From: Vescimonas coprocola
GTDB taxonomy: Bacteria > Bacillota > Clostridia > Oscillospirales > Oscillospiraceae
NCBI RefSeq assembly: GCF_018408575.1
Contig: NZ_AP023418.1
Location: 2,260,415 to 2,324,414, forward strand
DNA length: 64,000 nucleotides
Direction: 5' to 3'
How positions within the stretch are numbered: position 1 is the stretch's first letter; each line of letters starts with the position of its first letter. Shown here piece by piece: positions 1 through 64,000 of this stretch. The position numbers and the translations under genes are program-made. The notes under the pieces are model-generated. The model was not told where the DNA came from, did not search any database, and was given only the letters and a program-made list of their open reading frames with translations.

Positions 1-329
1 CGGAGGAGTTCGCCCGGAAGCACCGGGAGCAGTTCGACATCGCCACGTCACGGGCGGTGGCCCAGCTGAATGTACTGTGCGAGCTGACGCTGCCGCTAGT
101 GAAGGTGGGCGGCGTGTTTCTGGCCATGAAATCCGTGGAGAGCGACCCGGAGCTGCAAGAGGCCCGCAGCGCCATTGCCCAGCTGGGCGGCGCTGTGGAG
201 GACGTGACGGACTACACCATTCCGGGAACGGAGGTGACCCACCGGGTCGTCCGCATCCGGAAGGAGCGTCCCACGCCGGCGGGCTTCCCCCGTGCCTTCG
301 CCCGCATCAAGAAAGCACCCCTGCGATAA
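1..329 (+). CDS. rsmG: 16S rRNA m7G527 methyltransferase RsmG, C-terminal part
   Basis: The frame is open from base 3 to the TAA at 327-329; the 5' end lies outside the window. The translated segment includes TSRAVAQLNVLCEL, typical of the C-terminal half of RsmG (GidB), which uses SAM to methylate G527 of 16S rRNA. The later stretch VEDVTDYTIPGTEVTHRVV and the basic tail also fit the family. The gene commonly sits near oriC in Firmicutes, as here. Start, Rossmann core and SAM motif are not visible, so only the C-terminal ~108 residues can be judged. Confidence 0.85.
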   Translation, partial: EEFARKHREQFDIATSRAVAQLNVLCELTLPLVKVGGVFLAMKSVESDPELQEARSAIAQLGGAVEDVTDYTIPGTEVTHRVVRIRKERPTPAGFPRAFARIKKAPLR

Positions 330-363
330 AGCCGGGACATAAATGTCCAGAAGTCTTGGATTT

Positions 364-400
364 GAGAAAATTTTTCTGAAAATTTTCATTTTTTCCTTTT
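364..400 (+). terminator. AT-rich hairpin with T tract after rsmG
   Basis: An imperfect stem GAAAATTTT/AAAATTTTC is followed by a T-rich run, 35 bp after the rsmG stop and just ahead of the minD-like ribosome binding site. It could terminate rsmG transcription. The stem is AT-only, so the call is weak. Confidence 0.35.
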
Positions 401-424
401 CAAATGACGCAAGGAGGTATAAAA

Positions 425-1162
425 TTGGGTAAAATCATAGCAGTCGTCTCCGGCAAGGGCGGCACAGGCAAGACCTCCTTTACAGCCAATGTGGGGCTGG
501 CGCTGGCGGCGCTGGGGTGCAGCACCCTGTGTCTGGACTGCGACATCACCCTGCGGAATCTGGATCTGGCACTGGGGCTCAGCGACCGGGCTCTGATGGA
601 CTTCACCGACGTCATCGCCGGGCGATGTACGCTGGAGGATGCCGTGGTGCAGCACCCCAAGTATCCCAAGCTGCACCTGCTGACAGCCCCCCTGTCGGCC
701 CGGCCCATGCCCATTGCACCGGAGCAGATGAAAGCGCTGCTGGACCGCATCCGGCAGACCTACGACTACTGCCTGATCGACGCCCCGGCGGGGCTGGGGA
801 TGGGTTTCCATCTGGCCAGCGACTACGCCGACCGGGCGGTGGTGGTCACCAACACCGACGCCTCCTCCCTGCGGGACGCCCAGCGCACCGTCATGGAGCT
901 GGATCGTCTGGGACGGGGCAACCTTCATCTGGTGGTGGGCCGGGTGGAGAAGAAGCTGCTGCGAAGCCTTCACACCACCATCGACGACGCCATGGACGCA
1001 GCGGGTCTGCCGCTGCTGGGCGTGGTACCGGAGGACCGGAACGTCCCCTATGCCCTAAACACCGGCATCCCCTTGCGGGAGTGCAGCAACTACGCCGCAA
1101 GGGCTTACGAGAATATTGCACGGCGCATCATGGGGCAGCGTATCCCCCTGATGCGTATCTGA
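425..1162 (+). CDS. minD: MinD/ParA-family ATPase
   Basis: Predicted 245-residue deviant Walker-A ATPase. The N terminus has KGGTGKTS (with the signature lysine), followed by LCLDCDITLRNLDLALGL and the Walker-B-like YDYCLIDAPAGL, the order seen in MinD. MinD positions the division septum with MinC at the membrane. I chose the TTG start at 425 because AAGGAGGT lies six bases upstream; the ATG at 404 precedes that site. No minC or minE is adjacent. The C terminus (RAYENIARRIMGQRI) could form a short amphipathic helix but lacks an obvious canonical MinD membrane-targeting sequence. A related orphan ParA/FlhG-type role is possible. Confidence 0.75.
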   Translation: MGKIIAVVSGKGGTGKTSFTANVGLALAALGCSTLCLDCDITLRNLDLALGLSDRALMDFTDVIAGRCTLEDAVVQHPKYPKLHLLTAPLSARPMPIAPEQMKALLDRIRQTYDYCLIDAPAGLGMGFHLASDYADRAVVVTNTDASSLRDAQRTVMELDRLGRGNLHLVVGRVEKKLLRSLHTTIDDAMDAAGLPLLGVVPEDRNVPYALNTGIPLRECSNYAARAYENIARRIMGQRIPLMRI

Positions 1163-1188
1163 ATCCATAGAAGAGAGGAGCGAATAAC

Positions 1189-1605
1189 ATGAATATCGCC
1201 TTGATCGCCCATGATAACAAAAAGGAGCTGATGGCTCAGTTCTGCACCGCCTACTGCGGGATTCTGGCCCAGCATACCCTGTGCGCCACCGCCACCACCG
1301 GCCAGATCATCTCCGACGCCACGGGGCTGACCATCCACCGGTTCCTGTCCTTCTCCCACGGCGGCGGCCAGCAGATCGCTGCCCGCATCGCCTACAACGA
1401 GATCGATCTGGTGCTGTGCTTCGACGATCCCCGCAACAAGGCCCCCAACGAGGACATCGCCAACATCTATCGCCTGTGCGACCAGAACAACATCCCCTAT
1501 GCCAGCAATCTGGCCTCTGCGGAGATGCTGGTGCTGGGTCTGGCCCGTGGCGATCTGGACTGGCGCAACATCGTCAATCCCAAAACCAAGCCCTTTACCG
1601 CTTGA
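1189..1605 (+). CDS. Methylglyoxal synthase-like protein, catalytic Asp missing
   Basis: A 138-residue protein of the methylglyoxal synthase fold: it opens MNIALIAHDNKKELM, has TATTGQIISDATG for phosphate binding, and ends near ARGDLDWRNIV. The family converts dihydroxyacetone phosphate to methylglyoxal and phosphate. In E. coli MgsA the motif GGDQQ carries catalytic Asp71; here it reads GGGQQ (Gly60). The DP motif after the core strand (Asp80) remains, but the position of His98 is Asn87. It follows the minD-like gene by 26 bp with its own ribosome site. It may be a catalytically altered paralog; I have not assigned mgsA as the symbol. Confidence 0.7.
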   Translation: MNIALIAHDNKKELMAQFCTAYCGILAQHTLCATATTGQIISDATGLTIHRFLSFSHGGGQQIAARIAYNEIDLVLCFDDPRNKAPNEDIANIYRLCDQNNIPYASNLASAEMLVLGLARGDLDWRNIVNPKTKPFTA

Positions 1606-1630
1606 CATTTCCCTGCATATCCCCTACAAT
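1602..1630 (+). promoter_or_regulatory. Sigma-A promoter of the hisS-aspS leader
   Basis: TTGACA at 1602-1607 and TACAAT at 1625-1630 with a 17-bp spacer. The -35 overlaps the stop codon of the preceding gene and the T-box leader starts just downstream. Confidence 0.85.
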
Positions 1631-1636
1631 AGACTG

Positions 1637-1870
1637 CGTTCAAACCGCTATGACGGAGCATGAGTAGCCTGTCCCTGCCGGTGAAGAGAGGTGCGCCACG
1701 GCTGCAAGCGCACTGCGGCACACAGCGTGAAGGACGGCTTCACCAGCGGAGATGGAGACATCTGCGGCCGACTCCCCGCAACAGGAGTCTGAAAGGGCCT
1801 TACGGCCGAAATTGGGTGGCACCACGAAGCAATGCGCTCTCGTCCCAATCACGGGACGGGAGCGTTTTTT
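1637..1870 (+). promoter_or_regulatory. T-box leader of hisS-aspS, Asp-specific by sequence
   Basis: The leader has AGTA near 1662 (5' side of the specifier loop), GTGAAG followed by codon GAC (about 1728-1736), the T-box core GGTGGCACCACG at 1815-1826, and a terminator hairpin at 1835-1864 ending in six T. The specifier GAC decodes Asp. The TGGC of the antiterminator would pair with a GCCA 3' end, matching discriminator G73 of tRNA-Asp and not C73 of tRNA-His. So uncharged tRNA-Asp probably switches on both hisS and aspS. Confidence 0.9.
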
Positions 1871-1946
1871 CGCATCTCCCCTCCCCTGCCGTCGGTGCGG
1901 CACGCTTTTCACAAATTCCCACATTTTTCCACAAAGGAGCATGACT

Positions 1947-3302
1947 ATGGCAAAGATCACCCCCCGGACGCTGTCCGGCTTTATGGAGCTGCTGCCCGCC
2001 CCGCAGCAGCAGCTGGAGCGGATGATGGACATCCTCCGCAAGACCTACGCTCTCTACGGCTTCACGCCGCTGGATACCCCCGTCATCGAGGCCAGCGAGG
2101 TGCTGCTGGCCAAGGGCGGCGGCGAGACGGAGAAGCAAATTTACCGCTTCCAGAAGGGCGACGCCGATCTGGCCCTGCGGTTTGACCTGACGGTGCCGCT
2201 GGCCAAGTATGTGGCCCTCCACGGCGGCGACCTGTCCTTCCCCTTCCGCCGGTATCAGATCGGTAAGGTGTACCGGGGGGAGCGGGCCCAGCGGGGCCGG
2301 TTCCGGGAGTTCTATCAGGCGGACATCGACATCATCGGAGACGGCAAGCTGGATATCGCCAATGAGGCGGAGATCCCTTCCATCATCTACCAGACCTTCA
2401 CCCGGCTGGGGCTGAAGCGGTTCCAGATCCGGGTCAACAACCGGAAGATCCTCAACGGCTTTTATGCCATGCTGGGGCTGACAGAGCAGTCCGGCGACAT
2501 CATGCGCACCGTGGACAAGTTGGATAAGATCGGCCCCGACAAGGTCCGGGGGCTTCTCACCGGGGAGCTGGGTCTCACCGAGGAGGCCGCCGGGGATATC
2601 CTGCGTTTCATCGCCATCACCGGCTCCAATCAGGAGGTGCTGACGGCGCTGGAGGGCTATCGGGGCCGCAATGAGGTGTTCGACGCCGGCCTTACCGAGC
2701 TGGAGACGGTGGTGAAGTATCTGGCGGCCTTCGGCGTACCGGAGGAGAACTTCGCCGTGGACCTGACCATCGCCCGTGGGCTTGACTACTACACCGGCAC
2801 GGTGTACGAAACCACCCTGTTGGATCATCCGGAGATCGGCTCCGTCTGCTCCGGTGGACGGTACGACAATCTGGCGGAGTACTACACCGACCGGCAGCTG
2901 CCCGGCGTGGGCATCTCCATCGGCCTGACGAGACTGTTCTACGTGCTGGGCGAGCAAGGGATGCTGAATCCCCAGCTGCCCACGGCCCCGGCGGACGTGC
3001 TGATCCTGCCCATGACGGCGGAGCTGACCCCCGCCATCCAGCTGTCCACCCGGCTGCGGGCAGCCGGAGTGCGGACCCAGCTCTACACCGAGCAGAAGAA
3101 GTTCAAGGCCAAGATGAACTATGCCGACAAGATCGGCGTCCCCTATGTGGTGTTTCTGGGAGACGACGAGGTCAGCGCCGGGGTGGTGGCCTGCAAGGAT
3201 ATGGTTTCCGGCGAGCAGACCACACTGCCCTTCGACGAGACCCTCCAGCGCATCCGGGAGGGGCTGGCCCTCCGGGAGCAGGGCAGCGTTATCGTGGAAT
3301 AA
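1947..3302 (+). CDS. hisS: Histidyl-tRNA synthetase
   Basis: 451-residue class II synthetase that charges tRNA-His. Motif 2 is visible in GKVYRGERAQRGRFREF; the histidine-specific segment ARGLDYYTGTVYE lies mid-protein and motif 3 reads GVGISIGLTRL. A C-terminal anticodon-binding domain follows from about residue 350. The ATG at 1947 is favoured over that at 1941 because AAAGGAG lies seven bases upstream. It is transcribed from the T-box leader and followed by aspS after 75 bp with no terminator between, so both enzymes share the switch. Confidence 0.95.
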   Translation: MAKITPRTLSGFMELLPAPQQQLERMMDILRKTYALYGFTPLDTPVIEASEVLLAKGGGETEKQIYRFQKGDADLALRFDLTVPLAKYVALHGGDLSFPFRRYQIGKVYRGERAQRGRFREFYQADIDIIGDGKLDIANEAEIPSIIYQTFTRLGLKRFQIRVNNRKILNGFYAMLGLTEQSGDIMRTVDKLDKIGPDKVRGLLTGELGLTEEAAGDILRFIAITGSNQEVLTALEGYRGRNEVFDAGLTELETVVKYLAAFGVPEENFAVDLTIARGLDYYTGTVYETTLLDHPEIGSVCSGGRYDNLAEYYTDRQLPGVGISIGLTRLFYVLGEQGMLNPQLPTAPADVLILPMTAELTPAIQLSTRLRAAGVRTQLYTEQKKFKAKMNYADKIGVPYVVFLGDDEVSAGVVACKDMVSGEQTTLPFDETLQRIREGLALREQGSVIVE

Positions 3303-3377
3303 GGACAAAAACCGATAACAGGAAGCAATATTCCATAGAAATATTACGATACATTATCAGAAACAGGAGTGAAAGCT

Positions 3378-5150
3378 ATGATGCAGATGCGTACCCATAC
3401 CTGCGGGGAGCTGCGGCTGGCCGATGCCGGGAAGTCCGTGAAGATCGTAGGTTGGATGGAAAATGTCCGGGAGGTGGGCAGCAACTTCGCCTTTGTGGTG
3501 CTGCGAGATTTCTACGGCACCACGCAGGTGGTCATCGAGTCCGAGGAGATGATGGCCATCATCCGGGACCTGAACAAGGAGTCCACCATCAGCGTGGAGG
3601 GCGTCGTCCGGGAGCGGGCCAGCAAAAACCCCAAGCTGCCCACCGGCGACATTGAGGTGGTCCCCAGCAAGATCGAGGTGCTGGGCCGCTGCCGCTACAA
3701 CAGCCTGCCCTTTGAGATCAACCGCAGCCGGGAGGCCGACGAGACCCAGCGCCTGAAGTACCGGTATCTGGACCTGCGGAACCCCGCCGTGAAAAATAAC
3801 ATCGTCCTGCGCTGCCAGGTGGTGGCCGCTCTGCGGGCCGCCATGACGGAGCACGGCTTCCTGGAGATCACCACTCCCATCCTGACGGCCTCCTCCCCGG
3901 AGGGCGCACGGGACTATCTGGTGCCTGCCCGGAAGCATCCCGGCAAGTTCTATGCCCTGCCACAGGCTCCCCAGCAGTTCAAGCAGCTGCTGATGACCTC
4001 CGGCTTCGACCGGTACTTCCAGATCGCCCCCTGCTTCCGGGACGAGGACGCCCGTGGCGACCGTTCCCCCGGCGAGTTCTACCAGCTGGATATGGAGATG
4101 GCCTTCGCCACACAGGAGGACGTATTCGCCGTGCTGGAGGACGTGCTGCCCCCTATCTTCGCCAAGTTCGGCACCTATGACGTCGCCTCTGCCGCCCCCT
4201 TCCGCCGCATCCCCTATAACACGGCGCTGGAAACCTACGGCTCCGACAAGCCGGATCTGCGCATCGACCTGACCTGCAAGAACGTCACCCACCTCTTTGA
4301 AAACAGCGAGTTTGAGCCTCTGCGGGGCCAGACCGTGAAGATGGTAGATATCTCCGACTGCGCTCTGACCCGCAAGCAGGTAGAAAAGCTCCTGTCCGAC
4401 TGCGAGGTGCAGTCCGGCAGCAAGGCCTACTGGTTCAAGGTGGATGAGAAGGGCGAGCTGGCCGGCGGTATCGCCAAGTTCGTCACTGGCCTGCGGTCCC
4501 AGCTGGAGCAGGTTCTGACGTTGGCACCCAATACGCTGGTGGTGGTGGCGGCCGGCGCAGCAGCCACCAAGTCCGCCGGTGTACTCATCAAGACCTTCGG
4601 CGCCGCCTGCGCCGGTCACATGGATCAGGAGCGCTACGAGTTCTGCTGGATCGTGGACTTCCCCATGTACGAGATCGGCGACGAAAGCGGTGAGCTGGAG
4701 TTCTGCCACAACCCCTTCTCCATGCCCAGCGGCGGGCTGGAGGTGCTGCTGAAGGCCGAGCGGGGCGAGATCGATCCCCTGACCATCACTGCCGACCAGT
4801 ACGATCTGGTGTGCAACGGCGTGGAGCTCAGCAGCGGCGCCGTCCGGAACCACGACCCGGAGATCATGGTGAAAGCCTTCGAGCTGGTGCGGCTGGGCGA
4901 GGAGGACGTGAAGAAGAAGTTCCCCGCCATGTACAACGCCTTCTGCTACGGCGCACCTCCCCATGCCGGTATCGCTCCGGGCGTGGATCGCATGGTGATG
5001 CTGCTGGCGGGCGAGAGCTCCATCCGGGAGATCATCCCCTTCCCCATGAACAAGAACGCTCAGGACGTCATGATGGGCGCTCCCTCCACCGTGGAGCAAA
5101 AGCAGCTGGATGAGCTGCATATCCAGATCACGGCGCAGGAGGAGGAATAA
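3378..5150 (+). CDS. aspS: Aspartyl-tRNA synthetase
   Basis: 590-residue bacterial-type AspRS. In order: an N-terminal OB-fold anticodon domain (MRTHTCGELRLAD onward), the class II core with motif 2 in FQIAPCFRDEDARGDR, the bacterial GAD insertion in the middle, and motif 3 GIAPGVDRMVMLLAGE near the C terminus. Length matches the bacterial family. The start at 3378 has CAGGAG eight bases upstream. It is the second gene of the hisS-aspS operon; an Asp-reading T-box upstream makes this gene the probable physiological target. A strong terminator follows at once. Confidence 0.95.
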   Translation: MMQMRTHTCGELRLADAGKSVKIVGWMENVREVGSNFAFVVLRDFYGTTQVVIESEEMMAIIRDLNKESTISVEGVVRERASKNPKLPTGDIEVVPSKIEVLGRCRYNSLPFEINRSREADETQRLKYRYLDLRNPAVKNNIVLRCQVVAALRAAMTEHGFLEITTPILTASSPEGARDYLVPARKHPGKFYALPQAPQQFKQLLMTSGFDRYFQIAPCFRDEDARGDRSPGEFYQLDMEMAFATQEDVFAVLEDVLPPIFAKFGTYDVASAAPFRRIPYNTALETYGSDKPDLRIDLTCKNVTHLFENSEFEPLRGQTVKMVDISDCALTRKQVEKLLSDCEVQSGSKAYWFKVDEKGELAGGIAKFVTGLRSQLEQVLTLAPNTLVVVAAGAAATKSAGVLIKTFGAACAGHMDQERYEFCWIVDFPMYEIGDESGELEFCHNPFSMPSGGLEVLLKAERGEIDPLTITADQYDLVCNGVELSSGAVRNHDPEIMVKAFELVRLGEEDVKKKFPAMYNAFCYGAPPHAGIAPGVDRMVMLLAGESSIREIIPFPMNKNAQDVMMGAPSTVEQKQLDELHIQITAQEEE

Positions 5151-5153
5151 GTT

Positions 5154-5196
5154 CATCAAAAAGGATGGCTGCCAGCGGCAGCCATCCTTTTTGATG
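5154..5196 (+). terminator. Terminator of hisS-aspS
   Basis: An almost perfect hairpin, CATCAAAAAGGATGGCTGCC against its reverse complement around AGC, begins four bases after the aspS stop and ends in a T run. Confidence 0.9.
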
Positions 5197-5247
5197 GGAC
5201 GTACTTCCGTCAAACAGGCTTTTCCTTGGGCGGGTAGCTTTCTTCTG

Positions 5248-5304
5248 TGCCTCCGTCGGCATCCTTTTTGCCAACAGCAGCAAAAAGGATGCTGCCGGAG
5301 GCAC
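5248..5304. repeat. Dispersed palindromic repeat, locus 1
   Basis: A long hairpin with arms starting GTGCCTCCGTCGGCATCC and pairing over about 25 bases with two mismatches. The loop holds CCAACAGCAG, shared with the 7.1-kb and 21.8-kb loci. It is one member of an intergenic family marked by CCTCCGRCGG-type ends. Confidence 0.7.
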
Positions 5305-5344
5305 CCCCAACACACCAAGCACCGGGGAAATTCCCCCTTGACGG

Positions 5345-5531
5345 ACGGGGGAAAACATGATACCCTTGAAGCGTTACAGGCGATGATGGGCGTGGCGGCC
5401 CGGAGCTGCGGGAGGAAATGCCCGCCGGAAGCCCCGTTAGCGGCACGAGAGTGTGGAGCAATCCAAATTCAGGTGGAACCACGGACTTTTTAGTTCGCCC
5501 TGAGCTGCGTCGGCAGTTCAGGGCGTTTTTT
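5345..5531 (+). promoter_or_regulatory. T-box leader of glyQS
   Basis: The core AGGTGGAACCACGG lies at 5471-5484, followed by a terminator hairpin GCCCTGA...TCAGGGC with six T at about 5497-5530. The TGGA of the antiterminator fits discriminator U73 of tRNA-Gly, agreeing with the gene downstream. A GGC codon lies upstream near 5388 as a possible specifier, but I could not fix the specifier loop with certainty. Confidence 0.85.
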
Positions 5532-5574
5532 ATTTTAACTGCGCTGAAAAATCATCATACAAAGGAGAATCGTC

Positions 5575-7005
5575 ATGAAAAACACGGAAAAAACCATGGA
5601 CAAGATCGTGGCCCTGTGCAAAAATCGGGGCTTCGTCTTTGCCGGCTCCGAAATTTACGGAGGTCTGGCCAACACCTGGGACTACGGCCCTCTGGGTGTG
5701 GAGCTGAAGAACAACGTCAAAAAGGCGTGGTGGAAGAAGTTCGTTCAGGAGAATCCCTACAACGTGGGGCAGGACGCCGCCATCCTCATGAACCCCCAGA
5801 CCTGGGTGGCCAGCGGCCATCTGTCCGGCTTCTCCGATCCTCTGATGGACTGCCGGGAGTGCAAGGAGAGGTTCCGGGCGGACAAGCTCATTGAGGATTG
5901 GTGCGGCGAGAACAGCGTGGAGCTGCCCAAGCCCATCGATGCCTTCACCCAGCAGGAGATGAAGGACTTCATCGAGGAGCACAACATCCCCTGCCCCAGC
6001 TGTGGCAAGCACAATTTCACCGACATCCGGCAGTTCAACCTGATGTTCAAAACCTTCCAAGGCGTCACCGAGGACGCCAAGAACACGGTGTATCTGCGGC
6101 CTGAGACGGCGCAGGGCATCTTCACCAACTTCGTCAACACCCAGCGCACCACACGGCGCAAGCTGCCCTTCGGCGTGTGCCAGATCGGTAAGTCCTTCCG
6201 CAACGAGATCACCCCCGGCAACTTCATCTTCCGTGTCCGGGAGTTTGAGCAGATGGAGCTGGAGTTCTTCTGCAAGCCCGGCACCGATCTGGAGTGGTTC
6301 CAGTACTGGCGCACCTTCTGCCACAACTGGCTGCTGGGCATCGGTCTGAAGGACGAGAACCTGCGGCTGCGGGATCATGACCCGGAGGAGCTGTGCTTCT
6401 ACTCCAAGGCCACCACGGACTTCGAGTTCCTGTTCCCCTTCGGCTGGGGCGAGCTGTGGGGCGTGGCGGACCGCACCGACTATGACCTGACCCAGCACCA
6501 GAACGTCTCCGGCAAGGATCTGACCTACTTCGACCCGGAGACCAACCAGCGCTACATCCCCTATGTGGTGGAGCCTTCTCTGGGCGTGGAGCGCAGTGTG
6601 CTGGCAGTGCTGTGCGACGCCTACGACGAGGAGGTCGTGGGACAGGATAAAAACGGCAAGGACGACGTGCGTGTGGTGCTGCGGCTGCACCCGGCGCTGG
6701 CCCCCTATAAGGCAGCCATCCTGCCTCTGAGCAAGAAACTCAGCGAGCCGGCCATGGAGATCTACAACGAGCTGTGCAAGGACTTCATGCTGGACTTCGA
6801 CGAGACCGGCTCCATCGGCAAGCGCTATCGCCGGGAGGATGAGATCGGCACGCCCTTCTGCATCACCGTGGACTTCGATACCGTGGGCGACGGGGAGAAT
6901 CCCGGCGACCAGTGCGTCACCGTCCGGGAGCGGGACAGCATGGAGCAGGTGCGTGTTCCCATCAGCCAGCTGAAAGCCTATCTGACGGAGAAGCTGGCCT
7001 ATTAA
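5575..7005 (+). CDS. glyQS: Glycyl-tRNA synthetase, alpha2 dimer type
   Basis: 476-residue class II enzyme that charges tRNA-Gly. It is the single-chain homodimeric type and not the alpha2beta2 type. It opens with [20 protein letters not shown], then [13 protein letters not shown], motif 1 [19 protein letters not shown], a Cys-rich insertion with CRECK and CPSCGKH (possible zinc site), motif 2 near [22 protein letters not shown], and a C-terminal anticodon domain ending QLKAYL. The ATG has AAAGGAGA upstream. It is monocistronic behind a Gly-type T-box. Confidence 0.95.
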
Positions 7006-7013
7006 TCGCTCAA

Positions 7014-7051
7014 GCATCAGCCGTCCCGAACCTTCGGGGCGGCTGATGCTG
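7014..7051 (+). terminator. Hairpin after glyQS
   Basis: A stem GCATCAGCCG/CGGCTGATGC with a GC-rich apex begins nine bases after the glyQS stop. There is no clean T run, so termination efficiency is uncertain. Confidence 0.5.
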
Positions 7052-7133
7052 CATCCTGATCGATCTTGCGGACGTGCCGGTGGATTTTTTACCACCGGTA
7101 AGGTGCGTTCTTTCAATGGCAGTTTTTTGTTTT

Positions 7134-7301
7134 CCCGCCGGAGGCATACTTTTTGTCAACAGCAGCGCTTTGCATAAGGAACGTGTCTCCGACGGGTAAC
7201 TTTCTGCCAATAGCGGCAGAAAGTCACCCGTCGGAGACATGAGAGGATTGTCCCCATTAGGAAAAATATGCCGCCGGAGACAAAAGAGAAAGCTACCCGC
7301 C
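7134..7301. repeat. Dispersed palindromic repeat cluster, locus 2
   Basis: This segment is made of several repeat pieces. The main hairpin spans 7183-7240, with arms GTGTCTCCGACGGGTAACTT and its near reverse complement (24 of 26 match). A half element CCCGCCGGAGGCATACTTTT lies at 7134, and a third piece GCCGCCGGAGACAAAAGAGA at 7270. The stretch from about 7168 to 7224 recurs almost unchanged at 21384-21480. No gene is supported between 7006 and 7355. Confidence 0.7.
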
Positions 7302-7355
7302 GGGGGTATAAAAGAGAAAACCACACATCACACATTTTCAAGGAGGTATCATCCC

Positions 7356-7976
7356 ATGAAGGTTCTAATGCTCAACGGCAGCTGCAACCCCAAGGGCTGC
7401 ACCTACACCGCCCTGACGGAGGTGGGCAAGACCCTGACCTCTGCGGGCATCGACTACGAGATCGTGCAGCTGGACGGCGGCCCCGTCCGGGACTGCATCG
7501 GCTGCAACCAGTGCAGCAAGAACGGCTGCGTATTCACCGATGACGGCGTCAACGACTTCATCGCCAAGTCCCGGCAGGCCGACGGCTTCGTATTCGGCAC
7601 ACCGGTCTATTACGCTCATCCCAGCGGACGGGTGCTGTCCTTCCTGGATCGGGTATTCTACGCCGGAGGCGGCGCCTTTGCCGGAAAGCCCGGCGCTGCG
7701 GTGGCCTCCGCCCGGCGGGCAGGCACCACCGCCAGTCTGGACGCTCTGGGCAAGTACTTCGGCATCTCCAACATGGTAACGGTGGGCTCCACCTACTGGA
7801 ACATGGTCCACGGCCACTGTCCCGATGATGTGATGCTGGACGGCGAGGGACTCCAGACCATGCGGAATCTGGGCCGCAGCATGGCGTGGCTGCTGCACTG
7901 CATTCAGGCAGGCCGGGAGGCCGGGTACGACTTCCCTGCTCCGGAGCGCGGCCACCAGACGAACTTCATCCGCTGA
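7356..7976 (+). CDS. Flavodoxin-like NAD(P)H-dependent FMN reductase family protein
   Basis: 206 residues of the flavodoxin-like fold. The N-terminal phosphate loop reads MKVLMLNGSCNPKGCTYTAL, and GTPVYYAHPSGRVLSFLDR is the usual FMN isoalloxazine-binding stretch. A Cys cluster CIGCNQCSKNGCVF resembles the region that binds a [4Fe-4S] cluster in iron-sulfur flavoproteins of anaerobes, so electron transfer to ferredoxin-type partners is plausible. The start at 7356 has AAGGAGG nine bases upstream. It is monocistronic, ended by the bidirectional hairpin at 7987. The physiological substrate cannot be read from sequence. Confidence 0.8.
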   Translation: MKVLMLNGSCNPKGCTYTALTEVGKTLTSAGIDYEIVQLDGGPVRDCIGCNQCSKNGCVFTDDGVNDFIAKSRQADGFVFGTPVYYAHPSGRVLSFLDRVFYAGGGAFAGKPGAAVASARRAGTTASLDALGKYFGISNMVTVGSTYWNMVHGHCPDDVMLDGEGLQTMRNLGRSMAWLLHCIQAGREAGYDFPAPERGHQTNFIR

Positions 7977-7986
7977 AGGAGGCGGC

Positions 7987-8026
7987 AAAAAGGAGCGGCA
8001 GGCGCTATGCGCCTGCCGCTCCTTTT
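7987..8026. terminator. Bidirectional terminator between flavoprotein and MATE genes
   Basis: AAAAGGAGCGGCAGGCG pairs with CGCCTGCCGCTCCTTTT around a four-base loop. It gives T runs on both strands, suiting the two convergent genes. Confidence 0.9.
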
Positions 8027-8038
8027 CATGGAAGAATT

Positions 8039-9436
8039 TTACTGCTCCTCCTCCAGCTCCTCCAGCGAGGGAGCGCCGTCCAGCGGCACCTTGGCGATGA
8101 CGGTACGGTACACCCGCAGGAAGAATAGCATCGTCACGCCCAGCGAGGCGATCTCCGCAATGGGATAGCACCACCACACCAGATCGTCGTTGCCTATGGA
8201 CTGGCCGTAGCGGGCCAGCACATAGGCGATGGGTACCAGAAACACCAGCTGGCGGATGATGGAGGTGATCATGGAGTACACCGACTTCCCCAGCGCCTGG
8301 AAGGAGCTGCCCAGAGCGATACAGGCCCCGGCCGTGCAGAAGCTCAGGGAGATGATCCGCAGGGCCGGAACGGCCACCTGCTTCATGGTCTCCGTGGCGT
8401 TAAAGATACTGACCAGCGTCCCCGGAATGGCCCAGAAGATGGCCATACCCAGCACCATGATGCAGGAGGCATAGATGGCGCTGCGCTTGATGGTCTCCAT
8501 CATGCGGCGGCGATTCTGAGCGCCGTAGTTATAGGCCACGATGGGAACCACACCGTTGTTCAGGCCGAACACCGGCATAAAGACAAAGCTGTTGAGCTTG
8601 AAGTAGATGCCGAAGGCGGTAGCCGCCGTCTCCTTGGCGGAGTGGTAAGTGATGAGGATCTTGTTCATGCAGAAGGTCATCACCGAGCCGATGGCCACCA
8701 TCACCACGGAGGGCAACCCGATGGCATAGATATTGCCCACGATCTTCCAGTCCGGCCGGAAGCCCCGGAACCGAAGGTGCAGATCGTGGTTCTTCCGCAG
8801 GTTCATATACAGAGCCAGACCGCAGCCGCAGAACTGGCCGATAACGGTGGCCACAGCGGCACCCGCCACGCCCATTTTGAACACGAAGATGAAGATGGGG
8901 TCCAGCACGATGTTGACGATGGCGCCCAGCCCCTGGGTGTACATGGAGAGGATGGAGCGGCCGGTACCCTGCAGCAGGCGCTCGAACATGATCTGGCAGA
9001 ACATTCCCAGCGAGGCACAGCAGCAGATGCGCAGATAGGTGATGCCGTTATCCACAATGTAGTCGATGTCCGTCTGGGTGCGGAAGAAGGTCCCCCCAAA
9101 GCACAGGGCCAGCACGGCGGAGAGTACAAAGCCCACCACCGCCAGGAAAATGCCGTTGATGGCCACCTGATCGGCCCGCTTGCCGTCCCCGGCGCCCAGC
9201 GCCCGGCCCAGCAGGGCATTGACGCCCACGGCGGTGCCGGTGGCCAGACCGATCATCAGGTTCTGGGCCGGGAAGGCCAGCGTCACGGCGGTAAGGGCCT
9301 GCTCGCTGACCTGCGAGACGAACACGCTGTCCACGATATTATATAGGGCCTGCACCAGCATCGACACGATGATGGGCAGGGACATATTCCAAATGAGCTT
9401 GGAGATGGGCATGATACCCAGTTTGTTATCCTTCAT
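8039..9436 (-). CDS. MATE family efflux transporter
   Basis: 465-residue integral membrane protein of the MATE (NorM/DinF) superfamily with about twelve hydrophobic segments. The opening ISKLIWNMSLPIIVSMLVQ and the segment DSVFVSQVSEQALTAV match the first repeat; the second repeat starts around KLNSFVFMPVFGLNNGVVPIVAYNYGA. Such carriers export cationic or hydrophobic compounds against Na+ or H+. The gene stands alone on the minus strand with GAGGAATTC ahead of its ATG. No adjacent regulator hints at a substrate. Confidence 0.85.
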   Translation of the reverse strand: MKDNKLGIMPISKLIWNMSLPIIVSMLVQALYNIVDSVFVSQVSEQALTAVTLAFPAQNLMIGLATGTAVGVNALLGRALGAGDGKRADQVAINGIFLAVVGFVLSAVLALCFGGTFFRTQTDIDYIVDNGITYLRICCCASLGMFCQIMFERLLQGTGRSILSMYTQGLGAIVNIVLDPIFIFVFKMGVAGAAVATVIGQFCGCGLALYMNLRKNHDLHLRFRGFRPDWKIVGNIYAIGLPSVVMVAIGSVMTFCMNKILITYHSAKETAATAFGIYFKLNSFVFMPVFGLNNGVVPIVAYNYGAQNRRRMMETIKRSAIYASCIMVLGMAIFWAIPGTLVSIFNATETMKQVAVPALRIISLSFCTAGACIALGSSFQALGKSVYSMITSIIRQLVFLVPIAYVLARYGQSIGNDDLVWWCYPIAEIASLGVTMLFFLRVYRTVIAKVPLDGAPSLEELEEEQ

Positions 9437-9591
9437 AGAATTCCTCCTTGGGGTCGTTTTTTCTGATCTGTTCTATATTCTACCACGTCGTTTGCCAAAA
9501 GAAAATGCGGGAAAAGCCGGAAATCCGATCCTTTTCCGCCGGTTTTCTATGGAATACGGAAAATCCCTCCGCAGCCCCTAGCGGGCGGCAG

Positions 9592-9620
9592 TTGCATTTT
9601 GTGGAAAATGGGAGTACAAT
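9592..9620 (+). promoter_or_regulatory. Sigma-A promoter of nadE
   Basis: TTGCAT at 9592-9597 and TACAAT at 9615-9620 with a 17-bp spacer, 55 bp upstream of the nadE ATG. Confidence 0.75.
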
Positions 9621-9675
9621 AAGCCATCAACGGGGACACCTCCCCCATCCATCAACCATTCACAGGAGGGATCAC

Positions 9676-10452
9676 ATGAGCGGATTCAACGTACAGCTCC
9701 AGCTTGCCGGGGTGCTGGAGTGGATGAGCCAGCAGATGGCCGGCTGCGGCGGCAAGACCGCCGTCATCGGCATCTCCGGCGGCAAGGACAGCTCCACCGT
9801 GGCGGCCATGGCGGTGGCGGCCTATGGCCGGAACCACGTCTATGGCGTGCTGATGCCCGACGGCATTCAGCCGGATATCGACTACTCTCAAGCGCTGGTG
9901 GAGCATCTGCAGATCCCCCACTGCACCTGCAACATCCACGATGCCGTGGCGGGGGTACTGTCCCAGCTGGAGCAGGCGGGCCTGACCCCCAGCCGCCAGA
10001 CCGTGGTGAATCTCCCCTCCCGCATCCGTATGGCCACCCTCTATGCCGTGGCCCAGTCCGTGGAGGGAGGCATCGTCCTCAACACCTCCAACCTGTCGGA
10101 GGACTGGGTGGGCTACTGCACCATCTATGGCGACAGCGCCGGTGCCTTCTCCCCTCTGGGGATGTACACCACGGAGGAGGTCATTGCTCTGGGCCGGGCG
10201 CTGGGCCTGCCGGAGCGGTTCCTCATCAAGCCCCCCTCCGACGGTCTGACGGGCCTCACCGACGAGGACAATCTGGGCTTTTCCTATCACGCCGTCAACG
10301 AGTATATCCGCCGGGGCGTCTGCCCGGACGAGGCCGTCCGGGAGAAGATCGACCGGATGCACAGGGCCAGTCGCTTCAAGTTCCAGACCCTGCCGGTGTA
10401 CCACAACGGCCTGCCCATGGTCATCGAGGACGGCACGGACTACTACAAATAA
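9676..10452 (+). CDS. nadE: Ammonia-dependent NAD(+) synthetase
   Basis: 258-residue NAD synthase, which amidates deamido-NAD with ATP and ammonia in the last step of NAD synthesis. The PP-loop ATP motif is GISGGKDSSTVAAM (residues about 31-44). VNLPSRIRMATLYAVAQ and NTSNLSEDWVGYCTIYGD form the substrate-binding region. There is no glutaminase (nitrilase) domain, so ammonia must be supplied directly. The ATG at 9676 sits behind AGGAGGG; the frame is open further upstream but without a start signal. Single gene with its own promoter and terminator. Confidence 0.93.
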   Translation: MSGFNVQLQLAGVLEWMSQQMAGCGGKTAVIGISGGKDSSTVAAMAVAAYGRNHVYGVLMPDGIQPDIDYSQALVEHLQIPHCTCNIHDAVAGVLSQLEQAGLTPSRQTVVNLPSRIRMATLYAVAQSVEGGIVLNTSNLSEDWVGYCTIYGDSAGAFSPLGMYTTEEVIALGRALGLPERFLIKPPSDGLTGLTDEDNLGFSYHAVNEYIRRGVCPDEAVREKIDRMHRASRFKFQTLPVYHNGLPMVIEDGTDYYK

Positions 10453-10474
10453 GCCGCAAAACGGCACTTGACCA

Positions 10475-10524
10475 ACAACAGAGCGTAATTTTTCTTTGAA
10501 AAATTACGCTCTGTTGTGTCTTTT
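10475..10524 (+). terminator. Terminator of nadE
   Basis: ACAACAGAGCGTAATTTTT pairs with AAAAATTACGCTCTGTTGT around CTTTG and is followed by GTCTTTT. Confidence 0.9.
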
Positions 10525-10556
10525 CCCCTGTTGGCCGCACTTTCCGACGGCCGGGC

Positions 10557-10586
10557 AAAAAAAAGGACACCCGGCAGGTGTCCTTT
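10557..10586 (-). terminator. Terminator of rpsT
   Basis: On the minus strand AAAGGACACCTGCCGGGTGT is followed by CCTTTTTTTT. It begins eight bases after the rpsT stop. Confidence 0.9.
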
Positions 10587-10594
10587 GGTTTGGA

Positions 10595-10858
10595 TCAGCC
10601 AATCTGGTTGAGTTTCAGCGTCAGCGCACTCTTCTTGTGAGCAGCGTTGTTCTTGTGCAGCAGACCCTTGGCAGCAGCCTTGTCAATGGACTTCACTGCG
10701 ACCTTGTAAGCGCCCTCGGCCTCGGTGCGATTGCCTTCCACGGCAGCAGCCTCGAACTTCTTGATAGCGGTCTTCAGTGCAGAGCGATTGGCCTTGTTGC
10801 GGGCATTACGAGCCTCGGACACCAGCACACGCTTCTTAGCAGACTTGATATTCGGCAA
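10595..10858 (-). CDS. rpsT: 30S ribosomal protein S20
   Basis: 87-residue basic protein that binds 16S rRNA early in 30S assembly. The N terminus LPNIKSAKKRVLVSEARNAR is the S20 signature with the initiator written as TTG. I chose TTG at 10858 because GGGGAGGTG lies just upstream and family members begin MPNIKSAKKR; the longer open frame upstream is not conserved. Single gene with its own terminator, divergent from gpr. Confidence 0.95.
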   Translation of the reverse strand: MPNIKSAKKRVLVSEARNARNKANRSALKTAIKKFEAAAVEGNRTEAEGAYKVAVKSIDKAAAKGLLHKNNAAHKKSALTLKLNQIG

Positions 10859-11056
10859 ACCAAACACCTCCCCGACGATAAAGTAGCTGCGTTGGAATGA
10901 AACATCCACGCAGGATGATATTTTAACATCTTTATCTGAAAATTGCAAGCACTTTTTGAATTTTTGCCATTCTTTTTTGCATATTCCCTATTTTTTGCGG
11001 GAAACTACCCGTAATCTACCACATTTTGTGGCACAACGGGAGGGGGAAACACAAGT

Positions 11057-11893
11057 ATGACGCAGATCCGGACGGACTTGGCGCTGGAGGCAGCGGAAAA
11101 TTTGCAGGCAGGCGGCCCCGCAGCCGGAGAACTCTCCGGGGTAGTCACCCGGACGGAGCGGCGGCAGGGCGTCTCCGTGACGGAGGTACGGATCCTGGAC
11201 GAGACGGGAGCCAGAGCGCTGGGAAAGCCCGTGGGACGCTATGTCACCATGGAGCTGGAGAGCCAGCCCTTTTCGCAGCAGGCGGCGTGTCTTGCCTCCC
11301 TGCTGGCGGAGCTCCTGCCCCGTGGACCGGTGCTGACGGCGGGCATCGGCAACCGGGACATGACCTGCGACGCCATCGGCCCCACGGCGGTGGATCATCT
11401 GCTGGTGACCCGGCATCTGGTCCGCAGCGGGCAGGAGCCGTTCCGGGGCATAGGGGAGCTCTCCGCCCTGTGTACGGAGGTGCTGGGCCGGACGGGGATG
11501 GAGACCTGTGAGTTGATCCGGGCGGCAGCGGGAGCGGTGCGCCCGGCAGCCGTCGTCGCCGTGGATGCGCTGGCGGCCCGCAGTCCCCGGCGGCTGTGCC
11601 GTACCGTCCAGCTGGCGGATACGGGGCTGATCCCCGGCTCCGGGGTGGGCAGCCACCGCACCGCCGTGGATCGGGAGACGGTAGGGGTGCCGGTCATCGC
11701 TGTGGGAGTGCCTACGGTCATCGACGGGGCGGCGCTGGGCAGCGGCACCGAAGCGGCACCGCAGGGGCTGTATGTGACCCCCAGAGACATCGATCGGCAG
11801 GTCCGACAACTGGGGCGGCTGCTGGGCTACGGCATCTCGCTGGCGGTGCAGCCGGGGCTGACGGCGGAGGAGCTGGCGGCGCTGGCGGAATAG
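11057..11893 (+). CDS. gpr: Germination protease GPR
   Basis: 278-residue endopeptidase that degrades small acid-soluble spore proteins during germination. MTQIRTDLALEAAENLQAG is the family's autoprocessed propeptide region. GIGNRDMTCDAIGPTAVDHLLVTRH and RTVQLADTGLIPGSGVGSHR are the diagnostic stretches. It shows that the organism makes endospores. A ribosome site GGGAGGGGG lies ahead of the ATG. The AlaX-type gene follows in the same direction after 60 bp. Family members are usually somewhat longer (over 300), but the core appears complete. Confidence 0.93.
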   Translation: MTQIRTDLALEAAENLQAGGPAAGELSGVVTRTERRQGVSVTEVRILDETGARALGKPVGRYVTMELESQPFSQQAACLASLLAELLPRGPVLTAGIGNRDMTCDAIGPTAVDHLLVTRHLVRSGQEPFRGIGELSALCTEVLGRTGMETCELIRAAAGAVRPAAVVAVDALAARSPRRLCRTVQLADTGLIPGSGVGSHRTAVDRETVGVPVIAVGVPTVIDGAALGSGTEAAPQGLYVTPRDIDRQVRQLGRLLGYGISLAVQPGLTAEELAALAE

Positions 11894-11953
11894 GCGGCGT
11901 TGCAATGGGGCGGCGTTTGTGGCATAATGGAAAAAAACGCAAAGGAGACGCCT

Positions 11954-13102
11954 ATGGAAACCACAAAGCTCTATTATGAGGACGCCTATCTCCGGGAGTT
12001 CGACGCTGCGGTGCTGTCGTGCCAAGAGGAGCAGGGCCGGTATCTGGTGGTGCTGGACCGCACCGCCTTCTATCCGGAGGGGGGCGGGCAGCCCGCCGAC
12101 CACGGCGTCCTGGGCGGCGTGGCGGTCACAGACGTGCAGGAGCGGGACGGGGTCGTCTGCCACACCTGCGCCGGGCCGCTGGCGGTGGGCAGCACCGTCC
12201 ACGGCGCCATTGACTGGCAGCGGCGTTTTGACCATATGCAGCTGCACTCCGGGGAGCATATCGTCAGCGGGATGCTGTGCGCCGCCTTCCACTGCGACAA
12301 TGTGGGCTTCCACATGGGGACCGATGTCGTGACCATCGACTATAACGCCGACATCCGCTGGGAGCAGGTGCTGGAGGTGGAGCGGCAGGCCAACCGATAC
12401 ATCTGGGAGGATCACCCCTGCCGAGTGACATTCCCCTCCCCGGCAGAGCGGGAGGCCCTCCCCTACCGCAGCAAAAAGACCCTGACGGGGACGGTGCGGC
12501 TGACGGAGTTTCCGGGGGCCGATCTGTGCGCCTGCTGCGGCACCCATGTCTCCGGCAGCGGGCAGGTGGGGCTGGTGAAATTTCTCTCCTGCCAGAAGCT
12601 CCGGGAGGGGGTGCGGCTGGAGCTGGTGTGCGGCGGCCGGGCCATGGCCCACCTGTGCCGCAGCTGGCAGCAGAACCGATCCATCGGGCAGCAGCTGTCG
12701 GTGAAGCCCGGCGACACCTCCGCAGCTGTGGAACGGCAGGGCCGGGAGGTCCTCTCCCTGAAGGCCCGGTGCGCCGGACTGGAGGAGGAGCTGTTCCGGC
12801 TGCTGGCAGAGCAGTACCGGGACGCCGGAGAGGTGCTGCTGGTGCGGCACGATCTGGCGGGAGACGGCACCCGACGGCTGTGCGACGCCGTGAGCCGTAC
12901 CTGCGGCGGGCGATGCGCCGTGTTCTCCGGAGAGGGGGAGCAGTATCAGTACGCCGTCATCCATCCGGGAGCAGACCTGCGGGAGTTCGTGAAGCATATG
13001 AACGACGCCCTCCACGGTCGGGGCGGCGGACGCAGCGGCTTCGCTCAGGGAAGCGTCGCCGCCGATGAGGCAGCCATCCGGGCCTTCTTCCGTGGCGTGT
13101 GA
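11954..13102 (+). CDS. Alanyl-tRNA editing protein (AlaX-L type)
   Basis: 382 residues related to the editing and DHHA1 parts of AlaRS, without the aminoacylation domain. DRTAFYPEGGGQPADHG opens the editing fold. Zinc ligands lie in HSGEH (HxxxH) and CACCGTH (CxxxH), the AlaX signature. A C-terminal coiled region and a DHHA1-like domain follow (GRSGFAQGSVA near the end). The family hydrolyses Ser or Gly mischarged on tRNA-Ala. The ATG at 11954 has AAAGGAGA upstream; the frame opens earlier but without a ribosome site. Probably cotranscribed with gpr. Confidence 0.87.
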   Translation: METTKLYYEDAYLREFDAAVLSCQEEQGRYLVVLDRTAFYPEGGGQPADHGVLGGVAVTDVQERDGVVCHTCAGPLAVGSTVHGAIDWQRRFDHMQLHSGEHIVSGMLCAAFHCDNVGFHMGTDVVTIDYNADIRWEQVLEVERQANRYIWEDHPCRVTFPSPAEREALPYRSKKTLTGTVRLTEFPGADLCACCGTHVSGSGQVGLVKFLSCQKLREGVRLELVCGGRAMAHLCRSWQQNRSIGQQLSVKPGDTSAAVERQGREVLSLKARCAGLEEELFRLLAEQYRDAGEVLLVRHDLAGDGTRRLCDAVSRTCGGRCAVFSGEGEQYQYAVIHPGADLREFVKHMNDALHGRGGGRSGFAQGSVAADEAAIRAFFRGV

Positions 13103-13234
13103 CGTCCTGTCTGTCCGATCCGTCCAAAATCGTGCCGAGCCTGTCCGCATGGACAGGCTCGGCTGCCCCTTGAAAGGGAAAATCCATCCCCGCAATCAGG
13201 CGAAAAAATGACTCCGACAGGGAGACGAAAATTC

Positions 13235-13434
13235 TTCTCGGCAAGCAGAGCCAAACACTTTTTCATCAGGCAGCCGAAAAAATCACTTGGTCAGGCAGGC
13301 CAAAATATCCCCCTGAAAAACGGACGCAAAAAGTTCCCCGACAAGCAGGGAAAATCTTTCCTGAAACAGAAAAGCCTCTCCTTAAACAGAAAAACCTCTC
13401 CTTGCACAGAAAAATATTTTCTTGCAGGAGAGAC
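13235..13434. repeat. Degenerate tandem repeat of about 20-25 bp
   Basis: The sequence reads as a run of diverged units of the form AAGCAGRRAAAA...CCTTG. The last copies are clearest: AAACAGAAAAGCCTCTCCTT, then AAACAGAAAAACCTCTCCTT, then CACAGAAAAATATTTTCTTG. A 91-codon open frame crosses it (13208-13483) but has no ribosome site and looks like repeat sequence. I see no gene from 13103 to 13587. A hairpin GCCGAGCCTGTCC/GGACAGGCTCGG lies at 13134-13164. Confidence 0.5.
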
Positions 13435-13469
13435 GCAAAAACGCCAGCCCCAAGGGCTGGCGTTTTTGC
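13435..13469. terminator. Bidirectional terminator between alaX and rnhA
   Basis: GCAAAAACGCCAGCCC pairs with GGGCTGGCGTTTTTGC, giving T runs on both strands. It suits the convergent AlaX-type and rnhA genes. Confidence 0.85.
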
Positions 13470-13587
13470 TGTGTGTTTGTTAGGAGAGAGAGAAAATCAC
13501 ATAAGGAATGGTTCCTTTGTACGAGTAAGATAATACCCTGTAAAGATGGCAGAATCATGAAATCCACATGAACTTTCTGTGAATTTC

Positions 13588-14022
13588 TCAGAACCTCTTA
13601 CTCTCCGCCACAGCCATCTGGTCGCAGCGGTTGTTTTTCTCATTGCTGGCGTGGCCCTTCACCCAGTGGTAGTGTACCTGATGGGTCTGGATCAGGGGCA
13701 GCAGCTGCTCCCACAGATCCACGTTCAAAGCGGGCTTTTTATCGCTTTTCACCCAGCCCCGCTTCTTCCAGCCCCAGACCCAGCCCTTCTCCAGTGCGTC
13801 AATAACGTACTTGGAGTCGGAGTACAGCTCCACGATGCACGGCTCCTTCAGCAGAGCCAGCGACCGGATCACCGCCGTCAGCTCCATGCGGTTGTTGGTG
13901 GTCTCCGGCTCGCCGCCGGAGAGTTCCTTCTCGATACCGTTCCACTCCAGAATGGCTCCCCAGCCGCCGGGACCGGGGTTGCCAGAACAGGCCCCGTCGG
14001 TGTAGATGGTTACAGTTTTCAT
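13588..14022 (-). CDS. rnhA: Ribonuclease HI
   Basis: 144-residue RNase HI, which cleaves the RNA strand of RNA-DNA hybrids. The catalytic acids are visible: Asp in YTDGACSGNPGPGGWGA, Glu in NNRMELTAVI, Asp in LYSDSKYVIDAL, and the final Asp in NNRCDQMAVAE. Trp-rich handle WVWGWKKRGW is present. The ATG at 14022 begins MKTVTIYTDG as in the family. The open frame extends upstream into repeat-like sequence and should not be used. A partial duplicate of its 5' end lies about 140 bp upstream. Confidence 0.95.
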   Translation of the reverse strand: MKTVTIYTDGACSGNPGPGGWGAILEWNGIEKELSGGEPETTNNRMELTAVIRSLALLKEPCIVELYSDSKYVIDALEKGWVWGWKKRGWVKSDKKPALNVDLWEQLLPLIQTHQVHYHWVKGHASNEKNNRCDQMAVAESKRF

Positions 14023-14130
14023 AGGCGTTCTTGTGTTGCTCCCAATGGTTTTATCGGGCGGCCCTGACCCGGCGGGCCCGTCCGCCATATTCTGCGGTGG
14101 CCCCGCAAGGGGCGAGCAGAACGGCATCAC

Positions 14131-14187
14131 CGGTAAAACCGCATAGCGGTTTTACCCCCGTCGGTGCAGATGGTTACAGCCTTCATC
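14131..14187 (-). repeat. Palindrome plus duplicated 5' end of rnhA
   Basis: The palindrome GGTAAAACCGC-AT-AGCGGTTTTACC lies at about 14132-14156. Directly next to it, 14158-14185 repeats the first codons of rnhA: on the minus strand it reads ATGAAGGCTGTAACCATC and encodes MKAVTICTDG against MKTVTIYTDG in rnhA. The copy breaks off at the palindrome, so it is a remnant, not a gene. Confidence 0.6.
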
Positions 14188-14216
14188 GTTGTTCCTTATG
14201 CCGTTCTATATTGGCG

Positions 14217-14903
14217 TTACTTCTCCAGCGGGTCAATGGAATGCACGGTGAGAGTCTCCCCGTCCACGGTGAATCGCACGTTCTGCCCCGCAAAGCCCAT
14301 GCCGTATACCCGCTGGGGGTCCTCCTGATACCGGGGACGGGGATCCCCCGCCAGCACGCCCAGCAGGCCCTCCCGGCTGTCCGCCGGGATGCACTCCAGA
14401 AGCCGGGGCGGACACTCCACCCGCAGGCAGCGGCTCTCCAGTCCGTCGGTGAAGCCCCCCACGGCATCGGGATGGCTGTCGGTATAGGGGAGGTAGGGCT
14501 TGATGTCAAAAATGGGCGTGCCGTCCATCAGGTCTGCGCCGCAGACATGGAGCACCGGCCCCAGCGCCTCACTCTGCTCCACCCGCTCCAGCCGCACCGA
14601 GGACAGGCCCAGATGGTTGGGGCGGAAGGGAGAACGGGTGGCAAAGACCCCCATGCGGCGATTGCCCCCCAGACGGGGTGGCCGCACCGTAGGGGACCAG
14701 TCCTGCCGGATGGCTTCGGAGAACTGCCAGATGAGCCAGAGATGGGAGAAATCCTCCAGTCCCCGGACGGCGTCCGGATTCCGGTAGGCCGGTTCAAAGA
14801 CGATGCGGCCCCGCAGCTGTGGCACCAGCCCGCTCTGGCGCGGCACGCCGAACTTCTCCGGCAGCTCCGTATGGATGCGGGCGATGACCTGTAATGATTC
14901 CAT
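14217..14903 (-). CDS. trmO: tRNA (t6A37) N6-methyltransferase TrmO-like (TsaA/YaeB family)
   Basis: 228 residues of the TrmO (YaeB) beta-barrel family that uses SAM to methylate t6A37 in tRNA-Thr. Diagnostic stretches are RIHTELPEKFGVPRQSGLV, IVFEPAYRNPDAVRGLEDFSHLWLI, FATRSPFRPNHLGLSSVRL and DIKPYLPYTD. The family C-terminal segment (YGMGFAGQNVRF) is also present. The ATG overlaps the stop of the upstream membrane-protein gene (minus strand), so translation is probably coupled. It belongs to the tail of the gyrB-gyrA transcription unit. Confidence 0.88.
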   Translation of the reverse strand: MESLQVIARIHTELPEKFGVPRQSGLVPQLRGRIVFEPAYRNPDAVRGLEDFSHLWLIWQFSEAIRQDWSPTVRPPRLGGNRRMGVFATRSPFRPNHLGLSSVRLERVEQSEALGPVLHVCGADLMDGTPIFDIKPYLPYTDSHPDAVGGFTDGLESRCLRVECPPRLLECIPADSREGLLGVLAGDPRPRYQEDPQRVYGMGFAGQNVRFTVDGETLTVHSIDPLEK

Positions 14904-15241
14904 CACAGCTCCCTCCGTCCGGTGTCGGTAAGGTGGGACAGGATGTCCTTGGGCAGACGGCTCAGACGCAGAGCCTGCCCCGCCACGATCAGCAGGATGC
15001 CTGCCGCCAGCGGCATGGCGCTGCGGAAATAGGTAGCCAGCACAAAGGCCAGAAACATCAGGCCCACCAGCCCCATCTGGAGCCGGGAGTTTCGGCTCTC
15101 CACCGTCTGGAGGGCCTCGCTCTTGCGGTACACCACACCGTCATAGGTGAACTCCCCCGTGGAGGAGGGATCGTGGTACAGGGTCTTGGTGAAGTACTGC
15201 CACCGGGTCAGGGGGCAGTACTGCTCCTTTTTCTTCCCCAT
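14903..15241 (-). CDS. Small membrane protein of unknown function
   Basis: 112 residues. A hydrophilic N-terminal half (about 1-55, beginning MGKKKEQYCPLTRWQYFTKT) is followed by two adjacent hydrophobic segments, GLVGLMFLAFVLATYF and MPLAAGILLIVAGQALRL, and a short charged tail. No catalytic motif is visible and I do not recognise the family. The gene starts three bases after the gyrA stop and overlaps trmO by one base, so it is part of the same operon. Confidence 0.7.
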   Translation of the reverse strand: MGKKKEQYCPLTRWQYFTKTLYHDPSSTGEFTYDGVVYRKSEALQTVESRNSRLQMGLVGLMFLAFVLATYFRSAMPLAAGILLIVAGQALRLSRLPKDILSHLTDTGRREL

Positions 15242-15244
15242 GGC

Positions 15245-17737
15245 TTATTCCTCTGCCGGGGCGGTTTCCTTCTCCGTCTCCCGGTCCGCCAGCGCCATGG
15301 AGATGACGTGGTCGCCCTCCTCCTTAAAGCGCATGACGATAACGCCCTGCGTGGCCCGGCCGGCGATGCGGATGCTGTCTACCGCCGTGCGGATCAGGAT
15401 ACCCGCCTGCGTCATCAGCAGCAGATCCTCCTGCCCGTCCACCACCTTGATGCCCACAATGGATCCGGTCTTTTCCGTGACCATATAGTTGCGGATACCG
15501 AGACCGCCACGGCTGGTGATGCGGTACTCCTCCACCGGGGTGCGCTTGCCGTAGCCACGCTCCGTGATGGAGAGCACCGTCTTGCCGGCCTCGGCTCTGG
15601 CGGCGCCCACCACATAGTCGCCCTCCCGCAGGCGGATGCCCCGGACGCCCACGGCGGTGCGGCCCATGGCACGCACGTCCGTCTCGTCGAAGCACACCGC
15701 CTGACCGTCGTGGGTGGCAATGAGGATGCGCTGGCTGCCGTCGGTCTCCTGCACGTTGATAAGCTCGTCGCCCTCGTCCAGCGTCAAGGCCCGGATGCCG
15801 TTGTTGCGGAGATTCTTCAGCGTCTCCACCGGCAGACGCTTCACCGTACCGTTGCGGGTGGTCATGAAGAGGTACAGCTGGCCCTCCCCGGCCTCCCGGT
15901 AGTGGAGCATGGTCTGGATCCTCTCCCCCTGCTCCACCTGCAGGATGTTGACGATGTTGGTGCCTCTGGCGGTCTTGCCGCTCTCCGGGATCTGGTAGCC
16001 CTTCTTGCGGTAGACCTTGCCGGTATCGGTAAAGAACAGGAGATAGTCGTGGGTGGAGGCGGTGAACACATCCACCACGGTGTCCTCGTCACGGGTGGTG
16101 ATGCCCTTCTTACCCATGCCGCCCTTGCTCTGGGCGGCGTACTCACTGACGGCGGTGCGCTTGATGTAGCCGTTCTCCGTCAGGGTAAAGACGCACTCCT
16201 CCTCCTCAATGAGGTCCTCGATGTCGATCTCGTCCTCCACGTCCTGAATTTCCGTCTTGCGGTCGTCGCCGTACTTCTCGGCAATGGCGGACAGTTCCTC
16301 CTTCAGGATGGAGCGCACCAGAGCGTCGTCGGACAGCACCTTCAGGAAGTAGGCGATCTTCTCCTCCAGCTCCTTGTACTCCGCCTGCAGCTTCTCACGA
16401 TCCAGCCCCTGCAGCGCCTTCAGGCGCATATCCAGAATGGCCTGTGCCTGCACATCGTCCAGCCCGAAGCGGGACATAAGGTTCTCCTTGGCGTTGTCGT
16501 AGCTGGTGCGGATGATGTGGATGACCTCGTCGATGTTGTCCTGTGCGATGAGCAGACCCTCCAGCAGGTGAGCACGGGCCTGTGCGTCCTTTAGGTCATA
16601 GCGGGTGCGGCGGACGATGATCTCCTCCTGAAAGGCCAGATATTCGTCGATGATGTGGCGCAGGGAGAGGATCTTCGGCTGGGACTGGTTATTCACCAGC
16701 GCCAGCATATTGATGGCGAAGGTGGTTTGCAGCTGGGTCTGTGCAAACAGGCGGTTGAGTACCACCTGCGGATTGGCGTCCCGCTTCAGCTCGATGACGA
16801 TCCGCATACCGTTGCGGTCCGTCTCGTCCCGGATGTCGGAGATGCCCTCCAGACGCTTGTCCTCCACCTGATCGGCCATGCTCTTGATGAGCATCCGCTT
16901 ATTCACCTGATACGGCAGCTCCGTGATGATGATACGGGTGCGGTCGTGGCCGAACCCCTCGAACTCGTGGCGGGCCCGCATCACCACCCGGCCACGGCCG
17001 GTGGCGTAGGCGGCACGGATGCCGCTGCGGCCCATGATGAGGCCACGGGTGGGGAAGTCGGGACCCTTGATATAGGTCATCAGATCCGCCAGCGTGGCAT
17101 CGGGATCATCCAGCACGTGGATACAGGCTCCGATGACCTCCCGCAGGTTGTGGGGTGGGATATTGGTGGCCATACCCACGGCGATACCGGAGGAGCCGTT
17201 GACCAGCAGATTGGGGAAGCGGCTGGGCAGCACACGGGGTTCCTTGCGGCTCTCGTCAAAGTTGGGGTCCCAGTCCACGGTGTCCTTCCGGATATCCCGC
17301 AGCATTTCATTGGAAATTTTAGAAAGACGGGCCTCCGTGTAACGGTAGGCAGCGGGGGGATCGCCATCCACGGAACCGAAGTTGCCGTGGCCGTCCACCA
17401 GCATATAACGCATGGAGAAATCCTGTGCCAGACGCACCAGAGCGTCGTAGACGGAGGCGTCGCCGTGGGGGTGATACCGGCCCAGCACGTCGCCCACGCA
17501 GGTGGCGGACTTCTTAAAGGGGCGGTCGCTGGTGAGGTTGTCCTCGTACATGGCGTAGAGAATACGCCGGTGGACAGGCTTCAGGCCGTCCCGCACGTCG
17601 GGCAGCGCCCGGCCCACGATAACGGACATGGCGTATTCGATGTAGGACTTCTCCATCTCCGGCACCAGCGAGCGCTCGACGATGTGCTGGTCCGGGAAGC
17701 GGATCTCCTCAGGATCGTATTGGGGTTTCTTACTCAT
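15245..17737 (-). CDS. gyrA: DNA gyrase subunit A
   Basis: 830-residue cleavage subunit of gyrase. The catalytic Tyr is Tyr133 in [10 protein letters not shown]. The winged-helix region carries [15 protein letters not shown], so the position equivalent to E. coli Ser83 is Ala94 while the Asp87 equivalent is kept. The C-terminal beta-pinwheel has six LxxxDxxxxV-type repeats; the GyrA box reads QSKGGMG in place of QRRGGKG. It lies 31 bp after gyrB on the same strand, which favours GyrA over ParC. The ATG has GGAGTAAC upstream. Confidence 0.95.
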
Positions 17738-17768
17738 ATATTGTTACTCCTTGTCAGAGGATTGGGGA

Positions 17769-19706
17769 TCAATAATCCAGATTCACAGCGTACTTGGCGT
17801 TTTTCTCGATGAACTCCTTTCGGGGCTCCACCTTCTCGCCCATGAGGACGGTGAAGGTCTCGTCCGCCTTGACGGCGTCGTCCAGCGTGATGCGGCGCAG
17901 AGTGCGCTTCTCCGGGTCCATGGTGGTCTCCCACAGCTCGTGGGGGTTCATCTCGCCAAGGCCCTTATAGCGGTTGATGTCGATCTTCACATTGGGGTTG
18001 CCGTCCCGCATCTCGGAGGAGATGGCGTCCCGCTCCTCGTCGGTGTAGGCCACCCGCTGCTGCTTGCCACGGGTCAGCTTATACAGCGGCGGCACGGCGG
18101 AATAGACGTAGCCCTCCTCGATGAGGGGCCGCATGAACCGGAAGAAGAAGGTCAGCAGCAGCGTCCGGATATGGGCGCCGTCCACGTCGGCATCGGCCAT
18201 GATGATGATCTTGTGGTACCGCAGCTTATTCAGGTCAAATTCCTCCCCGATGCCGGCGCCCAGCGCCGTGATCACCGGCTGGAGCTTGTCGTTGCCGTAT
18301 ACCTTGTCGGCTCTGGCCTTCTCCACGTTCAGCATCTTGCCCCACAGGGGGAGAATGGCCTGAAACCGGGAGTCACGGCCCTGGGTGGCGGAGCCGCCTG
18401 CGGAGTCGCCCTCCACGATATAAATTTCCGTCAGCTCCGGATTGTTCTCGTTGCAGTCCCGCAGCTTATCCGGCATGGCGGCGCCGCCCAGCGCCGTCTT
18501 GCGGCGGATGGACTCTCTGGCCTTGCGGGCGGCCTCTCTGGCCCGGTTGGCCGTCAGCGCCTTATCCAGAATGGTGCGGGCCACCACCGGATGCTCCTCC
18601 AGATACACCGACAGCTGGTCGGAGACAAGGCCGTCCACCAGCGTGCGGATATAGGCGTTGCCCAGCTTGGCCTTGGTCTGGCCCTCGAACTGGGCCTCCG
18701 TCAGCTTTACGGAGATCACGGCGGTGATGCCCTCCCGGACGTCCTCGCCGGAGACCTTGTCCCCCTCCTTGATCATGCCGTACTTGATGCCGTAGGCGTT
18801 GAGCACACGGGTCAGGGCCGCCTTGAAGCCCGTCTCGTGCATACCGCCCTCCGGGGTGTGGATGTCATTGGCAAAGGAGACCATGGTCTCGGCGTAGCTA
18901 TCGTTATACTGCATGGCAATCTCCGCCGTGGAGTCTCCCTTGGCACCGGCCATGTAGATGACCTCCTCGTGCAGCGGGGTCTTGTTGCGGTTGATCCAGG
19001 TAACGAACTCCCGGATGCCGCCCTCGTAGCACATGGTGTCCTCCTGCTCCTGTCCGGGGCGGCGGTCAGCAATGGAGATCCGCAGACCGGCGTTCAAAAA
19101 CGCCTGCTCCCGCATCCGGGTGTGGAGGGTCTCGTAGTCGTACTCCAGCGTGTCGAACATCTCGCCGTCGGGCTTGAAGCGGACGGTGGTGCCGGTGTGG
19201 TCGGTGTCACCGATGACGGTCATCTCCTGGGTGATGGCGCCACGGGAGAACTTCATCTGATAGATCTTTCCGCCCTTGTGTACCTCCACCTCCAGCCACT
19301 CGGAGAGGGCGTTGACCACGCTGGCGCCCACGCCGTGGAGACCGCCGGAGACCTTATAGCCTCCGCCGCCGAACTTGCCGCCGGCGTGCAGTACGGTATA
19401 TACCACCTCCAGCGCCGGGCGGCCGGTCTGCTTCTGGATATCCACGGGGATACCACGTCCGTTATCGGTGACGGTGATGGTGTTGCCCTCGTTGATGGTA
19501 ACGGTGATATCCGTGCAGTAGCCCGCCAGCGCTTCATCGATGGCGTTGTCCACGATCTCGTAGACCAGATGGTGCAATCCGGAGGCGGAGGTGGAGCCGA
19601 TATACATACCGGGGCGCTTGCGCACCGCCTCCAGTCCCTCCAGCACCTGAATTTCCGAAGCGTCATACTCCGTGGTGACGGCGGTTACTTTTTCCAGTTC
19701 AGACAT
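17769..19706 (-). CDS. gyrB: DNA gyrase subunit B
   Basis: 645-residue ATPase subunit of gyrase. The GHKL ATPase domain shows [24 protein letters not shown] and [15 protein letters not shown]; the TOPRIM region has [19 protein letters not shown] and [11 protein letters not shown]. The C terminus ends YRGLGEMN-type ([24 protein letters not shown]) and [11 protein letters not shown]. Length fits the ~640-residue Gram-positive form. It overlaps remB by eight bases and is followed by gyrA, giving the conserved origin-proximal operon. Confidence 0.97.
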
Positions 19707-20001
19707 GGGTTCTTTCCTTTCCTTGCCCGCCGGTGACGGCAGGTTGATCGTTTTCCGTGCGCTTCTGAAGCGTCTGTGTGTTCAGCTGGGAGATATAGAC
19801 CAGCTGCTTATGGTAAGGGTGGTCGCACACCAGAAATGACTTGGGGATATCGTCGCAGGCGTCCAGCACCACGCCGTCCTTCTCCGCCCGGTCCAGAAAC
19901 TCTCTGGTCCGGGGGGACTGGGAGGTGATGTCCAGATCGAACACGCCGATGATGCGGCGGCGGCTGACCATGACGTTCTTGCCGATGTGCAGATAGCTCA
20001 T
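19699..20001 (-). CDS. remB: RemB-like DUF370 regulator
   Basis: 100-residue small protein of the DUF370 family, beginning [24 protein letters not shown]. In Bacillus subtilis, RemB is encoded between recF and gyrB, exactly this position, and the related RemA activates biofilm matrix genes. The N-terminal ~80 residues form the conserved domain; the tail is polar. It overlaps recF by four bases (ATGA) and gyrB by eight, so translation is tightly coupled. Function in this organism is inferred by synteny only. Confidence 0.85.
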
Positions 20002-21104
20002 GCCAGCACCTCCCCGCCACGGATATGGAACACCTTGCCGGAGAGCAGGGTGTCCAGCCGGTCGTTTTCGCAGCAGGTGATGAACACCTGCCCCCCGGCG
20101 ATGCGGTTGAGGACATACTCCTGCCGCCGGGGATCCAGCTCCGACAGCACGTCGTCCAGCAGCATGATGGGGTATTCCCCCATGGTGTTTTTATGAATTT
20201 CCCGATCCGCCAGCTTCAGAGCCAGCGCCGCCGTGCGGACCTGTCCCTGTGAGCAGAACTGCCGGGCGCTGCGCCCGTTGACCAGCACCTCCAGATCGTC
20301 CTTATGGGGGCCGGAGAGGCACAGACGGGAGGCGATCTCCGCCTGCTCATGGCTCTGCTGATGCTCCATCAGGGCCGCAAACAGCTGCTCCTGCGGGAGA
20401 AAGGGGTCGTGAACGGTGCTGACCGTCTGATAGCGCAGCTCCAGTTCCTCCCGCTGGCCGGAGCACTCGTAGTGGGCCTGCGCCGCATACTCTGCCAGTG
20501 CCCGGCAATATCTGGCCCGGTAGTGGATCAGCACCGCTCCCACCTGACACAGCCGCCGGTTGAAGTCCGGCAGGGTGGCCAGCAGCTGGGGGTAGTCGCC
20601 GCTGTCCCGGAGAATGCGGGTCTTGTGCTCATAGAGCCGGTGGTATTCCGCCAGTGCCTCCCCGTACCGGGGCCGCAGCTGGCAGAGGGACAGGTCCATG
20701 AACCGCCGGCGGGCGGCAGCCCCCTCCCGGATGAGCATCAGATCCTCCGGGGAGAAGAACACGGTGTGCAGCACGTCGGAGAGGGCGGCGTTGTTCTTGG
20801 CGGGAACGCCGTTGACGCTGGCCTTGCGGCGGCGGCCACGGAACAGCTCCACCTCCGTGCGGAACTCCCGGTCCCGTGTAAACATCTGCCCCAGGATGCG
20901 GGCCTTGTCCCGGTCGAAGCCGATGAGCTCCCGGTCCGCTCTGGCCCGTGGCGACTTGCCGCAGGAGAGATAGACCATGGCCTCCAGCAGATTCGTCTTG
21001 CCCTGTGCGTTCTCGCCGTAGATGACGTTGCAGCTGTGGTGGAAGGTCAGGGCCTGCCGGTCGTAGTTGCGGAAGCCCTCCAGCGTCAGGGCGTCAATCC
21101 GCAT
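19998..21104 (-). CDS. recF: DNA replication and repair protein RecF
   Basis: 368-residue SMC-like ATPase that loads RecA at gaps with RecO and RecR. Walker A is [14 protein letters not shown] (about residues 31-44), the signature region [19 protein letters not shown] near 300, and Walker [19 protein letters not shown] after it. The N terminus [14 protein letters not shown] is typical. It overlaps the yaaA-type S4 gene by 11 bases and remB by four. Length matches the family. Confidence 0.96.
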
Positions 21105-21309
21105 AGCGCACGCCGTAGTGCAGGCCCTCGGCCTCCACGTCGTCGCCGGGGCGGATTTTCTTGCCCCGCTGGGTGCAGACCTCGCCGTTGACCAGCACTT
21201 GGCCCTCCTGAATGAGGAGCTTGGCTTCGCCGCCGGTGGCGGTGACGGCCGCCAGCTTCAACAGGTCCTGAAGCTTGATGTATTCTGTGGTGATGGTGAT
21301 GGTTTCCAT
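21094..21309 (-). CDS. yaaA: S4-domain RNA-binding protein (YaaA/RlbA type)
   Basis: 71-residue S4 domain protein. The RNA-binding motif is visible in [35 protein letters not shown] with [12 protein letters not shown] after it. In Firmicutes this gene sits between dnaN and recF, as here, and has been linked to ribosome assembly. The ATG has GGAGGACATCT upstream. It is separated from dnaN by a 620-bp repeat-rich gap, unusual for this normally compact cluster. Confidence 0.9.
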
Positions 21310-21344
21310 AGATGTCCTCCTGTGAGGTAATGAGGTGGGGTTTC

Positions 21345-21480
21345 TTTTTTTCCTCCGACGGGTGATCTTCTTTCAATAGACCCTTTTGCATAGGGAACGT
21401 GTCTCCGACGGCCCACTTTTCCCAGCAGTTTTTCTTTTGTTCCTCCGGCGGGTCACTTTCTGCCAATAGCGGCAGAAAGT
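21345..21480. repeat. Dispersed palindromic repeat cluster, locus 3a
   Basis: It includes CCTCCGACGGGTGATCTTC at about 21353, then GCATAGGGAACGTGTCTCC at 21388 leading into CGACGGCCCACTTTTCCCAG, then CTCCGGCGGGTCACTTTCTG at 21442 with the small hairpin TTTCTGCC-AATAGC-GGCAGAAA at about 21457-21479. The last two pieces match the 7.17-7.22 kb cluster nearly base for base; the CGACGGCCCACTTTTCC piece matches the 30.8-kb hairpin. Confidence 0.7.
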
Positions 21481-21483
21481 ACC

Positions 21484-21794
21484 CAAAGAACGCCAGCAGA
21501 AACCCATGGTTTCTGCACTTCCTTCTCGTTTGCAAGAGCTGTGGTCTAAGTCCTGCCGAAAAAGGGAATTGGCGTATTTCTACTCACGCTGCCGCTGCAT
21601 TGGGAGTTTGAAGGAACGTGCTGTTCTACCGTGGGAAACGGATTGCCCCAGCGGTAAACGCAACATTTCCTCCACCAGAGTGGGAGCGGCAGCGGGTCTG
21701 TTGCTGAGTCAATTCCCACTATGTCCCATAACGAACGCAACTCTTGAGAGTAAAGGAAGTCTTGAAACCATCGGTTTCAAGCGGCGTTTTTTGC
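21484..21794. mobile_element. 311-bp element with long inverted ends (MITE-like)
   Basis: The left end reads CAAAGAACGCCAGCAGAAAC; its reverse complement, AAGGAAGTGCAGAAACCATG..., aligns with the right end AAGGAAGTCTTGAAACCATC.... Each end also carries its own hairpin (GCAGAAACC/GGTTTCTGC and CTTGAAACC/GGTTTCAAG). Internal arms GGGAATTG...CGCTGCCGCT recur inverted, so the whole unit can fold as one long imperfect hairpin. It encodes no protein I can support. It sits inside the dispersed repeats, between yaaA and dnaN. Confidence 0.5.
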
Positions 21795-21885
21795 ATACTT
21801 TTTGCTGCTGTTGGCAAAAAGTATGCCGCCGGAGGCATAAAAAGCTACTGGAAAAACAGGCTGCCGGAGACAAGCAAAACGCCCC
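21793..21885. repeat. Dispersed palindromic repeat, locus 3b
   Basis: A hairpin GCATACTTTTTGC-TGCTGTT-GGCAAAAAGTATGC lies at 21793-21827, followed by CGCCGGAGGCATAAAAAGCT and GGCTGCCGGAGACAAGCAAA. The loop is the reverse complement of the CCAACAGCAG core in loci 1 and 2. Confidence 0.65.
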
Positions 21886-21932
21886 GTTCAACAACTATCC
21901 GTATAATCCTCTCTCTATATTTCAGTTTGTTA

Positions 21933-23042
21933 TCATGCCTTCAGCCGCACCGGCAGGACCATATAGAGGAAATTCTCCTCCCCTTCCACGGGGGTCATGA
22001 TGCAGGGAGAGATGCCGGTGTTCAGCTCCATCTTCACCTTCTCCGCCGGGGCATAGCGCAGGGCGTCCATGAAGAAGCGGTTATTAAAGCCGATCTCCAG
22101 CCCCTGACCGTCGCCCTCCACGGGGCAGATGTCCTTAGCCTCGCCGTTGCCGGTCTTGGCGGACAGATACACCCGGCCGGCATCAAAGATGCAGTGGACG
22201 GGGCTTTTCAGTTTCTCACTGATGACCACGCTGACACGGTCCAGACTGTTGAGCATGGCCTTGGTATCCACCAGAATGGAGATGGGATTATTCCGGGGGA
22301 TGGCGTTGCGGTAATCCAGAAATTCGCCCTCCAGACGGCGGCAGATCAGCTGGGTGGAGCCGGTCTCGAACATCAGATGGCGCTTGCCCTGAATGATGGT
22401 CATGAGGTTGTCGCTGTCCTCGCAGATCTTCTCCACCTCGTTGAGGGCGGAGCCGGGGGCCACGAACCGGAAAGCGCCGCCGTCGATGCGCTCCAGCGGC
22501 TCCCGCCGCAGAGCCAGACGGAAGCCGTCCACGGACACCATGGTCAGGCCCTGCTCGTTGATCTCGAAGAGGGAGCCGGTGTGGATGGGACGGGTCTCGT
22601 TGGTGGAGACGGCGAAGCTGGTCTGGTTGATCATGGCCTTCAGGGTCCCCTGTTGGATAGCCACAGAGTACTCGTCATCCACCTCCGGCAGCTCCGGGTA
22701 GTCCTCGGCGGACAGGCCCATGATCTCGAAGCTGGCGTCGCCGCAGGTCAGGCGCACCATATATTTCTCATCCGCCGCAAATACCACCAGATCGTCCGGC
22801 AGCTTCCGGATGATCTCACCGAACAGGCGGGCGTTGAGGACGATGCGGCCCTCCTCGTGAACTTCGGCCTCAAAGGCGGTGCGGATGCCGGTCTGCATAT
22901 TGTAGCCCGACATGGTCAGCCGGTCGCTGCCCTCTACAAGGATCCCCTCCAGCGCAGGGATGGAGCTTTTGGCGGCCACGGCACGGGATACGGTATTGAC
23001 GGCACTTTGCAGCAGCGCTTTTTCGCAGGAGAAACGGAGCAT
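21933..23042 (-). CDS. dnaN: DNA polymerase III sliding clamp (beta subunit)
   Basis: 369-residue beta clamp made of three similar domains. The N terminus MLRFSCEKALLQSAVNTVSRAVAAKSSIPALEGILVE-type stretch and the C-terminal LPVRL tail are diagnostic. I chose the ATG at 23042 because GAAAGGAAG lies upstream and it matches the family start; the longer open frame runs back through the DnaA-box region. It follows dnaA on the minus strand across the presumed origin. Confidence 0.96.
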   Translation of the reverse strand: MLRFSCEKALLQSAVNTVSRAVAAKSSIPALEGILVEGSDRLTMSGYNMQTGIRTAFEAEVHEEGRIVLNARLFGEIIRKLPDDLVVFAADEKYMVRLTCGDASFEIMGLSAEDYPELPEVDDEYSVAIQQGTLKAMINQTSFAVSTNETRPIHTGSLFEINEQGLTMVSVDGFRLALRREPLERIDGGAFRFVAPGSALNEVEKICEDSDNLMTIIQGKRHLMFETGSTQLICRRLEGEFLDYRNAIPRNNPISILVDTKAMLNSLDRVSVVISEKLKSPVHCIFDAGRVYLSAKTGNGEAKDICPVEGDGQGLEIGFNNRFFMDALRYAPAEKVKMELNTGISPCIMTPVEGEENFLYMVLPVRLKA

Positions 23043-23296
23043 ATTTTTCTTCCTTTCTTGTCGAACGATTTTTGTCATGCTTCTCAGAAAGAGAACATAA
23101 ACTAATCTTTTATTCAGTAACAGCCGCAGTAGAGAATTTTCTTGTGGAAAACCGGCGCAAACCCTTGCTGCGACACGGTTTGTTCTCCACCGCTGTTTGT
23201 GGACGAAACCTCCCCTTTTTCCACAGGGAACGACGGTGTTTTCTTCTCCCCAGCTTTTCCCTGTGGAATCCACAGAGCCTTGTGGAAAAGTAGGGG
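23043..23296. other. oriC: Candidate oriC with a DnaA-box cluster
   Basis: The dnaA-dnaN spacer holds several DnaA-box-like sites: TTGTGGAAA at 23142, TTGTGGACG near 23197, TTTTCCACA at 23217, CTGTGGAAT at 23261, GAATCCACA at 23266 and TTGTGGAAA at 23280. An AT-rich stretch (ATAAACTAATCTTTTATTC, about 23095-23115) lies at the dnaN end and could be the unwinding region. Gene directions also diverge nearby: dnaA-to-gyrA leftward, rpmH-to-jag rightward. Confidence 0.75.
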
Positions 23297-24613
23297 TCAG
23301 CGCTTGGCGTTGATGTTGGTGGTGATCTCCTTCACCACCTCGGCAAAGGCGGGGTCGGTACGCATTTGCTTCTCCACCTTATCCAGCGAGTGCAGCACCG
23401 TGGTGTGGTCCCGGTCACCAAATTCCTTGCCGATGTCGTTGAGGGAGAGATTGGTCATGCGGCGGATGAGGTACATGGCGATCTGCCGGGCGTTGACCTC
23501 GTTGCGACCCCGGCGCTGGCCACGGAGCACATCCTCCTCCACGCTGAAATACTTGCAGATATAGCTGATGATCACCGACGGCGAGGGGATGTACTCGTTG
23601 CTCTTTTGCAGCATATCCCGGACGGCACGGCCCACGGACTGCTCGTCCACCTGATCCCCCAGCAGATCCCGGTAGGCCAGCAGCTTATTCAGGGTCCCCT
23701 CGATCTGCCGCACGTTGGCGGTGACGTTCTCGGCGATGTAGCCGTAGATCTCGTCGGGGAGCTTTACCCCCAGCATGGCGGCCTTGTTCTTGATGATGGC
23801 CAGTCTCGTCTCGAAGTCGGGAGGGGCCACATCCACCATAAGGCCCGACACGAAGCGGCTTTGCAGACGATCCTCCAGTTGGGTCATCTCACGGGGCGGA
23901 CGGTCGGAGGTCAGCACGATCTGCCGCCCGGATTCATACAGGGTGTTGAAGGTGTGGAAGAACTCCTCCTGAGTCTGCTTCTTGCCGGCGATAAACTGGA
24001 TATCGTCCACCAGCAGGATGCCCGCCTGCCGGTACTTCTCCCGGAACTCGGCGTTGCTGCCCTCCCGGATGGAGGCGATCAGCTCATTGGTGAAGTCGTC
24101 GCCCTTGATGTACACGATCCGCAGGTCCTCCCGCTTGCGCTTGACCTGATGGGCGATGGCGTAGAGCAGATGGGTCTTGCCCAGTCCGGAGTCGCCGTAG
24201 ATGAACAGAGGGTTGAAGTTTTCCGCCGGCTTATCCGCCACGGCCCGTGCCGCCGCATAGGCCAGCTTGTTCTGCGGCCCCACTACATACGTCTCGAAGG
24301 TGAAGGCGTCGGAATCCAGCAGGGAACCGGGCTGATCCGGGGCCACACCGTGATAGGCAGCCAGCTGCTCGTCGTTGAGGATCTTCACCTCCAGATCGGA
24401 GGAGAAGATGTCCTTCAGCGCCGCCTTGATGTGCTTCATGAAACGGGTCTCGATGGTGCTTTTTTTGAAGGAGTTGCTGCAATGCAGCACGAAGGCGGAG
24501 TCCTCCATGGTGACCACGTCCACCTCGTCGAACCATGTGCGGATGGTGGTCTCGCTGAGCTGCTCCTGTAATCGGCTTAGTACGCTCTGCCATACGTCAG
24601 AAATGGAATTCAA
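23297..24613 (-). CDS. dnaA: Chromosomal replication initiator DnaA
   Basis: 438-residue AAA+ initiator. Domain I covers about 1-80; Walker A is GDSGLGKTHLLYAI, Walker B LLVDDIQFIAGK with sensor QIVLTSDRPPREM, and the C-terminal DNA-binding domain carries the DnaA signature DRDHTTVLHSLDKVEKQ. It binds the boxes in the spacer downstream and starts replication. First gene of the leftward block; its promoter faces the rpmH promoter. Confidence 0.97.
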   Translation of the reverse strand: MNSISDVWQSVLSRLQEQLSETTIRTWFDEVDVVTMEDSAFVLHCSNSFKKSTIETRFMKHIKAALKDIFSSDLEVKILNDEQLAAYHGVAPDQPGSLLDSDAFTFETYVVGPQNKLAYAAARAVADKPAENFNPLFIYGDSGLGKTHLLYAIAHQVKRKREDLRIVYIKGDDFTNELIASIREGSNAEFREKYRQAGILLVDDIQFIAGKKQTQEEFFHTFNTLYESGRQIVLTSDRPPREMTQLEDRLQSRFVSGLMVDVAPPDFETRLAIIKNKAAMLGVKLPDEIYGYIAENVTANVRQIEGTLNKLLAYRDLLGDQVDEQSVGRAVRDMLQKSNEYIPSPSVIISYICKYFSVEEDVLRGQRRGRNEVNARQIAMYLIRRMTNLSLNDIGKEFGDRDHTTVLHSLDKVEKQMRTDPAFAEVVKEITTNINAKR

Positions 24614-24678
24614 TGAAAGCGCCCCTTTCCCCCTGATGGATCTCTATCTCTGTATTTGAAAAAAATTTATCCGAGAAT

Positions 24679-24707
24679 AGTATAGCAGAAACCCCCGGAA
24701 AAGTCTA
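24679..24707 (-). promoter_or_regulatory. Probable dnaA promoter
   Basis: Read on the minus strand: TAGACT, 17-bp spacer, TATACT, 66 bp before the dnaA ATG. Between this and the rpmH promoter (24708-24859) I see only AT-rich non-coding sequence. Confidence 0.6.
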
Positions 24708-24859
24708 CACTTATTCTAATATAAGCTGCAAAAAATGACGCACCGGAAGGCACAAGATGTAGGGAGAAAAACCGGAGGAAAACCACCAGATTTCAGGCTT
24801 TTGCCGAAAAAACACACCGCTTTTCATAAGAACCCGCTCTTTTCCCCTTCAGATTTTTG

Positions 24860-24888
24860 TTGACAGGCGGAAAAAGCTCATGTATAAT
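24860..24888 (+). promoter_or_regulatory. Sigma-A promoter of rpmH-rnpA
   Basis: Consensus TTGACA (24860-24865) and TATAAT (24883-24888) with a 17-bp spacer. A leader of about 130 nt separates it from rpmH and includes GCCGTGGGAGAATGCTTCCCAC-type pairing near 24932-24955. Confidence 0.9.
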
Positions 24889-25023
24889 GACAAATGCGCT
24901 AATTTTAAGCGCCTGACGAATGTCAACTGCGGCCGTGGGAGAATGCTTCCCACCCGCCGTCGAGTATGTGCGGCAGAGGCTTTTTCTGCCGCCTGATCTT
25001 ACAAAAGATGGAGGTGTCATGCA

Positions 25024-25158
25024 ATGTTCCGTACCTATCAGCCCAAGAAGCGTCAGCGCTCCAAGGAGCACGGCTTCCGCAAGAGAATGGCCACCCGCAA
25101 CGGCCGTAAGGTGCTGGCTCGCCGCCGTGCCAAGGGCCGTGCTCGCCTGACCCATTGA
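25024..25158 (+). CDS. rpmH: 50S ribosomal protein L34
   Basis: 44-residue basic protein, too short for most ORF cut-offs. It reads [18 protein letters not shown] and then [20 protein letters not shown], which is L34 throughout. GGAGGTG lies eight bases before the ATG. It is the first gene of the rightward origin-proximal cluster and is followed by rnpA, the classic order in bacteria. Confidence 0.97.
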
Positions 25159-25194
25159 GGTCACGGAAAGTGCATCGGTCATAGATAATCAAAC

Positions 25195-25226
25195 AGGGAC
25201 GGTGGATGGGAAAAACCGCCGTCCCT
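25195..25226 (+). other. Hairpin between rpmH and rnpA
   Basis: AGGGACGGTGG pairs with CCGCCGTCCCT around GATGGGAAAAA. There is no T run, so an RNA processing or stability element between the abundant L34 message and rnpA is more likely than a terminator. Confidence 0.5.
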
Positions 25227-25264
25227 ATTGGTCTATGTAATTCAGATTGGTAAAAGAGGACGCT

Positions 25265-25612
25265 ATGAAGGCAGCCGTCACGGTAAAAGAAAATTATGAG
25301 TTCCGCCGCATCTACCGCAAGGGCAAGAGTCTGGTGTCGCCGCAGATGGTGCTGTATTGGCAGAAAAACCGTCAGGGACAGTCCCGTCTGGGGATCACCG
25401 TCAGCACCAAGCTGGGCCACGCCGTGGTCCGCAATCGGGTGCGCCGCCGCTTCCGGGAGCTGTACCGGCTCCACAAGCCGGAGATGCAGCCGGGCTTCGA
25501 CGTGATTTTAGTGGCCCGTGGGCGGGCCGTCCGCAGCACCTATCAGCAGCTGGACGAGACGTATCTCCGCCTGCTGCGGCAGGCGGGCCTCGTGCCGGAG
25601 GAGACGGCATGA
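25265..25612 (+). CDS. rnpA: Ribonuclease P protein component
   Basis: 115-residue basic protein partner of the RNase P RNA, which matures tRNA 5' ends. The family signature [11 protein letters not shown] (written [18 protein letters not shown] here) lies at about residues 57-74. The N terminus reads [20 protein letters not shown]. The ATG at 25265 with AAGAGGA upstream is preferred over a TTG 18 bases earlier. Its stop overlaps the yidD start (ATGA). Confidence 0.95.
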
Positions 25613-25818
25613 AGCGGGCGCTTTTGAAGCTGTTCCGGTTCTACCAGACCTCCGTCTCCCCTCTTTTTCCGCCCCGGTGCCGCTATATCCCCACCTGCTC
25701 GGAGTATGCCGTGGAGGCGGTGGAGAAATACGGCGCCGCCAAGGGCGGCCTTCTGGCCCTGCGCCGTCTGATGCGATGCCATCCTTTCCACAAGGGCGGG
25801 TATGACCCTGTCCCCTGA
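25609..25818 (+). CDS. yidD: Membrane protein insertion efficiency factor YidD
   Basis: 69 residues with the YidD signature: [20 protein letters not shown] then [17 protein letters not shown] and the terminal [13 protein letters not shown]. The conserved Cys residues in [12 protein letters not shown] and [13 protein letters not shown] are present. It acts at the inner face of the membrane and aids YidC insertion. It overlaps rnpA by four bases and precedes yidC by 51 bp. Confidence 0.95.
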
Positions 25819-25869
25819 CGCAACAGCCTCGTTTTTCCCATCCCATTATAAAACGGAGGTATCTACCCC

Positions 25870-26955
25870 ATGTTTGCACAAATCGGCTATTATATCTGCG
25901 TGCCGTTTGCGTGGCTGACCCGGCTGTTTTACAGTCTCACCGGGTCCTACGGTCTGGCTCTGATCCTCTTCACTCTGGTGGTGAAGCTGGTGATCCTGCC
26001 CTTCCAGCTCAAGAGCAAGAAGAGTATGCTCCGGATGAACCGGATGCAGGGCAAGGTGAAGGATATCCAGACCCGCTTCGCCAACAATCGGGAGCGCCAG
26101 CAGCAGGAGATGGCGGACCTGTACGCCCGTGAGGGCGTGAACCCCATGTCCGGCTGCCTGTGGTCCTTTATCCCCTTCCCCATCCTGATCGCCCTGTACG
26201 CCATCATCCGTACCCCCCTGCGGTACTTCATGAGCCTGTCCACCTCCGTCATCGAGGAGATCGGCACGCTGGCAGGTACGCTGGGCTATGAGGCCAGCAA
26301 CAACACCTATGACCAGATCTATCTGGCCAAATTCATCCATGAGCACTGGGAGAGCTTCGCCGGGAAGTTCGATGGTCTGGTGGACCTGAACTACAGCTTC
26401 CTTGGGATGGATCTGGCGTCTCAGCCCTCCACGCTGCTGAGCCAGTTCCCCGGCGGCGGCTGGCCCGTGTGGGGCATCCTGCTGCTGCCTGTGATCTCGG
26501 CGGCGGCCCAGCTGGTGATGAGCATCATCACCATGCGCACCAACAGCACCGAGGGCGCAGGCTCCGCCAAGACCATGATGTACCTGATGCCCCTGATGAC
26601 CCTGTGGATGGGCTATATGCTGCCCGCCGCACTGTGCATCTACTGGATCGCCAACACCGTGTTCTCCCTGATCCAGGAGGTGACTCTCAACAAGTACTTC
26701 AATAAGATCCTGGATCGTGAGGAGACCGAGAAGGAAAAGGCCGCCCGTGAAAAGCGCTACGCCAAGTACCAGAAGCAGAAGGAACTCATGGCCCAGCAGC
26801 AGATGAACGGCGGTGGCCGCAATGACCGTAAGCCCCAGCCCAAGAAGAAAAAGCAGGGCGGCGAGGAAAAGCACAGCGGCACCAATGAAAACGGACGTGT
26901 GGGCCAGCGGCCTTATGCACGTGGCCGTGCCTATGATGAAAAGCACTACGAATAA
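25870..26955 (+). CDS. yidC: Membrane protein insertase YidC (SpoIIIJ/OxaA1 family)
   Basis: 361-residue insertase of the Gram-positive type without the large periplasmic domain. Hydrophobic segments include GLALILFTLVVKLVILPF, CLWSFIPFPILIALYAII and YLMPLMTLWMGYMLPAALCIYW. The conserved cytoplasmic hairpin contains KDIQTRFANNRERQQQEM. There is no lipobox Cys near the N terminus, unlike Bacillus SpoIIIJ. The tail after about residue 285 is highly basic (KKKKQGGEEK), typical for ribosome contact. It is cotranscribed with yidD upstream and jag downstream. Confidence 0.95.
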   Translation: MFAQIGYYICVPFAWLTRLFYSLTGSYGLALILFTLVVKLVILPFQLKSKKSMLRMNRMQGKVKDIQTRFANNRERQQQEMADLYAREGVNPMSGCLWSFIPFPILIALYAIIRTPLRYFMSLSTSVIEEIGTLAGTLGYEASNNTYDQIYLAKFIHEHWESFAGKFDGLVDLNYSFLGMDLASQPSTLLSQFPGGGWPVWGILLLPVISAAAQLVMSIITMRTNSTEGAGSAKTMMYLMPLMTLWMGYMLPAALCIYWIANTVFSLIQEVTLNKYFNKILDREETEKEKAAREKRYAKYQKQKELMAQQQMNGGGRNDRKPQPKKKKQGGEEKHSGTNENGRVGQRPYARGRAYDEKHYE

Positions 26956-26967
26956 GGAGTTTTGTCT

Positions 26968-27255
26968 ATGAGCTATATCGAAGTAACGGGCAAGACCGAG
27001 GAGGAAGCTGTCCGTAAGGCACTGACCCAGTTGGGTCTGGAGCGGGACGACGTGTCTCTGGAAATCTTGGAGCGTGCCAAGAGCGGCTTTCTGGGCATCG
27101 GCGGTTCGCCCGCCCGTATCCGTGTGACCTACGGCACCGACGAGCCGGAGGAGAAGAAGGCCGAACCCACCAAAAAGGTGGAAAAGAAGCCGGAACCCAA
27201 GGCAGAGGTGAAAAAAGCCGGAAGTAAGGCCCGAACCCAAGAAACAGGAGCCTAA
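26968..27255 (+). CDS. jag: Jag/KhpB N-terminal fragment (frame-shifted gene)
   Basis: 95-residue reading frame starting MSYIEVTGKTEEEAVRKAL, the Jag-N domain, with the conserved AKSGFLGIGGSPARI. It then enters a Lys/Pro/Glu-rich linker and stops early after KAGSKARTQETGA. Removing one A from the A6 run at about 27212 joins this frame to the KH-R3H frame without a gap, giving ...KKPEVRPEPKKQEPKK.... So the gene is either interrupted by one inserted base or read by frameshifting. The ATG at 26968 has AAGGAGT upstream; it follows yidC by 12 bp. Confidence 0.8.
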   Translation: MSYIEVTGKTEEEAVRKALTQLGLERDDVSLEILERAKSGFLGIGGSPARIRVTYGTDEPEEKKAEPTKKVEKKPEPKAEVKKAGSKARTQETGA

Positions 27256-27274
27256 AAAGCCGGAGACGAAGCCG

Positions 27275-27787
27275 GTGGAGAAGGCTCCGGAGCAGAAGAC
27301 TGTGACGGTCGGGACCTGCGACGACGACAACGCCCGCCGTATCCGGGAGTTTCTGGAGGGTCTGCTGCAGCACATGAACAGCCCCGCTCAGGTGAATGTG
27401 GCGCTGGAGGAGAAGGGCCGGTATCAGGTGACGCTGGAGGGCGAGAAGCTGGGCCAGCTCATCGGCCGCCGCGGCGAGACGCTGGACGCCATCCAGCAGC
27501 TGACCAACTACGCCGTCAACTCCGGTGCGGATAAGCGCATCCGGGTCCACGTGGACGCCGAGAACTATCGGGCCAAGCGGGAGCAGAGTCTGGAGTCTCT
27601 GGCCCGGAAGGTGGCCGGCAAGGTCACCAAGTATCGCCGCAGCGTGACGCTGGAGCCCATGAACGCCTATGAGCGCCATGTGATCCATGCCGCCCTGCAG
27701 GACGAGCCGGGCATCACCACCTACTCCATCGGCAGCGAGCCGAACCGCCGTGTGGTGGTGAGCTACGACCGGGAGAAGCGCCAGTAA
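27275..27787 (+). CDS. jag: Jag/KhpB C-terminal KH-R3H part (frame-shifted gene)
   Basis: The second frame continues the same gene; it is open from about 27211, so the ATG at 27275 is only the first ATG and not a supported start (no ribosome site). It holds the KH domain with GQLIGRRGETLDAIQQL and the R3H domain with NAYERHVIHAAL (Arg-x3-His). KhpB binds RNA with KhpA and affects cell elongation in streptococci. If the shift is real, the RNA-binding half would be lost unless ribosomes shift +1. Confidence 0.8.
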   Translation: MEKAPEQKTVTVGTCDDDNARRIREFLEGLLQHMNSPAQVNVALEEKGRYQVTLEGEKLGQLIGRRGETLDAIQQLTNYAVNSGADKRIRVHVDAENYRAKREQSLESLARKVAGKVTKYRRSVTLEPMNAYERHVIHAALQDEPGITTYSIGSEPNRRVVVSYDREKRQ

Positions 27788-27811
27788 GGCAGCGCTGTTC
27801 CATAGGAAATA

Positions 27812-27847
27812 TACCCCCGCCCCTACATAGGGGCGGGGGTGTTTTTG
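27812..27847 (+). terminator. Terminator of the rpmH-jag cluster
   Basis: ACCCCCGCCCC pairs with GGGGCGGGGGT around TACATA, followed by GTTTTT. It ends transcription where many Firmicutes continue into mnmE. Confidence 0.9.
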
Positions 27848-27893
27848 CTTTTGGGAGGGGGGATCCCAATGGGAGATGTATCATTTTCTCCAT

Positions 27894-27923
27894 CCGGCAG
27901 AAAGCGATCCGTCGGAGGCATCA
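27894..27923. repeat. Dispersed repeat fragment, locus 4
   Basis: CCGGCAGAAAGCGATCCGTC followed by GGAGGCATCAGG resembles the right arm of the 7.2-kb hairpin (GGCAGAAAGTCACCCGTCGG) with changes. Only a half element is present. Confidence 0.45.
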
Positions 27924-27933
27924 GGTAAAAACG

Positions 27934-27971
27934 AAAAAAGAGTTCCCCATGCACTGCATGGGGAACTCTTT
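27934..27971 (-). terminator. Terminator of pnp
   Basis: On the minus strand TAAAGAGTTCCCCATGCAGT pairs with GCATGGGGAACTCTTTTTT, 32 bases past the pnp stop. Confidence 0.9.
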
Positions 27972-28003
27972 ATACACAGAATTGGCTGATCCGTCCCGGA
28001 GAA

Positions 28004-30154
28004 TTACTGGATCTTCTCCCCGGCGGCCTCCTTGGCCCGGATCTCCTTCATGGCATCCTTGTGAGACAGGTTCCAGCGGCCCTTCTCGTCGATCTCCATG
28101 AACTTGACCCACATCATGTCGCCCACCTTGCAGGCGTCCTCCACCTTCTCGATGCGCTTGTCGGCCAGCTTGGAGATATGCACCAGACCATCCTTGCCGG
28201 GAGCGATCTCCACGAAGGCACCGAAGGTCATCAGGCGCACGACACGGCCGTAGTACAGCTTGCCCACCTCCGGTACAAAGACGATGTCATCGATGCACTT
28301 CTTGGCGATGGCGCAGCTCTCGGCGTCGGGAGAGGCAATGTGGATGGTGCCGTCGTCGTCGATGTCGATCTTGGCGCCGGACTCGGCCACGATCTTCTGA
28401 ATGACGCTGCCGCCCTTGCCGATGACCTCACGGATGCGGTCAGGATCGATGTGCATGGTGAGCATCTTGGGGGCGTACTTGCTGACCTCAGGCCGGGGCT
28501 CGGCAATGCAGGGCAGCATGATCTGATCCAAGATCTGGCACCGGGCATCGTAGGTGATGTCCAGAGCGTTGCGGATGATCTCCATGGTCAGGCCGTCGTT
28601 CTTCAGGTCCATCTGAATGGCGGTGATGCCCTTCTTGGTGCCGGCCACCTTGAAGTCCATCTCGCCGTGGAAGTCCTCCACGCCCTGAATGTCGATGAAA
28701 GTGGTGAAGGAGCCGTCGTCGTCTTGGATCAGACCGCAGGAAATACCGGCCACAGGGGCGGAGATGGGTACACCGGCATCCATCAGAGCCAGCGTAGAGC
28801 CACAGATGGAGCCCTGAGAGGTGGAGCCGTTGGAGGATACCACCTCAGACACCACACGGATGGCATAGGGGAACTCCTCCACCGGGGGGATCACAGGCAG
28901 CAGGGCCCGCTCCGCCAGAGCGCCGTGGCCGATCTCACGACGGCCGGGGCTGCGGGCGGGCTTGGCCTCGCCCACGGAGTAGCCGGGGAAGTTGTAGTGG
29001 TGCATATACCGCTTCTCCGTCTCCTCCCAGATGGTATCCAGCTTCTGGCAGGCGGAAAGGGTGTCCAGCGTCGCCACGGACAGCACCTGCGTCTGGCCGC
29101 GGGTGAACAGGCCGGAGCCGTGGACACGGGGCAGCACGCCCACCTCGGCGGACAGGGGACGAATTTCGTTCTTCTGGCGGCCATCCACACGGTGGCCCTC
29201 CAGCAGCCATGCTTTGACGATCTTCTTCTGGAACTTGTAGGTGAACTCCTCCAGATACTGATCCATATCCGGATACTCCTCCAGATATTTCTCATGCCAG
29301 TGCTGGATCATCTCATTCCAGCGGGCCTCACGGACGTTCTTGTCGTCGGTGTCCATGGCAGCTTTGGCCTCGTCCATGAAGTCGTGGACGATCTTGTCGA
29401 ACAGCTCCTGATTGAAGTCGGCGTGGGGATAGTCAAACTTGGGCTTGCCGATCTCGGAGACCATCTGGTTGATGAGGGCCACCTGCTTCTGGTTCTCCTG
29501 ATGGGCCAGCTGGATGGCACGGTACATGGTGTCGTTATCCACCTGATTGGCGCCGGCCTCGATCATCACCACCTTCTTGCCGGTGGAGACCACGGTGACA
29601 TCCAGATCGCTGACCTTGCGCTGCTCACTGTTGGGGTTGAGCACCAGCTCACCATCCACCAGACCCACCTTCAGAGCGCCCACAGGGCCGTTCCAGGGGA
29701 TATCGGAGATGGCCAGAGCGGCGGAGGTGCCGATGAGGGCGGCGATCTCTGCGGAGCAGTCGTGGTCCATGCTCATGACGGTACACATGACGGACACGTC
29801 GTTGCGGAAATCGGAGGGGAACAGGGGTCGGATGGGCCGGTCGATGACACGGCTGGTGAGGATGCCCTTCTCGCCGGGGCGGCCCTCACGGCGGTTGAAG
29901 CTGCCGGGGATGCGGCCCACGGAGTACAGCTTCTCTTCGAAGTCCACGCTCAGGGGGAAGAAGTCGATGCCGTCACGGGGACGGGCGGCAGCGGTGACGC
30001 AGCACAGCACGCTGGTCTCGCCATAGGTGACCATGACGGCGGCGTTGGCCAGCTCGGCCAGCTTCCCGACCTCCAGCGTCAGAGGACGGCCCGCCAGCTC
30101 CATGGTATACTTGTGGTAGTTGGGGAATTGGCGCTTGGTGATAATGGTAGACAT
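28004..30154 (-). CDS. pnp: Polyribonucleotide nucleotidyltransferase (PNPase)
   Basis: 716-residue phosphorolytic 3'-5' exoribonuclease. It has two RNase PH-type domains (first with RPIRPLFPSDFRNDVSV, second with GRREIGHGALAERALLPV and GSICGSTLALMDAGVP), then a KH domain (IREVIGKGGSVIQKI) and an S1 domain (YYGRVVRLMTFGAFVEIAPG). The ATG at 30154 has AAGGAGC upstream and gives the family N terminus. The gene is downstream of rpsO, the conserved order, with a large leader hairpin between them. Confidence 0.96.
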   Translation of the reverse strand: MSTIITKRQFPNYHKYTMELAGRPLTLEVGKLAELANAAVMVTYGETSVLCCVTAAARPRDGIDFFPLSVDFEEKLYSVGRIPGSFNRREGRPGEKGILTSRVIDRPIRPLFPSDFRNDVSVMCTVMSMDHDCSAEIAALIGTSAALAISDIPWNGPVGALKVGLVDGELVLNPNSEQRKVSDLDVTVVSTGKKVVMIEAGANQVDNDTMYRAIQLAHQENQKQVALINQMVSEIGKPKFDYPHADFNQELFDKIVHDFMDEAKAAMDTDDKNVREARWNEMIQHWHEKYLEEYPDMDQYLEEFTYKFQKKIVKAWLLEGHRVDGRQKNEIRPLSAEVGVLPRVHGSGLFTRGQTQVLSVATLDTLSACQKLDTIWEETEKRYMHHYNFPGYSVGEAKPARSPGRREIGHGALAERALLPVIPPVEEFPYAIRVVSEVVSSNGSTSQGSICGSTLALMDAGVPISAPVAGISCGLIQDDDGSFTTFIDIQGVEDFHGEMDFKVAGTKKGITAIQMDLKNDGLTMEIIRNALDITYDARCQILDQIMLPCIAEPRPEVSKYAPKMLTMHIDPDRIREVIGKGGSVIQKIVAESGAKIDIDDDGTIHIASPDAESCAIAKKCIDDIVFVPEVGKLYYGRVVRLMTFGAFVEIAPGKDGLVHISKLADKRIEKVEDACKVGDMMWVKFMEIDEKGRWNLSHKDAMKEIRAKEAAGEKIQ

Positions 30155-30181
30155 GGTATAGCTCCTTTTCATTGAATTTTT

Positions 30182-30292
30182 CCGTATGGGAGCCAAACCA
30201 TTTAGCACTTGAAACCATGTCGGAGGAGGGATTTTCCAGCATCTTCCGACACATTTTCAACTGCTAAAGGCTGAAAGCGGCTCCGCATACGG
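30182..30292 (-). promoter_or_regulatory. Long leader hairpin of pnp (candidate RNase III site)
   Basis: Three nested stems fold this 111-nt segment: CCGTATG-GGAGCC with GGCTCC-GCATACGG at the base, TTTAGCACTTGAAA with TTTTCAACTGCTAAA in the middle, and TGTCGGA with TTCCGACA at the top (plus-strand letters). It ends 27 bases before the pnp start. E. coli pnp is autoregulated through RNase III cleavage of a leader hairpin; the same role is inferred here. Confidence 0.65.
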
Positions 30293-30308
30293 GCGGGGAA
30301 ATTGTGAA

Positions 30309-30343
30309 AGAAGGGTGGTGCGCCCTGCACACCACCCTGTTTT
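30309..30343 (-). terminator. Terminator/attenuator after rpsO
   Basis: On the minus strand AGGGTGGTG pairs with CACCACCCT, followed by TCTTTC, starting five bases after the rpsO stop. The weak T run suggests partial read-through into pnp. Confidence 0.75.
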
Positions 30344-30347
30344 CAGC

Positions 30348-30614
30348 TTACTTACGCAGACCCAGCTTGGCGATGAGGGCACGATAACGCTCGATGTCCT
30401 TCTTGGCCAGATAGTCCAGCAGACGACGGCGCTTACCGATCATCATCTGCATACCACGACGGCTGTGGAAGTCGTGGGGATGGACCTTCAGATGGGCGGT
30501 GAGCTGGTTGATCCGCTCGGTGAGGATAGCCACCTGAACCTCGGGAGAACCGGTGTCGGTAGCGTGGGTGCGGTTGGCCTCGATGATAGAGGTCTTCTGA
30601 TCCTTCTGCATCAT
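30348..30614 (-). CDS. rpsO: 30S ribosomal protein S15
   Basis: 88-residue protein binding 16S rRNA helices 20-22. [20 protein letters not shown] and [20 protein letters not shown] with [20 protein letters not shown] are the S15 signatures. GGTGG lies ten bases before the first ATG; the second ATG is adjacent. It heads the rpsO-pnp unit. Confidence 0.96.
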
Positions 30615-30816
30615 AGTTGTGTTTCCACCTTTCTTTTAGTTGGCCCGCAGTCTGAGTGCCGGGACGGGTGAAGCGTCCACGGGACTAAGAACAGGGGCAA
30701 GTCCATACGCATCGCAGCGTACTCTGATAAAATACCATAAAATCCTCCGGATGTAAAGAATAAATTCCGAAAAACCGTGGGAAAATCGAAAAATTTTCCG
30801 CTGTGGAGGGGACTTT

Positions 30817-30915
30817 TGCCTCCGACGGCCCACTTTTCCAGCTGCTGGGAAAAGTGGGCCGTCGGAGACATAAAGAAAAAGCTGCTGGGAACAGCTACCC
30901 GCCGGAGACAAAACA
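30817..30915. repeat. Dispersed palindromic repeat cluster, locus 5
   Basis: The hairpin at 30817-30870 has arms TGCCTCCGACGGCCCACTTT and its reverse complement (22 of 23 match) around AGCTGCTG. A second unit GCTACCCGCCGGAGACAAAA follows at about 30894, close to the 7.27-kb piece. No gene is seen from 30615 to 30946. Confidence 0.7.
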
Positions 30916-30946
30916 GAAATCGCTGCCGGAAAGGATCAAACCGCCG

Positions 30947-31135
30947 TCACTTCAGTTCGATAGCCCCCACGGGGCAGCTGTCCGCCGCCTCTTGCGCCGC
31001 CGCCAGATACTCCTGCGGTATCGGCTCTGTGATGGCCTGCGCCGACTCCCCCGGCAGGATGCTGAACACCTCCGGGCATACGCCGGGACACAGACCGCAC
31101 TGGATACAGGTCTCCCGATGGACATATGCGTGCAT
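30947..31135 (-). CDS. Single-cluster [4Fe-4S] ferredoxin
   Basis: 62-residue ferredoxin. MHAYVHRETCIQCGLCPGVC holds the first three Cys ligands (CxxCxxC) and SCPVGAIEL the fourth Cys-Pro; the second cluster's other ligands are absent. Such proteins shuttle low-potential electrons, for example from pyruvate:ferredoxin oxidoreductase, which is encoded further along (nifJ). I chose the ATG at 31135, which has GGGAGGGAG upstream; the open frame extends seven residues earlier. Monocistronic. Confidence 0.9.
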   Translation of the reverse strand: MHAYVHRETCIQCGLCPGVCPEVFSILPGESAQAITEPIPQEYLAAAQEAADSCPVGAIELK

Positions 31136-31218
31136 ATTTCTCCCTCCCTTCGCCAAGCAGATCGGGAATATTATGCCCGCAAACCGTGGAAATTAGTAGG
31201 ATTCTACGCAGTTCCCTA

Positions 31219-31272
31219 TTGACACGGGGGTGGTTTCATGCTAACCTAAGTGTACTAACATGAATAGTACAC
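31219..31272 (+). promoter_or_regulatory. Promoter and palindromic operator of the GntR-ABC operon
   Basis: TTGACA at 31219-31224 with a weak -10 TAACCT at 31242-31247 (17-bp spacer). A perfect inverted repeat GTGTACTA-N7-TAGTACAC at 31250-31272 covers the start region. Small GntR regulators of the YtrA type usually bind such sites and repress their own operon. Confidence 0.75.
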
Positions 31273-31291
31273 GAGGAAGGAGTGTGCATCT

Positions 31292-31657
31292 TTGATCCGT
31301 CTGGATTATCGGGACGCCCGTCCCATTTATGAGCAGGTGAAGGACGGCCTGCGGCGGCTGATGGTCACCGGTGTGCTGGCACCGGGGGAAAAGCTGCCGT
31401 CGGTTCGGAGCCTTGCCATGGATCTGGCCATCAACCCCAACACCATCCAACGGGCCTATGCCCAGCTGGAGATGGAGGGCTACGTCTACTCCGTGGCAGG
31501 CCGGGGTACCTTCGTGGCGGAGGGACAGGAGCAGAATCTGGTCCGCCGCCGGGAGGTGGAGGCCAAGGTGCAGCCATTGGTGCAGGAGCTGCGGGAGCTG
31601 GGCATGACGGAGGGTGAGTGGATCGCCCTGTGGAGAGGAGGAAACGAGAATGCTTGA
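31292..31657 (+). CDS. GntR-family regulator, YtrA subfamily
   Basis: 121 residues: an N-terminal winged helix (PIYEQVKDGLRRLMVTGVLAPGEKLPSVR, helix-turn-helix in NPNTIQRAYAQLEMEGYV) and only a short C-terminal helical part, the layout of YtrA-type GntR proteins. They repress the ABC transporter operon that follows them. The start is TTG at 31292 with GGAAGGAG nine bases upstream. It overlaps the ATPase gene by eight bases, and the palindrome upstream is the likely target. Confidence 0.88.
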   Translation: MIRLDYRDARPIYEQVKDGLRRLMVTGVLAPGEKLPSVRSLAMDLAINPNTIQRAYAQLEMEGYVYSVAGRGTFVAEGQEQNLVRRREVEAKVQPLVQELRELGMTEGEWIALWRGGNENA

Positions 31658-32546
31658 GGCAAAAGAGGTGGTCAAGAGCTTTGACGGCTTCCGGGCACTG
31701 GACAGCGCCACCCTCACCGTACCCAAGGGGACGGTATATGGGCTGGTTGGCCCCAACGGCGCCGGAAAGTCCACCATCATCCGCCACTTTACCGGCGTAT
31801 ACCGCCCCGACAGCGGCAAACTTCTGCTGGAGGGCGCTCCCATTTGGGAGAACACCGACGCCAAGCGGCGCATGGTGGTGATCCCCGATGACTGGTACTA
31901 TTTCCCGCAGGCGTCCATTGCCGAGATGGCGAAGCTGTACGCCGGGGCGTACCCCTCCTTCTCCTGGGAGCGATACGAGAAGATGAAGCAGGTGTTCCCC
32001 CTGAATGACCGCCAGATGCTGCGGCGCATGAGCAAGGGGATGCAGAAGCAGGCGGCCTTCTGGCTGACCATGTGTTGTATGCCGGAGTACCTCATTCTGG
32101 ATGAGCCGGTGGACGGTCTGGACCCGGTGATGCGGCGGCAGGTGTGGTCCCTGCTGCTGGGGGACGTGGCGGAGCGTGGTACCACGGTGCTGGTGTCCAG
32201 CCATAACCTGCGGGAGCTGGAGGATGTCTGCGACCATGTGGGCATCATGAATCAGGGTAAGGTGCTGCTGGAGCGGAGCCTGTCGGAGCTGCAGGATACC
32301 ACGGTGAAGCTGCAGGTGGTGTACCCCGGCGACGAGCCCCGCCTGCCGGCGGAGCTGAATATCCTGCACCACTCCACCGTGGGCCGGGTGCATACCTACA
32401 TCCTCCGGGGCGACCGGGAGAGTATCCTGAACCGGATGCAGATCACCGCTCCCCTGCTGCTGGAGGCTATTCCACTGACGCTGGAGGAGATCTTTATCTA
32501 TGAGCTGGGAGGTGCTGACTATGCGGTCCGTGACATCGTTCTTTAA
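31650..32546 (+). CDS. ABC transporter ATP-binding protein
   Basis: 298 residues. Walker A GPNGAGKSTII (about 36-46), signature-like RMSKGMQKQAAFWL, Walker B YLILDEPVDGLDPV and the switch His in VLVSSHNLRELEDV. The signature LSGGQ is replaced by MSKGMQ, a form seen in YtrB/EcsA-type exporters. The ATG at 31650 has AGGAGGAAA upstream. It overlaps the regulator gene by eight bases and the permease start by 26, so all three are translated together. The cargo is unknown; relatives often answer cell-wall stress or antibiotics. Confidence 0.88.
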   Translation: MLEAKEVVKSFDGFRALDSATLTVPKGTVYGLVGPNGAGKSTIIRHFTGVYRPDSGKLLLEGAPIWENTDAKRRMVVIPDDWYYFPQASIAEMAKLYAGAYPSFSWERYEKMKQVFPLNDRQMLRRMSKGMQKQAAFWLTMCCMPEYLILDEPVDGLDPVMRRQVWSLLLGDVAERGTTVLVSSHNLRELEDVCDHVGIMNQGKVLLERSLSELQDTTVKLQVVYPGDEPRLPAELNILHHSTVGRVHTYILRGDRESILNRMQITAPLLLEAIPLTLEEIFIYELGGADYAVRDIVL

Positions 32547-34302
32547 TCCGGCACTGGCCCGCAGCGATCTGCGCCGCCACTGGCCCATTCCGTTTCTGTA
32601 TACCGCCATCTGGCTGGTGGCGCTGCCGGTGCAGCTGTATCTGCGGCACATAGCCGAGGGCGCAAGCTACGGGACCCGGACGGTTTCGGAGGTGTGCCAG
32701 GGTACCTACAGCATGGGTGTCATCATGGCCTTTGTGTTCGGCGGTGTGCTGGCCATGGCCCTGTATTCCTACCTGATGAACGGCCGGTCCGTGGGATTGA
32801 TACACAGCCTGCCCCTGAAGCGGCAGACCCTGTTTTTCACCCAGCTGCTGACGGGCTTTGCCATGCTCACCGCCGGGAATCTGCTGGTGGTACTGGTGAG
32901 CCTGCTGGTGTGCGGCGAGCCGGGTCCGCTGCTGGTATGGCTGGCGGTAGTGACGCTGGCGGAGATCTTCTTTCTGGCTCTTGGCACGCTGTGCGCCATG
33001 CTCACCGGCTGGCTGCTGGCGGTGCCTGTGCTGTATGTGGGGATAAACTTTCTGGTGATGGCAGTCATGCAGCTGATCCACTGGCTGGCTGAGCTGTTCA
33101 TCTTCGGCTATCAGGAGGATGGCTTCGGCAGCTTCACCCTGTGGTGTACTCCGGTGGTGCAGCTGGTCCGCCGGCTGACGGATCCTCAGGGCGTCGTCGC
33201 TGAGTATGTGGGCTATCCCGTCGTCAGCGCTGATGTGAGCCCGCTGGAAAACGGCGGCTGGCAGGCACTGGGGATCTATGCCGCCGCTGCGGTGGCGATC
33301 CTTGCACTGGCCTGTATGCTGTGTATCCGGCGGCGCAGCGAGCTCTCCGGCGATGTGGCGGCCTTCCCGTGGATGCGGCCGGTGCTGCGCTACGGTGTGG
33401 GCTGCATAGGCGGTCTGGCGCTGGGCATGATCCTGTACAGCGTGACCTTCGGTCTGGCCCGTTCCAATGATATCCGGGCCTACCTGCCGGGAATGCTGCT
33501 GTGCGTGGTGCTGATGACGCTGGTGTGCAGCTTCGGAATGTCCATGCTGCTGGGGAAATCCCTGAAAATTTTCCGCCGCACCTGGAAGGGTACGGTGCTG
33601 CTGGCGGCGCTGCTGGCAGCGGTGTGCGTGTGCGTGCGGATGGATGTGGCCGGTGTGGAGCGCCGGGTGCCAAAGGCCGACGAGATCGAGAGTGTCACCG
33701 CTCAGTGCAGAAACATTCAGCCCTTTACGGCCACCTCCGGGGATACCGAGACCATCGAGGCCATCCGGGCCATCCACCGGGCCATACTGGAGCAGGCGGA
33801 GGACGGCGACGTCGATCTGGACGGCACGCCGCTTATAGAGGACGGCCAGTACATCTGGATCCGCCTGAAGTATACCCTCACCGACGGCTCCACGCTGGAG
33901 CGGGGCTATAACGTGCCGGTGCGGCGGGCTTCCGCCCTCTATACGGCCATCAACCGCATGATGTCCACGCCGCTGGCGCGGCAGGAGTTGGTGATCTCCG
34001 GCACGGCGGATGCGGATTCCGCTCCGCTGGGCGGCAGCATCTACTCCGTGGATACCGGCGACGTCCGGAACCTCACGGCGGTGGAGGCCCAGATGCTGTA
34101 TCAGGCGGCTCAGCAGGACGTGGCCCAGGGCCGGGTGATCAGCGACATCCTGTCGGATACCGGCTATAGCCCCCTGCAGGTGGACATCACCGGCAACGAC
34201 TGGGATTGTGTGCTGAATCTGGACAATTTCACCGACGATGCCCACACGCTGGAGCTGGTGAACCGCTTCCTGAGCGGCGGCGACGGAGAGAGCGGCGAAT
34301 AA
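32521..34302 (+). CDS. ABC transporter permease-like membrane protein
   Basis: 593 residues. The first ~350 carry about seven to eight hydrophobic segments (for example GVIMAFVFGGVLAMALYSYL, LLVVLVSLLV, IYAAAAVAILALACMLC); a further segment VLLAALLAAVCVCVRM lies at about 365. The C-terminal ~215 residues are soluble and polar (from VAGVERRVPKADEIES), probably extracytoplasmic. The ATG at 32521 is chosen over 32500 because GGGAGGTG lies between them. It is the partner of the ATPase upstream; no cargo can be read. Confidence 0.78.
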   Translation: MRSVTSFFNPALARSDLRRHWPIPFLYTAIWLVALPVQLYLRHIAEGASYGTRTVSEVCQGTYSMGVIMAFVFGGVLAMALYSYLMNGRSVGLIHSLPLKRQTLFFTQLLTGFAMLTAGNLLVVLVSLLVCGEPGPLLVWLAVVTLAEIFFLALGTLCAMLTGWLLAVPVLYVGINFLVMAVMQLIHWLAELFIFGYQEDGFGSFTLWCTPVVQLVRRLTDPQGVVAEYVGYPVVSADVSPLENGGWQALGIYAAAAVAILALACMLCIRRRSELSGDVAAFPWMRPVLRYGVGCIGGLALGMILYSVTFGLARSNDIRAYLPGMLLCVVLMTLVCSFGMSMLLGKSLKIFRRTWKGTVLLAALLAAVCVCVRMDVAGVERRVPKADEIESVTAQCRNIQPFTATSGDTETIEAIRAIHRAILEQAEDGDVDLDGTPLIEDGQYIWIRLKYTLTDGSTLERGYNVPVRRASALYTAINRMMSTPLARQELVISGTADADSAPLGGSIYSVDTGDVRNLTAVEAQMLYQAAQQDVAQGRVISDILSDTGYSPLQVDITGNDWDCVLNLDNFTDDAHTLELVNRFLSGGDGESGE

Positions 34303-34318
34303 GCCTTTGGATCGTGAA

Positions 34319-34353
34319 CGCACCCCTGCCGGCAGCGGCAGGGGTGCGTTTTT
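34319..34353 (+). terminator. Terminator of the GntR-ABC operon
   Basis: CGCACCCCTGCCG pairs with CGGCAGGGGTGCG around GCAG... and is followed by TTTTT. Confidence 0.92.
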
Positions 34354-34482
34354 CGGAGCCACATTAAAACAACTTATGTTGCTTATTAGAAAATTGCATT
34401 TTACTTATTGTTTTTTAGGCGTATAATAAGAATGTTGTGCAATGGTACGACCGAACGAATCCAATACAAAGGAGTTTTTCAT

Positions 34483-35682
34483 ATGAGCAGAACACTGGGT
34501 ACGGTGGCACGGGGCGTTCGCACCCCCATTTTCCGTGAGGGTGACAATGTGGTGGAGGGCGTGGTCTCCTCCGTCCTGACGGCACTGAAGGAGAACGGCA
34601 TCCAGCCCCATGACAAGGATGTGGCGGCTGTCACCGAGTCCGTGGTGGCCCGCTGCCAGGGCAACTATGCCACGGTGGAGCAGATCGCCGCCGACGTGAA
34701 GGCCAAGACCGGCGGCAAGACGATGGGCGTCACCTTCCCCATCCTCAGCCGCAACCGCTTCTCCCTGCTGCTCAGCGGCATCGCCGCCGGTGTGGAGAAG
34801 GTGGTGCTGATGCTCAGCTATCCCTCCGACGAGGTGGGCAACCATCTGGTGTCGCTGGATCAGCTGGACGAGGCGGGCATCGACCCGTGGCACGACGTGC
34901 TGGATCTGGAGCAGTTCCGGGCCGCCTTCGGCAAGGTGATCCATCCCTTCACCGGTGTGGATTATGTGGATTTCTATAAGGGCATCATCGAGGATGCCGG
35001 GGCTCAGGCGGAGATCGTATTCGCCAACCGGGTGCAGACGGTGCTGGACTATACCGATACCGTCATCTGCTGCGATATCCACACCCGCCAGCGCAGCAAG
35101 CGCCTGCTGAAGAAGGCCGGCGCCCGTGTGGTGCTGGGTCTGGACGATCTGCTGACCGCTCCCGTCAACGGCAGCGGCTATAATCCGCAGTACGGCCTGC
35201 TGGGCAGCAATAAGGCCGACGACACCCGTGTCAAGCTCTTCCCCCGTGATGCCGACGTGGTGGCCGAGGCCATCGGCCAGCGGCTCAGCGAGGCCACCGG
35301 CAAGCGCATCGAGGCCATGGTCTACGGCGACGGTGCCTTCAAGGATCCTGTCGGTAAGATCTGGGAGCTGGCGGATCCCGTGGTCTCCCCCGGCTATACC
35401 GCCGGTCTGGAGGGTACACCCAACGAGCTGAAGCTGAAGTATCTGGCGGACCACGATTTCGGTGACCTGTCCGGCGAGGCGCTGCAGCAGGCGGTGGCCC
35501 AGAAGATCCGGGAAAAGGATGCCTCCGTCAGTCTGGTGGGCAACATGGTGTCCGAGGGGACGACCCCCCGGCACCTGACGGATCTTATCGGCTCCCTGTG
35601 CGACCTGACCAGCGGCTCCGGCGACAAGGGTACCCCTGTCATCTATATTCAGGGCTACTTCGATAACTATACCAACGACTGA
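34483..35682 (+). CDS. CofE-like (F420-0:L-glutamate ligase family) protein
   Basis: 399 residues beginning MSRTLGTVARGVRTPIFREGD and containing DVAAVTESVVARCQGNYATV, FPILSRNRFSLLLSGIAAG and MVYGDGAFKDPVGKIWELAD. This is the pattern of proteins annotated as coenzyme F420-0:L-glutamate ligase in many Clostridia, which adds Glu to F420-0 through GTP in methanogens. No other F420 gene lies nearby, and these Clostridia are not known to make F420, so a different gamma-glutamyl ligase substrate is likely. TATAAT at 34422-34427 with a poor -35 may be its promoter. Single gene. Confidence 0.75.
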   Translation: MSRTLGTVARGVRTPIFREGDNVVEGVVSSVLTALKENGIQPHDKDVAAVTESVVARCQGNYATVEQIAADVKAKTGGKTMGVTFPILSRNRFSLLLSGIAAGVEKVVLMLSYPSDEVGNHLVSLDQLDEAGIDPWHDVLDLEQFRAAFGKVIHPFTGVDYVDFYKGIIEDAGAQAEIVFANRVQTVLDYTDTVICCDIHTRQRSKRLLKKAGARVVLGLDDLLTAPVNGSGYNPQYGLLGSNKADDTRVKLFPRDADVVAEAIGQRLSEATGKRIEAMVYGDGAFKDPVGKIWELADPVVSPGYTAGLEGTPNELKLKYLADHDFGDLSGEALQQAVAQKIREKDASVSLVGNMVSEGTTPRHLTDLIGSLCDLTSGSGDKGTPVIYIQGYFDNYTND

Positions 35683-35692
35683 TATTACCCGA

Positions 35693-35731
35693 CGTCCCCC
35701 GGCAGGATATCCTGCCGGGGGACGTTTCTTT
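35693..35731 (+). terminator. Terminator of the CofE-like gene
   Basis: CGTCCCCCGGCAGGATATCC pairs with itself reversed (CTGCCGGGGGACG) and runs into TTTCTTTATT. Confidence 0.9.
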
Positions 35732-35753
35732 ATTATGCAGGCGTCCACCAAAC

Positions 35754-35796
35754 AAAAGGGAGCGCTGCGGCATTGCCGCAGCGCTCCCTTTATTTT
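35754..35796 (-). terminator. Terminator of nifJ
   Basis: AAAGGGAGCGCTGCGGC pairs with GCCGCAGCGCTCCCTTT around ATT; on the minus strand it ends in TTTTG. It lies 17 bases beyond the nifJ stop. Confidence 0.9.
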
Positions 35797-35812
35797 ATCT
35801 TGCGAACCGAGA

Positions 35813-38800
35813 TTACTTGTCGTACATCTCAATGAGCTTCAGCAGATGCTCATAGCGGTTCTTGGCCTCCTCCTCGTTCCGGGCAAACAGTGCCTCGGCA
35901 CGATCGGGGAACTCACGGGTCAGACGGCTGTAACGGGCCTCGTTCATCAGGAACTCCTGATAGCCGCCGGCGGGCGCCTTGGAATCCATGGAGAAGCGCT
36001 GGCCTGCCGGAGCAGCAGGATTGAAGCGGAACAGGTTCCAGTAGCCGCAGTCCACGGCACGCTTCATTTCCTTCTGGCAGTTCATCATGCCGCCCTTGAT
36101 GCTGTGCATCTCGCAGGGGCTGTAGCCGATGATCAGGGACGGGCCGTGATAGGCCTCGGCCTCGGCGATGGCCTTGATGGTCTGAGCGGGATTGGCGCCC
36201 ATAGCCACCTGAGCCACGTACACGTAGCCGTACTGCATGGCGATCTCGGCAAGGCTCTTCTTCTTGACCTCCTTACCGGCTGCGGCAAACTGGCAGACCT
36301 GGCCAATGTTGGAGGCCTTGGAGGCCTGTCCACCGGTGTTGGAGTACACCTCGGTATCGAACACGAAGATGTTCACATCCTGCTTGGAGGCGATGACGTG
36401 GTCCAGACCGCCGTAGCCGATGTCGTAGGCCCAGCCGTCGCCGCCGAAGATCCACATGGACTTCTTGGCCAGATACTCCTTCTTGCTCAGCAGGTCAGCG
36501 GCGATGGTGCAGGCGGCGCAGTCGCAGAACAGAGCGCCCTTAGCCTTCAGCTGGGCGGCGTGCTCAGCGAACTGAGGCACGGCAGCCAGCTCCTCTACGG
36601 TGCAGATGCTGTCCTCCAGAGCCTTGACGAAGGCACGGGCAGCCTCTGCATTGGCCTCGCCGTCCTCCATGGTGTCCAGCCATGCCTGAGCGGCGGCCTT
36701 CAGCTCGGGACGAGCCCACTCCACGGCGATCAGCTGGCGGGTCTCCTCGGCCAGATCCTGACGGATCTTGTTCTGGCCGATGTACATACCCAGACCGTGC
36801 TCGGCGTTATCCTCAAACAGGGAGTTGCACCATGCGGGGCCGTGGCCCTCCTTGTTGGCGCAGTAGGGAGAGGTAGCCGCAGGACCGCCCCAGATGGAGG
36901 AGCAGCCGGTGGCGTTGGAGATATACATATGGTCACCGAACAGCTGGGTGACGAGACGGGCATAGCTGGTCTCGGCGCAGCCGGCGCAGGAGCCGGAGAA
37001 CTCCAGCATGGGCTGCTTGAACTGGCTGCCCTTGACGGTGTTGTCCTGCATATCCTTCTTCTCGGACACCTCGGCCACGCAGTAGTTGAACACATCCTGC
37101 TGCGCAAGCTCACCCTCCTGAGGAACCATAGACAGGGCGTTCACCGGGCAGACGCCGATGCAGACGCCGCAGCCCATGCAGTCCAGAGGACTGATGGCCA
37201 TGGTGAACTGATAGGTACCCTTGCCCTTGCCGGCCTTCACATCCACGATCTTGGCGGCCTCCGGGGCGTTCTTGGCCTCCTCGGCGGTCAGAGCGAAGGG
37301 ACGGATGGTGGCGTGGGGGCAGACATAGGCGCACTGGTTGCACTGGATGCACTTGTTGGCGTCCCAGGTGGGGACGGACACGGCCACACCACGCTTCTCG
37401 TAAGCGGAGGCGCCCAGCTCGAACTGACCGTCCACGTGCTCGGCGAAGGCGGAGACGGGCAGGCTGTCGCCGTCCATCTTGCCCACAGGCTCCAGGATCT
37501 CCTTGACCATCTTCACCAGCTCCGGCTTACCCTTCAGCTCGCGGGTATCCGGCTCGTCCACGGCGTCGGCCCACTCGGCGGGCACGTCGATCTTCTTATA
37601 GGCGGTGGCACCCAGGTCGATGGCCTTGTAGTTCATATCCACCACGTCCTGACCCTTCTTCAGGTAGGAGGCCTTGGCCTTCTCCTTCATGAAGCGGATG
37701 GCGTCCTCCTCCGGCAGCACCTTGGCCAGAGAGAAGAAAGCGGACTGCAGGATGGTGTTGTTGCGCTTGCCCATACCGATCTCGATGGCCAGATCAATGG
37801 CGTTGATGGTATACAGCTGGATGTTATTGCGGGCGATGTAGCGCTTGGCGTCGGCCTTCAGGTGGTGGTTCAGCTCCTCGAAATCCCACTGGCAGTTGAT
37901 CATGAACACGCCGCCGGGCTTGACGTCGTTGACCATCTTATAGCCCTTGGTGATGTAGGAGGGGTTGTGGCAGGCCACGAAGTCGGCCTTGTTGATATAG
38001 TACGGAGAGCGGATGGGGTGATCGCCGAAGCGCAGATGGCTGATGGTCACGCCGCCGGTCTTTTTGGAGTCATACTGGAAGTAGGCCTGCACGTACTTGT
38101 CGGTGTGGTCGCCGATGATCTTGATGGAGTTCTTGTTGGCGCCCACGGTACCGTCGCCGCCCAGACCCCAGAACTTGCACTCGATGGTGCCGGGGGCGGC
38201 GGTGTTGGGACAGTTCTTATCCTCCGGCAGGGACAGGTTGGTCACGTCGTCCACGATGCCGATGGTGAACTGGCGCTTCATCTCGTCACGCTTCAGCTCC
38301 TCATACACGGCGAACACGGAGGCGGGAGGCGTATCCTTGCTGCCCAGACCGTAGCGGCCGCCGATGACCTGCACGTCGTTCTTGCCGGCGTTGGCCAGAG
38401 CGGTGACTACATCCTGATACAGGGGCTCGCCCATAGCGCCGGGCTCCTTGGTGCGGTCCAGAACGGCCACACGCTTGGCGGTGGCGGGAATGGCGGCCAC
38501 CAGCTTTTCCGGGGCGAAGGGACGGAACAGACGGACCTTCACCAGACCCACCTTCTCGCCGTGGGCGTTCAGGTAGTCAATGACCTCCTCCGCCACGTCG
38601 CAGATGGAGCCCATGGCCACGATGACCCGGTCGGCGTCGGGTGCGCCGTAGTAGTTGAACAGCTGGTAGTCGGTACCCAGCTTGGCATTGATCTTGTCCA
38701 TGTACTTCTCCACCACGGCGGGCAGAGCGGCATAGTACTTGTTGCAGGCCTCACGGTGCTGGAAGTAGATATCTCCGTTCTCGTGGCTGCCCCGCATATG

Positions 38801-39439
38801 GGGATGCTCCGGGTTCAGGGCGTGAGCACGGAACTCCTTCACGGCGTCCATGTCGCACATATCCTTCAGATCCTCGTAATCCCACACGGCGATCTTCTGG
38901 ATCTCATGGCTGGTGCGGAAGCCGTCGAAGAAGTTGATGAAGGGGACCTTGCCCTCCAGAGCGGCCAGATGGGCCACGGGAGACAGGTCCATGACCTCCT
39001 GCACGTTGCCCTCGCACAGCATGGCAAAGCCGGTCTGGCGGCAGGCCATGACGTCGGAGTGGTCACCGAAGATGTTCAGCGCCTGAGTGGACACAGTACG
39101 GGCGGAGACGTGGAACACGGCGGGCAGCTGCTCGGCTGCGATCTTGTACATATTGGGGATCATCAGCAGCAGACCCTGAGAGGCGGTGTAGGTGGTGGTC
39201 AGCGCACCTGCGCCCAGAGAGCCGTGAACTGCACCGGCGGCACCGGCTTCAGACTGCATCTCCACCACCTTGACCTTCGTGCCGAAGATGTTCTTCAGGC
39301 CGTTGGCGGACCACTGGTCCACGAAGTCCGCCATGGGGGACGACGGGGTGATGGGATAGATGGCCGCAACCTCAGAGAACGCATAGGAAACGTGCGCCGC
39401 TGCGTTGTTGCCATCCATGGATTTCATTTTTCTTTCCAT
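35813..39439 (-). CDS. nifJ: Pyruvate:ferredoxin (flavodoxin) oxidoreductase
   Basis: 1208-residue single-chain PFOR, which turns pyruvate and CoA into acetyl-CoA, CO2 and reduced ferredoxin. Domain order is visible: N-terminal pyrimidine domain (YAFSEVAAIYPITPSSPMAD), then the gamma-type and CoA-binding regions, a two-cluster ferredoxin domain (CIQCNQCAYVCPHA and CMGCGVCIGVCPVNAL), and the TPP domain with GSCAGCAETSYARL and GGDGWAYDIGYGGLDH. AGGAGG lies seven bases before the ATG at 39439. It is monocistronic with a strong promoter, consistent with central carbon flux. Confidence 0.96.
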   Translation of the reverse strand: MERKMKSMDGNNAAAHVSYAFSEVAAIYPITPSSPMADFVDQWSANGLKNIFGTKVKVVEMQSEAGAAGAVHGSLGAGALTTTYTASQGLLLMIPNMYKIAAEQLPAVFHVSARTVSTQALNIFGDHSDVMACRQTGFAMLCEGNVQEVMDLSPVAHLAALEGKVPFINFFDGFRTSHEIQKIAVWDYEDLKDMCDMDAVKEFRAHALNPEHPHMRGSHENGDIYFQHREACNKYYAALPAVVEKYMDKINAKLGTDYQLFNYYGAPDADRVIVAMGSICDVAEEVIDYLNAHGEKVGLVKVRLFRPFAPEKLVAAIPATAKRVAVLDRTKEPGAMGEPLYQDVVTALANAGKNDVQVIGGRYGLGSKDTPPASVFAVYEELKRDEMKRQFTIGIVDDVTNLSLPEDKNCPNTAAPGTIECKFWGLGGDGTVGANKNSIKIIGDHTDKYVQAYFQYDSKKTGGVTISHLRFGDHPIRSPYYINKADFVACHNPSYITKGYKMVNDVKPGGVFMINCQWDFEELNHHLKADAKRYIARNNIQLYTINAIDLAIEIGMGKRNNTILQSAFFSLAKVLPEEDAIRFMKEKAKASYLKKGQDVVDMNYKAIDLGATAYKKIDVPAEWADAVDEPDTRELKGKPELVKMVKEILEPVGKMDGDSLPVSAFAEHVDGQFELGASAYEKRGVAVSVPTWDANKCIQCNQCAYVCPHATIRPFALTAEEAKNAPEAAKIVDVKAGKGKGTYQFTMAISPLDCMGCGVCIGVCPVNALSMVPQEGELAQQDVFNYCVAEVSEKKDMQDNTVKGSQFKQPMLEFSGSCAGCAETSYARLVTQLFGDHMYISNATGCSSIWGGPAATSPYCANKEGHGPAWCNSLFEDNAEHGLGMYIGQNKIRQDLAEETRQLIAVEWARPELKAAAQAWLDTMEDGEANAEAARAFVKALEDSICTVEELAAVPQFAEHAAQLKAKGALFCDCAACTIAADLLSKKEYLAKKSMWIFGGDGWAYDIGYGGLDHVIASKQDVNIFVFDTEVYSNTGGQASKASNIGQVCQFAAAGKEVKKKSLAEIAMQYGYVYVAQVAMGANPAQTIKAIAEAEAYHGPSLIIGYSPCEMHSIKGGMMNCQKEMKRAVDCGYWNLFRFNPAAPAGQRFSMDSKAPAGGYQEFLMNEARYSRLTREFPDRAEALFARNEEEAKNRYEHLLKLIEMYDK

Positions 39440-39508
39440 AAATGAACCTCCTTTTTTTGTCAACGTGTTACCGTTTTTTAAGAGAGACCAAACATACCAT
39501 ACATTGTG

Positions 39509-39537
39509 ATTGTAGCACAGTCTTTCCGGGATGTAAA
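39509..39537 (-). promoter_or_regulatory. Sigma-A promoter of nifJ
   Basis: On the minus strand TTTACA, 17-bp spacer, TACAAT, 70 bp upstream of the nifJ ATG. An overlapping TTGACA lies six bases further upstream. Confidence 0.75.
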
Positions 39538-39722
39538 TGTCAAAAATGAAAAATTTCCTCGAAATAACACTTTTTTTTCATGGTGCGTGAAAATTATCAC
39601 GGTGGTTCAGACATTTTTCCGGAAATCTTGCCGCCGGGGAGCGATAAAGGGTTTCCTGCCGGAGAAAACTGTGATAAAATAAAGAGAAAACTGCGGAACT
39701 TCCGGGAAAGGGTGACGGAGCA

Positions 39723-41237
39723 ATGGTGGTGTCGGTGCGCTCGTTGGGGCTGTCGGGCATCAGTGGATATGAGGTAACGGTGGAGTGCTTCCTGTCGGGA
39801 GGGCTCCCGGCCTTCGATGTGGTGGGTCTGCCGGATGCCGCCGTGCGGGAATCCCGTGAGCGGGTCCGGGCGGCGGTCAAGACCTGCGGCGCCCGGTTCC
39901 CTGTCAGCCGCATCACGGTGAATCTGGCCCCGGCGGGCCAGCGGAAGGAGGGGACGGTCTACGACCTGCCCATCTTGCTGGGGCTGCTGACGGCCTCGGA
40001 GGAGCTGCCGCCCCTGCCGGAGGACGCCGCCTTTCTGGGGGAACTGAGCCTCACCGGCGCCCTGCGCCCGGTGGCGGGGGTGCTGCCCATGGCCCTGTGC
40101 GCCGCCCGGTGCGGCATCCGCAAGCTCTATGTCCCGGCCCGGAACGCCGCCGAGGCCACGCTGGCCGACGGTGTCACCGTGTACCCGGTGGAAACCGTCG
40201 CCCAGCTGCTGGAGCACCTCCGGGGCGAGACGCCTATCCCGCCGGCGGAGCGGTGGCAGCCCACCGGCGAGACGCTGCCTATGCCGGACTTCTCCGAGGT
40301 CATGGGACAGGAGAACGTGAAGCGTGCGCTGGAGATCGCTGCCGCCGGCGGACACAATGTGCTGCTGGTGGGCTCCCCCGGCTCCGGCAAGTCCATGCTG
40401 GCCCGGCGGCTGCCCTCCATCCTGCCGGATATGACCCGGCAGGAGTCCCTCCAGACCACGGAGATCTACTCCGTGGCGGGGCTGACGGAGCCCAGCCACC
40501 CGCTGGTGACCCATCGTCCCTTCCGCAGCCCCCATCATACCGCCTCCCCGGTGTCCCTGTCCGGCGGCGGCACGGTACCCCGGCCGGGGGAGATCTCTCT
40601 GGCCCACAACGGGATCCTGTTTCTGGACGAGCTGCCGGAGTTTGACAAGGCGGCGCTGGAGACCCTGCGCCAGCCGCTGGAGGACGGTGTGGTGACTATC
40701 ACCCGTGCCTCCGGTTCCCTGACCCTGCCCAGCCGGTTCATGCTGGTGTGCGCCATGAATCCCTGCCGGTGCGGCTGGTTCGGCCATCCCTCCGGCCGCT
40801 GCACCTGCACGGACAGTCAGGTGCAAAGCTACCTGCGCCGCATCTCCGGCCCCCTGCTGGACCGCATCGATATGCACGTAGAGGTGCCGTCGGTGGAGTA
40901 CGAGGCCATGCGCCGCAAGGAGCAGCCGGAGAGCTCTCAGCAGGTCCGCAGCCGGGTCAACGCCGCCCGACAGGCGCAGCAGCGGCGCTACGAGGGTACC
41001 GGCGTCACCTGCAACGCCTATATGACCCCCGCCATGATCGGGCAGTATTGTCAGCTGGATACCGCCGGGGAGAAGCTGATGCAGGGGGCCTTCGACCGGC
41101 TGGGCCTGACGGGCCGCAGCCACGACCGCATCCTCCGCATGGCCCGCACCATCGCCGATCTGGAGGGCGAGGAGCAGATCCTCCCGGCCCATCTGGCGGA
41201 GGCCATCCAGTACCGCAGCAGCGCCATGCTGAAGTGA
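39723..41237 (+). CDS. comM: ComM/YifB family magnesium-chelatase-like AAA+ ATPase
   Basis: 504 residues with an N-terminal Lon-protease-like domain (SGYEVTVECFLSGGLPAFDVVGLPD), an AAA+ chelatase-like module (Walker A GSPGSGKSMLARRLP, Walker B NGILFLDELPEF) and a C-terminal domain with a zinc-like set in MNPCRCGWFGHPSGRCTC. ComM is a hexameric helicase that helps branch migration during natural transformation in Gram-negatives. The ATG at 39723 follows GGTGACGGAGC. thiI follows after 48 bp. Confidence 0.92.
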   Translation: MVVSVRSLGLSGISGYEVTVECFLSGGLPAFDVVGLPDAAVRESRERVRAAVKTCGARFPVSRITVNLAPAGQRKEGTVYDLPILLGLLTASEELPPLPEDAAFLGELSLTGALRPVAGVLPMALCAARCGIRKLYVPARNAAEATLADGVTVYPVETVAQLLEHLRGETPIPPAERWQPTGETLPMPDFSEVMGQENVKRALEIAAAGGHNVLLVGSPGSGKSMLARRLPSILPDMTRQESLQTTEIYSVAGLTEPSHPLVTHRPFRSPHHTASPVSLSGGGTVPRPGEISLAHNGILFLDELPEFDKAALETLRQPLEDGVVTITRASGSLTLPSRFMLVCAMNPCRCGWFGHPSGRCTCTDSQVQSYLRRISGPLLDRIDMHVEVPSVEYEAMRRKEQPESSQQVRSRVNAARQAQQRRYEGTGVTCNAYMTPAMIGQYCQLDTAGEKLMQGAFDRLGLTGRSHDRILRMARTIADLEGEEQILPAHLAEAIQYRSSAMLK

Positions 41238-41285
41238 TACCGTTTACCTGTTATGGATAACCTGAAGATACAAGGAGAAACACCT

Positions 41286-42455
41286 ATGAATGAGATCATT
41301 CTGTGTAAGCTGGGCGAGGTGGTCCTGAAGGGCCTGAACCGCCGCAGCTTTGAGATGAAGCTTATGAGCAACATCCGCCGCCGTACCGCCCGCTTCGGCA
41401 AGTTCCGCATCTACTCCAAGCAGAGTACCATCTATGTGGAGCCGGCGGAGGAGACCTGCGATCTGTCCGGGGCCTATGCCGCCTGCAAGCAGGTGTTCGG
41501 CATCATCGCCATTGCACGGGCCGTTCCCTGCCCCAAGGAGAAGGAGGCCATTCTGGCCACCGCCAAGACGTATCTGGGGGAGGCCCTGACGGCGGCCCGC
41601 AGCTTCAAGGTGGAGAGCAAGCGTGCCGACAAGTCCTTCCCCATGAGCTCTATTCAGCTGAGCCAGTGGGTGGGCGGCGAGCTTCACGAGGCCTATCCCC
41701 ACCTGAAGGTGGATGTACACCATCCGGAGTTGACGGTGTATGTGGAGGTGCGGGAGGATGCCGCCTACGTCCACGCCCCCGCCGAGCCCGCTGCCGGCGG
41801 CCTGCCCATCGGCATGGGGGGCCGGGCGGTGAGCCTGCTCTCCGGCGGCATCGACTCCCCGGTGGCCAGCTACATGATGGCCAAGCGTGGTGTTCAGCTG
41901 GAGATGATCCACTTCGCCTCTCCTCCCTATACCAGCGAGCAGGCACGGGAAAAGGTGCTGCAGCTGGCCCGTGAGCTGGTGCCGTGGTGCGGCCGCCTGA
42001 CGGTCCATGTGGTACCCTTTGCGGAGATCCAGGAGGAGATCCGCCGCAGCTGCCCGGAGGATCACTTCACCCTCATCATGCGCCGGTTCATGATGCGTCT
42101 GGCGGATGCGCTGGCCCACGAGCTGGGCTGCGGCGCACTGGTCACCGGCGAGTGTCTGGGGCAGGTGGCCAGCCAGACCATGGCGGCGCTGGCCGTCAGT
42201 GAGGACGCTGCCACCCTCCCGGTGCTGCGTCCCCTCATCGGCATGGATAAGGAGGAGATCGTCCGCATCGCCCGCCATATTGGCACCTTCGATACCTCCA
42301 TCCTGCCCTATGAGGACTGCTGCACGGTGTTCACCCCTCGCCATCCCAAGACGAAGCCCCATGTGGAGGAGGTCCGGGAGATGGAGCAGGCGCTGGACGT
42401 GGCGGGTCTGGTCCAGCGGGCCATGGAGAACCGGGACATCGTGAAGATCAAGTGA
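41286..42455 (+). CDS. thiI: tRNA 4-thiouridine synthetase ThiI
   Basis: 389-residue form without the C-terminal rhodanese domain. An N-terminal ferredoxin-like plus THUMP region covers about 1-165; the PP-loop is SLLSGGIDSPVASYMM. It adenylates U8 of tRNA for sulfur transfer and, in some bacteria, serves thiamine thiazole synthesis. The catalytic Cys in CGALVTGECLGQVASQT is present. Bacillus-type short ThiI usually pairs with an adjacent NifS-type desulfurase; none is adjacent here. AAGGAGAAA lies upstream of the ATG. Confidence 0.95.
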   Translation: MNEIILCKLGEVVLKGLNRRSFEMKLMSNIRRRTARFGKFRIYSKQSTIYVEPAEETCDLSGAYAACKQVFGIIAIARAVPCPKEKEAILATAKTYLGEALTAARSFKVESKRADKSFPMSSIQLSQWVGGELHEAYPHLKVDVHHPELTVYVEVREDAAYVHAPAEPAAGGLPIGMGGRAVSLLSGGIDSPVASYMMAKRGVQLEMIHFASPPYTSEQAREKVLQLARELVPWCGRLTVHVVPFAEIQEEIRRSCPEDHFTLIMRRFMMRLADALAHELGCGALVTGECLGQVASQTMAALAVSEDAATLPVLRPLIGMDKEEIVRIARHIGTFDTSILPYEDCCTVFTPRHPKTKPHVEEVREMEQALDVAGLVQRAMENRDIVKIK

Positions 42456-42465
42456 GAAAGAGAAC

Positions 42466-42512
42466 CTGCTGACAAAAAGTATGCCGCCGGAGGCACGTTC
42501 CTTCGGAGACAC
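42466..42512. repeat. Dispersed repeat, locus 6 (half element)
   Basis: CTGCTGACAAAAAGTATGCC followed by GCCGGAGGCACGTTCCTTCG. Its reverse complement matches the 7.13-7.19 kb pieces (GGCATACTTTTTGTCAACAG and GGAACGTG). It lies between thiI and cinA. Confidence 0.6.
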
Positions 42513-42546
42513 CTCCTAAAAGCAAATCATCAAAGGAAGTGAGCCT

Positions 42547-43806
42547 ATGACCTATCACGCAGAGATCATCGCCGTGGGTACCGAGCTGCTGCTGGGCAAC
42601 ATCGCCAACACCGATGCACAGGAGCTGTCGCAGGCGCTGGCCTCCGTAGGTGTGGACGTGCTGTACCATACCGTGGTGGGCGACAACCCCCAACGGCTGG
42701 AGGAGGCGATCGCCATCGCCCGGAAGCGGGCGGACCTGCTGATCTTCACCGGCGGCCTTGGCCCCACCTATGATGACCTCACCAAGGAGACGGTCTGCCG
42801 GGTACTGGATGTTCCCCTGACCTTCCACCCGGAGGCGGCGGCAGACATCCGCCGCAACTTCGACATCATCTTCCACCGAGAGATGCCGCCCGGCACCCTG
42901 CATCAGGCGGAGCTGCCGGAGGGCTGTGAGGTGTTCTGCAATCGGGTCGGCACCGCACCGGGCTGCGTGTTCTGCGCCGGTGACGTGACGGCGGTGCTGC
43001 TGCCCGGCGTGCCGTCGGAGTGCCGCTACCTGACGGAGACGGCGCTGCTGCCGTGGCTGCGCCGCCAGAGCAGCGGGACCATCCTCTCCCACGACCTGAG
43101 GATCTTCGGCCTGTCGGAGCCGCAGGTGCAGGAGCTGCTGGGGGATCTGATGGATCAGGCGGTGAACCCGTCGCTGGCCCCCTATGCCAAGACCGGCGAG
43201 GTGATGCTGCGGCTCACCGCCAAGGGCGACAGTCCTGCCGCCTGCGAGGAGCGTATGGCGCCGCTGCTGGAGCAGGTGCGTGGACGGCTGGGCGCCTACC
43301 TCTACGGCATCGATGTCTCCGGATTGGAGGAGACAGTGCTGCACCTGCTGCACCAGCACGGCAAGACCTTCTCGGCGGCGGAGAGCTGCACCGGCGGCCT
43401 TATCGCAAAACGCATCACCGATCTGCCGGGTGCCTCTTGCGTGTTCCGGGGAGGTGTGGTATCCTATACCAATGAGGTGAAGGCCTCTGTGCTGGGCGTG
43501 CCGCAGGAGACGCTGGACCGCTATGGCGCCGTGTCCGAGCCGGTGGCAAGAGCCATGGCGGAGGGCGTGCGGCGCATCACCGGCAGCGACCTGTCCGTGG
43601 CCACCACGGGGCTGGCCGGCCCCGACGGCGACGACCGGGGAAACCCTGTGGGCACGGTGTTCGTGGCCCTGAGCACCCCGGAGCGCACGGCGGTGCGGCA
43701 CATGAACTGCGGCAGCGGACGGGACCGGGTGCGGATGCTGGCATCCCACTGTGCCTTTGACCTGCTCCGCAGAGAGCTGGAACATTTACCGATCGAAGGA
43801 GAATGA
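42547..43806 (+). CDS. cinA: CinA family protein (competence/damage-inducible)
   Basis: 419 residues: N-terminal molybdopterin-binding-like domain (AEIIAVGTELLLGNIANTDA, FTGGLGPTYDDLTKETV) and C-terminal CinA deamidase domain (KTFSAAESCTGGLIAKRIT, VATTGLAGPDGDDRGNPVGTV). The C-terminal domain in other bacteria deamidates nicotinamide mononucleotide, recycling the pyridine ring of NAD, which fits the nadE gene elsewhere in the window. AAAGGAAGTG lies before the ATG. The membrane-protein gene downstream overlaps or abuts its stop. Confidence 0.93.
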   Translation: MTYHAEIIAVGTELLLGNIANTDAQELSQALASVGVDVLYHTVVGDNPQRLEEAIAIARKRADLLIFTGGLGPTYDDLTKETVCRVLDVPLTFHPEAAADIRRNFDIIFHREMPPGTLHQAELPEGCEVFCNRVGTAPGCVFCAGDVTAVLLPGVPSECRYLTETALLPWLRRQSSGTILSHDLRIFGLSEPQVQELLGDLMDQAVNPSLAPYAKTGEVMLRLTAKGDSPAACEERMAPLLEQVRGRLGAYLYGIDVSGLEETVLHLLHQHGKTFSAAESCTGGLIAKRITDLPGASCVFRGGVVSYTNEVKASVLGVPQETLDRYGAVSEPVARAMAEGVRRITGSDLSVATTGLAGPDGDDRGNPVGTVFVALSTPERTAVRHMNCGSGRDRVRMLASHCAFDLLRRELEHLPIEGE

Positions 43807-43808
43807 AC

Positions 43809-44267
43809 ATGGCGAAGAAAGAACCCTATGATATGACCAACAACTACGCCCGTATGGAGCGGGACAAGCGCAAGGCCATCGGCAACCCCAACAAGAACAT
43901 CCACCACAAGAAGAACGGCTCCAACTACCAGAAGGATACCGGCTCTATGGTCCGCAGCACCTCCGCCCGGCAGGAGCCGGAGAAGATGTCCACCACCATG
44001 AAGGTGCTCATCGGCGTGGTATTCGTGGTGCTGGTGGCGGCGCTGGTGCTGCGCAGCACCGTATGGAAGGATAACGTGGTGGCCGGTGCATGGATGATGG
44101 TGCTGGTGGGGGCCGTGTGCGGCCTCATGTACTACGTCCGCAAGCGCTATCCCGGCAAGCGCAAGGTGGGCGGCACCATGGATACCGTGATCTCCGCCCT
44201 GCTGATCCTGTTCTGCGTGGTGTATGTGGGCATGGGCGCCATGGCGCTGGTGGCCATGAATAAGTAA
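43809..44267 (+). CDS. Small membrane protein of unknown function
   Basis: 152 residues. The first ~60 are very polar (MAKKEPYDMTNNYARMERDK onward, basic), followed by three hydrophobic segments: VLIGVVFVVLVAALVL, VAGAWMMVLVGAVCGLMYYV and VISALLILFCVVYVGMGAMAL. No motif identifies a function. The ATG at 43809 is preferred (GAAGGAG seven bases upstream) over that at 43803. It lies two bases after the cinA stop and before the ileS leader. Confidence 0.7.
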   Translation: MAKKEPYDMTNNYARMERDKRKAIGNPNKNIHHKKNGSNYQKDTGSMVRSTSARQEPEKMSTTMKVLIGVVFVVLVAALVLRSTVWKDNVVAGAWMMVLVGAVCGLMYYVRKRYPGKRKVGGTMDTVISALLILFCVVYVGMGAMALVAMNK

Positions 44268-44277
44268 ACTTTTCCCG

Positions 44278-44306
44278 TTGACAAACCCCGCAAAAGTGGG
44301 TATAGT
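44278..44306 (+). promoter_or_regulatory. Sigma-A promoter of the ileS leader
   Basis: TTGACA (44278-44283) and TATAGT (44301-44306) with a 17-bp spacer, just ahead of the T-box leader. Confidence 0.88.
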
Positions 44307-44314
44307 AAAGGGAG

Positions 44315-44590
44315 AATATGCATATCTGCGAGGATGGGGACAGTAGCCCGTCCCTCCGATGCCAAGAGAGCCGCCGTATGGTGCAAGGCGGACACGGAGG
44401 ACAGCGGTGAAGATCACCCCGGAGCATCCGGCTGAACCGGCAGTAAGCCCGGACGGCAGAGGGCCGTTATCTTCCCTTCCCCCCACGGCTCGTGGGGCAG
44501 AGCGGCCGCACCCGGTGCGGCAACAAGAGTGGTACCGCAGAGGTTTCTTAGTGGCCTTTGTCTCTTACGGAGACAAGGGCCATTTTTTTG
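44315..44590 (+). promoter_or_regulatory. T-box leader of ileS
   Basis: AGTAG near 44343 and GTGAAG followed by codon ATC near 44407-44415 form the specifier loop, reading Ile. The core GAGTGGTACCGCAG lies at 44527-44540; its TGGT fits discriminator A73 of tRNA-Ile. A terminator hairpin GGCCTTTGTCTC/GAGACAAGGGCC with seven T ends the leader at 44588. Confidence 0.92.
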
Positions 44591-44624
44591 TTTTCAAATA
44601 TATTTTCATACACGGAGGTAACAC

Positions 44625-47393
44625 ATGGAGTACAAAAAGACGCTGAACATGACCAAGAGCGGCTTTCCCATGCGGGCGGGCCTGCCCAAGCGGGAGCCGG
44701 AGATGCTCAAGCACTGGGAGGAGCTGGACCTGTATCACGAGCTGCTGAAGAAGAACGAGGGCAAGCCCCGCTTCGCCCTGCACGACGGCCCTCCCTTCTC
44801 CAACGGCGCTCTGCACATGGGCCACGCCCTGAACAAGTCCATCAAGGACTTCATTACCCGCAGCTATGCCATGCGGGGCTACTACACCCCCTATATCCCC
44901 GGCTGGGACAATCACGGTATGCCCATCGAGAGCGCCATCATCAAGCAGAACAAGCTCAATCGCAAGGCCATGGGCGTGGCGGAGTTCCGCTCCGCCTGCC
45001 ATGAGTTTGCCGACCACTATATCGACGTCCAGCGTCAGGGCTTCAAGCGCATGGGCGTGGTGGGCGATTGGGATCACCCCTATAAGACCATGGACCCCGC
45101 CTTCGAGGCGCAGGAGGTTCGTGTGTTTGGCAAGATGTATGAAAAGGGCTACATCTACAAGGGCCTCAAGCCCGTGTACTGGTGCCCCCACGACGAGACG
45201 GCGCTGGCCGAGGCGGAGATCGAGTATCAGGACGACCCCTGCACCACGGTGTATGTGAAGTTCCCCATGTACGACGATCTGGGCAAGCTCTCCCATCTGG
45301 ATAAGAGCAAGCTGAACTTCGTCATCTGGACCACCACCATCTGGACCCTGCCCGGCAACCTGGCCATTGCCCTGCACCCGCAGGAGGAGTACGCCGTGGT
45401 CCGTGCCGACGGCGGCGAGATGTATATCATGGCCCGGCCGCTGGTGGAAAAGGTCATGAAGATCGGCGGCGTGGAACACTACGAGATCGTGGAGACCCAC
45501 CCCGGCGCCTTCTTCGAGAATATGCTGGCCAGCCACCCCTTCCTGCCTAAGACCAGCCGTCTGGTGCTGGCGGATTACGTCACCATGGACTCCGGTACCG
45601 GCTGCGTCCACACCGCCCCCGGCTTCGGTGCCGACGACTATCAGACCTGCCTGCGCTACGGTATGGATATGGTGGTGCCGGTGGACGATCAGGGCCGCCA
45701 CACCGACTATGCCGGCAAGTACGCCGGGATGAAGACCGAGGAGTCTAACCCCGTCATTCTGGCGGATATGAAGGAGAGCGGCGCTCTCTTTGCCAGCGAG
45801 GAGATCGTCCACAGCTATCCCCACTGCTGGCGCTGCAAGAAGCCCATCATCTTCCGGGCCACTCCCCAGTGGTTCTGCTCCGTGGAGTCCTTCAAGGACG
45901 AGGCCTGCGCTGCCTGTGAGGACGTGCGCTGGGTGCCCACCTGGGGCAAGGACCGGATGCGCTCCATGATCCTGGAGCGCACCGACTGGTGCATCAGCCG
46001 CCAGCGCCGCTGGGGTCTGCCCATTCCCGTGTTCTACTGCAAGGACTGCGGCAAGCCCATCTGCACGCCGGAGACCATCGACGCCGTCTCCCGCCTGTTC
46101 GAGGAGAAGGGCTCCAACGCATGGTTCGAGATGACGGCGGAGGAGATTTTGCCGGAGGGCTTCACCTGCCCCCACTGCGGCAAGTCCGCCGGCTTTGAGC
46201 AGGAGAGCGACACGCTGGACGGCTGGTTCGACTCCGGCTCCACCCACTTCGCCTCCATGGAGCGCACGCAGGGCTTCTGGCCCGCCACCATGTATCTGGA
46301 GGGCCTTGACCAGTACCGTGGTTGGTTCCAGTCCTCCCTGCTGACCGCCGTGGGCGCTCTGGGCCGTGGCGCTCCCTTCAAGGAGTGCGTCACCCATGGC
46401 TGGACCGTGGACGGTCAGGGCCGTGCCATGCACAAGTCCCTCGGCAACGGCGTGGACCCGGCAGAGGTGTTCAACAAGTACGGCGCCGATCTGCTGCGCC
46501 TGTGGGCCGGCTCCTCCGACTACCATGTGGATGTCCGCTGCTCCGACGAGATCTTTAAGCAGCTGTCCCAGAACTATCTGAAGTTCCGCAACACCGCCAA
46601 GTTCTGCCTGGATAACCTGACGGACTTTGACCCCAACACGCTGGTGGCCCCGGCGGATATGCTGGAGCTGGACAAGTGGGCCATGACCCGTCTCAACGCC
46701 CTCATCGCCAAGGTGTTCACCGCCTATGACAACTATGAGTTCCATGTGGTGTCCCACGCCGTCAACGACTTCTGCGTGGTGGAGCTCAGTTCCTTCTATT
46801 TCGACATCATCAAGGATCGCCTGTACTGCGACGGGGCCGAGAGCCTCAGCCGCCGCAGCGCCCAGACGGCCCTGTACCTGATCCTGGATGCCATGACCCG
46901 GATGTTCGCCCCCATTCTGGCCTTCACCTGCGACGAGATCTGGCTGGCCATGCCCCACCGTACCGGCGACGATGAGCGCAATGTGCTCCTCAATGAGATG
47001 GTGCAGCCCTACACCCAGTACGCTCTCTCCCCGGAGGAGATGGCCCGCTGGGACCGCATCGCCGCCGTCCGCACCGCCGTCAACGGCGCACTGGAGCAGG
47101 CCCGTGCCGACAAGACCATCGGCAAGAGTCTGGAGGCCGAGGTGGACCTCACCGTTCCCGCCGAGGATGCCTTCCTGGGCCAGATGGAGGAGGGTGCTCT
47201 GGCGGACCTGCTGATCGTGTCTCAGGTCCGTGTGGAGACTGGCGACAGCCTGTCCGTTACCGTTCGTCCTGCCGCCGGAACCAAGTGCCAGCGCTGCTGG
47301 AAGATGCTCACCAGCGTGGGTACCGTGGCCGGTCACGAGGACCTCTGCCCCCGCTGCGCCGCCGTGGTGAAGAGTCTCCCCGTGGTGGAGTGA
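44625..47393 (+). CDS. ileS: Isoleucyl-tRNA synthetase
   Basis: 922-residue class I synthetase. The HIGH motif is HMGH in GALHMGHALNKSIKDF; the editing CP1 domain has the TTTIWTLPGNLAI stretch; the KMSKS loop reads AMHKSLGNG. Two C-terminal zinc-finger halves, CQRCWK and CPRCAAV, follow. Length fits bacterial IleRS type 1 (sensitive to pseudomonic acid in most lineages). ACGGAGG lies upstream of the ATG. Monocistronic behind the Ile T-box. Confidence 0.96.
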   Translation: MEYKKTLNMTKSGFPMRAGLPKREPEMLKHWEELDLYHELLKKNEGKPRFALHDGPPFSNGALHMGHALNKSIKDFITRSYAMRGYYTPYIPGWDNHGMPIESAIIKQNKLNRKAMGVAEFRSACHEFADHYIDVQRQGFKRMGVVGDWDHPYKTMDPAFEAQEVRVFGKMYEKGYIYKGLKPVYWCPHDETALAEAEIEYQDDPCTTVYVKFPMYDDLGKLSHLDKSKLNFVIWTTTIWTLPGNLAIALHPQEEYAVVRADGGEMYIMARPLVEKVMKIGGVEHYEIVETHPGAFFENMLASHPFLPKTSRLVLADYVTMDSGTGCVHTAPGFGADDYQTCLRYGMDMVVPVDDQGRHTDYAGKYAGMKTEESNPVILADMKESGALFASEEIVHSYPHCWRCKKPIIFRATPQWFCSVESFKDEACAACEDVRWVPTWGKDRMRSMILERTDWCISRQRRWGLPIPVFYCKDCGKPICTPETIDAVSRLFEEKGSNAWFEMTAEEILPEGFTCPHCGKSAGFEQESDTLDGWFDSGSTHFASMERTQGFWPATMYLEGLDQYRGWFQSSLLTAVGALGRGAPFKECVTHGWTVDGQGRAMHKSLGNGVDPAEVFNKYGADLLRLWAGSSDYHVDVRCSDEIFKQLSQNYLKFRNTAKFCLDNLTDFDPNTLVAPADMLELDKWAMTRLNALIAKVFTAYDNYEFHVVSHAVNDFCVVELSSFYFDIIKDRLYCDGAESLSRRSAQTALYLILDAMTRMFAPILAFTCDEIWLAMPHRTGDDERNVLLNEMVQPYTQYALSPEEMARWDRIAAVRTAVNGALEQARADKTIGKSLEAEVDLTVPAEDAFLGQMEEGALADLLIVSQVRVETGDSLSVTVRPAAGTKCQRCWKMLTSVGTVAGHEDLCPRCAAVVKSLPVVE

Positions 47394-47429
47394 GCCGACA
47401 GGGAACGCCGCCTGTGGAAAAATAACCGA

Positions 47430-47472
47430 AAACCAGGGAGGGCCGGAGCGTATGCTCCGGCCCTCCCTGTTT
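47430..47472 (+). terminator. Terminator of ileS
   Basis: AAACCAGGGAGGGCCGGAGC pairs with GCTCCGGCCCTCCCTGTTT around GTAT, 37 bases after the ileS stop. Sequence character changes just beyond it. Confidence 0.9.
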
Positions 47473-47569
47473 ACTTGTGGGAAAGCACACCTATCATCTC
47501 ATCCGGTGTCCTCGGCGTATAGTCCATATCATAGAGCATCTGCTTCTGCATCTTTTCTTTCTCGGTCAT
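47471..47569 (-). pseudogene. Truncated maltose/sugar O-acetyltransferase gene (N-terminal stub)
   Basis: A 32-codon minus-strand frame begins MTEKEKMQKQMLYDMDYTPR, closely resembling the start of maltose O-acetyltransferases (MTEKEKM...LYDA...), then diverges and stops after GVLSHK. The left-handed hexapeptide domain that follows in real enzymes is absent; the ileS terminator begins at its end. It looks like a gene cut off at the left edge of the accessory island. Confidence 0.5.
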
Positions 47570-47620
47570 CATAGCGCCGCCATACTGAGTTGATCTCATC
47601 GCTCTGCACATTCTGTCCTG

Positions 47621-47830
47621 TCAAAGCGGCATCGGCGTCCGGGCGATCAGAATGACCGCCAGAATCGCACCCACAAATGCCGCTGCTCCTATGGCGGCCA
47701 ACACCTTTTTGCTGAGTTTCTTCTTCGCTGCCTTGCAGATCAGTGCGGCGCAAGCTATGCAGACAGCCGCAGCCGCAAGCGCAATGCCCAGCGTTTCCCA
47801 CAACCAAGATAATTCAGATAGGATTCTCAT
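47621..47830 (-). CDS. Small two-segment membrane protein
   Basis: 69 residues with two hydrophobic segments, WETLGIALAAAAVCIACAAL and VLAAIGAAAFVGAILAVILI, joined by the basic loop CKAAKKKLSKK. GGAGATGATC lies upstream of the ATG, which supports translation. I do not recognise the family. It lies 34 bp downstream of the DUF5714 gene on the same strand, within the island. Confidence 0.55.
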   Translation of the reverse strand: MRILSELSWLWETLGIALAAAAVCIACAALICKAAKKKLSKKVLAAIGAAAFVGAILAVILIARTPMPL

Positions 47831-47864
47831 ACGATCATCTCCTAACTAACTGTTTTGATATTTC

Positions 47865-48557
47865 TCAATGATTCACCTTGGAAAACGGACAGCGCTTGCC
47901 GATGCACTGGTTGTTTTGCGCGGAGTAATGGCATACGATCTCCGGCTTTTCCATCTCAACGCCGAAATGCTCCCTTACAAAGTCAATGGCAGCAAGGATG
48001 GAGAGGAAGGAATCCCGCTTGCAGCAGCGTGGACCTCCGATCTCGCCGATCGCTTGAAGCGATTTTGCCGTCATTTTGTGGGACAGTGCAAACGGCTCAT
48101 TGGTCAGGGGCGTAGACTGCGAAATGATGGACACAAACATCCCTGTGCTGATTCCCGCACCGCAAGCACCCCAAAAGCCGCAAGCGCCGCCGGGAACGCT
48201 CCGTCCTCGATTCATCATCTCCGTCAATGCGCTGCGAAGATCAAGGTCTCCGCCTGCGTTGTGGTACGCCGTCAGCAGCGCCGCTCCGACCATCACGTGA
48301 TGCTCCGGACCGTGCATATGACAGGTGGGCAGCGCCATCATCTGTTCAATGATGGCGATAGGATCTCTCGATGCGCTCGCCATGCACAACGAAATTATGC
48401 GATCAAGCCCTCGGGTATGGCATTCGCTGCATACATAGTGTCCGTTCACGCAGCGCGTCTTGCTGTTTTCTTTCTTATGGCAAATCTCACATTCCATCAG
48501 AATATCGGCTTCGAGATAGGTAAGTGGGGCTTTGCAGATCAAGCATTCTTCATTCAT
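47865..48557 (-). CDS. DUF5714-type Cys-rich protein
   Basis: 230 residues. The N terminus has CLICKAPLTYLE, MECEICHKKENSKTRCVNGH and YVCSECHT, several Cys pairs that could bind zinc; the C-terminal part has ACGFWGACGAGISTGMF, GGPRCCKRDSF and CIGKRCPF. I believe this matches the uncharacterised DUF5714 family of anaerobes, often found beside methyltransferases. GGAGGAAATT precedes the ATG. It sits 52 bp after the CPBP gene. Base composition is closer to the host than that of CPBP but lower in G+C than ileS. Confidence 0.7.
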   Translation of the reverse strand: MNEECLICKAPLTYLEADILMECEICHKKENSKTRCVNGHYVCSECHTRGLDRIISLCMASASRDPIAIIEQMMALPTCHMHGPEHHVMVGAALLTAYHNAGGDLDLRSALTEMMNRGRSVPGGACGFWGACGAGISTGMFVSIISQSTPLTNEPFALSHKMTAKSLQAIGEIGGPRCCKRDSFLSILAAIDFVREHFGVEMEKPEIVCHYSAQNNQCIGKRCPFSKVNH

Positions 48558-48609
48558 AATTTCCTCCGCACGATCCCGTTTTTTCTTTTCTACAAACTGG
48601 AATTTGTTA

Positions 48610-49362
48610 TTATCTTATATATCTTTTATTTACATTTAAAATTAGTATTGATACTATTATTGTTACAATTAAAGTTATACAACAACTTAACAAACTATAA
48701 TTAAATACAAATATTGCAGATAAGCCATTTATTAAACAGTGAGTTAATATACAAGGAAATACACCTTTCGATACCTTTCTTATTGTTGCCAAAGCATAGC
48801 ATAAGGTTAAACACATTATTCCAAAAAGAAAATAGTTCATATTTGCATTTGCTGTTCCTATTATGAAAAATATTGGTAAATGCCATAACCACCAAATAAT
48901 AGAAGTAAAGATTGTTGCTATATGAAATCCAAATTTCTTTTCCAATTCAGGTTGTAAAATCATTCTCCATCCAACTTCTTCATTTCCACCACCAAATAAC
49001 ATCATTGGTAAAATTACTATAAGCATAAATATAGGAGCACCAAATTCAAATCCATTTATTGCACACCCCAAAACATAATAAATCAATACAAATAAAATTA
49101 CTAAAACATAAGTCCAAATATTATGTTTTATATCAAATATCTTTTTTAACCATTCTTTTAAATTCTTAACTTTGTTATTTCTCTTTAGTGATATATAAGA
49201 GGCAATAGTTGGAGAAAATCCCCCAATAATGTGCATAATCCTTAAAAATATATTATTTATTGTCAAGATAAATATTTGACTAATTAAAGCACAACCACCC
49301 CAAAATATTAGCATTATAACAAATGTTATTATTAAAAATTCTTTCACTAATTTTTTATTCAT
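48610..49362 (-). CDS. CPBP family intramembrane metalloprotease
   Basis: 250 residues, strongly hydrophobic with about eight membrane segments. The CPBP (Abi/CAAX-like) motifs are visible: EEVGWR (EExxxR), WHLPIF, and a His in THCLINGLSAI. The family includes proteases linked to bacteriocin self-immunity and CAAX processing. The gene is strikingly AT-rich (runs of A and T in nearly every codon third position), unlike all neighbours, so recent transfer from a low-G+C Firmicute is likely. AGGAGTATTT lies before the ATG. Confidence 0.85.
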   Translation of the reverse strand: MNKKLVKEFLIITFVIMLIFWGGCALISQIFILTINNIFLRIMHIIGGFSPTIASYISLKRNNKVKNLKEWLKKIFDIKHNIWTYVLVILFVLIYYVLGCAINGFEFGAPIFMLIVILPMMLFGGGNEEVGWRMILQPELEKKFGFHIATIFTSIIWWLWHLPIFFIIGTANANMNYFLFGIMCLTLCYALATIRKVSKGVFPCILTHCLINGLSAIFVFNYSLLSCCITLIVTIIVSILILNVNKRYIR

Positions 49363-49404
49363 AAATACTCCTATCATCTCCACAAATTCCGATTTGTCAC
49401 CCCC

Positions 49405-49434
49405 ATTATATCACACGCTCGGCGTATTTTCCAA
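49405..49434 (-). promoter_or_regulatory. Probable promoter of the CPBP gene
   Basis: On the minus strand TTGGAA, 18-bp spacer, TATAAT, 42 bp upstream of the ATG. Confidence 0.6.
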
Positions 49435-49437
49435 CTT

Positions 49438-49486
49438 GCAAATCACAGCGGCAACGCAGATGTCCCGCATTGCCGCTGTGATTTGC
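49438..49486. other. Long perfect hairpin in the island
   Basis: GCAAATCACAGCGGCAA pairs with TTGCCGCTGTGATTTGC around a 15-base loop. No T run follows on either strand. A second hairpin, CCACCAAA.../...TTTGGTGG, lies at about 49516-49553. Confidence 0.65.
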
Positions 49487-49595
49487 CTTCTTATTAGATT
49501 TGGATCGGCTGATCCACCAAAACACAGGAAGCGAGTCCTGCGCTTTGGTGGTCGCATTTAACTCGATCTCATCCCCCAAATGCGTAAAAGGAAAT

Positions 49596-49842
49596 CAACA
49601 GGCGTTCGGTTGCTGACCGAACTCATAGGAATCTTACCTCTGCCGGGTACTCCGCCAGCCCCATAGGGAAGTATCATTGTCCCTGAATCGTTTCATCGCC
49701 TTATCCGTAGCAAGCGGATATTTCAGAATGGTTCGGAATCGCTACCAACCTTGCTTTCCGTGATGACCCTTTCGGGCAGGAAGTTCGTGGCGCACCTTCA
49801 TTCGGCTGGGGCTTTCACCCCCGATCAGGAATGTACCTGTTG
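49596..49842 (-). ncRNA. Candidate structured RNA of unknown class
   Basis: No protein frame fits this ~250-nt segment but it is rich in pairing. Read on the minus strand it opens CAACAGG and closes with CCTGTTG, a seven-base-pair closing helix. Inside are GGGGG-TGAAAG-CCCC, CCCGAAAGGG, ATCCG-CTTGCTA-CGGAT and GTTCGGT-CAGCA-ACCGAAC. Orientation is uncertain; minus is chosen because the loops GAAA and TGAAAG then look RNA-like. A standalone HEARO/omega-RNA-type element, or an intron remnant, are guesses. No nuclease ORF is next to it. Confidence 0.45.
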
Positions 49843-49971
49843 AATGTGTATTCTGTTTTCAAGGTTCGTGAGGTTTTTGTCCCTCAATACTTAATTGGGA
49901 AAATTTCGAGCCAAAATAAAAAGATTTTTCAAAATATTCTTTTGAAAATTTTCTCGCCTCCTCACAAGAAC

Positions 49972-50049
49972 AAAAAAGCCCCTATCACATCACAAAGATG
50001 TAATAGGGGCAGAAACAGAAAAAGCCCGCTGACCGAAATCAGCGGGCTT
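49972..50049 (-). terminator. Two tandem terminators downstream of lysS
   Basis: On the minus strand AAGCCCGCTGATTTCGGTCA with GCGGGCTTTTTC (50019-50049), then GCCCCTATTACATC with GATGTGATAGGGGCTTTTTT (49972-50010). Both end in T runs and would stop transcripts coming from lysS or its tail. Between 49843 and 49971 I see only AT-rich non-coding sequence with the inverted pair TTTTCAAAATATTC/GAATATTTTGAAAA-like at 49926-49951. Confidence 0.8.
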
Positions 50050-50067
50050 AAATCATATGAACTTAAC

Positions 50068-50177
50068 TTATGCTATCGGAACTTGCCTGCAATCGCAAAA
50101 TTTCAATCGCATTTTTGGCGTAAGTGAGGCGTAAATTGGCGTAAGTTGTGGCGTAAGCACCGACAATTTAAGGTCAA
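50068..50177 (-). pseudogene. Possible C-terminal remnant of a tyrosine integrase
   Basis: Directly after the lysS stop a minus-strand frame reads LSVLTPQLTPIYASLTPKMR and ends RQVPIA before TAA at 50068. The DNA has the unit CTTACGCCA repeated about four times. Such LTP/FTP-repeat tails occur at the ends of some Firmicute phage and conjugative-element integrases (recalled, not searched). If correct, an element once integrated at the 3' end of lysS. It could also be meaningless repeat sequence. Confidence 0.3.
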
Positions 50178-52118
50178 TCAATAGAGCTTTGCGCCGGCGG
50201 GGATGTGGGGATCAACCATCAGCAAATGGAGCTTTTCCTCGCCGTTTTCGTGATGCACGGCGGAGATCAGCATACCGCAAGAGTCAATGCCCATCATCGC
50301 TCTCGGAGGCAGATTGGTGATTGCAATGCAGGTCTTACCGACCAGTTCTTCCGGCTCATAATATTCGTGAATACCACTCAAAATGACCCTATCTACGCCG
50401 GTTCCGTCGTCCAGAACGAACTTTAAGAGCTTTTTGGACTTCTTCACGGCTTCGCATTCCTTAACCTTCACGGCACGGAAATCGCTCTTGGAGAAGGTGT
50501 CAAAATCCACCTGATCCTGGAACAACGGCTCGATCTCCACATTGGAAAAATCGATTTTTTCCTCCACAACCGGAGCCGCCTGAGCAGCCTCCGCAGGAGC
50601 CGAAACTTCCTTGGAACCCTTCTTGTCAGCGTCCAACGGCTTCATTGTCGGGAACAGGATCACGTCCCGGATAGAGTCGGTGCCGCAGAGCATCATGGCG
50701 CAGCGGTCGATGCCGAAGCCCAGACCGCCGGTGGGGGGCATACCGTACTCCAGCGCCAGCACGAAGTCCTCGTCCATCATGTCGGCCTCCTCGTCGCCAT
50801 TGGCCCGCTTCTCCGCCTGAGCCTTGAAGCGCTGGTGCTGGTCGATGGGGTCGTTGAGCTCGGAGAAGGCATTGCCCATCTCGCAGCCGCAGACGAACAT
50901 CTCATACCGCTCCGTCAGATGGGGATCCTCCGGGCTGCGCTTGGCCAGCGGACTCACCTCCACCGGGTACATGGTGATGAAGGTGGGCTGAATGAGCGTC
51001 TCCTCCACCTTCTGGTCGAAGGTCTCGTACAGGGCGTTGCCCCACTTCCGGGCCACGCCCTCCATGTCCACGCCTACGCTCTTGGCCAGCTCCACGGCGG
51101 CGTCATCATCGCCCTCAATGGCCATGAAGTCGGCGCCGGTGACATTCTGCACGGCATCGGCCATGGTGATGCGCTTCCAGCTGGGGGTCAGATCCACGTC
51201 GTGGCCCAGCCACTGGATGTGGTAGGTGCCGAGGATCTCCTTGGCGGCTCCGGTGAGGATGCCCTCCAGGATATCCATCATGCCGTCCAGATTGGTGTAG
51301 GCCTGATACAGCTCACAGGTGGTGAACTCCGGGTTGTGCTTGGTGTCCATGCCCTCGTTGCGGAAGATGCGGCCCACCTCGTATACCCGCTCCAGACCGC
51401 CCACGATGAGCCGCTTCAGGTGCAGCTCCGTGGCGATCCGCATATACATATCGATATCCTGAGCATTGTGGTGGGTGATGAAGGGCCGGGCGTTGGCGCC
51501 GCCGGCAATGGGGCTGAGCACGGGGGTCTCCACCTCCATGAAGCCCATATTGTCCAGATACCGGCGCAGATACGCTACGAACTTGCTGCGGATCTCAAAG
51601 TTCCGCTGGGATTCGGGATTCATAATGAGATCCACATACCGCTGGCGGTAGCGCAGCTCCTTGTCCGTCAGACCGTGGAACTTCTCCGGCAGGGGCTGGA
51701 GGGACTTCGACAGCAGGGTGATCTCATGGGCCCGGATGCTCATCTCGCCCTTCTGGGTGCGGAACACGTCGCCCTTGACGCCTACGATATCACCGATGTC
51801 ATATTTCCTGAAGCGGTCATAGGCCTCCTCGTCCATCTCATCCTTCCGGGCGTAGATCTGGATGCGGCCGGACTTATCCTTCAGATCGCAGAAGGACACC
51901 TTGCCCATGCCCCGCTTGCTCATAAGACGGCCCGCCAGAGAGACGGTCTGTCCCTCCAGCTGGTCGAACTGATCCTTGACCTCCTGTGCGTGATGGGTCA
52001 CGTCATAGCGGGTGATCTCGAAGGGGTTCATACCCGCCTCCTGCAGGGCTGCCAGCTTATCCCGGCGGATCTGGAGAATTTCCCGCAGGTCCTGTTGATT
52101 CTGATTCTGCTGTGCCAT
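50178..52118 (-). CDS. lysS: Lysyl-tRNA synthetase with C-terminal tRNA-binding (Trbp111-like) domain
   Basis: 646 residues; ordinary class II LysRS ends near 500. The OB-fold anticodon domain (GRLMSKRGMGKVSFCDL) is followed by the catalytic core with motif 2 VYEVGRIFRNEGMDTKHNPEF and motif 3 GLGFGIDRCAMML. After an Ala/Pro/Glu linker, about residues 530-646 form a MetRS-beta/Trbp111-like OB domain: FSKSDFRAVKVKECEAVKKS, then TCIAITNLPPRAMMGIDSCGM. The extension uses visibly more A/T-ending codons than the core. It lies 13 bp after greA. Confidence 0.93.
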   Translation of the reverse strand: MAQQNQNQQDLREILQIRRDKLAALQEAGMNPFEITRYDVTHHAQEVKDQFDQLEGQTVSLAGRLMSKRGMGKVSFCDLKDKSGRIQIYARKDEMDEEAYDRFRKYDIGDIVGVKGDVFRTQKGEMSIRAHEITLLSKSLQPLPEKFHGLTDKELRYRQRYVDLIMNPESQRNFEIRSKFVAYLRRYLDNMGFMEVETPVLSPIAGGANARPFITHHNAQDIDMYMRIATELHLKRLIVGGLERVYEVGRIFRNEGMDTKHNPEFTTCELYQAYTNLDGMMDILEGILTGAAKEILGTYHIQWLGHDVDLTPSWKRITMADAVQNVTGADFMAIEGDDDAAVELAKSVGVDMEGVARKWGNALYETFDQKVEETLIQPTFITMYPVEVSPLAKRSPEDPHLTERYEMFVCGCEMGNAFSELNDPIDQHQRFKAQAEKRANGDEEADMMDEDFVLALEYGMPPTGGLGFGIDRCAMMLCGTDSIRDVILFPTMKPLDADKKGSKEVSAPAEAAQAAPVVEEKIDFSNVEIEPLFQDQVDFDTFSKSDFRAVKVKECEAVKKSKKLLKFVLDDGTGVDRVILSGIHEYYEPEELVGKTCIAITNLPPRAMMGIDSCGMLISAVHHENGEEKLHLLMVDPHIPAGAKLY

Positions 52119-52131
52119 AGATATGGTCTCC

Positions 52132-52608
52132 TTATCGTTCGATCTTGTCCACCCGGTAGCGGATAACGCCCTTGGGGGCCTCCACGGTGATCTCGCTGCC
52201 GGCCTTGCTGCCCATCAGGGCCTTGCCGAAGGGGGAATCCTCCGACACCTTCCGCTCCATGACGTTGGCCTCCTGAGAGCCCACGATGGTATACTCCGGC
52301 AGGGTCTTGCCGTTATCCAGGTTGGTCACGGTGACACGGCAGCCGATGGATACCTTGTCGGAATCCATGTCCGTCTCGTCCACGATGACGGCGTGGAGCA
52401 GGATGTTCTCCAGCTCGGCAATGCGGGAGTAGAGCTTGCCCTGCTCGTTTTTGGCCTCGTCATACTCGCTGTTTTCCGACAGGTCACCGAAGCCTCTGGC
52501 CTCCTTGATGAGCTCTGCGATCTCGTCGGCACGGGTGGTCTTGCTGTAATCCAGCTCCTTTTTCAGCTCGTCGTACCGCTCCTGACTCATTTTGAATTCT
52601 TTTACCAT
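52132..52608 (-). CDS. greA: Transcription elongation factor GreA
   Basis: 158-residue factor that stimulates transcript cleavage by backtracked RNA polymerase. The N-terminal coiled coil holds the catalytic acidic tip GDLSENSEYDEAKNEQ; the C-terminal FKBP-like domain has SPFGKALMGSKAGSEITVEAP. I chose ATG 52608 (AAAGGA nine bases upstream) over the longer frame. lysS follows at 13 bp, a common pair in Firmicutes. Confidence 0.95.
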   Translation of the reverse strand: MVKEFKMSQERYDELKKELDYSKTTRADEIAELIKEARGFGDLSENSEYDEAKNEQGKLYSRIAELENILLHAVIVDETDMDSDKVSIGCRVTVTNLDNGKTLPEYTIVGSQEANVMERKVSEDSPFGKALMGSKAGSEITVEAPKGVIRYRVDKIER

Positions 52609-52694
52609 GGAATCCATTCCTTTCTGTTGACAAATACGGCATGGCCGCACGAGATTAGTATAAACACTATAACAAAAATAGTACAGACACTATA

Positions 52695-53405
52695 TCACTC
52701 TGCATTATAAGTTCTTTCCCCGCCGGTGTCAAGTCCTACCCACACCGGGACAGCCGCACCCGGCGGAAGGCTTCCCTCCGCCAGCAGCGCCGCCAGCAGT
52801 GGTTCCTCCGCTGCCCACGGCTTCATTTTTTCCCGCCACGGCTCGGCCCATACATACCGTACCTCCTGATGGCTCTCCCCTATCAGCAGGGAGGGAAGCC
52901 CCTCCGCCGCTGCGCCGAAGCACACCGCCAGCTGCGCCGCCGGGGAGCCTTCCCCCAGCCCGTACCGGTGCCGCAGGGATCGCTGCAGCTCCTCCTGCCC
53001 CCGGCCCAGCTGCGGCGACAGATATCGCACCCGCCGGGCCAGCAGATCCGCCGCCTCCGTAACGGCTCCGTCGGGCCGGGAGGCCCGCAGCACCACACTG
53101 GCCTGTGACCGGCAGAGTCCCAGCTGCCTGCAGGCGCAGTCCACCAGCTGCCCCAGCATGGCCCGCCGCAGTGCCACCGGGGCCGGGAGCCGAAGGGGAA
53201 GCAGCAGCGCCGCCCACTCCGGCGGTGCCGCCGCATACCGCACCCCGGCGTCAGCCATGGCCTGTGCCGCCTGCCGCACCCGGCGCTGTACCCGCCGATT
53301 CAGCCGTCCGCCGCCCTCCAGCAGGCACACCTCCCCGTCTCCCAGCGGACAGCGCCGCAGGGTGAGCTTTTTCCGCTTCTCCTCCCATCGCACATATCCC
53401 ACCAT
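52695..53405 (-). CDS. Hypothetical protein, Arg/Ala/Leu-rich
   Basis: 236 residues beginning MVGYVRWEEKRKKLTLRRCP. Frame choice rests on GGGGGCG ahead of the ATG at 53405 and a stop shortly before greA; other frames here are also open because of high G+C. Composition is rich in Arg, Ala, Leu and Gly, with the segment SLLIGESHQEVRYVWAEPW near the C terminus. No membrane segment or known motif is evident and I do not recognise it. It lies between the M23/FtsEX unit and greA on the same strand. Confidence 0.5.
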   Translation of the reverse strand: MVGYVRWEEKRKKLTLRRCPLGDGEVCLLEGGGRLNRRVQRRVRQAAQAMADAGVRYAAAPPEWAALLLPLRLPAPVALRRAMLGQLVDCACRQLGLCRSQASVVLRASRPDGAVTEAADLLARRVRYLSPQLGRGQEELQRSLRHRYGLGEGSPAAQLAVCFGAAAEGLPSLLIGESHQEVRYVWAEPWREKMKPWAAEEPLLAALLAEGSLPPGAAVPVWVGLDTGGERTYNAE

Positions 53406-53467
53406 AACACAGCGCCCCCTTTCCACCAGTCTATGGCCCGGCGGCGGGAGAAAGACGGCATAAAAAA

Positions 53468-53503
53468 TTCCCCACCTGCACCAAGCGGTGCAGGTGGGGA
53501 AAA
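53468..53503 (-). terminator. Terminator of the ftsEX-M23 operon
   Basis: TTCCCCACCTGCACC pairs with GGTGCAGGTGGGGAA around AAGC; on the minus strand it runs into TTTTTTATG. It begins seven bases after the peptidase stop. Confidence 0.9.
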
Positions 53504-53509
53504 GGCCGC

Positions 53510-54703
53510 TTACCACCAATAGGGGATGTACCCCGGCAGACGGTTCAGCGGATTGATGCGGCTGTAGTTCTCCCAGATCTCGTAGTGGACGTGGGGGCCG
53601 GTAGAGATGCCCGTGGAGCCGCACAGGCCGATGACCTCGCCCTGCTCCACATGCTCGCCCACCTCCACCAGACGCTCACTCATGTGGGCGTACAGGGTGA
53701 AGTTGCCGTTTCCGTGGTCGATCTCCACATAGTTGCCGTAGCCGCCCCAGCTGTACTTAGAACCCACTACGGTGCCGGATTTCACAGCGTAGATGTAGCT
53801 GCCGTAGGAGGCGCCGATGTCCACGCCCATGTGGTTGGTGCTGGCGCCGGGGGTGGGCTGGTCACGCCCGCCGTAGCCGGAGGTAATGAGCCGGCAGTCC
53901 GAGGGCCAGATGTACCCGTCGGAGGAGGGCGTCTCGTCGGAGCCGCTGCCACCGCCACCGCCGCCGCCTCCACTGTTATCGCCGCCGTTGTTCCGGTTTT
54001 CCTCCTCCCTCCGGGCCTGGATCTGAGCGTCCAGTTCATCGGCGGCTGCCTTCTCCTGAGCGGCCAGATCGTTCAGGCCGTCCGCCGTTTCGTTGTACTT
54101 GGCAATGAGCTGGGTGGCTGCCTCCAGCTGGCTGTCCAGCTCCGTCTGGCGGCTCTCCAGCTGGGAGCGCTGCTCCTCCAGCGCCTGCCGGTCGGCCTGC
54201 ATCTGCTGGCGCAGCTGCCGCAGGTCGTTGATGACGCTCTGGTCGTGCTCGGCCACCTCGTTGATGAAGTCGATGCGGCCCAAAAGATCGCTGAAGCTGG
54301 TGGCCTTGAAGATCACCGACCAGAAGGAGGCGGTACCCCGCTCCTCCTCATCCCGCACCTGACGGCAGAACAGGTCGTACTGGGACTCCTCCTTCTGCTG
54401 GTTGTCCGCCAGCTCCGCCTCCAGCGCATCGATCTGCTGCTGGGCGTTGGAGATCTGGCTGCGGAGGACGTCCGCCTGCTGATCCAGCAGGTTTTTCTGC
54501 TCCAGCGCATCGGCCTTGTTGGCCTCGGCCTCCTCGATCTGCTGGTTGATCTCCTCCAGCTTCTTCTGGTGCTCCTCCGACTGCTCCTGCAGGTCTGCGA
54601 TGGTCTCGGCATAGACGTTCACCGGGCGCAGAGCGCCGCTGGTGAACACGATGCTCACCGCCATGAGAATGGCCAGCAGGCCGCACCATTTTTTCTTACT
54701 CAT
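53510..54703 (-). CDS. Coiled-coil M23 peptidase (EnvC/PcsB-like FtsEX partner)
   Basis: 397 residues: a signal peptide (MSKKKWCGLLAILMAVSIVF), a long coiled coil at about 35-245 (rich in Glu, Gln, Leu), a Gly/Asn-rich linker with GGGGGGGG, then a LytM/M23 domain. Zinc motif residues appear as HMGVD (HxxxD type), YAHM and GPHVHYEIW. Peptidases with this layout are activated by FtsEX across the membrane to cut peptidoglycan at division. It lies directly after ftsX, 13 bp away, which supports that role. Confidence 0.9.
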   Translation of the reverse strand: MSKKKWCGLLAILMAVSIVFTSGALRPVNVYAETIADLQEQSEEHQKKLEEINQQIEEAEANKADALEQKNLLDQQADVLRSQISNAQQQIDALEAELADNQQKEESQYDLFCRQVRDEEERGTASFWSVIFKATSFSDLLGRIDFINEVAEHDQSVINDLRQLRQQMQADRQALEEQRSQLESRQTELDSQLEAATQLIAKYNETADGLNDLAAQEKAAADELDAQIQARREEENRNNGGDNSGGGGGGGGSGSDETPSSDGYIWPSDCRLITSGYGGRDQPTPGASTNHMGVDIGASYGSYIYAVKSGTVVGSKYSWGGYGNYVEIDHGNGNFTLYAHMSERLVEVGEHVEQGEVIGLCGSTGISTGPHVHYEIWENYSRINPLNRLPGYIPYWW

Positions 54704-54716
54704 GCTGCACTCCTCC

Positions 54717-55601
54717 TTATACTCTCAGGAACTTCCGGATGGCGGTCAGGCTGCCGCCCACGCCCACCAGAATCCCTACCAGACCGAACACACCGGCCAC
54801 CGGCCCCCAAATTTTCCGGAAGGACACCACCCGCAGCAGCTGCAGGGTATCAGACCCGGCGATGCCCTTGGAAATGGCCTCGTATAGCAGCCACTGCAGC
54901 CCAAAGGCGATGACGGCGCCCATCAGACCGATGAGCAGACCCTCGTAGACGAAGGGCCATCGAATGAAGCCGTCGGTGGCGCCCACCATCTTCATGATGG
55001 CGATCTCATCCCGCCGGTCAAAGGTGGTGAGCTTGATGGTGTTGGAGATAATGAATACCGAGATCACCAGCAGCACCGCAATGAGGGCGATGCTGATGAG
55101 GCTTGCCACATTCCGCACCGTCAAAAACCCGTTGGAGATGGCCTCGTCCGCCCGGACCTTTACGATGCCGGGGGTGGCCTCCAGATTGGATACCACCTGC
55201 TGCATCTGTGCGGCGTCCGTCAGATGGATAACGTACCGATGGCGAAAAATGGAGGGGTCCAGGTTGCTGTACAGGTCGTCCTCGTCGTACTGCTCCACGT
55301 AGCTGTCCCGTGCCTCCTGCCGGGAGACGAAGGTGCAGTCCGCCGCACCGGGGATCTTCTCCAGCGTGGATTGCAGGGCCTTGGCCTCGTTGTCAGAGAG
55401 GTTCTCATCCACGAAGGCCAGCACAGCGTTTTCCTTCTGCAGATCCTTCAGGTTCTCGTTGGCGTTATAGGCCACCAGCGAAAAGGTCCCCATGATCACC
55501 AGACACGCCACCGTCACGCCGATGGCGGCGAAGGACATGAATCCGTGGGAGAACATATTGCGGATGCCCTCCCGGAAAAAATATCGAAAATCGTGCTTCA
55601 T
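54717..55601 (-). CDS. ftsX: Cell division protein FtsX
   Basis: 294-residue permease-like protein with four membrane segments: one after the N terminus (SFAAIGVTVACLVIMGTFSLV), then an extracytoplasmic domain at about 45-165, and three at the C terminus (LISIALIAVLLVISVFII, GLLIGLMGAVIAFGLQW, VAGVFGLVGILVGVGGSL). The ATG is three bases after the ftsE stop, with GAGGT inside the end of ftsE. It passes the ATP-driven signal from FtsE to the M23 enzyme encoded next. Confidence 0.93.
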   Translation of the reverse strand: MKHDFRYFFREGIRNMFSHGFMSFAAIGVTVACLVIMGTFSLVAYNANENLKDLQKENAVLAFVDENLSDNEAKALQSTLEKIPGAADCTFVSRQEARDSYVEQYDEDDLYSNLDPSIFRHRYVIHLTDAAQMQQVVSNLEATPGIVKVRADEAISNGFLTVRNVASLISIALIAVLLVISVFIISNTIKLTTFDRRDEIAIMKMVGATDGFIRWPFVYEGLLIGLMGAVIAFGLQWLLYEAISKGIAGSDTLQLLRVVSFRKIWGPVAGVFGLVGILVGVGGSLTAIRKFLRV

Positions 55602-55604
55602 CTG

Positions 55605-56282
55605 TTATACCTCATACGTTCCCACGCCGTCGCCGTTGACCTGCCCGTGATCGATCATGATGACCCGCTTGTCGAAGTGGTTCACCAGATCCCGCTCGTG
55701 GGTCACCACCACCACGGTGGTGCCAAGGGCGTTGATGCGCTCCAGCAGGGTCATGATCTCCAGCGAGCGGTTGGGGTCCAGATTGCCGGTAGGCTCGTCG
55801 GCTACGATGGTGCTGGGGTTGTTCACCAGCGCCCGTGCAATGGCCACACGCTGCTGCTCACCGCCGGACAGCTCGTCGGGGTACCGGTCCTCCATACCCT
55901 TCAACCCCACCAGCTCCAGCACATAGGGGATGCGGGTGCGGATGTCACGGGGCGTGGCCCCCACCGCCCGCATGGCAAGGCTCAGGTTGTCGAACACCGT
56001 CTTTTTGGGGATCAGCCGGAAGTCCTGAAAGATCACGCCGATGGTGCGGCGCATATAGGGGATCTGCCGGTCGGAGATGCGGCTCATGGAGAAGCCGTTG
56101 ACCATGACCCGCCCCGCCGTGGGGATGACCTCGCCGGTCAGGAGCTTGATGATGGTAGACTTACCGGAGCCGGAGGGTCCCACCAGAAACACAAATTCCC
56201 CGTCCTCAATGGTAAAGGAGATGCCCTGCAGGGCCTCCGTCCCGTTTTCGTATGTTTTTTCAACGTCCTTCAATCGAATCAT
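55605..56282 (-). CDS. ftsE: Cell division ATP-binding protein FtsE
   Basis: 225-residue ABC ATPase. Walker A GPSGSGKSTIIKLLTGE, signature LSGGEQQRVAIARAL, Walker B IVADEPTGNLDP, and His in VVVVTHERDLV. MIRLKDVEKTYENGTEALQG is the expected FtsE start; I use ATG 56282 with GAGGGATA upstream, since the longer open frame has no start signal. First gene of the ftsE-ftsX-M23 operon with its own promoter. Confidence 0.95.
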   Translation of the reverse strand: MIRLKDVEKTYENGTEALQGISFTIEDGEFVFLVGPSGSGKSTIIKLLTGEVIPTAGRVMVNGFSMSRISDRQIPYMRRTIGVIFQDFRLIPKKTVFDNLSLAMRAVGATPRDIRTRIPYVLELVGLKGMEDRYPDELSGGEQQRVAIARALVNNPSTIVADEPTGNLDPNRSLEIMTLLERINALGTTVVVVTHERDLVNHFDKRVIMIDHGQVNGDGVGTYEV

Positions 56283-56370
56283 ATCATATCCCTCGTTGCC
56301 GGAGACCCGGCCCGCTGCATTTGAAACGACGAACCCTGTCGGGCTGCGCCGTATTATGTCACCATAAGGT

Positions 56371-56399
56371 ATTATATAAAAAAAGTTACAAAATGGCAA
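56371..56399 (-). promoter_or_regulatory. Sigma-A promoter of ftsEX
   Basis: On the minus strand TTGCCA, 17-bp spacer, TATAAT, about 90 bp upstream of the ftsE ATG. Confidence 0.75.
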
Positions 56400-56456
56400 C
56401 AGGAATAATATGAAAATTTTATGAACAGATAGGGAGGCCCTCCGGCAAAATCCCGG

Positions 56457-56485
56457 TAGACAGCCGCCGGGATTTATATTACAAT
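56457..56485 (+). promoter_or_regulatory. Sigma-A promoter of the sigma-54 activator gene
   Basis: TAGACA (56457-56462) and TACAAT (56480-56485) with a 17-bp spacer. The hairpin ATCCCGG/CCGGGAT at about 56450-56473 overlaps the spacer and could be an operator. Confidence 0.7.
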
Positions 56486-56560
56486 AGCCCCGTAAAAAGT
56501 AGCCCCATAAAAACCGGCGTCCACTCAGGACACCTTTCTGACAGAAACGGAGGGATCTCT

Positions 56561-57973
56561 GTGGCCAATCCACTGCTCATGGCCGAAATTTTCGACAACA
56601 TCAATGAGGGGATCTACATCCTCAACCGCAAGGGAGATTACATCTACTGCAACAATGCCTTTTTGAAGATGGTGGGCGCCACACGGGAGGAGGCGCTGCG
56701 CCTCAACGCTTTCCAGCTGATTCCGGAGGGACAGGTGTCGGTGAGCGTGGCCGTCACAGCCTTTACCGAGAAGAAAAAGGTCTCCGTGGTGAACAACGTC
56801 CTCACCCCCAAGGGGTATCACTACCGCCAGCTGGCCACGGCCACCCCCATCTTCGGCAGCGGCGGCGAGGTGGAGTATATGTTGGTGGAGACCGTTCGGC
56901 TGGATCTGCTGGCCAAGCGGTATCAGCAGGCTATCCTCTATGAGGACGACAGCACCATCGAGGTGCCGGCCCTCTCCCCGGAACGCACACGGGCTAAGGA
57001 GACCATCATCGCAGACAGTCCCGCCATGCAGGCCATCCTCCAGACTGCCGCTCAGGTGGCCCAGACGGACTCCACCGTCCTCATATCCGGCGAGACCGGC
57101 ACCGGCAAGGAGGTGCTGGCCAAGTACATCCACCGCAACAGCAGCCGAGCCGATGCCCCCATCATCGAGATCAACTGCGCCGCCCTGCCGGAGAACCTGC
57201 TGGAGGCGGAGCTGTTCGGCTATACCAAGGGCGCTTTCACCGGAGCCCTGAATACCGGCAAGCCCGGGCTTATTGAGGCGGCCCACGGCGGCACGCTGTT
57301 CCTCGACGAGATCAACTCCCTGCCGCTGGCGCTGCAGGGCAAGTTCCTCCGGGTGCTGGAGAGTCACAAGAGCAAGCGGTTGGGAGCTGTGGAGGAGCAG
57401 GAGATCGACTTCCGCCTGCTGGCCGCCACCAACCAGAACCTCAAGGAGGGCGTGCTGGCCGGGACCTTCCGGGCGGACCTTTACTACCGCCTCAACGTCA
57501 TTCCGCTGGAGCTGCCCCCGCTGCGGGAGCGCCGGGAGGATATCGCCCCACTGGCCACCTTTTTTCTGGACTACTACTGCAAGCGCTACAGCCGCACCAA
57601 GGTCCTCTCCCGCCGAGTCATCGAACAGCTGAAGGCCTACGACTGGCCCGGCAACATCCGGGAGCTGAAAAACGTGGTGGAGCGGCTGCTGGTCACCAGC
57701 GCCGCCGGGACGCTGGAGATCTATCAGGATCTGGCCCCGCTGCTGGGGGAGGATGCCGTCCGCTCCACCTCACCGGAGATCTATCCCGCCGACTGGGAGG
57801 CATTCTATCAGTTTGACCCGGAGCATTTCTCCCTGAAGGCCTACATGGAGTTCTGCGAAAAGCACGTGCTGGCCGACGCCCTGAAGCGCTGCCCCAGCAG
57901 CTATAAAGCAGCGGCTCTGCTGAAAACAGATCAATCCACCATTGTCCGCAAGCGTAAAAAATACGGGCTTTGA
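56561..57973 (+). CDS. PAS domain sigma-54-dependent activator
   Basis: 470 residues. An N-terminal PAS sensor (about 8-110; GIYILNRKGDYIYCNNAFLKMVG), an AAA+ domain with Walker A GETGTGKE (177-184), the sigma-54 contact loop GAFTGA (224-229), GTLFLDEINSLPL as Walker B, and a C-terminal Fis-type helix-turn-helix ending SYKAAALLKTDQSTIVRKRK. No receiver domain, so a small molecule bound by PAS is the likely signal. Start is GTG with CGGAGGG six bases upstream. The -24/-12 promoter 200 bp downstream makes the catabolic operon its obvious target. Confidence 0.93.
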   Translation: MANPLLMAEIFDNINEGIYILNRKGDYIYCNNAFLKMVGATREEALRLNAFQLIPEGQVSVSVAVTAFTEKKKVSVVNNVLTPKGYHYRQLATATPIFGSGGEVEYMLVETVRLDLLAKRYQQAILYEDDSTIEVPALSPERTRAKETIIADSPAMQAILQTAAQVAQTDSTVLISGETGTGKEVLAKYIHRNSSRADAPIIEINCAALPENLLEAELFGYTKGAFTGALNTGKPGLIEAAHGGTLFLDEINSLPLALQGKFLRVLESHKSKRLGAVEEQEIDFRLLAATNQNLKEGVLAGTFRADLYYRLNVIPLELPPLRERREDIAPLATFFLDYYCKRYSRTKVLSRRVIEQLKAYDWPGNIRELKNVVERLLVTSAAGTLEIYQDLAPLLGEDAVRSTSPEIYPADWEAFYQFDPEHFSLKAYMEFCEKHVLADALKRCPSSYKAAALLKTDQSTIVRKRKKYGL

Positions 57974-58091
57974 TCTGTCAAATGGCCCGTTTTTAGCGCA
58001 GAAGCGCAGTCAATGCAATGTTGCATCGGCTGCGTTTTTGCATTATCCGAATCACTGGGGGGATGATGCGTTTTCGCATCATCTGTTTTTT
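57963..58091 (+). terminator. Three successive hairpins after the activator gene
   Basis: First, ACGGGC...GCCCGT at 57963-57990 with TTTTT, overlapping the stop codon. Second, CGCAGTCAATGCAA with TTGCATCGGCTGCG at 58005-58034 with TTTTT; its core ATGCAATGTTGCAT (58013-58026) is a perfect palindrome. Third, GATGATGCG-TTTT-CGCATCATC at 58062-58083 with TTTTTT. The first two look like terminators. The palindromes could also be activator binding sites for the sigma-54 promoter 85-155 bp downstream. Confidence 0.6.
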
Positions 58092-58167
58092 GGAAGCCGG
58101 ATGGTGGAGAAGTCAACAAAAAAATTTTCCCCGTAATGCCGACATTTTCCGACATCACCAAATAAAT

Positions 58168-58182
58168 TGGCACGCCCTTTGC
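58168..58182 (+). promoter_or_regulatory. Sigma-54 (-24/-12) promoter of the catabolic operon
   Basis: TTGGCACGCCCTTTGCTA matches the consensus TGGCACN5TTGC exactly, with GG at 58169-58170 and GC at 58181-58182 (12-bp offset). It lies 160 bp before the permease gene. Repeated CCGACAT units at about 58139-58155 lie just upstream. The leader between promoter and gene (58190-58330) is G+C-rich with possible stems but no gene. Confidence 0.92.
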
Positions 58183-58342
58183 TAAAAAGCTATGCCGTGA
58201 GCCGGTGCTGTTCCGGGCAGCGCCGGGTGGGTTCTACGGAGGGCGGCCCTGCAACCCGCCTCCCCGGCCCCGTCGTTTTCCCCATGTGTTTGAGAAGTAA
58301 CCTACATTCCTGCTTCTTAAAAAGAAAGGAGATCAGAGATCT

Positions 58343-59656
58343 GTGTCCACTACCACCCTTATTTCCCTGATCGTCGTCGTGGTTGCCTTTGCCTTGTTCT
58401 TCTATCTGAGCTTCAAGGGCGTCAACCTGTTTCTGACGGTCTTTGCCTGCACCCTGTTGGTGTCTTTCTGCACGCCGGATGGCATCACCTCGATTTTTAC
58501 AGCCTTCCTCCCCTCCGTAGGCACCATGTTCCAGCAGTTCCTGCTGCTGTATACCATCGGCGGCGCCTTCGGCTTCTGCCTGATGGAGAGCGGCCTCGGC
58601 TCCGCCATGGCGACGCACCTGATTAAAGTGTTCGGCGAGAAATGGATCGCCGTGGCCCTGTTTGTCATCACCTGCCTGATGATGGCGGCCGGTGTGGCCT
58701 CCTATCAGTACGCCATTCTGGCCATTGCCCTGCCGGTGCTGAAAAAGCTGAATATGTCCCGTAAGGTGGCGCTGGCCGCCATGTCCGCCGGTGCAGGCTC
58801 CGTGGCCTACGGCACACTGGTGGGCATGCCCAACGCCCTGAACATCGCACCCACCACCTATCTGGGCACCACCACCATGGCCGGTGTGGGCATCAGCCTG
58901 GTCTGCACCGCCTTCTCTGTGGTGTTCATCGTGGTCTACCTCATCATGCTCACCAACCGCCTGAAGAAGAAGGGCGAGGGCTTCGTCTCCTATACCGATG
59001 ACCCCCAGAACGACGAGGACGAGTCCAAGCTGCCTCCGGCATGGAAGGGCTATCTCTGCGTGGCCGCCATCATCGGCCTGAGCCTGCTGTTCCAGAAGCT
59101 GGGCATCACCGCCCTGCAGGCCACCACCTATGCACAGGTGCTGTCCATCGTGCTGGTGTTCGTGCTGGTAGGCCCCAAGTACCTGCCCCATGTGTTCCAG
59201 ACCTGCGTCCGTGGTATTCAGGGCTCCCTGATCCCCGTGGTGTTCATTTCCATCGTGGTGGGCTACGGCACCGTGGTACAGGCTACCCCTGTGTTCACCC
59301 TGCTGGTGGAGAAGGTGCTGTCCATGAATATGCACCCCTACCTGCTGACCTTCGTGGCGGTGAACCTGCTGTCCGGCCTGTGCGCCAACGGCACCGGCGG
59401 CGTCACCCTGTTCATGAAGAACTTTGGTGATTCCATCCTTGCCAACCCCTCCATCAATCTGGGCGCTCTGCACCGCATTGCCGCCATTTCCGGCGCAGGC
59501 TTCGACTCCCTGCCCCACAACGGCGCCATCGCCTTCCAGCTGTCTGTGTTCAAGCTGTCCTATAAGGAGGGCTATTTCCAGCAGTTCATGATGTCCGTGG
59601 TGGTGAACCTGCTGGCCGGTATCATCGCAGTGGTCATGGCAATGCTGCTCTATTGA
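58343..59656 (+). CDS. GntP-family permease
   Basis: 437 residues with about twelve membrane segments. The signature near the C terminus, ISGAGFDSLPHNGAIAF, and GVASYQYAILAIALPVLKKL are those of the GntP gluconate/3-hydroxybutyrate:H+ symporter group. The start is GTG at 58343 with AAAGGAGAT nine bases upstream. As first gene after the sigma-54 promoter it likely imports the operon's substrate, probably an organic acid. Members of the group carry gluconate, D-serine or 3-hydroxybutyrate, so the fold does not fix the cargo. Confidence 0.85.
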   Translation: MSTTTLISLIVVVVAFALFFYLSFKGVNLFLTVFACTLLVSFCTPDGITSIFTAFLPSVGTMFQQFLLLYTIGGAFGFCLMESGLGSAMATHLIKVFGEKWIAVALFVITCLMMAAGVASYQYAILAIALPVLKKLNMSRKVALAAMSAGAGSVAYGTLVGMPNALNIAPTTYLGTTTMAGVGISLVCTAFSVVFIVVYLIMLTNRLKKKGEGFVSYTDDPQNDEDESKLPPAWKGYLCVAAIIGLSLLFQKLGITALQATTYAQVLSIVLVFVLVGPKYLPHVFQTCVRGIQGSLIPVVFISIVVGYGTVVQATPVFTLLVEKVLSMNMHPYLLTFVAVNLLSGLCANGTGGVTLFMKNFGDSILANPSINLGALHRIAAISGAGFDSLPHNGAIAFQLSVFKLSYKEGYFQQFMMSVVVNLLAGIIAVVMAMLLY

Positions 59657-59728
59657 GTGCCGCCTGCCTGATATAGTCCCATCTATCCGAAACCAACGAA
59701 CAAAATAATTTTTTGGAGGTAAATGATT

Positions 59729-60748
59729 ATGAGTAAGCCCCTGGCAGATTATGTGAAGCTCCCCCAGCTGGAAGAGTACAAGGAGTGGTTCAAGGATTTC
59801 GCCGACCTGTACCGTGAGGACGGCATCCTACAGGTCACCTGGAAGACGCTGGACGGCCCCATGCAGCACAGCGGTATGTCCCACCGGGCCATCGGCCAGC
59901 TGGTGCGTGTCCTGTCTCTGGACTTCAAGAACGAGATCATCATCTTCACCCACATCGGCGACAGTTGGATGACCGAGTCCGATCCCAACGGCTGGGAGAC
60001 CTACTCCGAGCTGCCCACCCAGCGCTTCCAGCACCAGTATTTCGATGACACCAACCTCATCAAGAACATGATCTTCGATCTGGACGTACCCACCATCGGT
60101 GCCATTCCCGGCCCCGGCTTCCACTGGGATTCCGCCATGCTCAGCGATGTGACCATCTGCTCCGACGACACATGGATGGAGGTTCCCCACGCCCACGGCG
60201 GCCTGGTCCCCGGCGACGGCATGGGTCTCATGGCGCAGCATTACTTCGGCACCAAGCGTGGTAATTACTACATGATGACCGCCCGCCAGTGGACGGCCCA
60301 GCAGATGCTGGATTGGGGCATGGTCAGCGAGGTCGTGCCCAAGGACAAGGTCATGGAGCGTGCATGGGAGATCGCCCGCCTGTGGAAGACCATGCCCTAT
60401 GAGAACCGCACCATCATGTCCAACCTTGCCAAGCGTCCTCTGAAGAAGCTGCTGGTGGACGACCTGAAGCTGCACACCGTCTCCGAGCAGTACGGCTCCC
60501 TGCTGCGGATCGCCGCCGGTGAGATGGGCGACACCCATGCCGGCCAGCAGGACGAGAAGTACATCAGCCAGACCAACGACTGGCGCTACTGCCACGACTG
60601 GATGCAGCAGCCTCCCACCCGTGAGAGCTGGGCGGGCTTCCGCACCAAGCCCTTCGAGTGGTTCAAGGAGGTGGAGGCCGGTAAGGAGGTCAACCCCTTC
60701 GACCCCAACAAGAAGGTCTCCCCCTATCGCCCGGAGAAGAAGGACTGA
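59729..60748 (+). CDS. Crotonase-superfamily beta-diketone hydrolase-like protein
   Basis: 339 residues of the crotonase fold, longer than typical enoyl-CoA hydratases. It aligns with 6-oxocamphor hydrolase, a C-C bond hydrolase: His52 (in MSHRAIGQ) with catalytic His45, His132 (in GPGFHWDSAMLSD) with His122, and Asp163 (in GGLVPGDGMG) with Asp154; Trp40 is replaced by His47. The two Glu residues of hydratases are absent at the usual places. So cleavage of a beta-diketone by a retro-Claisen reaction is more likely than hydration. TTGGAGGT lies eight bases before the ATG. A polar ~60-residue C-terminal extension has no clear role. Confidence 0.8.
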   Translation: MSKPLADYVKLPQLEEYKEWFKDFADLYREDGILQVTWKTLDGPMQHSGMSHRAIGQLVRVLSLDFKNEIIIFTHIGDSWMTESDPNGWETYSELPTQRFQHQYFDDTNLIKNMIFDLDVPTIGAIPGPGFHWDSAMLSDVTICSDDTWMEVPHAHGGLVPGDGMGLMAQHYFGTKRGNYYMMTARQWTAQQMLDWGMVSEVVPKDKVMERAWEIARLWKTMPYENRTIMSNLAKRPLKKLLVDDLKLHTVSEQYGSLLRIAAGEMGDTHAGQQDEKYISQTNDWRYCHDWMQQPPTRESWAGFRTKPFEWFKEVEAGKEVNPFDPNKKVSPYRPEKKD

Positions 60749-60829
60749 TTTTCCTTTCTCTGTACCGCAGACCGGAGGCAGTACGCTGCCTCCGGCCCCG
60801 GTCAAACCTATTTCGAGGAGTTGTTTCCT

Positions 60830-61684
60830 ATGGCAAAAACCATCATTACCGCTGCCCTCACCGGTGCTGTCACCCCTGCGGGCTATCATATTCCCGAAAC
60901 GCCGGAGCAGATCGTGCAGGCCGCCTATGAGTGCTGGCAGCTGGGCGCTGCCGTGGTGCATATCCACACCCGTGCCGCCGACGGTAAGGGTGCTATGAAC
61001 ACGCAGGCCTTCCGTGAGATCGTGGAGGGCATCCGTGCCCACAAGGACTGCGACGTTATCATCAACTGCACCTCCTCCGGGGCCTCCCCGGAGCATCCCG
61101 CCACCGACGAGGAGCGCTTTCTGCACCACATGACCGTTCCCGGCATTGAAATGGGTTCCTACGATGCAGGCAGCTTCAACTGGATGCCCGGCGGCGTGTT
61201 CGTCAACAGCCCCCAGTTTTTGCAGAAGCTGGGCGATGCCTATCTGGAAAAGGGCATCAAGCCGGAGATCGAGATCTTTGATGCCGGTATGCTGGGCATC
61301 GCCGATTACTTCGTCAAGAAGGGCCACCTGTCCACCCCCTGTCACTACCAGTTCTGTCTGGGGGTGCTGGGCGGTATGCCCGCTACGGTGGAGAACCTGA
61401 TCTATCTGAAGGACCGCATCCCCGCCGGCTCCACGTGGTCCGCCTTCGGCATCGGCGCCGCCCACCTGCCTATCCTGTACGCCGCTCTGGCGCTGGGCGG
61501 ACACATCCGTGTGGGGATGGAGGATAACGTCATCTTCGGCAAGGACGAAAACGGCAAGAAGATCATGGCCACCAACCAGATGCTGGTGCAGCGGGCCGTG
61601 GAGGCCGTCAAGCTCTTCGGCAATCAGCCTGCCACCCCCGCCGAGGCCCGTGAAATTCTGGGCATCCCGCCGCTGGTTCGCTGA
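60830..61684 (+). CDS. BKACE family beta-keto acid cleavage enzyme (DUF849)
   Basis: 284 residues related to 3-keto-5-aminohexanoate cleavage enzyme (Kce). Zinc ligands His44 and His46 (VVHIHTR) and Glu231, plus the Arg227/Asp232 pair (HIRVGMEDN), are kept. The family condenses a beta-keto acid with acetyl-CoA and releases acetoacetate and a new acyl-CoA. Kce Glu14, which faces the substrate side chain, is Val14 here (LTGAVTPAG), so the lysine-pathway substrate is unlikely and a neutral or hydrophobic group is suggested. CGAGGAG precedes the ATG. Confidence 0.9.
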   Translation: MAKTIITAALTGAVTPAGYHIPETPEQIVQAAYECWQLGAAVVHIHTRAADGKGAMNTQAFREIVEGIRAHKDCDVIINCTSSGASPEHPATDEERFLHHMTVPGIEMGSYDAGSFNWMPGGVFVNSPQFLQKLGDAYLEKGIKPEIEIFDAGMLGIADYFVKKGHLSTPCHYQFCLGVLGGMPATVENLIYLKDRIPAGSTWSAFGIGAAHLPILYAALALGGHIRVGMEDNVIFGKDENGKKIMATNQMLVQRAVEAVKLFGNQPATPAEAREILGIPPLVR

Positions 61685-61695
61685 AGGAGGACGGT

Positions 61696-62658
61696 ATGAA
61701 CGTTTCTGATATCAAAAATGTCGCCTGTGTCGGCGGCGGCGTCATCGGCTCCAGCTGGGCCATCCAGTATGCCCTGAAGGGCCTGCACGTCACCCTCTAC
61801 GACATCAACGACCAGCAGCTGGCCAAGAGCCACGACCAGATGCTCCGCAGTCTGGACACACTGGTGGCCCACAACGCCATCACCGCCGCCCGCAAGGACG
61901 AGATCATCGCCTGCGTGCGCCCCACCACCTCCATGGAGGAGGCGGTGCAGGACGCCCAGTTCATTCAGGAGAGCGGCCCGGAGCGCATCGAGATCAAGCG
62001 CTCCATTCTGGCGCAGGTGGAGCAGTATGCCGCCCCGGACGCCCTGTACGCCAGCAGCACCTCCGGCCTGCTGATCTCCGATATCGTGGCCGAGGCGCTT
62101 CACCCGGAGCGCTGCATCGGAGCTCACCCCTACAATCCCCCGCACCTGATTCCTCTGGTGGAGCTCACCCGCTGCGACAAGACGGACGATGACTGCGTCC
62201 AATTGGCCTATGATTTCTATCAGTCCATTGGCAAGGAGGCCGTTCTGCTGCGTAAGGAGTGCCCCGGCTTCATTGCCAACCGTCTGCAGCTGGCCCTGTA
62301 TCGTGAGGTGCAGGATCTGGTGATGCGGGGCGTATGCTCCGTGGAGGATGTGGACAAGGCACTGGTGTACGGTCCCGGCATCCGTTGGGCCATCTTTGGC
62401 CACAACATGATCATGCAGATGGGCAACCCCGGCGGCCTCACCGGCATGGTGGAGATGCTGGGCAATTCCGGCGACCGCTGGCTGGAGGATATGGCCAGCT
62501 GGACCCACCAGCCGGACAACTGGGCGCAGGTGGCCCAGCCCGGCGTGAATCAGGAGATGGCCAACTTCCCCGACTACATCGGCCACACCAATGCCGAGTG
62601 TATCGCCTACCGGGATCAGATGCTCATCGACATCCTGAAGCTCCATAAGAAGCTGTGA
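61696..62658 (+). CDS. 3-hydroxyacyl-CoA dehydrogenase-family NAD dehydrogenase
   Basis: 320 residues. The NAD fold opens VACVGGGVIGSSWAIQYAL, and the catalytic His-Glu pair lies in IGAHPYNPPHLIPLVEL. The single C-terminal domain has KECPGFIANRLQLALYREV and GPGIRWAIFGHNMIMQMG. This length and layout match L-gulonate 3-dehydrogenase and L-carnitine dehydrogenase, which oxidise free 3-hydroxy acids; lone fatty-acid enzymes are shorter (~280). It would make the beta-keto acid for the BKACE enzyme encoded just upstream. AAGGAGG lies before the ATG. Confidence 0.88.
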   Translation: MNVSDIKNVACVGGGVIGSSWAIQYALKGLHVTLYDINDQQLAKSHDQMLRSLDTLVAHNAITAARKDEIIACVRPTTSMEEAVQDAQFIQESGPERIEIKRSILAQVEQYAAPDALYASSTSGLLISDIVAEALHPERCIGAHPYNPPHLIPLVELTRCDKTDDDCVQLAYDFYQSIGKEAVLLRKECPGFIANRLQLALYREVQDLVMRGVCSVEDVDKALVYGPGIRWAIFGHNMIMQMGNPGGLTGMVEMLGNSGDRWLEDMASWTHQPDNWAQVAQPGVNQEMANFPDYIGHTNAECIAYRDQMLIDILKLHKKL

Positions 62659-62666
62659 GGCTCCCT

Positions 62667-63899
62667 ATGAACGACATCAACGGATTCCTCAAGCGCCGCT
62701 GGCCGGCCATGATCGCCAGTCTCCTGATCTGCATCTGCGCCGGCTTCGGCTACGCATGGAGCGTGCTTCAGACCCCCATCATCGCCGCCCACGGCTGGCC
62801 GGATCAGCAGGTCTCCCTGACGTATACGGTGACGGTGCTGTGCTCCACCATGGCGCCGCTGTTCTTCGGCGGCCTGATCCGCCGTCTGGGGACCCGGCGC
62901 TGCGTGGTGGTGGGCGCCGTTCTGTTCGGGGCGGGCCTGATGGCCACCGGCTGGATCAGTGGCGGCGTGTGGCAGCTCTACCTGTTCTACGGCATTCTCT
63001 CCGGTCTGGGGACCGGCTTCGTCTACCCGGCCATGATGGCCTATGTGGTGCGCCTGTTCCCGGAAAAGTCCGGTATGGCCTCCGGCCTCGGCACAGCGGC
63101 CTACGGCTCCGGAGCCATTCTCTGGGCGCCGGTGGCAGCGGCCCTGATCCGCAGCGTGAATCTGCGGGGGACGTTCTGCATTCTGGGTGGTGCCTTTCTG
63201 GTGCTGATCCTGCTGGGCAGCACCCTGCTGGCAGAGCCCCCGCAGGATCTGCGGGAGGCCCTGTGCCCCCCCTCCGGCGACGCTCCCATTCAGGCGGAGG
63301 GACTGCGCCGGGGCCAGATGGTCAAAACGGCGGCCTTCTATGGGATGGTGGTCATCTTCACCTGCGGTCTGGTGGCCGGCGTCATCGTCATCAGCCAGGC
63401 TTCCCCCATTCTCCAGAACGCCTACGGCTTCACCAGCGCTACGGCGGCGGTGTTTGTCAGCGTATTTGCCGCCTGCAACATGGCGGGCCGCTTCCTGTGG
63501 GGCAGCCTGTCTGACCGACTGGGCCTGCGCCGTGTGGTGACGGCCGTGTCGGCGGTGTGCATCCTCGCCATGCTGCTGCTGACCCTCTGCCACGCCACCG
63601 TTCCCGCCGTGATCGCCATGGGTGTGGCGGCCAGCTGCTACGGCGGCTTTGCCTCCGTCCTGACGCCGCTGACGGCGCAGGTGTTCGGCAGCAAATATAT
63701 CACCGAGAACTACGGCGTCATGTACATCGTGTTCGGCTTGGCCAGCCTCATCGGCCCGGTGCTGGCGGTGCGTCTGCGCACCCCGGACGGGGCCTATACG
63801 TGGGCCTTTGCCGCTGCGGCCGTGCTGGCTGCCGTGGGGCTCATTCTCAACTGTATCGTCCCGCTTACCGCCGGAAAGGAGGCCCCACATGGAAAGTAA
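62667..63899 (+). CDS. MFS transporter, OFA (oxalate/formate antiporter) type
   Basis: 410 residues, twelve membrane segments. The first half shows SLLICICAGFGYAWSVLQTPI and the loop GGLIRRLGTRRCVVVG; the second half has GRFLWGSLSDRLGLRRVV. The N-terminal pattern is that of the OFA subfamily, which exchanges organic anions. I use ATG 62667 (GAGG six bases upstream); a GTG at 62655 overlaps the dehydrogenase stop. As the second carrier of the operon it may export a product or exchange it for substrate. Confidence 0.85.
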   Translation: MNDINGFLKRRWPAMIASLLICICAGFGYAWSVLQTPIIAAHGWPDQQVSLTYTVTVLCSTMAPLFFGGLIRRLGTRRCVVVGAVLFGAGLMATGWISGGVWQLYLFYGILSGLGTGFVYPAMMAYVVRLFPEKSGMASGLGTAAYGSGAILWAPVAAALIRSVNLRGTFCILGGAFLVLILLGSTLLAEPPQDLREALCPPSGDAPIQAEGLRRGQMVKTAAFYGMVVIFTCGLVAGVIVISQASPILQNAYGFTSATAAVFVSVFAACNMAGRFLWGSLSDRLGLRRVVTAVSAVCILAMLLLTLCHATVPAVIAMGVAASCYGGFASVLTPLTAQVFGSKYITENYGVMYIVFGLASLIGPVLAVRLRTPDGAYTWAFAAAAVLAAVGLILNCIVPLTAGKEAPHGK

Positions 63900-64000
63900 A
63901 GTCACTACACGGGAGAAGATCATCTCCTGCTTCAAGGATGGCCAGACCATCGCCATCGGCGGCCAGACCGGCCACTGGATGCCGGAGCGGCTCATCGACT
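63889..64000 (+). CDS. CoA-transferase alpha subunit, N-terminal part
   Basis: The frame runs off the window after 37 residues: MESKVTTREKIISCFKDGQT and then IAIGGQTGHWMPERLID. The GG in the strand-loop IAIGG followed by a P-x-x-LI segment is the start of family I CoA-transferase A subunits (acetoacetate, glutaconate types). AAAGGAGG lies six bases before the ATG and the gene overlaps the MFS stop by 11 bases, so it is part of the operon. It would activate acetoacetate or the substrate acid. The rest and the beta subunit lie beyond the window. Confidence 0.75.
   Translation, partial: MESKVTTREKIISCFKDGQTIAIGGQTGHWMPERLID

Follow-up and report, generated by a model that had tools for sequence, protein, structure and literature searches.

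The system against which this locus can best be compared is canT of Tn916, which lies 126-577 bp downstream of orf8 and was described by Wirachman and Grossman as a cis-acting, orientation-specific processive antiterminator (PMC11658703). canT most likely acts as RNA, and it acts on distant and heterologous terminators. A 162-bp deletion (nt 229-390) lowered conjugation about 100-fold and reporter read-through to less than 5%, and losses of the same size, about 100-fold and to less than 5%, were reported for canT(S3), in which TGC replaces ATA, starting at nt 283 downstream of orf8 (PMC11658703). When S3 was placed in a 400-bp canT fragment it had little effect, which its authors leave unexplained, and the structure work described there is single-sequence folding (PMC11658703). 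The terms pemK, Rfam, NusB, boxA and Tn1549 do not occur in the main text of that paper. The elements conAn of pLS20, EAR of Bacillus and put of phage HK022 are expected to share one mode of action with the RNAs considered here, in which the nascent RNA causes the polymerase to ignore terminators (PMC11658703, PMC8955417); conAn requires a protein as well. The RNA family to which our locus belongs is RF02913 of Rfam, named pemK. Its database structures are listed without covarying pairs in the text of PMC7657543, and it was used as a test family in PMC11507696. By title or abstract, no link of RF02913 with canT or antitermination was found in the literature searched, a scope that leaves most subscription papers outside, and the connection between pemK and canT is apparently unreported.

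A member of this family was found on the minus strand of the 64-kb stretch of DNA analysed here (the window), where a structured non-coding RNA of about 255 nt occupies positions 49848-49594. The Rfam scan of the whole window gave two matches over the gathering score, one of which is RF02913 at 49680-49623 on the minus strand (model positions 1-61, 65.5 bits against a gathering score of 34.8), and this match forms the 3' half of the RNA. The folding energy of the minus strand was modestly better than that of shuffled sequences (z -2.06, with 6 of 200 shuffles equally good), and the window's list of open reading frames contains none of at least 60 aa inside the RNA. Together with the strand of the RF02913 match, these results place the structured RNA on the minus strand. 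A plus-strand reading was discarded since its fold is at the level of shuffled sequence (z -0.78, 44 of 200 shuffles equally good) and the homology lies on the minus strand. An earlier note on this DNA had proposed a structured non-coding RNA of about 250 nt without coding potential, and this proposal is borne out by the RF02913 match, by the match to a full-length model (R1, below), by covariation and by the lack of such a reading frame; its suggestion of a new RNA class was dropped because RF02913 matches above its gathering score. The window also carries a T-box leader (RF00230, 100.5 bits) at 44322-44568, upstream of ileS.

The RNA is closed by helix P1, in which TCAACAGGT (49835-49843) pairs with GCCTGTTGA (49595-49603), and which contains the CAACAGG/CCTGTTG closing helix recognized in the earlier note; the several internal stems predicted there are present too. 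P2 lies next inside, with CCTGATC (49823-49829) as its 5' strand and GATTCAGG (49682-49689) as its 3' strand, the latter ending just before the pemK core. Located between the two strands of P2 are the P3 hairpin (49808-49822), P4, a variable P5 and the P6 hairpin TATCCG..CGGATA (49702-49720), and our alignments of the copies show a conserved strand, GGTGCGCCACGA, at 49785-49796. The RF02913 core (49623-49680) comprises ACAATGATACTTC and three short stems, and its leading motif, also written AAUGAUAC, is present in the window copy at 49680-49668. The core is followed by the P9 hairpin GTTCGG..CCGAAC (49604-49622) and then by the 3' strand of P1. All of these features are on the minus strand, as are a boxA-like motif upstream of the RNA (ACCTTGAAAACAGAATA, 49850-49866, with 15 of 17 matches to TCCTTGAAAACTGAATA) and a further hairpin, P10, on its 3' side (CGCATTT-GGGGGATGAGATCGAGTT-AAATGCG, 49553-49584). 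The core was observed to be nearly invariant, each base of AATGATACT being conserved in 52-59 of the 60 copies. One copy (L020) is without the AAUGAUACUUC core and is probably inactive.

The alignments of the copies run from the boxA-like motif upstream of the RNA to a point past the core. When 14 copies were aligned by plain MAFFT and scored on the structure of the window copy, covariation was 0.394 compared with 0.171 ± 0.016 in shuffles, where none of 500 was as high, and with at most 0.162 when the pairing partners were slid; 33 of the 47 pairs were changed on both sides. A covariance model, R1, with 232 positions and 47 pairs was trained on 12 copies, including that of the window and excluding Tn916 and the Tn1549-type element. 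When 58 distinct copies were fitted to R1, in an alignment that leans to the structure, covariation was 0.680 against 0.176 ± 0.007 in the control, 86.0% of the cells could pair and 46 of 47 pairs had double changes; in this same alignment P1 was changed on both sides in nine out of nine pairs, with 96.2% of its cells paired. Double changes were likewise found in all six pairs of P6 (94.5% of cells paired) and all six of P9, and P2 and P3 occur in both covariation alignments. Compensatory changes are present in every helix, and the structured RNA thus survives the earlier note's reservation that the homologs might lack such changes or align as decayed genes. A full-length MAFFT alignment retained 36 of 47 copies after near-duplicates were removed, 12 of 59 having been dropped earlier because they had no clear boxA or were cut. 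When helices were searched for crudely, with the anchors left free, P1 exceeded the 95% level of mixed partners in only 24 of 48 copies because the anchors were wrong in some of them, while an anchored search, from which five copies without an anchor were dropped, beat 95% of mixed partners in 19 (P1), 18 (P2) and 11 (P9) of 31 copies. Both searches are superseded by the model-based count.

In the 64-kb window R1 has a single match, the copy at 49848-49594 on the minus strand (model positions 1-232, 218.4 bits, E 6.9e-62). It matches all 60 sources and spans positions 1-232 in 59, the remaining one being cut by a contig end. Twelve of these sources served to train R1, and every source except L030, L079 and L080 was selected by its RF02913 match, so the independent part of this result is the extension to full length. 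R1 also matches all four of the additional copies taken from beyond the order (L116-L119). The 61-nt motif modelled by Rfam therefore extends to a multibranched RNA of about 255 nt with overwhelming covariation, preceded by boxA and often followed by P10.

The family includes canT itself. RF02913 matches Tn916 (L079) at 3038-3138 with 55.0 bits and a vanB element (L080) with 57.8 bits, and in both it is located between sigma/HTH genes and xis/int. From its vanB setting we take L080 to be a Tn1549-type element. R1 aligns end to end (1-232) with Tn916 canT at 64.3 bits (E 2.8e-18) and end to end with L080 at 93.6 bits (E 8.4e-27). Helices P1 (AGTAATCGAAT/GTTCGATTGCT) and P2 (CGATAAGAA/TTCTTATCG) of Tn916 are fully paired, with sequences unlike those of the window. 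The stop codon of orf8, an HTH gene, is at L079 position 2755, which places the S3 mutation at 3038-3040; the RF02913 match opens with exactly these three bases, which read ATA. The 162-bp inactivating deletion corresponds to L079 2984-3145 and removes the whole core. The S3-site core is present in the window copy, where the RF02913 and R1 alignments put the equivalent sites at 49678-49680 with ACA in place of AUA, and C was observed at the variable S3-equivalent site in 15 of 60 copies. The full-length structure, the core sequence, the boxA-like motif and a setting in integrative/conjugative elements (ICEs) are common to canT and the family of the window RNA. The canT core differs in being about 43 nt longer, P10 is absent from Tn916, and canT lies between orf8 and xis/int whereas the window copy follows lysS without ICE genes. 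Tn916 also contains an RF03532 (SQ2397) RNA at L079 1589-1818, and a match to this family below the gathering score was seen at 1623-1776 of L080.

Upstream of the RNA, TCCTTGAAAACTGAATA was matched at 13 or more of its 17 positions in 41 of 59 loci (L030 being left out), compared with 8 of 359 control windows of equal length. In the host genome TCTTGAAAACTGAA occurs 386-387 nt after the 3' end of 16S rRNA, i.e. in the spacer before 23S, in three of three rRNA operons, one of which was checked in sequence. We take this boxA-type motif to be a NusB/S10 antitermination site. The active 452-bp canT fragment begins at L079 position 2881, inside the boxA at 2876-2894, and an intact boxA therefore appears to be dispensable in the canT reporter. 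No recognisable promoter was seen by eye upstream of boxA in 33 copies. On the 3' side of P1, the P10 hairpin consists of a variable paired stem around a constant inside (GGGGUGUCGUGGACAAAUA and variants), and hairpins of this type follow 37 of 60 copies compared with 6 of 1293 control windows. Three other loci of one genome (L082, L090 and L091, on contig C1 of G000 near 682-685 kb and 728 kb) have boxA-like motifs without an RF02913 or R1 match; two of these motifs precede GACCGTCCG, and the three loci are perhaps another boxA-linked leader.

Because canT is matched over its full length and S3 maps to the first three bases of the core, processive transcription antitermination is the most likely function of the RF02913 family, and we regard it as highly probable. 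Antitermination, action in cis and processivity were demonstrated in Tn916 canT; for the branch of the family to which the window copy belongs we infer antitermination, and any role of boxA, from the homology. In the proposed mechanism, boxA would emerge from the polymerase during transcription together with the multibranched RNA, in which the AUAAUGAUACU core is single-stranded, and the folded RNA would be expected to remain with the polymerase, either directly or together with Nus factors. A polymerase carrying the RNA should become resistant to intrinsic terminators further down, and owing to this resistance a long operon for recombination and conjugation could be transcribed only from the element's own start. 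An excess of terminators close downstream of the RNA was not borne out, since within 1.45 kb of the 60 copies 8 sense and 19 antisense terminators were counted. Across the co-directional runs of seven ICE stretches, counted in ICEs alone, 43 sense and 21 antisense terminator-like sites were found; two of these seven stretches contain relaxase and coupling-protein genes.

The copy in the window is located between lysS (50178-52118, minus strand) and a CPBP/Rce1-like protease gene (48610-49383, minus strand; PF02517, E 1.1e-12), and not at the position typical of canT, ahead of its operon within an ICE. Two intrinsic terminators are predicted between lysS and the RNA, at 49978-50010 and 50022-50049 on the minus strand. 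DNA comparison revealed that L030, a circular record of 247 kb from Subdoligranulum variabile that is catalogued as a plasmid, contains DNA 91.2% identical to window 49486-50579; over the last 400 bp of lysS, identity with the lysS fragment of L030 is about 91%. In L030, parA comes directly after a 3' fragment of lysS, the terminators and the RNA, and a gene that we named serine recombinase-like from its sequence lies upstream. We infer from this arrangement that L030 shows an element with lysS as its integration site, in excised form and with its two ends joined. The similarity of the window to L030 stops at 49486, about where parA begins in L030, and no element gene follows in the window; the copy therefore probably no longer serves an ICE, and it has the look of a remnant at an element scar from which the element's genes have disappeared. 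The mobile-island setting suggested in the earlier note is accordingly supported by the L030 DNA and by the homologs, but no integrase or conjugation gene adjoins the RNA in the window. An inverted repeat with 20-nt arms that are 95% complementary is found at 49438-49486, exactly where the L030 similarity ends. Four GGCGTAA repeats follow the lysS stop codon at 50118-50168 and are possibly recombinase binding repeats. Within the genus, the lysS genes of G003, G004, G006, G008, G009, G011, G014 and G015 align only to about residue 500, while those of the window, G018, G007, G013 and G002 have an extra C-terminal part of about 146 aa (window 50178-50700), and just this part is carried by L030, downstream of the serine recombinase-like gene. 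Elements appear to integrate at the 3' end of lysS and, in doing so, to swap or append the C-terminal domain of the protein.

These observations raise the alternative that the window copy is a dead relic, neither transcribed nor selected since the element was lost, to which we assign slightly less than an even chance; it is compatible with antitermination as the function of the family, and the two assessments do not exclude each other. No ICE genes adjoin the copy, the L030 similarity ends at the edge of the inverted repeat near the start of parA, and the interval from the lysS terminators to boxA revealed no sigma-70-like promoter. On the other hand, the conserved helices, the core and boxA are all intact. 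Between the window and L030 the RNA is 96.1% identical (10 of 255 sites differ) and boxA 100%, compared with 67.6% in the 108-nt spacer before boxA, and one pair of P9 carries a double change (49618 G to A, 49608 C to T). Because the RNA and boxA are far more alike than the spacer, and because this pair is compensated, the RNA is under constraint in this lineage.

Beyond the window, the antitermination reading has to be compared with that of a cis-regulatory leader, riboswitch-like or protein-binding, for the next gene, originally a PemK toxin gene. Rfam gives the family the type Cis-reg and the name pemK, and a PemK-family gene was found downstream of 9 of 60 copies. The examined stretches of the other 51 have no PemK, with recombinases, ParA/ParB and excisionases instead, and regulation of PemK was rejected as a general function. 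Among the 60 copies, 53 are followed by at least one of six protein clusters (recombinase, excisionase, ParA, ParB and PemK types), which were formed by single linkage and identified by Pfam from their representatives. In overlapping counts these are serine recombinase at 22 loci, ParA at 16, tyrosine integrase at 14, excisionase-like HTH at 11, ParB at 10 and PemK at 9. The seven copies without such clusters are those of the window, L021, L022, L051, L057, L061 and L071, the last with 7 nt of downstream sequence. In the two ParA-type elements examined, relaxase and coupling-protein genes are located downstream in the same direction. The genomic neighbourhoods indicate that the copies sit in ICEs, upstream of recombinase, excisionase and ParA/ParB genes and only sometimes of PemK genes. 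Such different downstream genes are expected of a polymerase-modifying element rather than of a gene-specific switch, and the best-studied homolog, canT, acts on distant and heterologous terminators according to the text of PMC11658703. A leader for the next gene is thus improbable.

A mobile-element guide RNA (HEARO/omega RNA) or intron (a group I or II remnant), for which the mobile setting and the suggestion of the earlier note are the only arguments, can be dismissed almost with certainty, since no such Rfam family matches and the homology to canT is full length. A permissive Rfam scan around the RNA gave 16 matches at E ≤ 5 among 4227 families, none of weight besides RF02913. RF02033 (HEARO) is not among these 16, and the scan that the earlier note had proposed thus identified RF02913 in its place; no intron family appeared in either scan, and the idea that GTGCGCC could mark a group II intron start found no support in the permissive one. 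EAR gave no match to the window RNA in the permissive scan, the Rfam scan being the extent of the sequence comparison with EAR, conAn and put. The consensus of the dinG RNA (RF03082) starts with AAUGAUACUUCcg, like the pemK core, and scores 20.9 bits in the window, below its gathering score of 46.9. R1 matches none of five dinG loci, so that dinG was rejected as a member of the same family; judged by its sequence, dinG may belong with pemK in one superfamily, as a second family.

RF02913 was detected in 16 of 60 related genomes, 94 of 295 of the order and 21 of 299 of the phylum, and in none of 14 well-known control genomes. The host genome has seven copies, all of which are recovered at full length by R1. 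Taking these results together, we consider it likely that the orphan pemK family represents a widespread class of processive antiterminators in mobile elements of Bacillota, of which canT is the one tested member. The class would have two placements, either before the recombination module, as in canT, or at the left end, ahead of parA and of the operon for conjugation, as in relatives of the window copy such as L010 and L030, often with P10. The boxA held in common with the rRNA operons of the host suggests that the ribosomal antitermination machinery may have been borrowed.

For the window itself the result is one of annotation, namely a family member at what looks like an element scar. More broadly, the link joins a common RNA family of unknown function to an experimentally proven antiterminator, and through canT the whole RF02913 family gains a testable function, while canT gains a conserved secondary structure. 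It would also offer a route to the control RNAs of conjugative elements across gut Bacillota, including the resistance carriers of the Tn916 and Tn1549 types.

Follow-up and report, generated by a model that had tools for sequence, protein, structure and literature searches.

The gene at positions 59729-60748 of the window, by which we mean the whole 64,000-nucleotide stretch of Vescimonas coprocola DNA analyzed here, very likely encodes a beta-diketone hydrolase of the 6-oxocamphor hydrolase (OCH) type that works without CoA, as judged from its sequence, residues, fold model and tree. We predict, with a probability of roughly 0.6, that this enzyme opens the ring in an operon for phloroglucinol-like fermentation. 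An OCH-type crotonase would then stand in the slot that a Mn-dependent, cyclase-family ring opener occupies in phloroglucinol fermentation. The proposal draws on the sequence, its residues, a fold model, a tree, the gene order and a promoter, and from these the activity, the ring substrate and the order of steps are predicted. The features of the region, all on the + strand, are the following.

56561..57973 (+), PAS-domain sigma-54-dependent activator (Pfam Sigma54_activat 1.3e-67, PAS, HTH_50)
58014..58078 (+), three near-palindromic 12-mers TGCRWTKTYGCA at 58014, 58031 and 58067, candidate upstream activator sites
58167..58183 (+), sigma-54 (-24/-12) promoter TTGGCACGCCCTTTGCT, perfect consensus
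58343..59656 (+), membrane transporter, weakly GntP/Na+-H+ antiporter-like (Na_H_antiporter 18.8 bits, GntP 16.1 bits)
59729..60748 (+), OCH-type crotonase, predicted beta-diketone (retro-Claisen) hydrolase (residues, sequence matches, fold model, tree)
60830..61684 (+), beta-keto acid cleavage enzyme, BKACE (Pfam BKACE 6e-88; alignment with PDB 2y7d)
61696..62658 (+), 3-hydroxyacid dehydrogenase, lambda-crystallin/carnitine-dehydrogenase-like (closest PDB match lambda-crystallin, 1.4e-41, ahead of CoA-type dehydrogenases)
62667..63899 (+), MFS carboxylate transporter (NCBIfam SfMCT, L-lactate MFS, 337.8 bits, cut-off 320)

The crotonase has 339 amino acids and its open reading frame starts mechanically at 59723, with an ATG at 59729 and a GGAGG at 59715-59719, 9 bases 5' of this ATG. 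Catalysis by OCH involves His45, His122, His145, Asp154 and Glu244, and the alignment places His52, His132, His154, Asp163 and Glu253 of the crotonase opposite these residues, so that all five are present. The initial annotation had matched three of them (His52, His132 and Asp163), had noted a PGDG motif common to both proteins and had reported that OCH Trp40 is replaced by His; the alignment confirmed each of these points, identified the His as His47 and added the matches at His154 and Glu253. In a family alignment of 54 members (about 33 to 100% identity), His132, His154 and Asp163 were found in 54/54, His52 in 53/54 and Glu253 in 48/54 sequences, with Gln at the latter position in six remote members. 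The position of Trp40 is not conserved, being Phe in Alr4455 and His, Trp or Leu across the family, and the contact of Trp40 to the ring ketone is, by this sequence comparison, not family-defining, since Alr4455 also lacks the Trp. The His/His/Asp set was absent from all 12 ECH_1 crotonases (0/12) taken from the searched genomes and from a feruloyl-CoA hydratase-lyase reference. The catalytic glutamates and the sequence of the CoA/oxyanion loops of CoA-dependent crotonases, including the glycine-rich (GGG) oxyanion loop, in turn, were missing from the aligned crotonase, which has a GF-HWD loop where enoyl-CoA hydratases have G-G-G and His154 at the position of the second glutamate. Similarly, butyrate-type crotonases carry a GGGxE loop and a P-E glutamate, whereas the OCH-like family has H(W/P/S)(D/E) and a His instead.

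Database searches gave Alr4455 (9e-33) and then OCH (1.3e-28) as the best PDB sequence matches, and the next crotonases in the PDB were hydroxycinnamoyl-CoA hydratase-lyases at 4e-8 and weaker. Among Pfam models only ECH_1 and ECH_2 matched, ECH_1 being the sole model above its cut-off; the PF04199 cyclase domain of dihydrophloroglucinol cyclohydrolase was not found by Pfam, and no NCBIfam model exceeded its cut-off. Because only the generic ECH_1 model passes, the expected automatic name is enoyl-CoA hydratase/isomerase, as the initial annotation had anticipated. An AlphaFold2 model built with the 54-row alignment as input (pLDDT 91.4, pTM 0.91) was compared to the PDB with Foldseek, and the first 12 matches were all OCH/ABDH chains (TM 0.88-0.92 on target), CoA-type crotonases following with E-values weaker by roughly four to five orders of magnitude. 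In a maximum-likelihood tree, a branch with 100/100 support parts 56 OCH-like rows (OCH, Alr4455 and all 54 relatives) from 13 CoA-type rows, and the order inside the OCH-like clade is less sure because of the long end branches of the references OCH and Alr4455. Thus the structure prediction and the phylogeny, both of which had been proposed as checks, place the crotonase with OCH and the Anabaena enzyme, as do its residues, and not in a CoA-dependent clade, the outcome that had been named as speaking against membership in the 6-oxocamphor hydrolase group. The window genome also has a separate genuine crotonase elsewhere (6e-70 to a solved short-chain enoyl-CoA hydratase), so the gene at 59729-60748 is not needed for enoyl-CoA hydration.

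By analogy with OCH, the crotonase would open a cyclic 1,3-diketone in a retro-Claisen reaction, adding water across the C-C bond that links its two carbonyls and so giving a free keto acid, with His154 and Asp163 binding the attacked carbonyl and activating water, and with His132, His52 and Glu253 completing the active site. The dehydrogenase would turn the ring-opened product into a 3-keto acid, which BKACE would split with acetyl-CoA to acetoacetate and acyl-CoA; a CoA-transferase could then pass CoA to acetoacetate, and a thiolase step would lead to acetyl-CoA.

The arrangement of the region, an operon that the initial annotation had not described, fits such a sequence of steps. Intergenic gaps of 8 to 81 bases from the transporter to the MFS gene are consistent with one transcript, and past the window end (L220:8304-10786) the operon continues with CoA-transferase subunits A (CtfA) and B (CtfB) and a thiolase. 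The activator at 56561..57973, for which the best NCBIfam match is PrdR-like and below cut-off, is likely the regulator of the crotonase operon. The promoter TTGGCACGCCCTTTGCT is the sole consensus match in the window (0.01 expected), and across the 2.56 Mb genome no other site matches TTGGCACNNNNNTTGCW exactly. The repeats TGCRWTKTYGCA lie 90-155 bases upstream of this promoter and occur three times in the window where 0.16 matches were expected and no shuffle reached three, a statistic that is suggestive only, because the motif was written after the repeats had been seen. For the transporter at 58343..59656 no Pfam model exceeded its cut-off, and relatives of it occur in two other crotonase operons (L019, L063). 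The dehydrogenase, with the motifs SSTS at 120, HPYNPP at 144 and NR at 195, is predicted from its sequence to act on a free 3-hydroxy acid. Residue 14 of the window BKACE is Val; Val, Ile or Met occupies this position in the crotonase-linked BKACEs, TALs of the phloroglucinol pathway have Trp, and the lysine-fermentation enzyme KCE has Glu14.

A single scan, in which patterns taken from a family alignment were run against GTDB species genomes, left 79 distinct loci. These come from Flavonifractor plautii, other Flavonifractor, Pseudoflavonifractor phocaeensis, Intestinimonas, Coprococcus catus, Eubacterium ramulus, Olsenella profusa, Propionibacterium australiense, a Treponema MAG and many gut and ruminant MAGs (roe deer, goat), with remoter members of 35-41% identity in Alteromonas, Rhodospirillales, Xanthobacteraceae, actinobacteria and a Desulfobacteraceae MAG. 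The phyla represented are Pseudomonadota, Thermodesulfobacteriota, Spirochaetota, Actinomycetota and, with many anaerobes, Bacillota, and given this breadth the family extends beyond both aerobic actinobacteria and the window genome. The initial annotation had described beta-diketone hydrolases of this group as known mainly from aerobic actinobacteria, which is too narrow in view of the Anabaena enzyme and of members in five phyla. It had also expected novelty in an anaerobic gut Clostridium: the nearest relatives are from Flavonifractor and Intestinimonas (Oscillospiraceae), including F. plautii ATCC 29863 at 89%, so the gene is not peculiar to this genome, but our literature search found no paper describing these relatives and no description of OCH-type enzymes in gut anaerobes. 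Many genomes have two crotonase paralogues, in tandem or apart. Some paralogues stand alone; in several Oscillospiraceae MAGs (L044, L045, L048, L049, L050, L066), for example, one paralogue lies directly 3' of rplM-rpsI, away from catabolic genes. The second tandem copy of F. plautii ATCC 29863 (L069:11048-11851) is shortened by a reading-frame change in a draft assembly, and the second copy of genome G085 (L012:4043-6544) is only a 127-residue C-terminal piece in frame with a mobile-element-like (ArdC-like) ORF, which suggests disruption by insertion.

The window genome shares its gene core around the crotonase with F. plautii, other Flavonifractor, Pseudoflavonifractor, Intestinimonas and C. 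catus. At the 23 crotonase loci flanked by 5 kb or more in both directions, neighbors included BKACE (11/23), dehydrogenase (10/23), thiolase (11/23) and CoA-transferase (13/23), and only 0-8 BKACEs occur per genome. In crotonase clusters of several genomes a cupin and a different SDR (not PGR) are present. The downstream route varies, because in Olsenella, Propionibacterium and Treponema relatives an ADC-like and an MMSDH-like enzyme adjoin the crotonase and BKACE is lacking. An alternative operon of cupin, SDR, ADC-like enzyme and CoA-acylating MMSDH-like dehydrogenase, again without BKACE, was observed at L027:4836-8587, L031, L047 and L052. Inositol catabolism was considered as the source of the substrate on account of the SDRs and the MMSDH-like gene of the Olsenella-type operons, and no further support for it was found. 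The Flavonifractor crotonase neighbors (a DUF362 protein, its small partner and a dehydrogenase) recur in second clusters of genomes G055 and G295 that carry a cyclase, from which we infer that both enzyme types fill the same chemical slot; this exchange was seen in two related genomes and the dehydrogenases are non-identical. The DUF362 protein and its 90-residue partner recur as a pair in cyclase- and crotonase-type clusters (L069:3503-5042; L144:15623-17184; L216:9380-10933), and our literature search found nothing relevant on DUF362 with phloroglucinol.

The crotonase might be a beta-diketone hydrolase of the OCH type whose natural substrate is linear or not derived from phenols, for example a linear 1,3-diketone trimmed in a carnitine- or sugar-acid-like 3-hydroxy acid route. 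Such a route would suit an operon that encodes no ring reductase, whose dehydrogenase resembles L-carnitine dehydrogenase and lambda-crystallin and whose two transporters both resemble carboxylate carriers, and the dehydrogenase, BKACE, CoA-transferase and thiolase would suffice to convert any free 3-hydroxy acid to RCOOH and acetyl-CoA. However, a crotonase would be superfluous in a carnitine-type route, whereas among the clusters it is the one element that stays constant; the solved relatives act on cyclic diketones, and the cupin and SDR reductase of related clusters are reminiscent of phloroglucinol clusters. We regard a substrate that is linear or not phenol-derived as rather unlikely.

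The anaerobic phloroglucinol pathway of Clostridium scatologenes, as set out in PMC10470551, consists of PGR (an SDR reductase), DPGC (a cyclase-family Mn-dependent cyclohydrolase that opens the ring by a retro-Claisen reaction), TfD (a free-acid 3-hydroxyacid dehydrogenase) and TAL (a BKACE), together with thiolase and CoA-transferase. Phloroglucinol clusters were recovered from C. catus (L136), E. ramulus (L137) and a Flavonifractor (L138), and in all three a small cupin gene lies close to PGR. The C. catus reductase scored 458 bits against 5g4k, which we take to be a PGR structure. Its adjoining small cupin (L136:9015-9368) has counterparts in the E. ramulus and Flavonifractor phloroglucinol clusters and in the SDR-bearing crotonase clusters, and the accessible parts of PMC10470551 do not mention a small cupin beside PGR. 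Orthologs of PGR (77-100% identical to that of C. catus) are found in addition to the crotonase in C. catus, E. ramulus, F. plautii and genomes G055, G085 and G295. Family and protein searches of the genomes, on which all gene absences given here rest, found no PGR ortholog in the window genome (best match 29%), Olsenella or Propionibacterium, and in the window genome neither DPGC nor the cluster layout of PGR and DPGC beside TfD and TAL. Two candidates were rejected: the sole cyclase-family gene of the window genome as DPGC, as it is short (215 aa) and has an unrelated neighborhood (L140), and the reductase SDR8 as a PGR ortholog, as its match to 5g4k (143 bits) ranks below gluconate 5-dehydrogenase.

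A second dihydrophloroglucinol cyclohydrolase, acting on the very substrate of the cyclase-family enzyme, would agree with downstream enzymes of the same kind and with a window genome that lacks both the cyclase-type enzyme and PGR. It is quite improbable, though, given that C. catus, E. ramulus and several Flavonifractor have the phloroglucinol cluster (or PGR) plus the crotonase, that the crotonase-linked BKACEs do not have the Trp of TAL, and that dihydrophloroglucinol cannot be made by the known route without PGR. Phloroglucinol itself was down-weighted as the substrate on the same grounds. That the protein is instead a CoA-dependent crotonase that diverged and lost the usual glutamates, be it a hydratase, a thioester hydrolase or an isomerase, might be suggested by ECH_1 as the only model above its cut-off and by the CoA esters handled by other operon enzymes, but is highly improbable in the face of a complete OCH catalytic set without the GGG loop, 12 best structural matches that are all CoA-independent, the 100/100 grouping with OCH and the other CoA crotonase in the genome.

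For the predicted ring opener, since the known PGR/DPGC pair is absent here and both pathways coexist in several relatives, the probable substrate is a cyclic 1,3-diketone similar to that of the phloroglucinol pathway but distinct from it, probably a relative of dihydrophloroglucinol. The distribution of PGR, residue 14 of BKACE and the type of dehydrogenase likewise point to such a distinct 1,3-diketone, which may be bulkier. Several observations weigh against the ring-opener reading: an identity to OCH of only 26-28%, the long branches of OCH and Alr4455, an operon that encodes no ring reductase, the variable downstream route, the lone paralogues, and a cyclase/crotonase exchange seen in two related genomes.

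A tentative candidate, unlikely as it stands, is that the crotonase clusters supply the missing route of A-ring fission for phloroglucinol rings with a C-alkyl group, such as that of the catechin-derived diphenylpropan-2-ol. According to the accessible parts of PMC9281540 and PMC11887054, which do not name the genes involved, F. plautii, a carrier of the crotonase cluster, opens the A ring of this compound to the valerolactone or valeric acid. After ring reduction, the crotonase would open the alkylated 1,3-diketone to a 3-hydroxy-5-oxo acid, the dehydrogenase would form the 3,5-dioxo acid, BKACE, in which Val, Ile or Met in place of the TAL Trp would leave space to fit the side chain, would yield acetoacetate and a 3-oxoacyl-CoA, and thiolase and CoA-transferase would release R-CH2-COOH, the hydroxyphenyl-valeric acid or valerolactone of dietary catechins. 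With a C-alkylated phloroglucinol ring as the substrate, each enzyme of the F. plautii-type core would find a use.

If the ring-opening proposal is true, gut and rumen anaerobes open plant-phenol-derived diketone rings with an OCH-type crotonase and not with a metal-dependent cyclase, a large set of genes now named enoyl-CoA hydratase would become markers of aromatic-ring fermentation, and candidates would be at hand for gene-less phenol ring-fission steps in human gut bacteria, possibly including the formation of catechin-derived valerolactone.

Compared to known systems, the crotonase has only its fold in common with short-chain enoyl-CoA hydratase (e.g., PDB 5z7r), from which it differs by the missing catalytic glutamates and GGG loop and by its separate clade. 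It resembles the beta-diketone hydrolase Alr4455/ABDH of Anabaena PCC 7120 (PDB 2j5g, 2j5s), its best PDB sequence match (TM 0.89), which has the same His/His/His/Asp set over the aligned part, although their identity is only about 30%. With OCH (PDB 1o8u, 1szo) it shares the five catalytic residues, the PGDG motif, the clade and the fold (TM 0.92 on target, rmsd 1.7), but identity is 26-28%, Trp40 is exchanged for His47, a C-terminal extension of about 75 residues is not seen in OCH, the host is anaerobic and the operon contains BKACE, dehydrogenase and thiolase genes and does not belong to camphor catabolism. Like the C. scatologenes pathway, the operon combines a predicted retro-Claisen ring opener with BKACE, 3-hydroxyacid dehydrogenase, CoA-transferase and thiolase; in contrast to it, the ring opener is a crotonase instead of a PF04199 cyclase, PGR is lacking, residue 14 of BKACE is Val where TAL has Trp, and the dehydrogenase is lambda-crystallin-like and not a TfD ortholog. 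In summary, the family assignment by itself adds a further member to the known OCH-type enzymes, and the variant lies in the pathway context.
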